From Pseudomonadota bacterium (lineage in GTDB: Bacteria; CALINM01), in the NCBI GenBank assembly GCA_026418415.1, contig JAOABK010000015.1, positions 1 through 39,361 of the forward strand: DNA of 39,361 nucleotides, written 5' to 3'. This document shows, piece by piece, positions 1 to 39,361 of the stretch. Each line of letters begins with the position of its first letter. Within the stretch, counting starts at the first letter, position 1. The notes beneath the pieces were generated by a model. It was not told the origin of the DNA. It did not search any database and saw only the letters and a list, made by a program, of their open reading frames with translations. A program made the position numbers and the translations under genes.

Positions 1-418
1 CATCTAAGTGACGTCCCACTTGACTACTAGCCCTTGCAAAGCCATATAAAAATTGATCAAGTGTAGTTACAACAATATCGGATATAAAAAAAGGTGAATT
101 TGGTAAATCACCATGCTGTACCTCAACTTTAATATATGGAGAAATATTGTAAACATACCTTTTTATTCTATTAGCGATGTTATTTACTAAAACTCTCATA
201 GGTAATACATAAATCAATCTTGGAGCAACAATGAAACTATTATCAATAAATTGTGACAAAAATGGCGCTAAAATAGCCTCGGTCTTTCCCGAACCAGTCG
301 GTGCTTTTAAAAGTAATGGGAATTTATTTTCTTTAAAACAACTCCAGATCTTTTTTTGATGGTCATACAATGATTGTATTTCTAAAATATTTCTATAAAA
401 TTCGACAATATCAATCAT
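1..418 (-). CDS. Cas3-like superfamily 2 helicase, N-terminal part (runs off window edge)
   Basis: The last 139 codons before the window edge read leftward from an ATG at 418. The protein has a Walker A motif, APTGSGKTEA, at residues 39-48. It is followed by an LPMRVLVNNIANRI stretch (about 72-85), QHGD at 101-104, and VVTTLDQFLYGFAR at 116-129. In Cas3 helicases the matching segments are the P-loop, the 'LPTRALANQ'-type motif Ia and the 'VxTxDQxL' segment before the DEAH box. This combination is more typical of CRISPR Cas3 than of general DEAD-box helicases. The helicase core begins within about 35 residues of the start, so there is no N-terminal HD nuclease domain. Such a domain would have to be C-terminal or a separate Cas3'' protein. 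The gene has its own promoter but no clear ribosome binding site. The rest of the operon and any array lie outside the window, so the subtype cannot be called. Confidence 0.75.
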   Translation of the reverse strand, partial: MIDIVEFYRNILEIQSLYDHQKKIWSCFKENKFPLLLKAPTGSGKTEAILAPFLSQFIDNSFIVAPRLIYVLPMRVLVNNIANRIKRYVYNISPYIKVEVQHGDLPNSPFFISDIVVTTLDQFLYGFARASSQVGRHLD

Positions 419-458
419 AAACTAATTTTTATTATTTGATTTGTTTTTTTACTGTAAA

Positions 459-486
459 AATATACCTTACTTTTGCTAATTGTCAA
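459..486 (-). promoter_or_regulatory. Sigma-70-type promoter for the Cas3-like gene
   Basis: On the minus strand, TTGACA (481-486) and TATATT (459-464) are separated by 16 bp. Predicted transcription starts near 452, giving a leader of roughly 33 nt before the ATG at 418. The same -35, spacer length and -10 occur upstream of the TPR gene at 6521. The rest of the gap 419-659 is AT-rich and shows only the inverted repeat at 588-604. Confidence 0.6.
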
Positions 487-587
487 CTATAACAGTCTAA
501 AATTTTTCACCTTTTAGAGATTCCAAATTGAGATTTGATTTACCATCTGTGTATTTGTATATTTTCTAAAAAATAATATATATAACA

Positions 588-604
588 TATGCTTATTAAG
601 CATA
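588..604. repeat. Short perfect inverted repeat in the gap between the HD gene and the Cas3-like gene
   Basis: TATGCTTATTAAGCATA is an 8-bp inverted repeat around one central base. The symmetry suits a dimeric DNA-binding protein better than an RNA hairpin, because no loop remains unless the inner pairs open. It lies downstream of the HD gene and upstream of the Cas3 promoter, so it could be an operator or a weak terminator. Short palindromes arise easily in AT-rich DNA. Confidence 0.3.
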
Positions 605-659
605 ACTATTTTTAAAAATTTATAAAGCCATAAAAAAAATTTTCGGGACTTTTATAATC

Positions 660-1202
660 CTAAAGTCCTAATTCTTTGGAGATTGATTGCATTGCTTCAA
701 GGGAAAGCTGTAAGAATTGCTCTAAGCTTAGACCAAGTTCCTCGCAGGCTTCCATCTGGGTTCTTGAAGCTCCCTTGGCAAAATGCTTTTCTTTGAATCT
801 GTTTAATAAGTTCTCCACTTTTACATCTGCCAACTTTTTACTTGGTAATACTAAAGTTGCTGCAACAATAAACCCAGATACCGGATCGGCACAATATATT
901 GCTTTTTCTAAGTTTGTCTTTCTCTCCACAAGACCAGTATGAGCCCTAATTGCTCTTATTATCTCATCATCTACTTTGCCTTTTAAAATCTCTTCTGTGA
1001 TAAGCCCGTGTTTATCAAAATCTTTAAGTGTCTCTTCATAATCAAGGTCATGAAGTAATCCAACTAATCCCCACTTTTCTTTATCTTCATTAAAATGTTC
1101 TGCTAATTTTCTCATTATCGCCTCTACTGCAAGCATGTGCTTAATTAGATTTACATTTTTTATTTTCTCAGTTAGTATTTTGTATGCTGAGTCTCTTGTC
1201 AT
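660..1202 (-). CDS. HD-domain phosphohydrolase (HDIG-like)
   Basis: This 180-residue cytoplasmic protein is a compact HD hydrolase. The metal-binding set is visible: H22 (KHMLAVE), the H51-D52 doublet in GLLHDLDYE, H88 in RAIRAHTG and D106 in YCADPVSG. The family hydrolyses phosphoesters of nucleotides or related substrates, and the substrate of this member cannot be read from sequence. The HDIG-type subfamily of about 180 residues is common in anaerobes. The start is supported by AAGGAG six bases upstream of the ATG. A 65-bp gap separates it from mqnC upstream, so co-transcription is possible but not shown. It has no signal peptide or membrane segment and no fused sensor domain. Confidence 0.85.
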   Translation of the reverse strand: MTRDSAYKILTEKIKNVNLIKHMLAVEAIMRKLAEHFNEDKEKWGLVGLLHDLDYEETLKDFDKHGLITEEILKGKVDDEIIRAIRAHTGLVERKTNLEKAIYCADPVSGFIVAATLVLPSKKLADVKVENLLNRFKEKHFAKGASRTQMEACEELGLSLEQFLQLSLEAMQSISKELGL

Positions 1203-1267
1203 GGCTTCTCCTTTTTTATTTTTACTTATAATTGCTTATCTTTTGCTATATTTTCCAGTTACCTTTT

Positions 1268-2287
1268 CTATTCTATTATCTCATACCTCGTATTTCTTAC
1301 CTTTGGTATGAAACCAGCTTCTTTTATTAATTCCACTATTTCATCTCTATCCATAAGAAACCTAAATCCCGTTGCTGATACAACATTTTCTTCAAGCATC
1401 GTACCTCCCATGTCATTGGCACCGAAAAATAGAGCTAATTGTGATACCTTAGGCCCCTGTGTAACCCAAGATGCTTGAATATTCTCAATATTGTGAAGAA
1501 AAATTCGTGATACCGCAAGGACTCTAAGATAGTAGTAAGATGAGGCTTTTTTACCACCTAACTCATTTTTGCCAGGTTGATAGGTCCATGGAATAAAGGC
1601 TCTGAAAAACCCTGTCTCTTCTTGTAACATTTTAATTCTTTCTAAATGTTTTATTATATCCTCTTGGGTTTCAACACTTCCAAACATCATTGTAGCGGTT
1701 CCTTTCATCCCCAGCTTGCTTGCTTCTCTCATTACCATTTCCCATTCTTTCCAAGATATTTTATTAGGACTTATTTCTTTTCTGATTTCATCTACAAGTA
1801 TCTCAGCACCACCACCTGGAATCGATTCGAGCCCTGCATCTTTAAGTATTTTCAATGTATCTAAAATACTTAAATTGGATTTTCTTGAAATATGAATAAT
1901 CTCTGCTGGTGAAAGGGAATGAATTATTATATTTGGAAAATGTTTTTTTATCTCTCCAAATAGCTTTACAAAATAATCTATGCCTATTTCTGGATGAAGC
2001 CCACCCTGAATTAAAAGCTGAGTACCACCAACCTCATTTAGTTCTCTAACTTTTTCAAGTATTTCCTTAATACTTAATAAATAGGCATCTTTGTCATCTT
2101 TTTTCCTATAGAAAGCACAAAACTTACACCCACTTTCGCAGATATTTGTGTAGTTAATGTTTCTATCAACTACATATGTAACTATAGGCTCTGGATGTAT
2201 CTTAAATCTTATCTCACTCGCCCTTTTTCCTAATTGAATAAAATCTTCGTTGTTTAAAAGATCTAAGGCTTCTTTTGATGTTATCAT
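1268..2287 (-). CDS. mqnC: Cyclic dehypoxanthinyl futalosine synthase (radical SAM), menaquinone biosynthesis
   Basis: This 339-residue radical SAM enzyme has the CxxxCxxC cluster site at C50, C54 and C57 in the context NICESGCKFCAFYR. It cyclises dehypoxanthine futalosine in the futalosine route to menaquinone. Family signatures run the full length: GGTQLLIQGGLHP, HSLSPAEI, IPGGGAEIL, TATMMFGSVET, AFIPWTYQPG, SWVTQGPK and FGANDMGGTMLEENVV. The last block separates MqnC from its relatives MqnE and CofH. The start overlaps the stop of the upstream lipoprotein gene by four bases (ATGA), with no strong ribosome binding site, which suggests translational coupling. No other menaquinone gene is in the window. 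The cell therefore probably uses menaquinone-based respiration. Confidence 0.93.
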   Translation of the reverse strand: MITSKEALDLLNNEDFIQLGKRASEIRFKIHPEPIVTYVVDRNINYTNICESGCKFCAFYRKKDDKDAYLLSIKEILEKVRELNEVGGTQLLIQGGLHPEIGIDYFVKLFGEIKKHFPNIIIHSLSPAEIIHISRKSNLSILDTLKILKDAGLESIPGGGAEILVDEIRKEISPNKISWKEWEMVMREASKLGMKGTATMMFGSVETQEDIIKHLERIKMLQEETGFFRAFIPWTYQPGKNELGGKKASSYYYLRVLAVSRIFLHNIENIQASWVTQGPKVSQLALFFGANDMGGTMLEENVVSATGFRFLMDRDEIVELIKEAGFIPKVRNTRYEIIE

Positions 2288-3234
2288 GTCTTTATTTTGA
2301 GGATGTTTTTTATTCTTTCAGCATTGCCTATTATAATTTTTTCTGTTTGCCTTAATCCACTTGTAACTATAAAATTATCTCCCTCTATAAATCCCTCTAT
2401 ATATCTTTTTTCAACAATATCCTGTGCTGACTCAACAAAGCAGTAATGTTCATTGCCCATCTGCAAAATAGCATCTTTAGGAATTTTAAATATATTTTGC
2501 ATAACATTTACTACCTGAATCTCTACATTTTGAAGTTGGTCATTTACATCAAAGCCTTTTAAAGACAAGGTTACCTTAACACTATTACCAACCTCTTCTG
2601 AGGATACTAATTGCATTGGTATTAATTTTTCTTTTAGAAGAGCATAAAAATAGGTCTCATCAGTGTAAGATTCTTTTGGTATTAGAAGATTAAAGATTAG
2701 TTCTCCCTTTTTCTGTATTATTGCAAGTGTATTTTGCATAGTTAGAGATTTTGCTTCTTTATCATCACCTATAAAAACAATGGTTCCTTCATCAGGTGAT
2801 ACTATTAAGGTTTCTTTGGATGGCTCAATATTTAGATCAATACCAATTGATAAAAGTTTTTCCCTAATTGTTGGGTCATTGGTTTTTAAATAATTTTTGT
2901 AAGAATCGACAAGTTCATCACTTTGTATTAAGAAAAGCTTGTCACCCTTTTTTACATATTTTCCCTTTGATACATAACTTTCAACTATTTTATAAGAGAA
3001 AGGGAAATTAATTGTGACAAATATATCTTTCATATTGGGAGATTGGATTAGCTTTGTTTTCTTTTCGTAATTTTCAAAGGTTGCAATGAGTCTTTGCATT
3101 TTTTTGATTTCTGGGAACTGGGATATGTTAAATATCTCGCTCTGCCTGTTTTCAGATACAACCACTTCCTGTTTCTTTTTGCAGGCTGGAAGGGATAATA
3201 ATACTATCATTATAAGAAGAATGATTTTTTTCAT
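2284..3234 (-). CDS. Periplasmic adaptor (membrane-fusion) lipoprotein, RND/HlyD-like
   Basis: This 316-residue protein begins with a lipoprotein signal, LSLPAC, with the lipidated cysteine at residue 18. A segment around residues 85-105 (VSKGKYVKKGDKLFLIQSDEL) is the biotinyl-lipoyl-like half-motif of membrane-fusion adaptors. A second half, SPDEGTIVFIGD, lies near 147-158. The C-terminal third (IPKDAILQMGN, GLRQTEKIIIGN) matches the membrane-proximal barrel of CusB/AcrA-type proteins. The hairpin between the lipoyl halves is short, as in CusB-like adaptors. No inner-membrane pump or outer-membrane channel gene is adjacent. Instead it overlaps mqnC by four bases. The partner pump, if any, is elsewhere. 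The ribosome binding site is weak. Confidence 0.75.
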   Translation of the reverse strand: MKKIILLIMIVLLSLPACKKKQEVVVSENRQSEIFNISQFPEIKKMQRLIATFENYEKKTKLIQSPNMKDIFVTINFPFSYKIVESYVSKGKYVKKGDKLFLIQSDELVDSYKNYLKTNDPTIREKLLSIGIDLNIEPSKETLIVSPDEGTIVFIGDDKEAKSLTMQNTLAIIQKKGELIFNLLIPKESYTDETYFYALLKEKLIPMQLVSSEEVGNSVKVTLSLKGFDVNDQLQNVEIQVVNVMQNIFKIPKDAILQMGNEHYCFVESAQDIVEKRYIEGFIEGDNFIVTSGLRQTEKIIIGNAERIKNILKIKT

Positions 3235-3278
3235 AACATCTAATTTAAGATTTAAAAATCATTTATGTCAATCCTTTT

Positions 3279-3557
3279 CTAATAAAATATTGAAGATGAT
3301 AAATTATCGAAAGTTTTTTTTCCAATAATTTTTATTAATTCTTCCTTTTGTATTCTTCCTTTACTCCTCTGTTCAATTATCCTCTCTGCCCTCTTTTCAC
3401 CTATGCCTTTTAATTTAACTAACTCTTCTTTTGAAGCTGTTGAAAGGTTAATTTTTTCTCTAACAAATTGGATATCTCTTTTTTCTGATTGATTGAAACT
3501 CTTATAAAACACAAGAATTGAAAGGAGTAGTATAAATAAAAAAATCTGTCCCCTCAA
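3279..3557 (-). CDS. ComEA-like helix-hairpin-helix protein with N-terminal membrane anchor
   Basis: This 92-residue protein has one N-terminal hydrophobic segment (about 4-19). A ComEA-type helix-hairpin-helix core follows from about residue 36, in which INLSTASKEELVKL and GIGEKRAERIIEQR are the two diagnostic parts. Such domains bind double-stranded DNA without sequence specificity, and ComEA proteins take up DNA in the periplasm during natural transformation. Short anchored versions are common in Gram-negative bacteria, often with no other competence gene nearby. The start is a TTG directly after the TAA stop of cimA, with AGAGG about ten bases upstream inside the cimA end. A 44-bp gap follows before the adaptor gene. 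A role in transformation is an inference from the family. Confidence 0.8.
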   Translation of the reverse strand: MRGQIFLFILLLSILVFYKSFNQSEKRDIQFVREKINLSTASKEELVKLKGIGEKRAERIIEQRSKGRIQKEELIKIIGKKTFDNLSSSIFY

Positions 3558-5144
3558 TTAGGTCTTTCGCCTCTTTTTATGTTCCTTATAAAGTTTGTAT
3601 TCTATACTATCCACGAGTGCTTGATAACTTGCTTCTATTATGTTTTGAGAAACACCGACGGTTCCCCATTTTTCTTCTTTATCGCCAGATTCTATAAGAA
3701 CTCTAACACCTGCACCTGTACCTTTATCGGAACTCAGAACCCTAACTTTATAATCATAGAGTTTGACCTCTTTCAGTTCAGGGTAAAACCTTTCTAAAGC
3801 CTTTCTTAAGGCATTATCAAGAGCATTGACTGGACCATTACCGACTGCTGCTGTATGTTCAATACTACCACCTACCTTAATCATTACTGTTGCTTCCGCA
3901 ATTGGTAATTCCCCTTCTTTTCTTTTCTCATCGATAACTCTAAAGCCCATTAAATCAAAATATTTTCTTCTTTGACCAAGTATCTCTGCCATTAGTAGCT
4001 CAAATGATGCTTCTGCTCCTTCAAACTGATAGCCCTGCATTTCTAATTCTTTTATCCTATTTAGTATCTCGACTGCTACTGGATCTTTTGTGTCTATATC
4101 AATATTAAATTCTTTAGCTTTGAAATATATACTGCTCTTTCCTGAGAGATCAGATACAAGTATTCTTCTATGATTACCTACTAACTCAGGCTGTATATGT
4201 TCATAGGTGCCAGGATTTCTATTTATGGCACTAACATGAATCCCGCCTTTATGTGCAAAAGCACTATCACCAACAAAGGGTTGATTTTTTGCAGGGGTGA
4301 GATTTGCAAGTTCATAAATAAATCGAGAAACACTTCTTAATTTTTTTAAGTTTTCATCGCTTAGAACCTTTTTGCCCATTTTTAACTGGAGATTAGGTAT
4401 TATGGAACATAAATTTGCATTACCACATCTTTCACCGAATCCATTAAATGTTCCCTGTACCTGCACAGCTCCATTTTCAACTGCAATTAATGAATTTGCT
4501 ACTGCAAGCTCACTATCATTATGGGCATGAATTCCAAAGGGTATTGAAAACTTCTTCTTAAATTCTTTAATAATCTTTGCTATTACTGTAGGGATATTGC
4601 CACCATTGGTATCACACAAGCAAACAAGTTCTGCACCACCATTTATTGAAGCTTCTATTGTTTTTAGAGCATATTCGGGATTTGCCTTATAACCATCAAA
4701 GAAATGCTCCGCATCGTATATTACCTTTCTGCCAGATTTGACAAGATACTCTATAGTTTTTTCAATTATCCTTAGGTTCTCATCAAGGGTAGTTCTTAAT
4801 GCCTCTTTTACATGGAAATCCCAAGTCTTTCCAACTATTGTAACCCATTCGGTATTTGCTTTAATAAGAAATTTTACATTTTCATCTTTTGATGGTTCAG
4901 AGCCAGGTCTCATCGTGCTTCCAAAGGCAGATATTTTAGCCTTTTTTAAACGATAATGGGTTATCTCTTTGAAAAAATGCATATCCTTTGGATTTGAACC
5001 AGGCCAACCCCCTTCAATGAAGTCAACCCCTAATTCATCTAATTTCACTGCTATTCTTAACTTGTCTTCCAGAGTGAAAGATATATCTTCACCCTGAGAA
5101 CCATCTCGTAAAGTTGTATCATAAATAATTATTTTGTCTGCCAT
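3558..5144 (-). CDS. cimA: (R)-citramalate synthase
   Basis: The enzyme condenses pyruvate and acetyl-CoA to citramalate, the threonine-independent entry to isoleucine. The N-terminal motif [15 protein letters not shown] is that of the long citramalate synthase family (TIGR00977 type) rather than 2-isopropylmalate synthase. The TIM barrel carries the HAHND metal site ([15 protein letters not shown]), with [10 protein letters not shown] after it. A LeuA-type regulatory dimer domain occupies roughly the last 150 residues ([16 protein letters not shown]) and should bind isoleucine for feedback. The reading frame is open from a GTG at 5153 that overlaps the lysC stop (GTGA). I prefer the ATG at 5144 because the AGAGAAG ribosome binding site abuts the GTG but is suitably spaced from this ATG. 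Length is about 528 residues, usual for the family. Confidence 0.92.
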
Positions 5145-5149
5145 AATAC

Positions 5150-6385
5150 TCACTTCTCTAAATTACTGTTTTCTTTGTCTAATTCAAAAGCATCATGAAG
5201 AATCCTGACCGCAAGTTCAGTATATTTCTCATCTATTGCACAGGATATTTTTATCTCCGATGTGCTTATCATAAGTATATTTATTCCAGCGTTTCCTAAA
5301 ACCTCAAACATCTTTGCAGCAACGCCAGAATGAGATCTCATCCCCAAGCCCACAATAGAGACCTTTGCTATGCCCTCGTCATAAATTACATCTTTTGCCC
5401 CAATCTCATCTGCAACTGCTTTAACCAAGTTAAGCGTCTTTTTTAAATCACTTTTCGGAACTGTAAATGTTAAATCTGTTGTGCCATCAATACTCGAATT
5501 CTGTATTATCATATCTACTACTATATTTCCAGCAGATATAGCCCCAAATAGCTTCGCAGCAACACCAGGTCTATCGGGAACTCGAACAAGGGTAATTCTT
5601 GCTTCATCTTTATTGCATGATACTCCTGAAACTACTACTTTTTCCATATCTGAATCCTCCTCACAAACTATGGTCCCTGGTTCATCTGAAAAAGATGAAC
5701 GGACATGGACTGGAACTTTATATTTCTTCGCCAATTCTACTGACCTTATCTGTAATACCTTTGAACCTAAACTTGCAAGCTCTAACATCTCATCATAGGA
5801 AATCTTTTTTAATTTCCTTGCTCTATTGTAAATTCTTGGATCTGTTGTATATACTCCATCCACATCAGTATATATATCGCAAACGTCTGCCTTAAATGCA
5901 GCTGCAAGGGCAACTCCTGTTGTATCTGATCCACCTCTTCCTAAAGTTGTAATATTACCATCTTTATCAACTCCCTGAAATCCTGCAACTACAACAATAT
6001 ATCCATTATCAAGGTCCCTTTTAATCTTTTCAGTTTCAATATCCAAAATTCTTGCCTTTGTAAAAGCACTATCCGTTAATATTTTAATCTGGTGTCCAAG
6101 ATATGATTTTGCTTTGTAACCCATTTTTATAAGTGTAATTGCCAACAATGCAACGCTAACCTGCTCACCGGTTGAAACAAGTACATCAAGTTCTCTCTCA
6201 TCTGGAAGATCAGTTATTTCTTTAGCAAGAGCAATCAGTCTATTCGTCTCCCCTGCCATCGCTGAAACTGTAACTATAACCTGATTGCCCTTTTCATATT
6301 CTCTTATTACCTTTTTTGCAACGTTTTCAATTCTTTCTATATTTGCCACAGAGGTTCCACCAAACTTTTGAACGACCAATGCCAT
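5150..6385 (-). CDS. lysC: Aspartokinase with tandem ACT domains
   Basis: This enzyme phosphorylates aspartate, the first step towards lysine, threonine and methionine. KFGGTS stands at residues 7-12. The kinase domain contains VSTGEQVS and [15 protein letters not shown], with the transition-state region [13 protein letters not shown] further on. Two ACT domains follow from about residue 262 ([17 protein letters not shown], then [19 protein letters not shown]) and bind the amino-acid effector. At 411 residues it is the standard monofunctional form. A GGAGGG site lies five bases before the ATG. It is the first gene of a leftward unit with cimA, which fits joint control of aspartate-family and isoleucine synthesis. 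An inverted repeat sits between its start and the opposing TPR promoter. No lysine riboswitch is visible in the 135-bp intergenic space. Confidence 0.95.
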
Positions 6386-6399
6386 TTTTCCCTCCAGAA

Positions 6400-6418
6400 T
6401 TTAAAATACAATTTTAAA
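6400..6418. repeat. AT-only inverted repeat just upstream of lysC
   Basis: TTTAAAAT and ATTTTAAA face each other across the three bases ACA. The repeat sits within 35 bp of the lysC start, where the lysC promoter should lie, and about 45 bp from the divergent TPR promoter. An operator is possible. Chance in AT-rich DNA is also possible. I see no convincing sigma-70 consensus for lysC itself. Confidence 0.3.
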
Positions 6419-6464
6419 CTTTTTTATTGTTAATTAAAAGTTAAATAAAAGGCAAGAAAAAAGT

Positions 6465-6492
6465 TTGACATATAACGTTTTTATGTTATATT
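6465..6492 (+). promoter_or_regulatory. Sigma-70-type promoter for the TPR gene pair
   Basis: TTGACA at 6465-6470 and TATATT at 6487-6492 are spaced 16 bp apart. Transcription should start near 6499. A strong AGGGAGG ribosome binding site (6507-6513) precedes the ATG at 6521. This is one of the clearest promoters in the window. Confidence 0.7.
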
Positions 6493-6520
6493 TTACATTA
6501 ATTTTTAGGGAGGTTAAAAA

Positions 6521-7414
6521 ATGAAAAAGTTTTTTTTCATAATATGCTCATTAATGCTTGTCATACCTAAATTATCTTTAGCTGATGCAACACCAACTCC
6601 AGAAGCACTAAAGGCAGTTAAAGAATATAAAGAAACTATAAAAAAACCAGTGAGAGAAAAACCTGAACAACCAAAAGAGAAAGAACATTCAGAACGATCA
6701 ACCAAAGTAACTACAAAGACATATCAAACTAAAGAAACAGTAAAGGAAATCAAAGTTAGGAATGTCCCTCAAAGGAGTGAGGTTGATAGTCTTATGGATA
6801 TGGGCAGGTATTCAGAAGCAATTAAGACTTTAATACCCCTTGTAAAAAGAGATCCCAATAATTATGAACTTAGATATAAATTGGCTATAGCTTATTTAGA
6901 ATATGGACTGAACAATAAAGCCGTTGAAGAACTGAATCAGACAATAAAATTAAAACCAGACTTTGCACCCGCTCATATAAAATTAGCATATATTATGAGA
7001 AAAAAGGGTAATATAGATTTAGCTCTAAGGGAACTTGCTCAAGCAAGTGAGCTATCTCCAAATAATGTGGAATTAAAATATCAATTAGGGAGAATATATA
7101 TTGAAAAGGGATATAAGGATAAGGCTGTAGAAGAATTTAAAAAAGTTATAGAGATTGATCCTTCTTACTACCCAGCTTATATTGCTATATCCGATATACT
7201 TGTAGAAATGAGGGATTATGAAAATGCAATGGAAGAACTAAAGATGGCAAGCATTTTTTCACCTAAAAATCCAGAAATACACTTTAGATTGGGAAGAATT
7301 TACATGCTACAGGGAAACAAAAATAGTGCAATTGAAGAATATAGGCTTCTTAAAGACATAAATCCAGAGATGGCAAAAAATCTCTTTGCATTAATCTTCC
7401 CAGAGGGTAAATGA
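6521..7414 (+). CDS. Secreted tetratricopeptide-repeat protein
   Basis: This 297-residue protein has a cleavable signal peptide (MKKFFFIICSLMLVIPKLSLA, 21 residues). A lysine-, glutamate- and threonine-rich linker follows to about residue 85. At least five TPR units come next, from about 86 to 285, marked by ALREL, AVEEF, DPSYYPAY and FRLGRIYMLQG type patterns. TPR arrays are protein-binding scaffolds, and in the envelope they often assemble secretion, pilus or outer-membrane complexes. The partner here is unknown. It is translationally coupled to the next TPR gene by a four-base overlap. The pair has its own promoter and interrupts a region where both flanking gene blocks read leftward. Confidence 0.85.
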   Translation: MKKFFFIICSLMLVIPKLSLADATPTPEALKAVKEYKETIKKPVREKPEQPKEKEHSERSTKVTTKTYQTKETVKEIKVRNVPQRSEVDSLMDMGRYSEAIKTLIPLVKRDPNNYELRYKLAIAYLEYGLNNKAVEELNQTIKLKPDFAPAHIKLAYIMRKKGNIDLALRELAQASELSPNNVELKYQLGRIYIEKGYKDKAVEEFKKVIEIDPSYYPAYIAISDILVEMRDYENAMEELKMASIFSPKNPEIHFRLGRIYMLQGNKNSAIEEYRLLKDINPEMAKNLFALIFPEGK

Positions 7415-8625
7415 AAAAACTACTTATTATTTCATTCTTAATACTTACACTTACAGGTATTTGCTTTGCTAACGACCCTCTTTCTGAGGGTTTTTTATTA
7501 GTTGAAAGGGGCGAGTATGCAAAGGCTTTCAGTATTTTTTCAAGCATAAAAAGTGAAAGTCCACAAGTCTTAACAGGAAAGGGAATTGCAAAATATTTTA
7601 TAAAGGACTACCCAAGAAGTATTTATTATTTGGAAAAATCATTAAGATATGATTCGGAAAAGAAAAATTGGATCCCAAATTTTTTTGCTGGTCTTTCCTG
7701 GTATGAATTAGGAGATTACAACAAAGCTTTATTCTATTTTAATGTTTCCTATACCTTGAACCCCTCTTCGGAAACTTCCTTATGGATAGGAAAAACCTTA
7801 TATAATCAAGGCAATTATATAGAGGCTGAAAAGTTTTTGCTTGAGACGCTTAATAAAAACAAACAAAATGAAGAAGTTTACGAGAAACTACTATTCATAT
7901 ATTTCAAGTTTGATGAAATTAAAAAATTAGAAGACCTTATTCAAATGGGAAGAAGGGAAGCAGGAGATTTGTCAATCTTCTCATTATATGAAGCAAAGAT
8001 TTTTGTAAAAAAAGGTGAGATTGAAAGGGCAAAAGAGGTTTTTAAAAAGCTTCCAAAGGACAAATACCAAAAGGAGATTGATGAACTTATTTCTACTGCC
8101 CCAATACTTGAAAAAAAGGATAATAAACTCTCAAAGATGCTTAAAAAAGCATTTCAACTAAAATGGGAAAGCAAAACAACACAAAATTTAGGGATAATTA
8201 TTGCTCTATTAACTCTATTAGGAATAGGACTATTTTATAGAAACAGAAAGAAGGATATCCAACAAAAGATTGAATTCGCAAATGAGTTGCTCAAAGCAAA
8301 TGATCTTAAAGGCTGTGAAGAGATCCTTGAATCAATACGGGCTCCATATCCTGAAAAATATAAAATTACTAAACTAAAATTACTTACTCTAAAAGGGGAA
8401 TACTTTTCAGCCCTTGATTTGTGTGATGAACTAAATGACCAGAACATAAAAGAAACATTAAAAGCTTACATTTACTTGCTTGGTAATGATATTATTAACT
8501 TTGACAAACATATAGACTATATCGAGCTTATTTTAGATAAACAAAGAGTGGAAGAGATTTCAAACTTAAAATATCTTGATGTTGAGACGTTAAAAAAGAG
8601 TTTTATAAACCTATTTACTGAGTAG
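7411..8625 (+). CDS. Membrane-anchored TPR protein with periplasmic and cytoplasmic parts
   Basis: This 404-residue protein begins with a signal peptide (cleavage likely near FA|ND, residue 20). A periplasmic TPR region (about 25-230) includes AGLSWYELGDYNKALFYF and GKTLYNQGNYIEAEKF. A membrane helix lies at about 259-276 and is followed by YRNRKK, a positive-inside signal. The last 125 residues should therefore be cytoplasmic and also look helical and repeat-like (ELLKANDLKGCEEIL). The layout suggests a link between the periplasm and the cytoplasm. The ATGA overlap with the preceding TPR gene implies co-translation and probably one complex. The specific function is not recognised. Confidence 0.82.
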   Translation: MKKLLIISFLILTLTGICFANDPLSEGFLLVERGEYAKAFSIFSSIKSESPQVLTGKGIAKYFIKDYPRSIYYLEKSLRYDSEKKNWIPNFFAGLSWYELGDYNKALFYFNVSYTLNPSSETSLWIGKTLYNQGNYIEAEKFLLETLNKNKQNEEVYEKLLFIYFKFDEIKKLEDLIQMGRREAGDLSIFSLYEAKIFVKKGEIERAKEVFKKLPKDKYQKEIDELISTAPILEKKDNKLSKMLKKAFQLKWESKTTQNLGIIIALLTLLGIGLFYRNRKKDIQQKIEFANELLKANDLKGCEEILESIRAPYPEKYKITKLKLLTLKGEYFSALDLCDELNDQNIKETLKAYIYLLGNDIINFDKHIDYIELILDKQRVEEISNLKYLDVETLKKSFINLFTE

Positions 8626-8630
8626 TCATT

Positions 8631-8652
8631 GTTCAAAAATCTTTTTTTGAAC
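8631..8652. terminator. Hairpin between convergent genes
   Basis: GTTCAAAAA (8631-8639) and TTTTTGAAC (8644-8652) form a 9-bp stem with a 4-base loop. It lies exactly between the convergent ends of the TPR gene and tsaE. The stem is AT-rich, so termination may be weak, but the position and the internal A and T runs suit a bidirectional terminator. Confidence 0.5.
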
Positions 8653-8656
8653 TTAC

Positions 8657-9136
8657 TTAATTAAACAAATAAGACATTTTCTCATCTTCAGAACTAAAAA
8701 CAAACTCCCTTATGTTTTCAGCAATTATTTTAATATTAACCCACAAAAGATTTTCAGATACAATATACTCCTCAATTTTATCAGCCCACTCAATGATAGT
8801 TACTCCACCAGAATTGATAAAATCATACCATCCCATATCTTCTAACTCTGAAAAATCACTCAACCTATATAGATCAAAGTGGTATAAAATCAGCCTTCCA
8901 GAGGTATATGTTTGACATATAACAAAGGTTGGACTCGTAATCAATCTTTCAATACCTAACCCTTTGCCAATACCCTTGACAAAGTTTGTCTTACCAGCAC
9001 CTAAATCTCCAATAAGAGCAATTATCTCTCCCCCTCTGCATCTCTTTCCAATCTCTATACCTAATTTTATAGTCTCCTCTTCTGATTTAGTTGTGTAAGT
9101 TTTTAAAATAAATAGTTCATCACTTTTTCTTTTCAT
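8657..9136 (-). CDS. tsaE: tRNA threonylcarbamoyladenosine biosynthesis ATPase TsaE
   Basis: TsaE is the ATPase that works with TsaB and TsaD to make the t6A modification at position 37 of ANN-decoding tRNAs. The 159-residue protein has the P-loop GDLGAGKT at 43-50. Family motifs SPTF, YHFDLYRL and IEWADKIEE follow in order. The length is normal for the family. Its start overlaps the end of the CBS-domain gene by 17 bases, with AAGGGA a short distance upstream. It is the last gene of the long leftward housekeeping operon. In Geobacter-like genomes lysC and cimA follow at about this place, and here the TPR pair lies between. Confidence 0.95.
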   Translation of the reverse strand: MKRKSDELFILKTYTTKSEEETIKLGIEIGKRCRGGEIIALIGDLGAGKTNFVKGIGKGLGIERLITSPTFVICQTYTSGRLILYHFDLYRLSDFSELEDMGWYDFINSGGVTIIEWADKIEEYIVSENLLWVNIKIIAENIREFVFSSEDEKMSYLFN

Positions 9137-9587
9137 ATTCCCTTACTAAGGCTTTAAGTAAACTCTCTTTAGTTATTAACCCGATTGGAACACCATTCTC
9201 TACAACAGGTAAATGATGAACTTTTTTATCTATCATTATTGTTGCTGCATCATTGACAGGTGTATCTGGGCCAATAGTAATTATATCTTCTGAAGTCATT
9301 ATCTCCTCTACCTTTGAAGCAGAAATTTTCTTAATTTCTTCGTCTAATTTAGACAGGTTTTCTAAAATGATAAAAGAATCCATAAAGGTAAAGAAAGTCG
9401 GTATATGAATATTTTTCTCTTGAAAGATTAGATCTGTCTCTGTTACTATCCCGATTAGCTTGCCACTTTTGTCAATAACCAGAGCACAGTCTTTACCCCT
9501 TTCTAAAAAGATTTTAGCTACCTCTGAAACCCCCATATCCGGTGAAACTGTCAAAAATTCCCTTTCCATGACCTCTTTAACAACCAT
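9120..9587 (-). CDS. Tandem CBS-domain protein
   Basis: This 155-residue protein consists of one CBS pair. The first domain spans about 5-60 (VSPDMGVSEVAKIF, GIVTETDLIF) and the second about 92-148 (IGPDTPVNDAATIM, HLPVVENGVPIGLIT). A short insert between them contains PTFFTFMDSF. There is no fused enzyme domain. CBS pairs bind adenosine-containing ligands such as AMP, ATP or SAM, and some bind c-di-AMP. It overlaps nnrD by 11 bases at one end and tsaE by 17 at the other, so it is fixed in the operon that also encodes the c-di-AMP synthase. GGGAGG six bases before the ATG supports the start. The ligand and target are unknown. Confidence 0.9.
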   Translation of the reverse strand: MVVKEVMEREFLTVSPDMGVSEVAKIFLERGKDCALVIDKSGKLIGIVTETDLIFQEKNIHIPTFFTFMDSFIILENLSKLDEEIKKISASKVEEIMTSEDIITIGPDTPVNDAATIMIDKKVHHLPVVENGVPIGLITKESLLKALVREYEKKK

Positions 9588-11112
9588 TGTTAACCTCCCA
9601 TTTTTTTAGTACCATTGGTATTGCTTCTATAATATCTGTAGCATTAAGTCCATATTCACCAAAACATTCTTTTGCATAGTCTCCAGACCTGCCATGTAGA
9701 AGAAGGGATAAGATTATTGAATCTCTGACGCTATATTTTTGTGCAATTAAAGATCCAATTATTCCTGAAAGAACATCTCCACTTCCAGCAGTGGCCATCC
9801 CTGGATTACCATATGTTGAAAAATAGACATTTCCAGAGGGATCGGAATATATAGTAGTTGCTCCCTTTAAAATTACGTGACAACTATATTTTTTCGCAAA
9901 CTCCATCGTTAACTCGACAGGACTCTTTAAAACTTGTTTTATATCAACATCCATTAATCTTGCCATCTCTCCAGGATGGGGTGTTAATACTATATCTGTG
10001 TTCACTTTTTTTAGTAAATCCTTTTTTATTGAAAGACAGTTCAATCCATCAGCATCTATAACTGTTGGAACCTGAATAATTTTCATAACATTTTCAAAAA
10101 AATTAATGGTTTTATCATTAAACCCCATTCCAGGTCCTAATACAATGCTTTCCTTGTCTTCTAAAAAAGCTTTCAATGCATCAATTGAATTAACATCTAA
10201 ATACCCTTCACTTCCTTGAAGCGGGAAAGTCATAACCTCTAAGGAGCATGCCTCTATAATATTATTAAGCTCTACTGGACAAACGATTGTTACGAGCCCA
10301 GCCCCTGTTCTTAAACCAGCCTTAGCAGACATTGAAACTGCACCACTCTTGCCCTTTGAACCACCTATTACAACCATATGTCCATATGTACCTTTATGGG
10401 TATTAGGACCTCTTCTTTTTAAAATGCCTCTTTCTTCTTCTCCGATTAGAAAAAAGGTGGTATCGAAATCACAAGATAGAGATATATCAACAACCCTAAT
10501 ATCTCCAGCATATTCACGTCCTGGAAATAATAGATGCCCTAATTTTAAATAACCAAAAGTAACAGTAGAGTTCGCCTTAACTGCAATACCCATCATTTCG
10601 CCCGTATCGGAATTAATCCCCGATGGGATGTCTATGCTTAAAACATATTTTCTCGAATTATTTATTTTAAAAATCAGATCTCTATATATTCCGCTAACTT
10701 CCCTTGTTAAACCCGTTCCAAAAAGGGCATCTATTATTATATCTGCAGAATCGAATAAATGATCAATGCTCTCCAAATTATTTCTAACAAGAAAAATTGG
10801 TATACCCATGTTGTTCAAAATTTTAAAATTTATATCACTTTCGGAGGAAAAACTTTTTTCTCCATCAACAATCACAACACTAACATCAGCGCTTGAATTT
10901 TTTAAATGTCTTGCTACAGCCATACCATCCCCACCATTATTGCCCCTTCCGCTAAGGACAAGTATCTTTTTATCAGCTACATCTATTATCTCTTTCAGAT
11001 AATTAGCAACACCGATGGCAGCATTCTCCATTAAAATAAGTGGTGGAATCCCAATTTTCTCAGCTCTCTTTTCTAACTCTCTCATTTGTGAAGAACTGCA
11101 TACCTTTCTCAT
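9577..11112 (-). CDS. nnrD: Bifunctional NAD(P)H-hydrate epimerase and dehydratase
   Basis: This two-domain metabolite-repair enzyme restores NAD(P)H that has become hydrated at the nicotinamide ring. The N-terminal epimerase (YjeF_N) domain spans about 1-215 and shows GRGNNGGDG at 55-63. The C-terminal ADP- or ATP-dependent dehydratase (YjeF_C) domain spans about 225-505 and shows PHPGEMARL near 379-386 and the nucleotide-binding segment NPGMATAGSGDVLSG at 436-450. The 511 residues match the usual fused length. The name nnr is also used for the fused form. The start overlaps the acpS stop by four bases. The position between acpS and tsaE is a conserved bacterial arrangement. Confidence 0.95.
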   Translation of the reverse strand: MRKVCSSSQMRELEKRAEKIGIPPLILMENAAIGVANYLKEIIDVADKKILVLSGRGNNGGDGMAVARHLKNSSADVSVVIVDGEKSFSSESDINFKILNNMGIPIFLVRNNLESIDHLFDSADIIIDALFGTGLTREVSGIYRDLIFKINNSRKYVLSIDIPSGINSDTGEMMGIAVKANSTVTFGYLKLGHLLFPGREYAGDIRVVDISLSCDFDTTFFLIGEEERGILKRRGPNTHKGTYGHMVVIGGSKGKSGAVSMSAKAGLRTGAGLVTIVCPVELNNIIEACSLEVMTFPLQGSEGYLDVNSIDALKAFLEDKESIVLGPGMGFNDKTINFFENVMKIIQVPTVIDADGLNCLSIKKDLLKKVNTDIVLTPHPGEMARLMDVDIKQVLKSPVELTMEFAKKYSCHVILKGATTIYSDPSGNVYFSTYGNPGMATAGSGDVLSGIIGSLIAQKYSVRDSIILSLLLHGRSGDYAKECFGEYGLNATDIIEAIPMVLKKWEVNNGC

Positions 11113-11471
11113 AATCTCTCCAAAACCGCCATTGCTATTGCATACTCCCCGTCATGGGATATAGAAACATGTATTTTTATATTTTCTAACTCAAATTGTT
11201 TAATTATTTTATCTGATAATTGAACGAAAGGCTTGCCCACATCATCATTTAGGACAGATATGTCTTTAAAAAACACATTTTTTGAAAAACCTGTACCTAA
11301 AGCTTTAACAAAGGCCTCCTTTACTGCAAACTTCCCACCAATCTCCATTACATCCTTTCTTTTAATTTCCTCTTCTCTAAATACTTTTCTCAAAAATCTT
11401 TCTCCATACCTATCTAACATTGACCTAATTCTCTCTATTTTTACTATATCTACACCTAAACCAATAACCAT
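11109..11471 (-). CDS. acpS: Holo-[acyl-carrier-protein] synthase
   Basis: AcpS transfers the 4'-phosphopantetheine arm of CoA to acyl carrier protein, activating it for fatty-acid synthesis. The 120-residue length is typical. The magnesium-binding aspartate sits in GLGVDIVKIERI (D8). The second signature, KFAVKEAFVKALGTG, holds the catalytic glutamate and lysine. The C-terminal ISHDGEYAIAMAV completes the fold. The ATG follows immediately after the pdxJ stop (TAAATG), and the end overlaps nnrD by four bases, so expression is tightly coupled. Confidence 0.96.
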   Translation of the reverse strand: MVIGLGVDIVKIERIRSMLDRYGERFLRKVFREEEIKRKDVMEIGGKFAVKEAFVKALGTGFSKNVFFKDISVLNDDVGKPFVQLSDKIIKQFELENIKIHVSISHDGEYAIAMAVLERL

Positions 11472-12206
11472 TTATAAACCAGTTTCCTTTGCAGTTATAA
11501 TTAAATTTTTCATTTCCCTAACAGCCTCTTTCATTCCAACAAATATACTCCTGCTTACTATACTGTGTCCTATGTTTAACTCATACAATCCAGGTATCCC
11601 CGCTATCTTCTGGACATTTTCATAGTTCAAGCCATGACCTGCACTGGTTTTTAGTTTTCTATCTAAGGAGAAAAGAACACATTTCTTTATCTTTAAGAAT
11701 TCTCGATCCCTTTCCTCTTCACTTAAAGCATCTGCATATTTACCTGTATGAATTTCAATCCCATTAACTCCTAATTCATAGCATTTTTCTATCTGTTCTT
11801 CATCGGGATCAACAAAAATAAATACTTTTATTCCTCCACTCTTGAGTTTAGAACAGATTTTTTTTAGATTAACAAAATGATTTTTTACATCAAGACCTCC
11901 CTCTGTAGTTAGTTCCTCTCTCTTTTCAGGAACCAAGGTTACCATGTGAGGTTTAACTTGGAGAGCAATTTCTACCATTTCTTTAGTCCCAGCCATTTCC
12001 AGATTTAGCCTCGTTTTGACAATCTCTTTTAAAATTTTCAAATCCCTTTCCTTTATATGTCTCCTATCCTCTCTAAGATGGACTGTAATACCATCAGCAC
12101 CACCTAATTCTGCAAGCACAGCAGCATGAATTGGATCTGGATAAGAGGTTTTTCTCGCTTCTCTTAAAGTTGCTACATGATCAATATTTACCCCTAACTT
12201 TACCAT
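11472..12206 (-). CDS. pdxJ: Pyridoxine 5'-phosphate synthase
   Basis: PdxJ closes the pyridoxine ring from 1-deoxyxylulose 5-phosphate and 3-amino-2-oxopropyl phosphate, the last step of the DXP-dependent vitamin B6 pathway. The 244-residue TIM barrel begins with the signature KLGVNIDHVATLREARK. It continues with ADGITVHLREDRRHI, MVTLVPEKREE, GIEIHTGKYAD, SAGHGLNYENV and ELNIGHSIVSRS, all characteristic of the family. GGGGAGTG precedes the ATG. It sits between glmM and acpS, an order seen in many Proteobacteria. Confidence 0.97.
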   Translation of the reverse strand: MVKLGVNIDHVATLREARKTSYPDPIHAAVLAELGGADGITVHLREDRRHIKERDLKILKEIVKTRLNLEMAGTKEMVEIALQVKPHMVTLVPEKREELTTEGGLDVKNHFVNLKKICSKLKSGGIKVFIFVDPDEEQIEKCYELGVNGIEIHTGKYADALSEEERDREFLKIKKCVLFSLDRKLKTSAGHGLNYENVQKIAGIPGLYELNIGHSIVSRSIFVGMKEAVREMKNLIITAKETGL

Positions 12207-12209
12207 TTC

Positions 12210-13571
12210 TCACTCCCCACACAAGTTTTTTGATATTACCTCTTTAAGAAGGTCATTCCATTTCCACATTATCCTCTCATCCTTACATTCTATCATTATT
12301 CTAATCTTTGGTTCCGTTCCAGAATATCTGATATTAAGCCTTCCTTTATTTTTTCTTAGTTCCTCTTCAGCAGAATTAATTGCCCTTCTAATCTCCTCTA
12401 TTTCCATAAAATCATTTTTTTCCTTAACCCTTATAGATGAAATAACCTGTGGATAAGGCTCTATTATCTCTGATAGTTCTGAAAGTGGTTTTCCTTCAGT
12501 CAAAAGGGCATTTAAAACTTGTAAACCTGCTATTACACCATCACCAGTGGTTGCATAATCAAGGGCTATTATATGCCCTGACTGTTCTCCACCTAAATTA
12601 AGGTCCTCTTTTAAGAGAGCTTCAACAACATTTCTATCGCCAACAGGTACTTTAATTACCTTACCCCCTAATCCTTCCATAAAATCATCTAAAGCCATGT
12701 TGCTCATAATCGTTGCTACAATTGTTTTCTTCTTAAGCCTATTGGTTCTTAACATATGCTTCGCAAGTATTGCAAGAATCTTATCACCATTTAGAATCCT
12801 TCCCTTTTCATCACAAAATATAACTCTATCCCCATCACCGTCAAGAGCAATTCCAAGATTGGCACCACTCTCAAGAACATGTTTTGATAAATGTTCTGGA
12901 TAAAGGGCTCCACATCCTTCATTAATATTTTCTCCATCGGGATTAACACCAACAGGAATAACATTCGCACCAAGTTCTTCGAATACCTTTGGTGCAATTT
13001 TATAAAAAGCACCATTTGCACAATCAACAACTATTTTTATTCCTTCGAGGGTGTATTCCTTAGGAAAGGTTGTCTTCAAATAACTAATATAACGACCTGC
13101 CGCATCTTCGATCCTATGTGCTTTGCCTATTTCTTTATTTGTTGGTCTTATGTTGTCAATCTCATTTCCCAAGCATAATTTCTCAATCTTCTCTTCTAAC
13201 TCATCGGATAGTTTGAATCCATCTCTGGAAAAAATTTTAATCCCGTTATCATAGAAGGGATTATGAGAAGCTGAAATTACAACACCAGCATCCGCCCTTA
13301 TGCTTTGAGTTAAGAAAGCAATGCCAGGAGTAGGAATAGGTCCAACAAGAACACAATCTCCACCCATAGAACAAATACCTGATGCCAAAGCAGTCTCAAG
13401 CATGTATCCTGAAAGTCTTGTGTCTTTACCAATCAAAATTTTGTGTCTTGTTCTATCATGATTTCTAAATATATATGCAATAGCCCTACCAACTTTGAAT
13501 GCTATCTCTGGAAGCATGGGATATTCATTTGCAACACCTCTTATTCCATCGGTACCAAAAAGTTTTCCCAT
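12210..13571 (-). CDS. glmM: Phosphoglucosamine mutase
   Basis: GlmM interconverts glucosamine 6-phosphate and glucosamine 1-phosphate on the way to UDP-GlcNAc for peptidoglycan and lipopolysaccharide. All four alpha-phosphohexomutase motifs are intact in the 453 residues. They are the phosphoserine loop SASHNP (serine 102), the metal loop DGDGDR (244-249), the sugar-specificity loop GGEQSGH (327-333) and the phosphate-binding RYSGTEP (415-421). The N-terminal FGTDGIRG marks GlmM rather than phosphomannomutase. AAGGAGG precedes the ATG. Linkage to cdaA and cdaR is widely conserved, and in Firmicutes these proteins interact to tune c-di-AMP production. Confidence 0.97.
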   Translation of the reverse strand: MGKLFGTDGIRGVANEYPMLPEIAFKVGRAIAYIFRNHDRTRHKILIGKDTRLSGYMLETALASGICSMGGDCVLVGPIPTPGIAFLTQSIRADAGVVISASHNPFYDNGIKIFSRDGFKLSDELEEKIEKLCLGNEIDNIRPTNKEIGKAHRIEDAAGRYISYLKTTFPKEYTLEGIKIVVDCANGAFYKIAPKVFEELGANVIPVGVNPDGENINEGCGALYPEHLSKHVLESGANLGIALDGDGDRVIFCDEKGRILNGDKILAILAKHMLRTNRLKKKTIVATIMSNMALDDFMEGLGGKVIKVPVGDRNVVEALLKEDLNLGGEQSGHIIALDYATTGDGVIAGLQVLNALLTEGKPLSELSEIIEPYPQVISSIRVKEKNDFMEIEEIRRAINSAEEELRKNKGRLNIRYSGTEPKIRIMIECKDERIMWKWNDLLKEVISKNLCGE

Positions 13572-13583
13572 AAAGCCTCCTTA

Positions 13584-14183
13584 TTAGTCAAGGAAAAGAA
13601 TATTTACAGAGTCGGGTTTTAAAGTTATCTTTTCACTGGGGCTGATCAATTTCACCCCTATTTTTTTATTGCCTTCATTATTCGTAAAATCCTCAGTTTC
13701 AACATATTTTACATTTTCCATTATATACTTAGGCCCCTTTACAATAACAGATTCTGGTGTCACTTTTATTTTTCTATTTCCAGAGTACCTGGGGACTACT
13801 TTTAGCCTGCGTTCTATTATAGGAGCTAAACGTACTATTATCTTTTCTGGTTGAATTTTTAGAATCTGAAAATTTGATGGTAGATTTAACTTCTCTTGAG
13901 AAATATCAAAAACTAATCTTCCAGCTCTTTGCCCCCTTAAAGAAATTTCTATTCTATTAGAATTATTCATAAAATTATTTAATAAATGCTTTGGTCCCTT
14001 GACCCAAACCACAATCTCAGGTGTATTAACTTCATCAAGATATAAGGTTTCTGGCATACCTGTAAAATAAACACTATATCTAAGAGCAGTTTCAACTAAA
14101 CCCTTTCCCTGAACATAAAACCAAATAGAGATCGAGAAAATTATTGCTACAATTTTTAATTCCCAATTTTCAAAAATTTTCAT
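13584..14183 (-). CDS. cdaR: YbbR-domain protein CdaR, regulator of the diadenylate cyclase
   Basis: This 199-residue protein has one N-terminal membrane helix (about 9-26, IVAIIFSISIWFYVQG). An extracytoplasmic region with about two YbbR repeats follows, each showing the pattern VxVxGP (VVWVKGPKHLL, VIVKGPKYIM). YbbR proteins bind and modulate the membrane diadenylate cyclase encoded next to them. The start overlaps the cdaA stop by four bases (ATGA). Firmicute CdaR proteins often carry four repeats, so this is a short version of the kind found in Proteobacteria-like genomes. Confidence 0.88.
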   Translation of the reverse strand: MKIFENWELKIVAIIFSISIWFYVQGKGLVETALRYSVYFTGMPETLYLDEVNTPEIVVWVKGPKHLLNNFMNNSNRIEISLRGQRAGRLVFDISQEKLNLPSNFQILKIQPEKIIVRLAPIIERRLKVVPRYSGNRKIKVTPESVIVKGPKYIMENVKYVETEDFTNNEGNKKIGVKLISPSEKITLKPDSVNILFLD

Positions 14184-14953
14184 TTCTTTGAAGCCTTTTT
14201 AACACCAAAAAGTAATTTGTTTAACAATCTCTCTAAGATCTCTTCATTTACCTTTGTGGTTATTTTGCCATCCACTGCTACTGAAATATCCCCTGTCTCT
14301 TCTGATACAACAAGTGATACCGCATCTGTTTCTTCGGTTACACCAATTGCTGCTCTGTGTCGGGTCCCCAAATTTTTTGAAAGATTAGACTGGGTTGTTA
14401 AAGGAAGAAAGCATCCCGCTGCTTTTAAAACACCATCTTTTATTATTACCGCACCGTCATGAAGTGGTGTTGCGGGGTGGAATACAGATAACAAAAGTTC
14501 CTTTGAAACTTTAGCATTTAAGATGGTTGCATCTTCCATGTACTCACTTAAATCATCTTCTCTTTGAAAAACAATTAATGCACCGATTTTATTCATTTGC
14601 ATTGTTTTAACCGCTCTAAAAATCTCTTCTAAATATTCTGTACTTTTTGGAGTCTTAACATTTTTCATCATAGCGCCTCTTCCAACCAAAACAAGAGCAC
14701 GCCTAATTTCAGGATTAAAAACAATTACAAGCATGATTAGTATTGATGAGATAAAATTATTTAAAATCCAGTTTATAGTTATAATTTGATAGTAATCTGT
14801 TAAAAAATAAGCAACAAAAAGAATAGCACAACCCAAAAGAATCTTAAAAGTTCTTGTTCCTTTTAAAAAAAGAAGGACCTTGTAGGTGATATAACTCATC
14901 ACCGCAATATCTAAGATGTCTTGCCAACGAATTGTATATATCAATTGTTTCAT
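14180..14953 (-). CDS. cdaA: Membrane diadenylate cyclase (c-di-AMP synthase)
   Basis: CdaA joins two ATP molecules into cyclic di-AMP, a second messenger that controls potassium and osmolyte transport and envelope homeostasis. The 257-residue protein has three N-terminal membrane helices (about 12-90) and a cytoplasmic DAC domain. The catalytic DGA motif is at 166-168 (LHDGAVII) and the RHR motif at 198-200 (GTRHRAAIGVTEETDA). Both are intact, so the enzyme should be active. It is followed by its regulator cdaR and then glmM, the classic three-gene arrangement. No c-di-AMP phosphodiesterase of the GdpP type is in the window. Confidence 0.96.
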   Translation of the reverse strand: MKQLIYTIRWQDILDIAVMSYITYKVLLFLKGTRTFKILLGCAILFVAYFLTDYYQIITINWILNNFISSILIMLVIVFNPEIRRALVLVGRGAMMKNVKTPKSTEYLEEIFRAVKTMQMNKIGALIVFQREDDLSEYMEDATILNAKVSKELLLSVFHPATPLHDGAVIIKDGVLKAAGCFLPLTTQSNLSKNLGTRHRAAIGVTEETDAVSLVVSEETGDISVAVDGKITTKVNEEILERLLNKLLFGVKKASKK

Positions 14954-14958
14954 TATTC

Positions 14959-16170
14959 TTAGTAAATATCAGCATTTCTTATTGCATCCGCTACTTTTAC
15001 CGCATCCCTCATTCTCTTTACTTCATGCACCCGAACTATATGAGCACCACTTATTATTCCAATACCTACACTTACCATAGTTTCATCGTCTCTTTCATGA
15101 GCCTCTTTACCGGTTATCTTACCTAAAAAAGATTTTCTTGAAGGCCCAATTAGTATTGGTAAACCAAAGATAGAGAACTCTTTTAGTTTTTTTAAAATAT
15201 ACAAATTATGCTCAAACTTCTTTCCAAAACCTATACCAGGGTCTATAACTATTCTTTCCCTTTCAATGCCAGCTTCAACTGCTTTATTTATGGAATTAGA
15301 AAGACTTTCTATAACTTCTCCCATAAAATCTTCGTACTCTGTATCCTTTTGCATCTCCTGAGGTTTTCCACGGGTATGCATTAAAATTATACCAGCCCTT
15401 TTTTCTGCTACTACTTTTTTCATATTTTCATCAAAATTCAAACCACTAATATCATTTACTATATCAGCTCCTGCTTCAAGAGCCTTTTTCGCGGTCTCAC
15501 TTTTATATGTATCAACTGAAACAATAATGTCTTTATTATAATTTTTAATCATCTCAATTACTGGTACTACCCTTGTAATTTCCTCTTCAGCACTAACTGG
15601 TTCTGCAAAAGGTCTTGTTGATTCACCACCAATATCAAGTATATCAGCACCTTCTTGATATAAATTAATTGCATGTTTGAAAGCCTTCTCTTTATCAGTA
15701 TAAAGTCCACCATCAGAGAAAGAATCAGGAGTTACATTAACCACTCCCATAATAAGGGTTCTTTCACCGATTTCTATCTCTCGATCTCTTATTTTCCAAA
15801 CAAACTTCTCTTTGTTAATGTTGCTTAAAATTTGTCTTATTTCTTCTGATAATTTCTTCATAGAAAAGGGCTGACGGAGAAGTCTTCTACAAAGCTCATA
15901 ATACTGCTTTAAAGTGCCCATTATTAAAACATCACTTCTTTCAACTCCACCAACAAGTACTGCCCTATTCACCGCAGTGTCGCCACCAATTGCGAGCATT
16001 TCTTGTTTTAAAATATGGGCTTGTGGAAGCTTTAGATTATATATCTTTAAGTTCAGTGTCATGGTTTTTCGAAACATTGATGCAATACCGCCCTGATCGG
16101 AACCTATCTTTTCAATCTGAAATCTGGCTTCCTTCTCATTAGCGATATCTATTTTTCTTATCTTAAACAA
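14959..16170 (-). CDS. folP: Dihydropteroate synthase with N-terminal extension
   Basis: FolP condenses p-aminobenzoate with dihydropterin pyrophosphate in folate synthesis. The catalytic TIM barrel occupies about 136-395 and shows [15 protein letters not shown] at 141-155, the pABA loop [11 protein letters not shown] at 181-191, and [13 protein letters not shown] further on. The first 130 residues are an extra domain ([36 protein letters not shown]) also seen in other deltaproteobacterial and archaeal-type DHPS proteins, whose role I cannot state. The start is TTG with AGGAGAAG upstream, inside the ftsH end, and the genes overlap by eight bases. At 403 residues it is about 120 longer than E. 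coli FolP. Confidence 0.93.
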
Positions 16171-17953
16171 CAGCTTCTCCTATAATGTTATCTATCTCTT
16201 TGCCGTCAAGAGTTTCCTTTATAAGAAGCATTTCAACAAGTTTTTCTAATTTATCCCTGTGTTTAATAATTATATCCTTTGCCTTTTCATAAGAATCTGT
16301 TACTATATGCTTTATTTCATTATCAATCTCAATAGCAGTTTTTTCACTATAATTTTTGTGCTCTGCAAAATCCCTTCCTAAGAAAATATGCTCACTTCTC
16401 TTGCCAAAAGTTACCGGTCCAAGTCTTTCACTCATCCCCCATTCGCAGACCATTTTTCTCGCTAATTCTGTTGCTCTCTCAAGGTCATTTCCAGCTCCAG
16501 TGGTCATCTTACCCAATGCAATCTCCTCTGCTGCCCTGCCACCTAATAGAATTGCTAAATTATTTAATAGATAGTCTTTTGTATAATTATGTTTGTCATC
16601 TAAGGGAACAAGTTGTGTAAGCCCTAAAGCCATACCCCTTGGTATTATTGAAACTTTATGGATTGGATCTGTACCAGGTAACATTTTTGCTACAAGGGTG
16701 TGCCCAGCCTCATGATATGCAGTAACCCTTTTTTCTTCCTCACTAATTACCATGCTCCTTCTTTCTGTCCCCATCATAACTTTATCCTTTGCCTGTTCAA
16801 AGGCTTCCATATCTACCACATCTTTGTTCATTCTTGCTGCAAGAAGTGCTGCTTCATTAACCATATTTGCAAGGTCTGCTCCAGAAAACCCAGGGGTACT
16901 TTTTGCAAGTAATGATAAATCAACATCTGGCGCTAAAGGTATCTTTGAAGTATGGACCTTAAGGATCTGCTCTCTTCCTCGTACATCAGGCTTTGGAACT
17001 ACAACCTGTCTATCAAATCTACCAGGCCTTAAAAGTGCTGGATCAAGAATATCTGGTCTATTAGTAGCAGCAACTATAATAATCCCTGTATTTGGATCAA
17101 ATCCATCCATCTCAACAAGGAGTTGATTAAGGGTTTGTTCCCTTTCATCATGTCCCCCGCCGAGTCCTGCTCCCCTCTGCCTGCCAACCGCATCTATTTC
17201 ATCAATAAAAATGATGCAAGGTGCATTTTTTTTCGCTGTGTCAAATAAATCCCTAACCCTTGAAGCACCAACACCAACAAACATTTCCACAAAATCTGAG
17301 CCAGAAATTGAAAAGAATGGCACTCCCGCTTCACCTGCAATTGCCTTCGCAAGTAGCGTTTTTCCAGTACCAGGAGAACCAACAAGGAGAACGCCTTTAG
17401 GTATTCTTGCACCTAATCGGGTAAACTTCTTAGGGTCTTTAAGAAAATCTATTATTTCCTTTAGTTCTTCCTTTGCCTCTTCAATACCAGCGACATCAGC
17501 AAAAGTAACCCTATTTTTGCTATCCTGCTGGGTTTTAAATCTTGCTTTCCCAAAGGAAAGCGCTTTGCCCTGCCCAGACTGCATCTGTTTCATGAAAAAA
17601 ATCCAAACGCCTATAAAAAGAAGCATTGGTAACCATGAAATTAAAGCATTTTGCCAAAATCCACCCTCTTCTGGTTTAACATCAATTTTAACTCCCTTTT
17701 CTCTAAGGATCTTTATTAGGTCTGGATCTGGTGGCATGTATGTCTTAAACTCAGTTCCATCCTTATTCTTGCCTGTTATCTTCTGACCCTGTATTGATAC
17801 TGTATCAACCTTGCCTTCATCCACATCAATTAAAAACTCACTATACAATACTTTTTTAGACTTACCAGCAGGTTGATTAAAGTAGTTAAATACGAGCATC
17901 ATCGTCAACAACAATAATACCCATATTGTCAAAGTTTTAAGAGCGTTGTTCAT
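16163..17953 (-). CDS. ftsH: ATP-dependent zinc metalloprotease FtsH
   Basis: FtsH degrades damaged or regulated membrane and cytoplasmic proteins. The 596-residue chain has two membrane helices (about 6-24 and 103-121) around a small periplasmic domain. The AAA module carries Walker A GSPGTGKT (192-199), Walker B IIFIDEID (247-254) and the arginine-finger region RPGRFDRQ. The zinc-protease motif HEAGH is at 414-418. All are intact and the length is typical. A TGGAGAA site precedes the ATG. The gene lies directly downstream of tilS, a very widespread bacterial pairing, and overlaps folP by eight bases. Confidence 0.97.
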
Positions 17954-17984
17954 ACATTCTCCATTGAAAAATTTACATTAATGT

Positions 17985-19331
17985 TTATACCAGAAAATGC
18001 TTAATTTTACAATACAATTCAGAGGGGTGGAAGATAAATGAGGCTTTTTGATCTTCTCTTACTAATTCTGTTTTTTCACCATCGAATAAAAAATTGTGAA
18101 TTACATTGGAACCTTCAGCAATCAATGGAATTGCTTTTCTGAAAAAGAGGGGCACCCTTTTTTCTAAATAGAATTCTTTAAGTTTTTTGCCTCTATACCT
18201 ATCGCCAGGCTGAAAATTTCTTATCTCTAAAGTTACGTTATTTAGATTTATATCCATATCAACCTCAATATTACCAATTAAAGGGAGCTCAATTGTCTCT
18301 GAATTACTAACTTGGATACAAAAATTTTCAAAGAAATCTTTCTTCTTTGAAAATACAACGACATCACAGCTTTTAGATAAAAAAATCCTTTTTGGCAAAA
18401 AGCATGAATAAGAACCATTTTCCAGAGCATTACTATAGAAGTCATTTATATGCTTTCTCTCTATCTCCAAGCTTGTTCCTGAAATCTTACTATACATTTT
18501 TCTTAACATCTCTGAGACTATGTATTTGTCCTCTCTTAAAAAATCGGCACTATAAACATCAAACTCTTCGTGTTGTAAAAGAATATACTTATCAATGAGA
18601 TCGTTGACTATTTTTTCTAAAAAATTATTTAGCTCCCACAAATCGGATGATAAATCAAAAATATGCTCCTTCGCATTTATATTAACTTTATCGAAAAGGG
18701 GAATTAAATTATGCCTTATCATATTTCTTGTAAATGTAGTATCCTCGTTGGTTGCATCACTTATAAATAATAGGTTTTCCTTCCTTAACTCATTTAAAAT
18801 CTCTGATTTTTTTATAAAAATTAATGGTCTTATGATATTTCCGTCTTTCGGTTTCATTGCAGACATGCCTTTTATTCCAGAACCTCTAATCATTCTGAAA
18901 AGAACGGTTTCCACTTGATCATCTAAATTATGTCCCAATGCAATAAAATCTGCATTTAACCTATTACATGTAAAATTTAAAATTTTTTTCCTAACTATTC
19001 TTCCTGTTTCCTCTATCCCTTTTTTCCATTTCTTTGTCAGTGATATGACATTTACTGAAAAAATGTATGTATCTAAACCAAATTTATTTTTTACATATTC
19101 TTTTAACCAGATTGACTCTTCATAAGAGGAACTCCTTATCATGTGATTTATGTGAACTGGAAATATCTCAAGATTGAATTCCTCTCTTAATATAAAGAGA
19201 ATATAAAGTAAAAAGATAGAATCAGGACCACCAGATAAAGCCAGAACTACTTTGTTTTTTTGATTTCTTTTAAGAAGGTTGTAAGATTCAATATATTTTT
19301 GAATTTTTTTGAGCAAATTATTTAACACCAT
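17985..19331 (-). CDS. tilS: tRNA(Ile)-lysidine synthase
   Basis: TilS attaches lysine to the wobble cytidine of the CAU-anticodon tRNA-Ile, changing both its codon and amino-acid identity to isoleucine AUA. The 448-residue protein has the PP-loop SGGPDS at 33-38. The N-type ATPase core also shows IALGHNLDDQVETVLFRMIRG and RPLIF. The C-terminal substrate-binding region includes FQPGDRYRGKKLKEF and VPLFFRKAIPLI. The start overlaps the upstream 583-codon gene by 14 bases. AUA codons should be common in so AT-rich a genome, which makes this enzyme essential. Confidence 0.95.
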   Translation of the reverse strand: MVLNNLLKKIQKYIESYNLLKRNQKNKVVLALSGGPDSIFLLYILFILREEFNLEIFPVHINHMIRSSSYEESIWLKEYVKNKFGLDTYIFSVNVISLTKKWKKGIEETGRIVRKKILNFTCNRLNADFIALGHNLDDQVETVLFRMIRGSGIKGMSAMKPKDGNIIRPLIFIKKSEILNELRKENLLFISDATNEDTTFTRNMIRHNLIPLFDKVNINAKEHIFDLSSDLWELNNFLEKIVNDLIDKYILLQHEEFDVYSADFLREDKYIVSEMLRKMYSKISGTSLEIERKHINDFYSNALENGSYSCFLPKRIFLSKSCDVVVFSKKKDFFENFCIQVSNSETIELPLIGNIEVDMDINLNNVTLEIRNFQPGDRYRGKKLKEFYLEKRVPLFFRKAIPLIAEGSNVIHNFLFDGEKTELVREDQKASFIFHPSELYCKIKHFLV

Positions 19332-21069
19332 GTTTAGCTAAGTAGGCTCTTTCTACCTCCTCAACATAAAAACGATCCATTCCACTATTTAGTATAAAGT
19401 CTTCCTTCAACTCCTTTTTCCCTTCCTCTATCATTTTAGGCAATACTTGAGTTATTAAAAATACTTCTTTCTTAATATGCCAGAAGATCTCCTGCCATAG
19501 GTGTTTAGAAATATAAACATCACCCCCAACCTCATTTGCAAGTTTCTCGGTAACCTTAGCGGTATAATATTCCATATCCATATCCTTTTCGCCCCAAAGA
19601 GAAAAAACTTCCCAGAACTCATCTTTAATAATCTTGATAATCTTGTAAAAATATACCTCATCTTGCATAAGACTCTTAAGTGCAAAAACACTTGGCAGAA
19701 GCATCCCTTCATCCATGGCTATAAGGGGTATCTGTTTCTCCAAAAACTCCAACCTCTTTCTGCCAAAGAAGGTAAGGTAAGGATCTTTGTATATATCGTT
19801 TAAAAACAATTGGTTAAAAAAGCCTTTTCGTAGATCCTCAAAAGCCCTATAGTTACCTACAAGGCTTCTTATATGGCTTTCATTTATTGTGCTTTCTGGA
19901 ACAAAGGCTATCTTAGTTATTAGTTGATGGGTTGTATCAAATCTATCAAAGTAGGTTATTATTGTATTAAAGCTCTCTACAACTAAAAAATTTTCTTCCT
20001 TTGAAGCCTTTTCATCTACCATTCTACCCACATCAAGAAAAAACTGTTCGAAAGTCATATCCCTTACTTTCAAAGACTCTTTTTTTGCTATTAGTAGTTT
20101 TACCAATCCCTCAGTATCAATATTTCCAGTTTCAAGTAATCTCATCAATATATCTCTGACATCTTTATCCCCTGTCTCTCTTTCTGGTTTTACAAATACC
20201 CTCTCTAAATTATCAAGTATACTTGCAGGAATGCCATTTCTAATAAGCACTAAACGAATCTTTTTCAGCCTTGCCTCGTCCTCATCGTCAATATAACCAC
20301 TTTGGTATCTCTTGATCAAAATTGATACATAATCATTAACTAATTTTTGATTTTCTTCTCTATGATAAGCACTTTCTACCTTAATTCTTTCTAACTGATA
20401 ACTTTCTATCTTACTTTCTAATAGTTTAATCCTCTTCTCTTCTTCCTCTTTAAGTTCCACCTTAGATAATAGATACCATAGCTCTTTAACTAAAACATCA
20501 TATAACTTAAGTAACATGACAATTGCATCTTTTTCGCCCATTTGTTCATATAGGAGATTAACAATATGCTCATCCTTTTCTGTTGAGACAAGATTGGTTC
20601 TTTTAAGTGCTTTTCCTAATTTTCTTAATATCTCTTCTTGCCTCTTTCCATAAGTTTTAAACTCTCTGTTACTAACAACAAGGAAAAAATAATTCGTAAT
20701 TGCATTGCCTTCACTGAAGATATTTATATAACTCTCTTCTCCCGATATATCATCAGTAAACTCAATTATATTCTCATTCTTTTGTTTTGCACCAAACATT
20801 ACCAATCTATTTTTAACTTCCAGCTTTATTAAATCCTTAAAAGGCCTTTCGACCCCAAACATATAACTGCAAAAACTGCCACCAAAACCTTTATAAATTA
20901 GCCCACTATTCGTAAGCGTAAATCCACAACCCTTTGCAAAAAACCTCTCTATATTCTCATCTTTGTTATAACTATAAAATACCTTCTCATAGACATCATT
21001 TCCAAAGGCATAGAAAGTATACCTTAACCTCTGATTGATCTGACCTTCAAACATTATCTTATTAAGCAT
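19318..21069 (-). CDS. Conserved-looking protein of unknown function, first gene of the tilS-ftsH operon
   Basis: This 583-residue protein is acidic and helical with no signal peptide, membrane segment or recognised catalytic motif. The first 135 residues look beta-rich (FTLTNSGLIYKGFGGSF, ENIIEFTDDISGEESYINIF). A charged coiled-coil candidate spans about 200-245 and a mostly helical remainder follows. It may belong to a Deltaproteobacteria-associated hypothetical family (I think of TIGR04442), but that is memory, not a search. It overlaps tilS by 14 bases, so it is translationally tied to the operon. The start may be the ATG at 21069 or a second ATG six codons in at 21054. Neither has a strong ribosome binding site. 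I do not assign a function. Confidence 0.75.
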   Translation of the reverse strand: MLNKIMFEGQINQRLRYTFYAFGNDVYEKVFYSYNKDENIERFFAKGCGFTLTNSGLIYKGFGGSFCSYMFGVERPFKDLIKLEVKNRLVMFGAKQKNENIIEFTDDISGEESYINIFSEGNAITNYFFLVVSNREFKTYGKRQEEILRKLGKALKRTNLVSTEKDEHIVNLLYEQMGEKDAIVMLLKLYDVLVKELWYLLSKVELKEEEEKRIKLLESKIESYQLERIKVESAYHREENQKLVNDYVSILIKRYQSGYIDDEDEARLKKIRLVLIRNGIPASILDNLERVFVKPERETGDKDVRDILMRLLETGNIDTEGLVKLLIAKKESLKVRDMTFEQFFLDVGRMVDEKASKEENFLVVESFNTIITYFDRFDTTHQLITKIAFVPESTINESHIRSLVGNYRAFEDLRKGFFNQLFLNDIYKDPYLTFFGRKRLEFLEKQIPLIAMDEGMLLPSVFALKSLMQDEVYFYKIIKIIKDEFWEVFSLWGEKDMDMEYYTAKVTEKLANEVGGDVYISKHLWQEIFWHIKKEVFLITQVLPKMIEEGKKELKEDFILNSGMDRFYVEEVERAYLAKHGVK

Positions 21070-21075
21070 AGATAA

Positions 21076-21105
21076 ATTTTAACCTTTCATGATTTACTAA
21101 ATCAA
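21076..21105 (-). promoter_or_regulatory. Weak promoter candidate for the tilS-ftsH operon, in the 164-bp gap 21070-21233
   Basis: On the minus strand TTGATT (21100-21105) and TAAAAT (21076-21081) are separated by 18 bp. Transcription would begin at about the first ATG of the downstream gene, which would give a nearly leaderless message or favour the second ATG at 21054. The rest of the gap is AT-rich with no coding potential or clear hairpin. It is the largest break between the glycan cluster and the housekeeping operon. Confidence 0.3.
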
Positions 21106-21233
21106 TTTAAATTTAAAAACAGAATATAGAAGATTGATTATTAATTTTAAATTACATTTTTTTAAAATCATTCATAATTTTTAGTGACCTTTATCGAGAT
21201 TGAAAAATATCAACTAAAAGAGCGATTTATTCA

Positions 21234-22313
21234 TTACTTTACTTGATAAAAACCGAACCTATTTTTATCTGGTTGGAAGAGAATAATAGATCTATCATCA
21301 GGAGATAATGTTAATTCTATTCCCTTTTCAATTAAATCTCCAAAATCAACCAATAATTTAAAAGGCTCTATGCTATATAATCTCAATTCCTTTCTATTTT
21401 CAAACCTTAATAAAAGATTTCCTGAATTGGAAGGTATTGAGATACCAGTTCTATCAAAAAAATGTGCTAAGGTTCCCATATGAAATTCCATGCTGAAAGG
21501 ATTATCCTGTGCTTTACTAAATGCAGTTGTTACTGTATAAAGTAATGATTTATTATTCAAAAAATCAGCATATCTAATATATCCATTTTCCCCAAATCTT
21601 CTAACAATTTCTAATGCAGGTAGTTTAAATATTATAATATTTTTATGATCTGCTACCACTCCAACTAACTCTTGTTTATCATCAACAATTAGTCTACTTA
21701 TAAAGTTCGCATCTAATTTAACAACTTTTGAGATCTTATAGGAGCTTCTCAAGTCCTGTAAAAAGGAAAAAAAGGGGATTTTAATTCTCTCTACATATAT
21801 AATTTCACAGCTTTCGTTGACTAAAACAAGACTTCCATTTTTTAGAATTTTTATCACCTTTATTGGTTTTTCACTTAGTTTCAATCTCCCTTTATAATCC
21901 CTTTTATTGATGTCATAAAAATAGAGGAAGCCAGAGTTGTCGGATAATAAAAAATTTTCTGCCCTTTCATCTATCGTATATGCCGAGACCTTCTCTTCAA
22001 GAGTAAAGGTCCATAGGCTTTTAAGTGTTCTTTTCGCCGAATATTTTTCTATATCTTTTGAATCAATAGAGTCAAAGCTGTTTTTTCCAATCTCCCGCAC
22101 ATTCTTATCCTCTAATTTATAAAAGACAATCTCTTTGCCATTGTCATAAAGCAACTTATCTTTCTTATCATTAAGCCAGACCTTACCACCTTCATAGACT
22201 GCAATAGTTGATATTTCTGATTTATCAATATCAACTAACTTAATTTTCATTGGAATTTGTGCTTCAGAAAGGCAGGGAAATATTATTAATAAAAGTAGAA
22301 TTATCAAAGGCAT
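21234..22313 (-). CDS. Secreted beta-propeller-like protein of unknown function
   Basis: This 359-residue protein has a signal peptide (hydrophobic residues 2-16, cleavage probably after SEA near 18). The cysteine in this peptide lacks a lipobox. The mature chain is a series of beta-strand blade-like units such as GGKVWLNDKKDKLLYDNG, NFLLSDNSGFLYFYDI, GSLVLVNESCEIIYV and LLRFENRKELRLYSI. These resemble WD40 or quinoprotein-type propellers but have no clean consensus repeat. The last segment, LTLSPDDRSIILFQ, is typical of such blades. It lies 49 bp downstream of a glycosyltransferase gene, so it is probably the last gene of the glycan cluster. It could be a periplasmic scaffold. No ribosome binding site is evident. 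Confidence 0.7.
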   Translation of the reverse strand: MPLIILLLLIIFPCLSEAQIPMKIKLVDIDKSEISTIAVYEGGKVWLNDKKDKLLYDNGKEIVFYKLEDKNVREIGKNSFDSIDSKDIEKYSAKRTLKSLWTFTLEEKVSAYTIDERAENFLLSDNSGFLYFYDINKRDYKGRLKLSEKPIKVIKILKNGSLVLVNESCEIIYVERIKIPFFSFLQDLRSSYKISKVVKLDANFISRLIVDDKQELVGVVADHKNIIIFKLPALEIVRRFGENGYIRYADFLNNKSLLYTVTTAFSKAQDNPFSMEFHMGTLAHFFDRTGISIPSNSGNLLLRFENRKELRLYSIEPFKLLVDFGDLIEKGIELTLSPDDRSIILFQPDKNRFGFYQVK

Positions 22314-22362
22314 AATATATTATAACCAATTTTTTATTAAAGAAAATAAATTTTTTGTAAAG

Positions 22363-23499
22363 CTAAATTTTATTAACGTCCTCATAAATCATTAACATCT
22401 CTTCAACAAATTTAATTTTTGAGTACCTTTTCACTGTTTCAAATCCATTTTTTATCAATTTATTTCTTATTGATTTATCAAGGCACTTTTTAATCTTGCC
22501 TGCAATATCTATAACGTCATCGGGATTACATAAAAAGCCATTTTCTCCATCTATAATAATTTCCTTTGTTCCTCCCTCTATTGTTCCAATTACTGGAACC
22601 CCTAAAGCCATTGCTTCTAAATAAACAAGACCATATGCTTCAGTAATTGAAGGCATAGCAAAAACATCGCTATCCATTATCATTTTTTTAACTTCTTCTC
22701 TTCTCAAATGCCCCATAAAATCAACAATTCCAGTATATCCCTCTTTTCTCATCCATTCTTCTATAATCTTCTGATTTTTATCCCTGCCCGCAACAACTAT
22801 TTTGATATTAATCCCCTCTTTTCTTAAGATATCTACTGCTTTAATCAATTGCAACAAACCCTTTCTTTGAAAATTTCCACCCACAAAACTTATTTTATAA
22901 TTATTTTTTATTTCCCTTTCCTTACAGGATATAGTTTCTAAAGGTGCAGGCAGGTAGACTGTCTTTATTTTTTCTTCTGGCAAGTCATAAAAATGATATA
23001 ACCTTTCCCTAACAAAATCAGTATTAGAAAGTATTAGATCAAATTTCTTATAGGCTATTTTTTCAAGCTTGTGAAGCATGAAGTAATAAATAAGCCTCTT
23101 CTTCCAGTCGAAAAAGTGCTTTTTTAAAATACTTTGTGATTGCAAATCCCAGGAATAGGTATCATGAACAGTCCCGATTACAAAAACATCCTTCTTTTTT
23201 TTAAAAAAAAGAGCTTCTCTTGCATCAAGAAAATGCACAATATGAATTGTATCTCTCATTTTCTCTAAAATCTTGGAGTATCTGATTGACAACTCAACCC
23301 ATTTATTGGGTGTGAATGAAAATATTGGTAGATTAACTTTTATAAAATGTGGCGGTTTATCTTCACAGTCTGGACTTATTATAAATACCTCATTTCCCCT
23401 ATCAATAAGTGCATCAACAAGTATATTGGCATAGGTCCCAACACCGCTGGTTATATTTTTATAAGTGGAGGTAACTAATGCAATCCTTTTCAATATCAA
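22363..23499 (-). CDS. Family 4 glycosyltransferase (GT-B fold)
   Basis: This 378-residue enzyme is a retaining GT-B glycosyltransferase. The N-terminal acceptor domain has SGVGTYANILVDALIDRG near residues 18-34. The C-terminal nucleotide-sugar domain shows KISFVGGNFQRKGLLQLIKA and the EX7E motif, E287 and E295, in EAYGLVYLEAMALGVPVIG. It should transfer a sugar from a nucleotide donor to a lipid-linked acceptor at the inner face of the membrane. The overlapping start is TTG (TTGA with the upstream stop). A second TTG two codons later at 23493 is better spaced from GGAGAG and may be the true start. Donor sugar unknown. Confidence 0.88.
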   Translation of the reverse strand: MILKRIALVTSTYKNITSGVGTYANILVDALIDRGNEVFIISPDCEDKPPHFIKVNLPIFSFTPNKWVELSIRYSKILEKMRDTIHIVHFLDAREALFFKKKKDVFVIGTVHDTYSWDLQSQSILKKHFFDWKKRLIYYFMLHKLEKIAYKKFDLILSNTDFVRERLYHFYDLPEEKIKTVYLPAPLETISCKEREIKNNYKISFVGGNFQRKGLLQLIKAVDILRKEGINIKIVVAGRDKNQKIIEEWMRKEGYTGIVDFMGHLRREEVKKMIMDSDVFAMPSITEAYGLVYLEAMALGVPVIGTIEGGTKEIIIDGENGFLCNPDDVIDIAGKIKKCLDKSIRNKLIKNGFETVKRYSKIKFVEEMLMIYEDVNKI

Positions 23500-24605
23500 C
23501 TCTCCAGTATTATCTTTTCTATAAGCCTGCCTAAAACATCAAAAGATGCTACTTCATGAAATCTTTTTTTCCCCTTTATTGATATTTTTTTTGCTTCCTC
23601 TTTGTTCTCATATACCCATTTTATCTTTTCTGCTAAATCCTCTGGATTTTCTGGTTCAACCATCAACAGATCCTCTTTATCTTTAAAGAACTCTTCCATC
23701 GCTTGTGTTTTAGCAGTAATAACCAGTGCCCCACAAGCTAAGGCATCAAATACCTTGTTTGGCACAACTCTAATAGCCTTTCCATTTCCCCTAAATATTC
23801 CAAGAACTACATCTGATGATTTAATCAGCCTATTCAATTCTTTCCTTTCCACCCAATCGATGAAATCTATATTTTTCATTTTTAGAACATCAACCATCTT
23901 TCTTATCTCACTATATAACTGTCCCCTTCCAACAAAAATAAATTTTATCTTCTCCCCTTCTAAAAGCTTTGCAGATTTAACAATTATATCAACTCCATGC
24001 AAGGGTATGTATTTACCTACATAAAGAACAGTAAAATTTTTACTTTTTTGAACCTCATTCTCATTCTCTAAGAATTCTCTCATCGCACCTACTGGCACCA
24101 CTCGAAACTTCCTTTCATCAACTTTAAAAAAGCCTGAGAGAAAAATTTTGTGTGTATTTGTATCAATAAAAACAACATCAGAAAGAATAAAAGCATATTT
24201 ATCAATCATATAAAGAATTTTTGCAATTATTGAATTTTCTTTAAAGATTCTTCTGTCAAAAACAAAAGTATCATATAAAGAGACCAGGGGATTGAAAAAA
24301 ATCTTCATGCCCTTTAATTTTGCCGGTAAGTAGAAAAAAATTACATCTAAATGAGACGGGTAGCCGATAAACAGATACTTAGAATCTTTAATTTTCAATA
24401 ATTTAATTAAAAGGGTTGCGTAGGCTTTAATAAATTTAACACCTAACTTTACCAAATTAAAAACACTTCCATACCTTAAAGCATCCTGCTCCCTTACTTC
24501 CTCATTTATCAAAGCAACATCAATACCTATACTTCTCATTGATTCTATAAAGATTACATTTCTTGAATAATCCTTTTCGAATGTTCCAAAGTAATATATT
24601 TTCAA
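23496..24605 (-). CDS. Glycosyltransferase, GT4-like
   Basis: This 369-residue glycosyltransferase is of GT-B type. The C-terminal donor domain shows FTVLYVGKYIPLHGVDIIVKSA, FIFVGRGQLYSEIRK and PNKVFDALACGALVITAK, which fits family 4 architecture. The canonical EX7E is less clear than in its neighbour, where KAIRVVPNKVFDALACG replaces the usual E-to-E spacing. The N-terminal half has YLFIGYPSHLDV and LKGMKIFFNPL, consistent with membrane association of the acceptor domain. It starts with TTG behind AAGGGAA and overlaps the FAD oxidoreductase stop by four bases (TTGA). It probably adds one residue of the glycan built by this cluster. Confidence 0.85.
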   Translation of the reverse strand: MKIYYFGTFEKDYSRNVIFIESMRSIGIDVALINEEVREQDALRYGSVFNLVKLGVKFIKAYATLLIKLLKIKDSKYLFIGYPSHLDVIFFYLPAKLKGMKIFFNPLVSLYDTFVFDRRIFKENSIIAKILYMIDKYAFILSDVVFIDTNTHKIFLSGFFKVDERKFRVVPVGAMREFLENENEVQKSKNFTVLYVGKYIPLHGVDIIVKSAKLLEGEKIKFIFVGRGQLYSEIRKMVDVLKMKNIDFIDWVERKELNRLIKSSDVVLGIFRGNGKAIRVVPNKVFDALACGALVITAKTQAMEEFFKDKEDLLMVEPENPEDLAEKIKWVYENKEEAKKISIKGKKRFHEVASFDVLGRLIEKIILES

Positions 24606-25717
24606 TTGTCCAGTTCCCTTAAAATATTAGTTACATATTCTCCAATAGCAAGAGATGAAGTAAGCCCTGGGGATTCGATTCCAATGAGATTTATTACACC
24701 CCTAAGCCCTTTATCAGATTCTTCATTGACAATGAAATCCCTTATCCCTTCACCTTTTAATTTTGGTCTAATACCGGACATGTCAGGAAAAAGGGCATTC
24801 CTATCTATGCCATCTAAGAGTAGTGTTGCCTTTTCATAAAACATATCCCTTTTTTCTGGGTCCACACCATAATCAATTGAGCTTACTTCATAAACATCGG
24901 GACCTAACTTCATTCTCCCGCCTAAATCAACAGTAATATGAATGCCTAACCCTTTTAAATCCCTATGGGGAATGGGATATACTAATCTTTTAACCAGTGA
25001 TGGCTTTGAGTAATAAAAATAATCTCCCTTATGGTAAGAAAGCCTATATCCAGCTTCATCAATATTAATGCCCATCATCTGTGCAATCCTGTCAGAATAT
25101 AAACCACCTGCATTAATAATATATTTAGAATTAATACTTTCTTCTTTTGAAGTAAAAATCTGATAACCCATCTCTGATTTAATTATTTTTTTAACTTCCC
25201 CTTTAAAAGCAAATAAAACACCTTTATCCTTTGACAAAAGATAGAGTCTCTTCATAAGTCCATGGGAATCAATTATGCCTGTTTCCTTTGAGTATATAGC
25301 CAGTCTACCCCTTGCATTACTTTCAAGCCTTCTTATTCCAACAATATCTATCACCTCTAAACCTTCAACATCATTTTTCATGCCCTGCTCATATAACTTA
25401 ATCAGCTCTTTTTCTTCAGAATCATTAATAGCCAGAATAAGCTTTCCTACCTTTGCATGGTTGATCCCATATCTTTCGCAGAAATTATACAAAAGCCTCC
25501 TTCCTCTTACACAAAACTTAGCTTTCTTAGTATTTTCTGGATAGTAAATCCCACTATGTATAACTTCACTATTTCTGCTACTTGTCTCCAAACCATAACT
25601 CTCATTTTTTTCAAAAACAACAATATCTTGAAAAAAGTTTGAAAGGTAATAAGCACAGGACAATCCAACTACACCAGCGCCAATTATAGCAATCTTAAAG
25701 TCATACATACTTGACAA
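24602..25717 (-). CDS. FAD-dependent oxidoreductase, L-2-hydroxyglutarate oxidase (LhgO)-like
   Basis: This 371-residue flavoprotein of the D-amino-acid oxidase fold has the FAD-binding GAGVVG at 13-18. The signature SRNSEVIHSGIYYP follows at about 47-60, as in LhgO and related 2-hydroxyacid oxidases. YIINAGGLYSDRIAQMMG and the C-terminal GIRPKLKGEG and NLIGIESPGLTSSLAIGEYV are also typical. Known relatives oxidise L-2-hydroxyglutarate and pass electrons to quinone. The gene is wedged between glycosyltransferase genes with a four-base overlap, so it may instead act on a hydroxy-acid linked to the glycan. That is inference. The start is TTG at 25717, or ATG three codons later at 25708. Confidence 0.85.
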   Translation of the reverse strand: MSSMYDFKIAIIGAGVVGLSCAYYLSNFFQDIVVFEKNESYGLETSSRNSEVIHSGIYYPENTKKAKFCVRGRRLLYNFCERYGINHAKVGKLILAINDSEEKELIKLYEQGMKNDVEGLEVIDIVGIRRLESNARGRLAIYSKETGIIDSHGLMKRLYLLSKDKGVLFAFKGEVKKIIKSEMGYQIFTSKEESINSKYIINAGGLYSDRIAQMMGINIDEAGYRLSYHKGDYFYYSKPSLVKRLVYPIPHRDLKGLGIHITVDLGGRMKLGPDVYEVSSIDYGVDPEKRDMFYEKATLLLDGIDRNALFPDMSGIRPKLKGEGIRDFIVNEESDKGLRGVINLIGIESPGLTSSLAIGEYVTNILRELDN

Positions 25718-25724
25718 CTTTCAG

Positions 25725-26681
25725 TTATGCTTGAGAATTATCAAAATTTAGTTCCCTCTTAACAGAATACTCCCGTTCCTTAACATAAAAACTTGTAAGA
25801 AGTTCTCCAATCAAACCCATGGAGATAAACTGTATCCCTATTATCATGTTCAAAATACCAAGCAGAAGTAAAGGTAACCTTCCAAGAATACTACTATAAC
25901 GGAATCTCAGATAGGCTATATAAATATTAATACATAACCCTATCAAAAATAAAATCAATCCAAAAAGCCCAAAAAAATGTAAAGGTTTCTTCCCGAATTT
26001 ACCTAAGAAAATTATTGTTAGCAAATCGAAGATACCTGCAAGAAATCTCTTTGCACCAAACTTGCTCTTACCAAACTTCCTTTCAGAATGCTTCACCTTT
26101 ACTTCAGTAACTTTAAATCCCTTCATATGAGCTAAATGAGGCATATACCTATGCAACTCTCCATACATTGCAACTTCTTGAATAACGTCTTTTCTCATTA
26201 CCTTAAGACCGCTATTCATATCATGAATTTTAAGACCTGTAAAAAAACCTGTTATACTGTTAATAACTTTGGATGGTAGTCTTTTGCTTATAGGATCCTT
26301 TCTTGGATACTTCCACCCAATTACAAGATCATAACCTTCTTTTAACTTCTCAATTAATTTCGGAACCTCTTCTGGCTGGTCTTGTAGATCTGCATCCATC
26401 GTAACTATAATATCACCACTCGCTTTTTTAAAACCCGCAGACAGGGCTGAAGACTTTCCAAAGTTTCTTCTAAAAGAAATCACCTTTACTCTCGTATCTT
26501 TTTTAGATAGATCTTCAAGAATTTGAAGGCTTCTATCTGTGCTACCATCATCTACAAAGATAAATTCAACATTATCCTGAAATACACCAATAAGTCTTTC
26601 ATAGAGAGGCTTTAAGCTCTCTTCTTCATTAAAAAGTGGTATAACTATTGAAATCATATTCTTTAAAATATCATAATTCAA
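25725..26681 (-). CDS. Family 2 glycosyltransferase with two C-terminal membrane helices (DPM/ArnC-like)
   Basis: This 318-residue GT-A enzyme resembles polyprenyl-phosphate glycosyltransferases, which load a sugar onto undecaprenyl phosphate. It shows IPLFNEEESLKPL, VDDGSTDRS (44-51), the donor-binding DADLQDQPEE (96-105) and MNSGLKVMRKDV. Two membrane helices follow at about 234-256 and 268-292, as in GtrB/ArnC-type proteins. Without the usual GtrA gene, the DUF2304-like protein next door may serve as its partner. The frame opens at 26681, but an ATG at 26657 (MISIVIPLFNEEE) fits the family start better. Neither has a clear ribosome binding site. Confidence 0.9.
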   Translation of the reverse strand: MNYDILKNMISIVIPLFNEEESLKPLYERLIGVFQDNVEFIFVDDGSTDRSLQILEDLSKKDTRVKVISFRRNFGKSSALSAGFKKASGDIIVTMDADLQDQPEEVPKLIEKLKEGYDLVIGWKYPRKDPISKRLPSKVINSITGFFTGLKIHDMNSGLKVMRKDVIQEVAMYGELHRYMPHLAHMKGFKVTEVKVKHSERKFGKSKFGAKRFLAGIFDLLTIIFLGKFGKKPLHFFGLFGLILFLIGLCINIYIAYLRFRYSSILGRLPLLLLGILNMIIGIQFISMGLIGELLTSFYVKEREYSVKRELNFDNSQA

Positions 26682-26701
26682 AAAACTTTAAAAACAGATA
26701 T

Positions 26702-27037
26702 TTATTTATCTTCTTCCTTCTTTAATAAGGCTATTTCTCTTACAATTTTTGTTATATTCCCTTCTATATTTTCCAATCTTTGATAGATTTTGAAGAGTAA
26801 ATAAAAAATCACCATGATTGATATATAGATAAAAAAATCTGCTCCCCTTGTGATATTAAAAAAACGGGCAATCTTATTTGTTTCTTCAGGAAAAATTATG
26901 GCAAGAAAGACTGAAAGCCAAAAAATTAGGAATAAGAAAAACTTACTCCCCTTTATTTCTTTCCTTTTAAAGGCAAAAAACTTTTTTAGAATAATTAATA
27001 AAACTATAGTTCCAAAGAAAATCTGATATTTAAGCAA
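26702..27037 (-). CDS. Small DUF2304-like membrane protein
   Basis: This 111-residue protein has about three membrane helices (roughly 3-18, 33-50 and 66-84) and a charged C-terminal coiled segment (RLENIEGNITKIVREIALLKKEEDK). The pattern of three helices, the loop FFNITRGADFF and the C-terminal coil is that of DUF2304 proteins. These are repeatedly encoded beside dolichyl- or undecaprenyl-phosphate glycosyltransferases in archaea and bacteria. The start is TTG with a strong AGGAGG just upstream, inside the neighbouring glycosyltransferase, and the two genes overlap by eight bases. It lies between two family 2 glycosyltransferases and could help anchor them or assist lipid-linked sugar transfer. 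Function is not established. Confidence 0.82.
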   Translation of the reverse strand: MLKYQIFFGTIVLLIILKKFFAFKRKEIKGSKFFLFLIFWLSVFLAIIFPEETNKIARFFNITRGADFFIYISIMVIFYLLFKIYQRLENIEGNITKIVREIALLKKEEDK

Positions 27038-27719
27038 AGAACCTCCTTTTTATCATATGAAAAAATATATTAAAGGCATTAATATTTTTCTGTCCCTTGC
27101 TGATTGAATATTCAGTATAAACTATCTTTACCGGAACTTCTTTATACTTAAATCCATTCTTTACAACCTTCTCAAGTAGTTCTGAAGCATAGGAAAACCT
27201 ATCTTCTGTAAAAACTATTTTTTTAAACACCTCTCTTTTAAAGGCCCTGAGTCCGTTATGAACATCTGTGAGTTTTACTCCGTAGAGAAAATTTGAAATC
27301 AAAATACCAAATTTAAGCACTATTTTTCTTATATAAGGCATATTTTCCACTTCTCCCAAAAATCTTGAACCAAAAACAACATCAAATCCCTCTTCTAATA
27401 TTGGTCTTACAAGGTTTTCAATATCTTCTGGATTATGTTGTCCATCAGCATCAAAGTGAACTATCACCTCAAAATTTGTGTTTTTCAATATAAATTCAGT
27501 CCCCGTCTGAAGAGAAGCTCCCTTACCACGATTAACAACATGTCTTAACAAAAAAATGTCATAGCGCTTTGCTATATTATAAGTCTCATCTGTAGATCCA
27601 TCATCTACCAGAACTATATTTTTGTAACCACTGTTTATCAATCCATTTAACACGTTTGATATTACCTTTGCCTCATTAAGGGCAGTCATTAAAACCACGA
27701 TTTTATTCTTATCAATCAA
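27030..27719 (-). CDS. Family 2 glycosyltransferase (polyprenyl-phosphate mannosyl/glucosyl-like), no membrane tail
   Basis: This 229-residue GT-A enzyme is of the dolichyl-phosphate mannose synthase type. It has LMTALNEAKVISNVL, VDDGSTDET (38-46), RGKGASLQTG and DADGQHNPED (90-99), the aspartate pair binding metal and donor. It lacks the C-terminal helices of its relative at 25725, so it may need the adjacent small membrane protein for membrane association. The start is TTG preceded by GAGGGTG, overlapping the oligosaccharyltransferase stop by eight bases. It is likely to make a lipid-monophosphate sugar or to add the first sugar to a lipid carrier. The sugar cannot be read from sequence. 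Confidence 0.9.
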   Translation of the reverse strand: MIDKNKIVVLMTALNEAKVISNVLNGLINSGYKNIVLVDDGSTDETYNIAKRYDIFLLRHVVNRGKGASLQTGTEFILKNTNFEVIVHFDADGQHNPEDIENLVRPILEEGFDVVFGSRFLGEVENMPYIRKIVLKFGILISNFLYGVKLTDVHNGLRAFKREVFKKIVFTEDRFSYASELLEKVVKNGFKYKEVPVKIVYTEYSISKGQKNINAFNIFFHMIKRRFFA

Positions 27720-29826
27720 GATACACCCTCTTTTTACTAAGTTTTGTAATATCTATTTCAAAGTTTTTACCTTCAATAACCGCATCCTGTGAGACCCCAA
27801 TATTAAATTTTTTATCATCTACAAATATCTCATAATCATCTGCTTCAACCATACCATTAACCCATGCATAGGGAAGAATAAAATTAACATAACCTTTATC
27901 GTCAGTCTTGGACTTTTTCTTGAAGAAAAACATTCTATAAGGAGTCTTGGGCTTAAGTAATAGGGTTACCTCTTTGTTTTTACCAGCGTGTATCCTTAAA
28001 TTAGCACCTTTAACATATTCGTAAATTTTTATTCTTTTATTTACATTATTTCCCAAAAACTCTCCAATTAGCCTAAAATTATCAAGGGAGTTCTCATCTA
28101 ATTTAAGACCATAATTAAAATCAAGTATCCCGTATATTCTCTCAATTGGCTCCATATAGGGAAACCCTAAAAAATCAAACGTACCCCTTTCGTAAGTAGT
28201 GGCAGAAATTATCAGATATTTAACATTATATTTGTTTAATAATTGAATAAAAGTTTGTTCGCTATTTGTTACCATAAGTTTAAGCACGTCTATAAAGCTC
28301 TCCATCCCTCCAACTAAAAGGGCGTTATTTGCAATAACAGGCCTATTCGCGTAGGCAACAACAAAATATCCCTGGTGCCATGGTGCAAAAACTGAATATT
28401 CTGGTTTTATTGTTCCATCAAAGGGGTCTTTTGATGCCTTTGGAGTGTTTTCAGACAACCATGTATAGGCATCTTTTATTTCTCTTTCTATAAAAACTGA
28501 AAAATATTTTTTTGTCTTACTAATCGATATCCCCCACTCTGAAAGAACAATAATCAAAAAAGCCATATAGGCTAATAAAAGTCTTTTAGAGTTAATCCTG
28601 TTCATTAGAAAAATAAGTGAGATACCTATAAAAGGAGCATAAATATAGCTAAATCGCCTTTGAATAAAGGTTAGAACAGCAAAAGATAAAATAAGAAAAA
28701 TAACAAAAGTAACTTCTGTACTTTTATCTCTGAAGAAATAATAGACAGAAATCAAAGGTACAATAAGATAAACAAAAAAGATGATCCTTAGGATAAATTC
28801 CTCATCTATTTTTCCCTTCCACAACCCTACTTTAAACACGGATTGCATCTCAAGAACAGATACAAAACCCTTTTCCTGACCTGTGAGAAATCCTATTCCT
28901 TTTAACAACTCATCCTTTAACAGGAACATCAATAAAACTAATATTAGAAAATTAATAGTTGCCATAATCCTCTTTTTTTCAAAGAGAAATGAAAAACCAG
29001 TTAAAAATATGCCACAGCATAGAAGACTAAGGGATGAGAAAAAAGAGTATCTTCCAAAATGAAGAGAGGGTTTATAGGGTGGCAATAAAGTCATGAATCC
29101 AAAAACTATAATAGCAGTGAAAATCATTGCAAAACCAATATATTTGCCTATAACAAAGTTCTTTTCGTATAGCAAAAAATAAACAAAAGTAAAAAGAACA
29201 ATCAATCCAGCGTAAAGTATAGCCCCCTGCCATATTAAAAAGATTACAAGCAAGGAAATAGCAAATTTAAAAAAATTTTTTAAACTGGTATCTTTACAAA
29301 ACTCCAAAAAATAATTAAACAAAAACAGGGCAATTAGACACTCCAACCCATGATGATCACCATCAATAGCATTGGTATACCAATAGTGTAGGGGCATAAA
29401 GACTGATATGAAAGCAGAAAAAAGGGCATATTTTTTATCCATTATCTTCTTTGATAAAAGATACACTGGAAGACAAATGAGAGAACCAGCAAGGGCAGTA
29501 ACCCCAGATGTAACGAGCTCAACAATATGTAAATAAGGCTTTCCTAAAGCCAAAATCCAAGATATAAGGGCTAAAAAAAAGGGATAAAAAGGTGGACTTG
29601 GAAAATCGACAGGTTCTGAGTAATTTAAATAATAATCAAAACTGGGAACTTTTGGGAAATCATTTAAAATTGTTAAAATTCGCCTCACATAATATAGATT
29701 GTCAGGTTGATAAAAAAGGATTGGGCTTTCTCTCAACTCGCTTATAAAAGGAAGATATCTCAAAAGCAAACCAAATAAAACAAAGAGAGGTAATAAAATT
29801 CTCTCATTATATCTTAATGTACTCAA
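27712..29826 (-). CDS. STT3/AglB/PglB-type oligosaccharyltransferase (GT66-like)
   Basis: This 704-residue protein probably transfers a lipid-linked glycan to asparagine of exported proteins. It has about a dozen membrane helices to residue 430, then a soluble extracytoplasmic domain. Catalytic-loop features are present: YQPDNLYYVRRI with D42 in the first loop, DGDHHGLE (155-162, the DHH form of archaeal AglB) in the second, and SVLE (323-326) matching the SVSE/TIxE motif. RRFSYIYAPF follows at 390-399. The sequon-binding WWDYG motif is replaced by PWHQG at 482-486 (in VFAPWHQGYFVVAYANRPV), which still precedes the expected RPV segment. The start is TTG behind GGAG, overlapping the upstream gene by 20 bases. 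Glycosyltransferases flank it on both sides. Family placement is firm, but activity and acceptor sequon are less certain because of the altered motif. Confidence 0.85.
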   Translation of the reverse strand: MSTLRYNERILLPLFVLFGLLLRYLPFISELRESPILFYQPDNLYYVRRILTILNDFPKVPSFDYYLNYSEPVDFPSPPFYPFFLALISWILALGKPYLHIVELVTSGVTALAGSLICLPVYLLSKKIMDKKYALFSAFISVFMPLHYWYTNAIDGDHHGLECLIALFLFNYFLEFCKDTSLKNFFKFAISLLVIFLIWQGAILYAGLIVLFTFVYFLLYEKNFVIGKYIGFAMIFTAIIVFGFMTLLPPYKPSLHFGRYSFFSSLSLLCCGIFLTGFSFLFEKKRIMATINFLILVLLMFLLKDELLKGIGFLTGQEKGFVSVLEMQSVFKVGLWKGKIDEEFILRIIFFVYLIVPLISVYYFFRDKSTEVTFVIFLILSFAVLTFIQRRFSYIYAPFIGISLIFLMNRINSKRLLLAYMAFLIIVLSEWGISISKTKKYFSVFIEREIKDAYTWLSENTPKASKDPFDGTIKPEYSVFAPWHQGYFVVAYANRPVIANNALLVGGMESFIDVLKLMVTNSEQTFIQLLNKYNVKYLIISATTYERGTFDFLGFPYMEPIERIYGILDFNYGLKLDENSLDNFRLIGEFLGNNVNKRIKIYEYVKGANLRIHAGKNKEVTLLLKPKTPYRMFFFKKKSKTDDKGYVNFILPYAWVNGMVEADDYEIFVDDKKFNIGVSQDAVIEGKNFEIDITKLSKKRVYLD

Positions 29827-30751
29827 TTCTTAATTCTCCATCATTTACTTTTTTGAAGGGGGCCCTTAAAAGACCATATATTAACCCAATACCATAAGTA
29901 ACATGAAGCAAGAAAGTAGTAAAGGGTATGCAAATATATCGAAAATCATTTTCTTTAAAAGCTTTAATAAAAGCATCAATAAAAAGAATTGTAAAATAAA
30001 CAATTATAGGAATTAATAAATAACCCCCTTTGATGATAGCAATCATAAAATAAATCAAAAAAAGGAGGGGCAAAAAATTTAGTATGTTAAAGCTTTTGGG
30101 ATAAAAAAACGTTTGTTCTCCTCTCCCTCTTCCATAATTAAAAATCTGTTTAATAAAAGATTTAAGTGTTTTCCTTGGCATTCTTATTACCACTGCATCA
30201 GGGTCATAAACCATTTTCATCCCCCCATGATTTAACTTCTCCATTAGTTCATTCTCTTCATTGGGATAAAGCCTTTCATTAAGCCCCCCAAATTGAAGAT
30301 AAATATCTCTTTTCATGACCATATTACATAAAATAATCTCCTTTTCTCCAGTTAACCTAACCTTACCTATTCTTTTGTACCTTGCCCTTGACGCTCCAGT
30401 TGAAAAAATAGACTCAAGGGTTTTACCAAATAAAAAGGCGCCAAAGGGACATTCTTCTGGCATAATACTTGGCCCACCTGCTAAAACAACATCACCCTTT
30501 AAATGTCCAATCAACCTCTTTAATGTATCTTTTTCTGGCATAGAGTCATTATCAAGAAAGTAAATAATCTCTCCCTTTGCAAGTTTAACCGCTTCATTTC
30601 TTTGTTTCGAGGGATTTTTCCCGTATACGGTGATTATCTCTATTTTATCTTTTGGGTAGTTTAGCTCTTTAATTGCTAAAACAGCATCTGGATTTAATCC
30701 AGGTTTTACAGGTATTACTATAGTAACAGATGGCAAATCTGCATTTTCCAT
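29807..30751 (-). CDS. Family 2 glycosyltransferase with C-terminal membrane region
   Basis: This 314-residue GT-A enzyme has VTIVIPVKPGLNPDAV, RNEAVKLAKGEIIYFLDNDS (DND at 67-69) and FGGLNERLYPNEENELMEKL, the acceptor-side acidic motif. The C-terminal third, from about 218, has three to four membrane helices, so the enzyme is membrane-bound. It is the first gene of the leftward glycan cluster and its 3' end overlaps the oligosaccharyltransferase gene by 20 bases. There is no ribosome binding site before the ATG at 30751. The upstream sequence is an AT-rich divergent spacer shared with the rightward epimerase gene, so translation may be weak or leaderless. Confidence 0.87.
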   Translation of the reverse strand: MENADLPSVTIVIPVKPGLNPDAVLAIKELNYPKDKIEIITVYGKNPSKQRNEAVKLAKGEIIYFLDNDSMPEKDTLKRLIGHLKGDVVLAGGPSIMPEECPFGAFLFGKTLESIFSTGASRARYKRIGKVRLTGEKEIILCNMVMKRDIYLQFGGLNERLYPNEENELMEKLNHGGMKMVYDPDAVVIRMPRKTLKSFIKQIFNYGRGRGEQTFFYPKSFNILNFLPLLFLIYFMIAIIKGGYLLIPIIVYFTILFIDAFIKAFKENDFRYICIPFTTFLLHVTYGIGLIYGLLRAPFKKVNDGELRIEYIKI

Positions 30752-30772
30752 GATAAAATTTTAACATATAAT
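30745..30772 (+). promoter_or_regulatory. Promoter candidate for the TIGR01777-type epimerase
   Basis: TTTCCA (30745-30750) and TATAAT (30767-30772) are 16 bp apart. The -10 is perfect and the -35 is weak. Transcription would start near 30779, upstream of the AAGGAG ribosome binding site at 30798-30803. The element overlaps the start of the divergent glycosyltransferase gene. Confidence 0.4.
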
Positions 30773-30809
30773 TAAAACTAAAAAATAATAAAATATGAAG
30801 GAGAAAAAA

Positions 30810-31706
30810 ATGAAAATCTTCGTAACAGGTGGAACTGGTTTCATAGGCAAAAGATTAACAAAGGTTTTGGCATCTCAGGGGCATGAATTATATATACTAA
30901 CCAGATCAAAAGAAGGGAAAGTTGACACAGAAAAAATTAAGTATATTGAAGGCAATCCCATAATTGCCGGTAAATGGCAGGATTACATTCAAGAGTGTGA
31001 CATGGTGGCAAATCTTGTAGGAGAAACTATAGGCCAAAGATGGAATGAAGAGGTTAAAAAAAGAATTAGAGAAAGTAGAGTACTTGCAACAAAAAATGTT
31101 GTCGACGCAATACCCTCTAATAAGGATTTCACTCTTATTAGCACATCTGCTGTTGGATATTATGGTTTCCACGAAGATGAAGAAATAGACGAAACCTTTC
31201 CCCCTGGTAATGATTTTTTAGCAAATATAGCAAAGGAATGGGAATCGGAAGCATTAAAAGCAAAGGATAAAGGCACAAGGGTAATCATTACAAGGTTTGG
31301 ACTTGTTATGGGTGAAGGTGGAGGGATTTTAGAAAAGTTAATTCCAATTTTTAAAAGTTATGCAGGTGGCCCAATAGGCAATGGTAAACAATGGTTCTCC
31401 TGGGTTTATATAGACGACTTGATCAAGGCATATCTTTTTCTAATGAATTCAAAAAGCTTAGAGGGGCCTTTTAATGTAACATCTCCTCAGCCAGTTAGAA
31501 ATAAGGAATTTACAAAAGCATTAGCAAAAGCATTGGGTGTATTTGCAATCTTTCCCATACCACCTTTCGCAATTAAATTGGTTTTAGGGGACTTTGCTGA
31601 ATACTCGATCAAGGGACAAAAGGTAATACCCAAAAGACTCCTTGATTTAGGATTTAAATTCGACGTACCTGATATTTATGAAGCCCTGAAGCGTGTGGTG
31701 AAATAA
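30810..31706 (+). CDS. NAD(P)-dependent epimerase-like protein, TIGR01777 (YfcH) family
   Basis: This 298-residue extended short-chain dehydrogenase has an N-terminal Rossmann motif GGTGFIGKRL. Family hallmarks include NLVGETIGQRWNEEVKKRI, STSAVGYYG, RFGLVMGEGGG, GNGKQWFSWVYIDDL and FNVTSPQPVRNKEF. These match the YfcH/SDR39U1 group, whose physiological reaction is not known. The frame extends to an ATG at 30795, but I chose the ATG at 30810 because AAGGAG lies six bases before it and the protein then begins at the family start MKIFVTGG. It diverges from the glycan cluster and is probably a single-gene unit. Confidence 0.92.
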   Translation: MKIFVTGGTGFIGKRLTKVLASQGHELYILTRSKEGKVDTEKIKYIEGNPIIAGKWQDYIQECDMVANLVGETIGQRWNEEVKKRIRESRVLATKNVVDAIPSNKDFTLISTSAVGYYGFHEDEEIDETFPPGNDFLANIAKEWESEALKAKDKGTRVIITRFGLVMGEGGGILEKLIPIFKSYAGGPIGNGKQWFSWVYIDDLIKAYLFLMNSKSLEGPFNVTSPQPVRNKEFTKALAKALGVFAIFPIPPFAIKLVLGDFAEYSIKGQKVIPKRLLDLGFKFDVPDIYEALKRVVK

Positions 31707-31721
31707 TTAATTCATATTAAT

Positions 31722-31749
31722 TTGCAAAAATATATATATTCATTATAAT
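31722..31749 (+). promoter_or_regulatory. Promoter candidate for the CxxC-polyferredoxin-thioredoxin unit
   Basis: TTGCAA (31722-31727) and TATAAT (31744-31749) are separated by 16 bp. The start point would fall at about 31756, one base before the ATG at 31757. No ribosome binding site precedes that ATG, so a leaderless message is possible. Confidence 0.4.
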
Positions 31750-31756
31750 AAATAAT

Positions 31757-31897
31757 ATGAAAATTAGAGTATTTTTACCCTATATTTTTTTTCTTATTTT
31801 TTCAGCATTATTTATTCTCGGCATTAACTCTGGAGAATACAAATCAGTCTTAGAAAAGGCAATTAAAATTTGTCTTAGTTGCATAGGCATAGGATGA
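31757..31897 (+). CDS. Small CxxC membrane protein, CD1871A-like
   Basis: This 46-residue protein has one membrane helix (about 6-22) and a C-terminal NSGEYKSVLEKAIKICLSCI segment that ends in GIG. The GE...V..KA..IC..CIGIG pattern is that of the tiny CD1871A-type CxxC proteins, which are commonly encoded directly before a polyferredoxin-like membrane protein. The cysteine pair (C39 and C42) could act in thiol exchange or bind metal. The stop overlaps the next start (ATGA, 31894-31897), so the two are translationally coupled. It is short enough to be missed by automatic annotation. The assignment rests on pattern and neighbourhood, and the function is unknown. Confidence 0.8.
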   Translation: MKIRVFLPYIFFLIFSALFILGINSGEYKSVLEKAIKICLSCIGIG

Positions 31898-32778
31898 TAA
31901 ACACCTTTAGAAGATTTATACAAACTGCCATAACATTTATTAATAATTCATATTTTGGATTTATCTTTACGGGCAAGATCTATCAGGGGTCTCTTAAATC
32001 CTTCTGTGCACCTGGTCTTAACTGTTATTCCTGCCCAGCATCAATTTGGGCATGCCCGATTGGGGCTTTACAAAGCCTTTTTGCAACAATCAGGGTATCT
32101 TTGCAAAGCTTAAAATTCCATATAGGACTTTACATAATTGGCTTCATGGGAATGCTTGGTATGATTGCAGGAAGGTTCCCCTGTGGTTGGCTATGTCCCT
32201 TTGGATTTTTACAGGAATTGGTTTATAAGATTCCCACTAAAAAAATAAATCTTCCCTCTTGTACACAGTATGGAAAATACTTTTTCTTACTAACATTTGT
32301 TGTAATTTTGCCCCTTGCGATTGTTGATGAGTTTGGATATGGAAGCACATGGTTCTGTAAATTTATTTGTCCAGCAGGAACATTAGAAGCTGGAATACCA
32401 ATGATTATAATAGATCCTTCTTTAAGAAGGCTAATTGGGATGCTTTTTTATAATAAACTTATAATTTTATCTGTAATTATTCTATCCATGGTTTTTATAA
32501 GAAGACCCTTTTGCAGGACAATATGTCCTCTTGGTGGATTTTATTCTCTTTTTAATAAATTCAGCATAGTTAGGATGAGGCACGATGAGAATAAATGTGT
32601 TAGGTGCAACGAGTGTTTTAAAGATTGCCCAATGCATTTAAAGTTCTATGAAGGAGCAAATCAACTAAACTGTATAAGATGTTTTAAATGTTATGATACA
32701 TCATGCAAATATGGAGCAATATCAATAGAAATTATAGGGAAAGATAAAACACAAATCATAAAGGAGAACTTAGTATGA
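31894..32778 (+). CDS. Polyferredoxin-like 4Fe-4S membrane protein (NapH/YccM-type)
   Basis: This 294-residue integral membrane iron-sulfur protein has five or so membrane helices with cysteine motifs between them. An N-terminal set has C38, C44, C47 and C54 (CAPGLNCYSCPASIWACPIG). Three CxxxCP motifs follow: CGWLCP (97-102), CKFICP (155-160) and CRTICP (207-212). Two ferredoxin-type clusters stand at C235, C238, C241, C245 and at C260, C263, C266, C271. Such proteins carry electrons from quinol or ferredoxin across the membrane. I chose the ATG at 31894, which overlaps the small CxxC gene, over an in-frame TTG at 31879. With the thioredoxin-like gene after it, a role in moving electrons to periplasmic thiols is likely but inferred. 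Confidence 0.9.
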   Translation: MINTFRRFIQTAITFINNSYFGFIFTGKIYQGSLKSFCAPGLNCYSCPASIWACPIGALQSLFATIRVSLQSLKFHIGLYIIGFMGMLGMIAGRFPCGWLCPFGFLQELVYKIPTKKINLPSCTQYGKYFFLLTFVVILPLAIVDEFGYGSTWFCKFICPAGTLEAGIPMIIIDPSLRRLIGMLFYNKLIILSVIILSMVFIRRPFCRTICPLGGFYSLFNKFSIVRMRHDENKCVRCNECFKDCPMHLKFYEGANQLNCIRCFKCYDTSCKYGAISIEIIGKDKTQIIKENLV

Positions 32779-33254
32779 GAAAAATTCTTACACTTGTTTT
32801 ACTGCTATTGATTTTCACCGCCTGCGGGAAAAAAGAAGAACAACCTGTAAAACCCTCTGGACATTATAAACAGCTTACTTTAGTAGATTTTAATAACATT
32901 ATGAATCAAAATGTTGGCAAAGTGGTTATTGTAAACTTTTTTGCAACCTGGTGTCCCCCTTGTAGAAAAGAGATACCAGAACTTATAAACCTTACAAAGG
33001 AATATAAAGACAAAAATCTTACAATAATTGGCATAAGTGTTGACGAAAATGGAGAAGAGGCGGTTGCTCCTTTTGCTAAACAGGTTGGCTTTAACTATCC
33101 AGTTTTTTTAACTACACCAGAACTGATTACAAATTTTAATATCGATGCAGTCCCACAAATATTTATTTATGACAAGAGCGGAAAACTAATAACAAATTTA
33201 AAAGGCTTTGTTGATGCTCGCGATTTAAAATTAATGATTGACAAGCTTATTTAA
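32775..33254 (+). CDS. TlpA/ResA-like thioredoxin-fold lipoprotein
   Basis: This 159-residue protein has a lipoprotein signal (LIFTAC, lipidated cysteine 17). A thioredoxin fold follows with the active site WCPPC (W59, C60, C63) in NFFATWCPPCRKEIPEL. The cis-proline region is DAVPQIFI. Proteins of this kind reduce disulfides in the periplasm, for example during cytochrome c maturation or peroxide detoxification. The start overlaps the polyferredoxin stop by four bases. It completes a three-gene unit that resembles a CcdA-type reductant supply in which the membrane carrier is an iron-sulfur protein. The HAO-like cytochrome at the right end is a conceivable client, but that is speculation. Confidence 0.93.
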   Translation: MRKILTLVLLLLIFTACGKKEEQPVKPSGHYKQLTLVDFNNIMNQNVGKVVIVNFFATWCPPCRKEIPELINLTKEYKDKNLTIIGISVDENGEEAVAPFAKQVGFNYPVFLTTPELITNFNIDAVPQIFIYDKSGKLITNLKGFVDARDLKLMIDKLI

Positions 33255-33262
33255 TCACATAA

Positions 33263-33297
33263 AAAAGCCCTTCTAATGGGTTATTAGAAGGGCTTTT
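33263..33297. terminator. Strong bidirectional intrinsic terminator
   Basis: AAAAGCCCTTCTAAT (33263-33277) pairs perfectly with ATTAGAAGGGCTTTT (33283-33297) around a GGGTT loop. The A run on the left and T run on the right make it work in both directions. It sits between the convergent ends of the TlpA-like gene and the periplasmic protein gene. Confidence 0.9.
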
Positions 33298-33316
33298 AAA
33301 TAATTGAAAAATTTAA

Positions 33317-33766
33317 CTAATTCCCTGATAATACTCCCACTCGGACCTCTAAAGTTGTACTAAACCACCCTTCTTCTATGAAAACATTACAAGTTCTTTC
33401 ACCCTTTGCAAAATTAAGATTTATTGTATTTTTGTAAGTCAAAGCATTTATTAGCCTCCACTTTTCGGAGAGCATATTATTTTTTACAGCTTCAGCAAGG
33501 GAAAAACTATCTACCCTACCTTTATAAGTAAGAATACCCACTTTTATACCCTTAGCTTCAAAAAGGAAGGTATTACTTTTATCCATTTTCATCTTCGAGG
33601 GAATTGGTATATCCTCAATATCCCTTATGGGCATCTCAACTGCCACTTCTTTTTTTTCTTGTGTTGCTTTTTCATCCTTAACTTCCTGAGCTCTAACATC
33701 AGTTACTACAATAGATGCTTGAAGTGCAAAGAGTAGTGCCACAATTAGCAAAATAACTTTTTTCAT
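33317..33766 (-). CDS. Small periplasmic protein of unknown function
   Basis: The 149-residue protein has a signal peptide (MKKVILLIVALLFALQ...VRAQ, about 29 residues), a short K/E-rich linker and a compact domain of about 90 residues. Visible features of that domain are IPIPSKMKMD, GIKVGILTYKGRVD, KWRLINALTYK and NLNFAKGERTCNVFIEEG. I recall similar proteins with a P.P..M, G...G.L.Y.G and W.L pattern from Deltaproteobacteria, but I cannot name the family. The frame is open from 33805, but I start at 33766 because AGGAGGT (33772-33778) is spaced for it and the signal peptide then begins properly. It is the last gene of its operon. Confidence 0.8.
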   Translation of the reverse strand: MKKVILLIVALLFALQASIVVTDVRAQEVKDEKATQEKKEVAVEMPIRDIEDIPIPSKMKMDKSNTFLFEAKGIKVGILTYKGRVDSFSLAEAVKNNMLSEKWRLINALTYKNTINLNFAKGERTCNVFIEEGWFSTTLEVRVGVLSGN

Positions 33767-33776
33767 TATATACCTC

Positions 33777-34394
33777 CTAAAAAAAGGGATTGAAATACTT
33801 TTCATTTCTTATTGTAGAAGAAGGACCGTGTCCAGGATAAATCTCGGTCTCCTCAGGAAGGGTAAATAATCTCTCCTTAATAGATTTCATAAGGGTATCA
33901 TAATCACCACCGGGAAAATCAGTTCTCCCAATACCGCCTGCAAAAAGGGTATCTCCAGTAATAACTTTACCATCTATTTTTAAACAAATGCCACCTGGGC
34001 TATGTCCCGGTGTGTGTATTACTTCTATTTTCAGATTTCCCAATTCAAGGACATCTCCATCTTTTAAATACCTATCAGGTTCAGGTGATTTATCTACATA
34101 AAACCCCCAAATCTGCGCGCTTGTATCCATCCTTTCTAAAACTGGTTTTTCCTTCTCATGAATCAATAGCTCCGCTTTTGTAAGCTCTTTCATTTTTCTA
34201 TTACCACCACAGTGGTCAAAATGGCAATGGGTGTTTATTATATACTTAATTTTAATGCCATTTTTTTCAATGAAGCTATAAATCTCGTCTACATTATCAC
34301 CAGGATCTACCACCATGCCTTCCTTAGTTTCCTCGTCGGCGACAACAAAGCAATTAACCTCAAGAGGTCCTACAACAAATCTCTTAAAAATCAT
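33777..34394 (-). CDS. Metallo-beta-lactamase-fold hydrolase (glyoxalase II-like)
   Basis: This 205-residue soluble hydrolase has the zinc motif THCHFDHCGG (H56, H58, D60, H61). The later ligands are in HTPGHSPGG, TGDTLFAGGIGRTDF and YPGHGPSST. This layout is that of the short YcbL/glyoxalase II-type hydrolases, which cleave thioesters such as S-lactoylglutathione or act on related small molecules. The actual substrate cannot be inferred here, and glutathione use is uncertain in such organisms. GGGAGAG precedes the ATG. The gene follows the phosphohexomutase after two bases, so they are in one operon. Confidence 0.93.
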   Translation of the reverse strand: MIFKRFVVGPLEVNCFVVADEETKEGMVVDPGDNVDEIYSFIEKNGIKIKYIINTHCHFDHCGGNRKMKELTKAELLIHEKEKPVLERMDTSAQIWGFYVDKSPEPDRYLKDGDVLELGNLKIEVIHTPGHSPGGICLKIDGKVITGDTLFAGGIGRTDFPGGDYDTLMKSIKERLFTLPEETEIYPGHGPSSTIRNEKYFNPFF

Positions 34395-34396
34395 CT

Positions 34397-35824
34397 TTAC
34401 TCTCCCAATATAAATTTTCTTCCACTTTCGAGTAGTTCCTCTACTTTAACCGGATCTTCTGCTTCCGCATAAATCCTTATTACTGGTTCAGTTCCAGATT
34501 CTCTGAAAAGAAGCCAGCAATCATTTTCAAGGTAGATCTTAACACCGTCTATCTCCTTTTTGTCCACCACTTTCAATCCTGCAAAAGAAGAAGGTATATG
34601 TGACAATTTATCTTTAAAAGTTTTTTTAATCTCAGGAGTAATCAAATAATTCTTTCTTAGTGAGAAAAGAGGGCCAACCTCATCAAAAATCTCTTTTATC
34701 ATTGCATAAACAGAAATGCCCCTTTTAGCCACTGCTTCAATTACAAGCAAACAGGCAAGAATGCCATCCTTTTCTGGAACATGATCAATAATGGAAAGTC
34801 CAGCACTTTCTTCACCACCAAGCACTATTTTTCTATTGCTCAAAAGCTCCCCTAAATACTTAAATCCAACAGGTGTCTCATAGACTGTATGTCCATACTT
34901 TCTTGCAATCCTATCTAAAAGGTGTGTGGTAGCATAGGACCTTCCTATGCCGCCAACCTTACCCCTATATTTTATTAAATAATAATAGAGAACAGCCAAA
35001 ATAAGATTTGGATTAACAAACTTACCACCCTTATCGACAATGCCAAACCTATCACCATCACCATCTGTTGCAACACCTAAAGCTATTTTTTTATCCTCCT
35101 GCATCCAGTTTATAATCTCTTGTAAATTTTTTTCCATTGGATCGGGTGGTCTTCCGCCAAAATAGGGGTCTCTAAAATCATGGATGACCTTACACTTTAG
35201 CCCTTCATTTTCAAGTATACAGTCAATATAGTCTCTCGCAGTACCAAACATGGGATCAATTATAATCTTTAATTGGGACTGGGAGATTGTTTTAAAATCT
35301 ATAATTTCTTTTAATCTGTTTAAATAGCCCTCCCTTGGATCATATACTACGACCTTTCCTTCCTTTTCAATATTTTCAAAGGATAAATCTTCTTTAAAAC
35401 TTATTTGCCCTAAAAGTTCATTTGCTCTCTTCTCAATCCATGCTGTTGTATCTGGAAGAGCAGGACCGCCCCAGGATGGAGAAAACTTAATACCATTGTA
35501 CTCAGGTGGATTGTGACTTGCGGTAAAATTTATTGCACCTGCTGTACCTTTACTAAGTATTTCAAAGGAAATGACAGGGGTTGGTGTCTCTCTATTTGTA
35601 AGATAGGTTTTTATATCATTTGCGGAGAGTATTTTTACCGCCTCCTTAGAATACCACTCCCCCATGAATCTGCTATCATATCCAACAATTAATCCCTTAT
35701 CATGAATCCCTTCTTTTTTTACATAATCAGCGATTGCCTGTATTACAACCCTTACCTTCTCAAGAGTAAACTCTTCACCAATTATACCCCTCCATCCAGA
35801 TGTCCCAAACCTTATACTCCCCAT
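34397..35824 (-). CDS. Phosphoglucomutase/phosphomannomutase (alpha-D-phosphohexomutase)
   Basis: This 475-residue mutase moves the phosphate between C6 and C1 of a hexose phosphate. All active-site motifs are intact: the phosphoserine loop TASHNP (serine 103), the metal loop DGDGDR (254-259), the sugar-binding loop GGEESAG (336-342) and the phosphate-binding RESGTEP (441-447). The N-terminal FGTSGWRG, with tryptophan, is typical of the phosphoglucomutase/phosphomannomutase branch of Deltaproteobacteria and cyanobacteria. Whether glucose or mannose phosphate is preferred cannot be told. GGAGGGGG precedes the ATG. It follows a nucleotidyltransferase-mutase fusion whose own mutase domain looks inactive, so this enzyme may supply its sugar 1-phosphate. 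Confidence 0.93.
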   Translation of the reverse strand: MGSIRFGTSGWRGIIGEEFTLEKVRVVIQAIADYVKKEGIHDKGLIVGYDSRFMGEWYSKEAVKILSANDIKTYLTNRETPTPVISFEILSKGTAGAINFTASHNPPEYNGIKFSPSWGGPALPDTTAWIEKRANELLGQISFKEDLSFENIEKEGKVVVYDPREGYLNRLKEIIDFKTISQSQLKIIIDPMFGTARDYIDCILENEGLKCKVIHDFRDPYFGGRPPDPMEKNLQEIINWMQEDKKIALGVATDGDGDRFGIVDKGGKFVNPNLILAVLYYYLIKYRGKVGGIGRSYATTHLLDRIARKYGHTVYETPVGFKYLGELLSNRKIVLGGEESAGLSIIDHVPEKDGILACLLVIEAVAKRGISVYAMIKEIFDEVGPLFSLRKNYLITPEIKKTFKDKLSHIPSSFAGLKVVDKKEIDGVKIYLENDCWLLFRESGTEPVIRIYAEAEDPVKVEELLESGRKFILGE

Positions 35825-35837
35825 AAAATCCCCCTCC

Positions 35838-38327
35838 TTATTTCACTCCTTTATTAACCATTTCTTCCACTTTCTTTAAAAGAGTTTCTGCCATTTTCTT
35901 TTCTAAACTTTCTGCATAAATAGTAAAATATGCTTTGTCTTGGGATGGTATTGCAAGGTACCAACCATCATCTTCAAATACCTTAATACCATCTATAAGC
36001 TCAACATTTTTATCAGAAGTTTTCTCCACAAGATACCTCATTACAGTACCCTTTTTCTCCCAGGGACAAGGTATATTTGTAGTTAATAAAAAGGTTTTAG
36101 GAATGCCTCTCAATATTTCGTGTATTGATACATCAAGTATCGCAAGCATCTCAAGAATTTTAACAATACTAAACATACCATCAAAGGCAGGTAAAAAATT
36201 AGGGAATATATATCCTCCATAGTTTTCACCCACAAACCCAACATCATACATCATCGATGCTTCCATTAAAGCCCTGCTGGTTGTTTTAGTTCTTACTACC
36301 TGAGCATTATTCTTTTCCGCAAGCATCTCTATGACCATTGATGCATTAACAGGTACCGCTATCCTTTTAGGTTTGAAGGTTTCAAGGTAAAGTTTGGCTA
36401 CCACACATAAGGCTGTTGAGCCATCATAAATCTCGCCTTTATGATCAATTATATATATCTTTTCAGCACCAGCATCAAGAAAGAATCCCGCATCTGCCTT
36501 AAGAGACACTACGATATTGCTTAATTGATTAATAGAATATTGGAACTCTTCAGCTGTCTTTGTTAACCTCGAACTATCTAAATTTGCATTCAAAGCAACT
36601 ACTTCACAATCCATCTTGCCAATTAAGTTATGAAACAGGGAAGATGAACTTCCATGGGAAAAATCTATTACTATTTTAAACCTTTTTTTCTTTATCTTTT
36701 CTACGTCAATTTTACTAAGAAATCCTTCTTTATACTTTTCAATTGCATGGGTTGGAAACCCAATCTCTCCAGTTTCTTCAAGAACAACCCTTCTAAAGTC
36801 CTCTCCAAAGAAAAATCTCTCTATAGTTTTTTCTTTAGAGCTATGAATATCAATCCCATTCTCTTCATAAAACTTCATATCAATAAAATCTTTATCAAAG
36901 GGAGAACGTCTTGTATGAACACCACCAACCTCATTCTCTTCCCTTGAAAGATACCTGACCACGGGAATTGGCACTACACCATAGTCATGTACATTAACCC
37001 CCGTTGACAAAACACCAGTCATAAAAGCTCTATTAATCATCCTCGAAGCGGGATGATGATCTCTTGAGGTTGCAATAGTACTTCCCTTCTTAAATGTTGC
37101 ACCGTATGAAGCGCCTAATCTTGCAGCGAACTCAGGAGTAATCTCAAAATTAGCAATACCGTTTACTCCATAGGGTCCAAAAATAGATTTAGACCATTTT
37201 TCACCCCAAACTAAACTTGAAGCCAAAACCGCTCCATCTTCCACAGTCTTCATTGGCCAGACCTTAACTCCTGCCTTCAAAGTGGCATTTTTACCAATCA
37301 CACAATGATCAGAAATAACCACTCCCTCAGAGAGATACACTCCTTCGTTTATAACAACATTATTACAAATTATAGCCTCATATAATCGTGAATCCCTACC
37401 AATAAATGTATTATCCCATATTACTGAATCGTAAATATGAACCCCTTCTTCTATAACACAATTATTTCCAATCACTGAATTTCTAATTTTTACTCCCTTA
37501 CCTACCTTAGTATTTTTTCCTATTACCACAGAACCATCAGTTATAATCGTATAATCAACCTCAGCACCATCATCTATAAAAACCCCTTTGTTTACTAAAT
37601 TGCCAGAGATTTTGATATTAACCTTTCCTTCCAATACATCCTGATGTGCTAATCTATACTCTGTTATATTTCCTACATCTTTCCAGTACCCATCCATAAG
37701 GGCACCGTATATATTAATCTTTTTCTTCATTAATAGGGGAAAAAGATCTTTGCTGAAATCAAACTCTTTATTTGCTGGAATGTGTTTTAGCACTTCTTGT
37801 TCTAAAATATAAATACCTGTATTAATAGTATCGCTAAAAACTTCTCCCCATGTTGGCTTTTCATAAAATTTTGTAATTTTACCCTCTTCATCAAAAATCA
37901 CTATCCCAAAGGGAAGGGGGTTTTGCACCCTTGTAAGTAAAATAGTTGCTTTCGACTTCTTATTTAAATGAAAATCAATAGCAGAACTCAAATTAAAATC
38001 TGTTAGGACATCTCCAGAAATTACAATAAATGTGCTATCAATATATTCTTCTGCTAACTTAACCGCTCCAGCGGTTCCAAAATCTTCTTGGGGTAATATA
38101 TAACTAATCTTAACACCAAAATCTTCACCGTTTTTAAAATAATCCTGAATAATTTCAGCTTGATAAAAGAGAAGTACAATAATGTCAGTTATACCGTTTG
38201 CCTTTAATAGATTAATTATATGCTCCATCATTGGCTTATTAACAAGTGGCACCATTGGTTTGGGGATATTTTGAGTTACTGGTCTTAGACGTGTACCAAA
38301 ACCTCCCGCCATTAAAACAGCTTTCAT
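35838..38327 (-). CDS. NDP-sugar pyrophosphorylase fused to a degenerate phosphomannomutase domain
   Basis: This 829-residue fusion has three parts. Residues 1-235 form a sugar-phosphate nucleotidyltransferase with MAGGFGTRLRP (6-16), PKPMVPL (22-28) and VISGDVLTD (102-110), all intact. Residues 240-375 are a left-handed beta-helix of hexapeptide repeats (VVIGKNTKVGKGVKI). Residues 376-829 are homologous to phosphomannomutase (SRDHHPASRMINRAFMTG, DYGVVPIPVVRYL), but every catalytic motif is altered. The phosphoserine loop is VHTRRSPFD (470-478), the metal loop DAGAEK (618-623), the sugar loop GENYGGY (700-706) and the phosphate loop PSQDKAYF (794-801). The architecture is known as mannose-1-phosphate guanylyltransferase-like in cyanobacteria and Deltaproteobacteria. 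AAGGGGGG precedes the ATG. Confidence 0.9.
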   Translation of the reverse strand: MKAVLMAGGFGTRLRPVTQNIPKPMVPLVNKPMMEHIINLLKANGITDIIVLLFYQAEIIQDYFKNGEDFGVKISYILPQEDFGTAGAVKLAEEYIDSTFIVISGDVLTDFNLSSAIDFHLNKKSKATILLTRVQNPLPFGIVIFDEEGKITKFYEKPTWGEVFSDTINTGIYILEQEVLKHIPANKEFDFSKDLFPLLMKKKINIYGALMDGYWKDVGNITEYRLAHQDVLEGKVNIKISGNLVNKGVFIDDGAEVDYTIITDGSVVIGKNTKVGKGVKIRNSVIGNNCVIEEGVHIYDSVIWDNTFIGRDSRLYEAIICNNVVINEGVYLSEGVVISDHCVIGKNATLKAGVKVWPMKTVEDGAVLASSLVWGEKWSKSIFGPYGVNGIANFEITPEFAARLGASYGATFKKGSTIATSRDHHPASRMINRAFMTGVLSTGVNVHDYGVVPIPVVRYLSREENEVGGVHTRRSPFDKDFIDMKFYEENGIDIHSSKEKTIERFFFGEDFRRVVLEETGEIGFPTHAIEKYKEGFLSKIDVEKIKKKRFKIVIDFSHGSSSSLFHNLIGKMDCEVVALNANLDSSRLTKTAEEFQYSINQLSNIVVSLKADAGFFLDAGAEKIYIIDHKGEIYDGSTALCVVAKLYLETFKPKRIAVPVNASMVIEMLAEKNNAQVVRTKTTSRALMEASMMYDVGFVGENYGGYIFPNFLPAFDGMFSIVKILEMLAILDVSIHEILRGIPKTFLLTTNIPCPWEKKGTVMRYLVEKTSDKNVELIDGIKVFEDDGWYLAIPSQDKAYFTIYAESLEKKMAETLLKKVEEMVNKGVK

Positions 38328-38357
38328 AATCCCCCCTTGAAATTTTTTTTAGAGAAA

Positions 38358-38876
38358 TCAGTATACATTAAGAATTAATTCCTCAACAGATTTTCTTCCT
38401 GGAGATTTGGGACTGTGGGCTGGATAGCCAAGGGCGATAACAGCTATAAGCTCATTATCGGAACTAATTTTTAGCAAATCTCTTACCCTATCCTTATTCT
38501 TCAATATTTCACCAAGCCATACAGCACCAAGACCCAATGAACTTATATAAATAAGCATATTTTGAATACAAGCCCCAATGGCCATAAGATCCTTATCTCT
38601 GTCATAAGAGGCAGGATGGTTGATAAAAACTGCTATTAGAGTATCTGCAGATTTAACAATTGAACCATAGGCAGTTAATCGAGATACTTCGGTTTTCATA
38701 TCTTTATCTTTTATTACAACAAAGCGCCATGGCTGATTATTATGTCCCGAAGGGGCAAAACTACCTGCAGAAATTATATCTTTTATGGTTTCAATAGGTA
38801 TACTCTTATCTGCCTCAAACTTCCTTATACTTCTTCTCTTCTTTATAACTTCAAAAATCTCATTTCCACCCATCAT
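38358..38876 (-). CDS. Nitroreductase-family flavoprotein
   Basis: This 172-residue FMN-binding protein has the family N-terminus IKKRRSIRKFEAD, the FMN-contact segment APSGHNNQPWRFVVI and the C-terminal LGLGAVWLGEILKN and ALGYPAHSP. Family members reduce nitroaromatics, quinones or flavins with NAD(P)H. The true substrate is not deducible. Two consecutive ATG codons open the frame (38876 and 38873) with no clear ribosome binding site, so the start is uncertain by one codon. It is the first gene of the leftward unit that continues into the nucleotidyltransferase fusion 30 bp downstream. It diverges from the HAO-like cytochrome gene across about 125 bp. Confidence 0.92.
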   Translation of the reverse strand: MMGGNEIFEVIKKRRSIRKFEADKSIPIETIKDIISAGSFAPSGHNNQPWRFVVIKDKDMKTEVSRLTAYGSIVKSADTLIAVFINHPASYDRDKDLMAIGACIQNMLIYISSLGLGAVWLGEILKNKDRVRDLLKISSDNELIAVIALGYPAHSPKSPGRKSVEELILNVY

Positions 38877-38939
38877 TACAAAAGCAAATTTAACAAAAAA
38901 ATATGAAAAAGTAAAGAAATAAGAAAATACCCTGTCTAA

Positions 38940-38967
38940 TTGACAAAAAAAAATCTTATGGTAATTT
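38940..38967 (+). promoter_or_regulatory. Promoter candidate for the HAO-like cytochrome
   Basis: TTGACA (38940-38945) and TAATTT (38962-38967) are 16 bp apart, with TG at 38959-38960 giving an extended -10. A short inverted repeat, TGTC-TAATT-GACA (38934-38945 region), overlaps the -35 and could be an operator. A very strong GGGGGAGG ribosome binding site precedes the ATG at 39002. Confidence 0.5.
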
Positions 38968-39001
38968 TCAATTATAGAATAACATTGAGGGGGAGGTTTA
39001 T

Positions 39002-39361
39002 ATGAAAAAGGCTTTTTTTATTTCCTTTTTTGTTCTATTAATTTCAACCTATGTCTTCTCACAAGATTTGGAACTGCCAAAGAACACGAGCTCTCAAACA
39101 AGGCAGTGTATTGGCTGTCATAAGCAGTTTACTCCAAGTATTGTTTATGACTGGCTAAAAAGCAGGCATGCCAAATCCACCCCAGAAGAGGGCATTAAAA
39201 AACCAGACCTGGAGAAAAGAGTTAGTGCTAAGAGTATTCCAGACAACCTTTCTAAAGTCGTTGTTGGATGTTATGAGTGTCATAGCCTAAACGCTGATAA
39301 ACACACAGATAATTTCAGCCACTTTGGCAATAAAATCAATATAGTAGTATCACCTCCTGAT
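39002..39361 (+). CDS. Multihaem cytochrome c, hydroxylamine oxidoreductase (HAO)-like, N-terminal part
   Basis: The first 120 codons run to the window edge. A signal peptide (MKKAFFISFFVLLISTYVFS, 20 residues) targets the periplasm. Two haem-binding CxxCH sites are visible, CIGCH at 36-40 and CYECH at 90-94. The segments TPSIVYDWLKSRHAKSTP and HTDNFSHFGNKINIVVSPPD match the N-terminal region of octahaem HAO-type cytochromes, including the reductive epsilon-type Hao proteins of anaerobes. Those enzymes act on hydroxylamine or nitrite and exchange electrons with quinol-linked cytochromes. The remaining haems and the C-terminal tyrosine that distinguishes oxidative from reductive forms lie outside the window. 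The strong ribosome binding site suggests high expression. Confidence 0.85.
   Translation, partial: MKKAFFISFFVLLISTYVFSQDLELPKNTSSQTRQCIGCHKQFTPSIVYDWLKSRHAKSTPEEGIKKPDLEKRVSAKSIPDNLSKVVVGCYECHSLNADKHTDNFSHFGNKINIVVSPPD

Follow-up and report, generated by a model that had tools for sequence, protein, structure and literature searches.

A scattered bacterial group of AglB-like GT66 homologs in which another sequence stands at the WWDYG position

Introduction

What is the likely role of an oligosaccharyltransferase homolog in which the catalytic centre is kept and the motif that reads the acceptor is replaced? This question is raised by an STT3-type gene of a Pseudomonadota bacterium (assembly GCA_026418415.1), found on contig JAOABK010000015.1, of which we analysed positions 1 to 39,361 (39,361 nucleotides, hereafter the window). 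In known enzymes of this type, the pocket for the +2 Ser/Thr of the sequon is made up of the WWDYG motif and the DK/MI motif (PMC8342417, PMC3703281). The +2 hydroxyl is hydrogen-bonded by the WWD residues, and PglB loses its activity when WWDYG is mutated (PMC3527161); in Archaeoglobus fulgidus AglB (AfAglB) the pocket is completed by the lysine of the DK motif (PMC3703281). Strict or high conservation of WWDYG is reported for oligosaccharyltransferases (PMC3527161; PMC4287180), the known variation being at the Tyr position, as in the WWDNG of methanogens (PMC5131992), and bacterial N-glycosylation is held to be nearly confined to the delta- and epsilon-proteobacteria (PMC4973528). Our literature search of open-licence papers returned no earlier description of a bacterial group without WWD. 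A widespread group with the catalytic centre and without the motif would either break the rule that WWD reads the sequon or mark a new acceptor, and both outcomes would be useful for glycoengineering, which is limited by the acceptor choice of the known enzymes.

A GT66 homolog with PWHQG in the WWDYG position

The STT3-type gene lies at 27712-29826 on the minus strand, just where the sequence-only reading had placed it, and is an open frame of 704 codons with a TTG start; the plus strand of the same interval has stops throughout. Read from the minus strand at 28383-28369, cca tgg cac cag gga gives P482-W483-H484-Q485-G486, and in our final alignment these five residues fill the columns of W550-W551-D552-Y553-G554 of AfAglB. 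A phmmer search against the PDB had already matched PWHQG with WWDYG in soluble domains of AglB, and a family profile set the motif column against WWDYGH of AfAglB-L (E 2.5e-81) and WWDYGY of human STT3A (E 6e-31). The replacement noticed from the sequence alone is thereby confirmed to the codon. That reading had the Asp and one Trp gone, which is correct for both residues but incomplete, as the Tyr is replaced too and W483 and G486 alone remain. The protein is thus without WWDYG, the motif by which N-X-S/T oligosaccharyltransferases are recognised, and no better-aligning copy of it, nor any other WWD, occurs anywhere in the 704 residues. A frameshift is very unlikely as the origin of PWHQG, since the frame runs on through conserved sequence on both sides. 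Similarly, a sequencing error in one genome is very unlikely, given that the ortholog in a genome of the same family (L009, 43% identity) reads PWYQG.

As regards family, the best model was TIGR04154 (archaeosortase A system-associated STT3; E 2e-54), albeit at 185.1 bits against a curated cut-off of 450. The AglB_L1 peripheral domain was found at residues 607-687 (27766..28008, minus strand; Pfam PF18079, 26.6 bits, cut-off 23.6), and the Pfam STT3 model PF02516 gave 19.0 bits (E 0.0011), below its gathering cut-off of 24.5, which a paralog in the same genome (L002) exceeds with 64 bits. An AlphaFold2 model computed from a 20-row alignment (pLDDT 85.9, pTM 0.86) has the multi-TM N-terminal domain and C-terminal oligosaccharyltransferase core of the GT66 fold. 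Its best solved match is AfAglB (PDB ID: 3waj), with a Z of 33.1 over 621 residues at 3.3 Å and a Foldseek value of 6e-26, followed by yeast and human STT3 (Z 27-33), PglB (Z 24-25) and, below all oligosaccharyltransferase entries, DPY19 (Z 23-24). ArnT and the arabinosyltransferases are weaker matches, with a Z of about 13-20 as against 25-33 for AglB and STT3. The component 27 / YfhO-like family (PMC10584680) is a further STT3-related one. From the predicted fold, together with the open frame, the TIGR04154 match and the profile alignment to AfAglB, we assign the 704-residue protein as a bacterial AglB-like member of the GT66 (STT3/AglB) fold, and the structure prediction proposed earlier has thus returned an AglB-type model.

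A conserved catalytic centre and a varied acceptor pocket

The two DXD-type metal motifs and the TIXE/SVSE glutamate that mark GT66 enzymes are found here as D42, D157, H159 and E326. The aspartate of the first DXD motif, D42 (29701..29703, minus strand; AfAglB D47), is present in 31 of the 31 alignment rows that cover it, and the same count holds for D157 of the second metal motif, D157-H158-H159 (29350..29358, minus strand; AfAglB D161 and H163). The TIXE-type glutamate E326, within SVLE (28849..28851, minus strand; AfAglB E360), occurs in all 32 rows, making these three residues invariant wherever covered, and the phosphate-site arginine R391 (28654..28656, minus strand; AfAglB R426) is Arg in 31 rows and Lys in one. 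The catalytic-loop features that had been listed from the sequence are indeed retained, as D42, DGDHHGLE (with E162), SVLE (with E326) and QRRF (with R391). In AglB, the TIXE-type Glu adjoins the acceptor peptide, and the conservation of E326 suggests that Asn or amide chemistry is retained.

In the alignment, on which our view of the pocket geometry is based, the catalytic and phosphate-site residues of the 32 members are kept while those of the pocket vary. As for the second half of the pocket, the kinked-helix (DK) region is shortened in the window protein, the L009 ortholog and the myxococcal members, and in the final alignment, which is poor in this region, none of these has a counterpart of AfAglB K618. 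No conserved Lys was seen in the DK region of the other members, where the alignment is also weak. The DK-motif lysine seems, then, to be missing too, though we treat the K618 gap as supportive only because of the weak alignment.

Distribution and phylogeny

The genome of the window encodes two further members, with the motifs PWDHG and SWELG, and the same-family genome has SWHLG besides its PWYQG ortholog. When 84,980 species genomes were scanned, relatives turned up in Myxococcota, Planctomycetota, Gemmatimonadota, Marinimicrobia, Dehalococcoidia and Fischerbacteria. Further members came from 290 genomes searched with TIGR04154, with about 14 genomes matching strongly; matches in other genomes weaker than about E 1e-15 were taken as other GT-C proteins and excluded. 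Among the 32 aligned members, the first motif position is never Trp (P in 8, H in 8, S in 6, and others), the second is Trp in 24, the third is Asp in 8 and Asn in 10, and the fifth is Gly in every one. Both Trp are gone in the Myxococcota (HANLG, HPNLG), and one member that scores above the curated TIGR04154 cut-off has PWIAG. Two weak members (L043 and L044) are included in these counts and left out of the tree, and the conclusion is the same either way.

By contrast, and with no sign of PxHxG being common among proven enzymes, WWDYG stands in AfAglB, in human STT3A and in 37 of 37 bacterial PglB-type proteins sampled. Thirty of the latter are loci of one PglB-rich phylum, where WWD was found in every locus and none was discarded; the other seven were picked from 16 loci after the motif had been seen, so that their count could be biased, the rest of the 16 being AglB-like, fragments or unclear. 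To judge from the aligned columns, the motif change is not an isolated one and is common to a scattered bacterial group of AglB-like GT66 proteins. The idea that the protein belongs to a diverged subgroup sharing the fold is hence borne out, and the alignment that had been advised places this subgroup far beyond the window protein, with the motif changed in all 32 members from several phyla.

For the tree, the motif columns were omitted, and 29 non-WWDYG rows fell on one side of a single branch (SH-aLRT 84), with one change of motif state as against a shuffled mean of 15.8. AfAglB branches with the non-WWDYG rows before the PglB-type rows (support 99). The nearest neighbour of the window protein is the L009 ortholog (100) and then the PWDHG paralog of its own genome (96), with PglB on the opposite side of the tree. 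This suggests a single origin of the non-WWDYG group without proving it, because the tree was made by a quick method, has long branches and includes one archaeal row (AfAglB).

Gene surroundings

The gene is the second in a minus-strand block with the order GT2, STT3, GT2 (PpgS/AglJ-like), DUF2304, GT2 (ArnC-like), FAD oxidoreductase, GT4 and GT4, conserved in outline in L009 and in part in a genome of the same genus (L010). The first gene (29807..30751), a glycosyltransferase family 2 protein of 314 residues by family match, has a 20-base overlap with the start of STT3, and in L009 and L010, too, its counterpart stands ahead of the ortholog. Downstream of STT3 is a GT2 of the polyprenyl-phosphate sugar synthase type (27030..27719), whose matches to NF058614 (E 7e-56) and to TIGR04182 AglJ (E 3e-28) are both under the curated cut-off. 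There follow a DUF2304 membrane protein (26702..27037; PF10066, E 2.5e-21), a GT2 of the undecaprenyl-phosphate glycosyltransferase (ArnC/PgfS) type (25725..26681; NF007986, E 5e-60, under cut-off) and an FAD-dependent oxidoreductase of the DAO family (24602..25717; PF01266, E 4e-52), the last being syntenic in L009 and L010. This oxidoreductase is of the L-2-hydroxyglutarate oxidase or type 2 glycerol-3-phosphate oxidase type, and sits amid glycosyltransferases. Two GT4 glycosyltransferases (22363..24605; PF00534) close the cluster, with counterparts of both in L010 and of one in L009. Elsewhere in the window, an 829-residue protein (35838-38327) looks, from its translation alone, like a fusion of a sugar-1-phosphate nucleotidyltransferase with a phosphomannomutase-like domain.

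In L010 (CALINM010000118.1, 4573-5389), the ortholog is truncated at about residue 236. Neither its 3' end nor the GT2 gene beyond is present, and DUF2304 comes straight afterwards; this gap may be a deletion or an assembly collapse. The PWDHG paralog (contig C111; L074:2093-5278) has an AglJ-like GT2 directly after it. With 64 bits to PF02516 and its Asp kept, it is the member in this genome that most clearly resembles AglB. In a Myxococcota bacterium (cluster2_bin.176; L026:2419-8187), a member with HPNLG is preceded by an AglJ-like GT2, a UDP-GlcNAc 3-dehydrogenase-like Gfo/Idh protein, a DegT aminotransferase and a hexapeptide acetyltransferase. The last three are enzymes of amino-sugar type, and the set is reminiscent of the genes for diamino sugars in the N-glycans of methanogens. 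Gene context differs within the group, since the neighbours of three other members (L012, L014 and L016) are unrelated. Initiating transferases of PF02397 and PF00953 are also encoded in the genome of the window, and these, with the gene surroundings, make polyprenyl-linked sugar donors likely.

Discussion

With modest confidence, we favour the view that the window protein is an active, metal-dependent GT66 transferase of a lipid-linked glycan, whose acceptor pocket has been remodelled. That glycan transfer continues and the acceptor is read differently we infer from the biochemistry of PglB and AglB (PMC3527161, PMC8342417). The donor would be a glycan linked to polyprenyl-(di)phosphate, assembled by the glycosyltransferases whose genes surround that of STT3 and moved onto the acceptor at the outer face of the inner membrane. 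Here, the donor and catalytic side would be that of AglB and the acceptor-reading side would have been rebuilt, the WWD residues and apparently the DK lysine having gone, and one Trp and the Gly being left. Most likely, the glycan would still go to the side chain of a protein residue, probably Asn, but the site would not be specified by classical reading of a Ser/Thr at +2. The sequence-only suggestion of a different sequon is to this extent a reasonable conjecture, following as it does from the lost +2 Ser/Thr-binding residues. In a 326-kb sample, 48 secreted proteins predicted by a crude signal-peptide rule contain 79 N-X-S/T sequons against 85.8 expected (z -0.8), much as in cytoplasmic proteins; at such low power, the count speaks neither for nor against a sequon. 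A broader proposition, plausible but tentative, is that a group spread over many phyla gave up +2 Ser/Thr reading and glycosylates another acceptor site, in which case one cell would have, in the product of this gene and those of its two paralogs, three enzymes that differ in their acceptor rules.

The +2 pocket of oligosaccharyltransferases is plastic and the Asp is kept in 8 members, and for these reasons Ser/Thr reading might survive through other contacts. The window protein would then be an ordinary N-X-S/T enzyme from a lineage tolerant of motif change, with W483 and other residues (e.g., H484 as a hydrogen-bond partner) holding the +2 hydroxyl. The AglB-type predicted fold and catalytic residues agree with this, as do the frequent second Trp, the constant Gly, the Asp in the nearest own-genome paralog (PWDHG) and the precedent for a variable Tyr position (PMC5131992). 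However, the first Trp is missing in 32 of 32 members and the Asp in 24, the Myxococcota have lost both Trp, the DK lysine is unmatched in the alignment of the window protein and motif mutations inactivate PglB (PMC3527161); we therefore consider an unaltered sequon rule rather unlikely, if a serious contender. Decay of the gene, with the motif change as a loss of function, is scarcely credible: the truncated L010 ortholog would fit it, though that may be an assembly fault, and it is opposed by the open frame, catalytic residues and synteny kept in L009 at 43% identity and by the same kind of motif change across phyla.

Two further readings keep a working enzyme and change the acceptor more radically. 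The window cluster could equally make a surface polysaccharide, and ArnT and the arabinosyltransferases are among the weaker fold matches, as would suit an enzyme that, like other GT-C enzymes, caps or lengthens a glycan carried by a lipid or polysaccharide. Yet their Z scores fall well under those of AglB and STT3, the protein has a C-terminal core of AglB type as well as the AglB_L1 domain, and no aligned member lacks the Glu that in AglB neighbours the acceptor peptide, which leaves a non-protein acceptor improbable. Modification of a protein on some other residue (e.g., Ser/Thr, Tyr or Trp) has its precedent in the DPY19 C-mannosyltransferases, CeDPY19 being the next fold after the oligosaccharyltransferases, and the loss of the pocket motif would agree with it; since D42, D157 and E326, the residues for metal binding and Asn activation, have all been retained, suggesting the same for Asn chemistry, we think this very improbable.

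A remodelled acceptor pocket on an AglB-like enzyme, as we favour, would set the window protein apart from the known systems closest to it. With A. fulgidus AglB-L (GT66; PDB ID: 3WAJ, 7E9S), it shares the predicted fold, the metal residues, the TIXE Glu, the phosphate-site Arg, the C-terminal core and the peripheral domain; it differs in being bacterial, in having PWHQG for WWDYG and no alignment match to K618, and in an identity of only about 20%. TIGR04154 describes its nearest named family, though at a score far below the cut-off. Campylobacter PglB (GT66; PDB ID: 3RCE, 5OGL) has in common the GT66 fold, the DXD Asp, the TIXE Glu and the Arg, but forms a separate clade in which WWDYG is constant, mostly followed by DGGK, and its second metal motif is DTD rather than DHH. 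Lastly, DPY19 has an STT3-related GT-C fold and demonstrates a different acceptor on the same scaffold, whereas the window protein, at about 12% identity to it, keeps the metal and Glu residues of an oligosaccharyltransferase.
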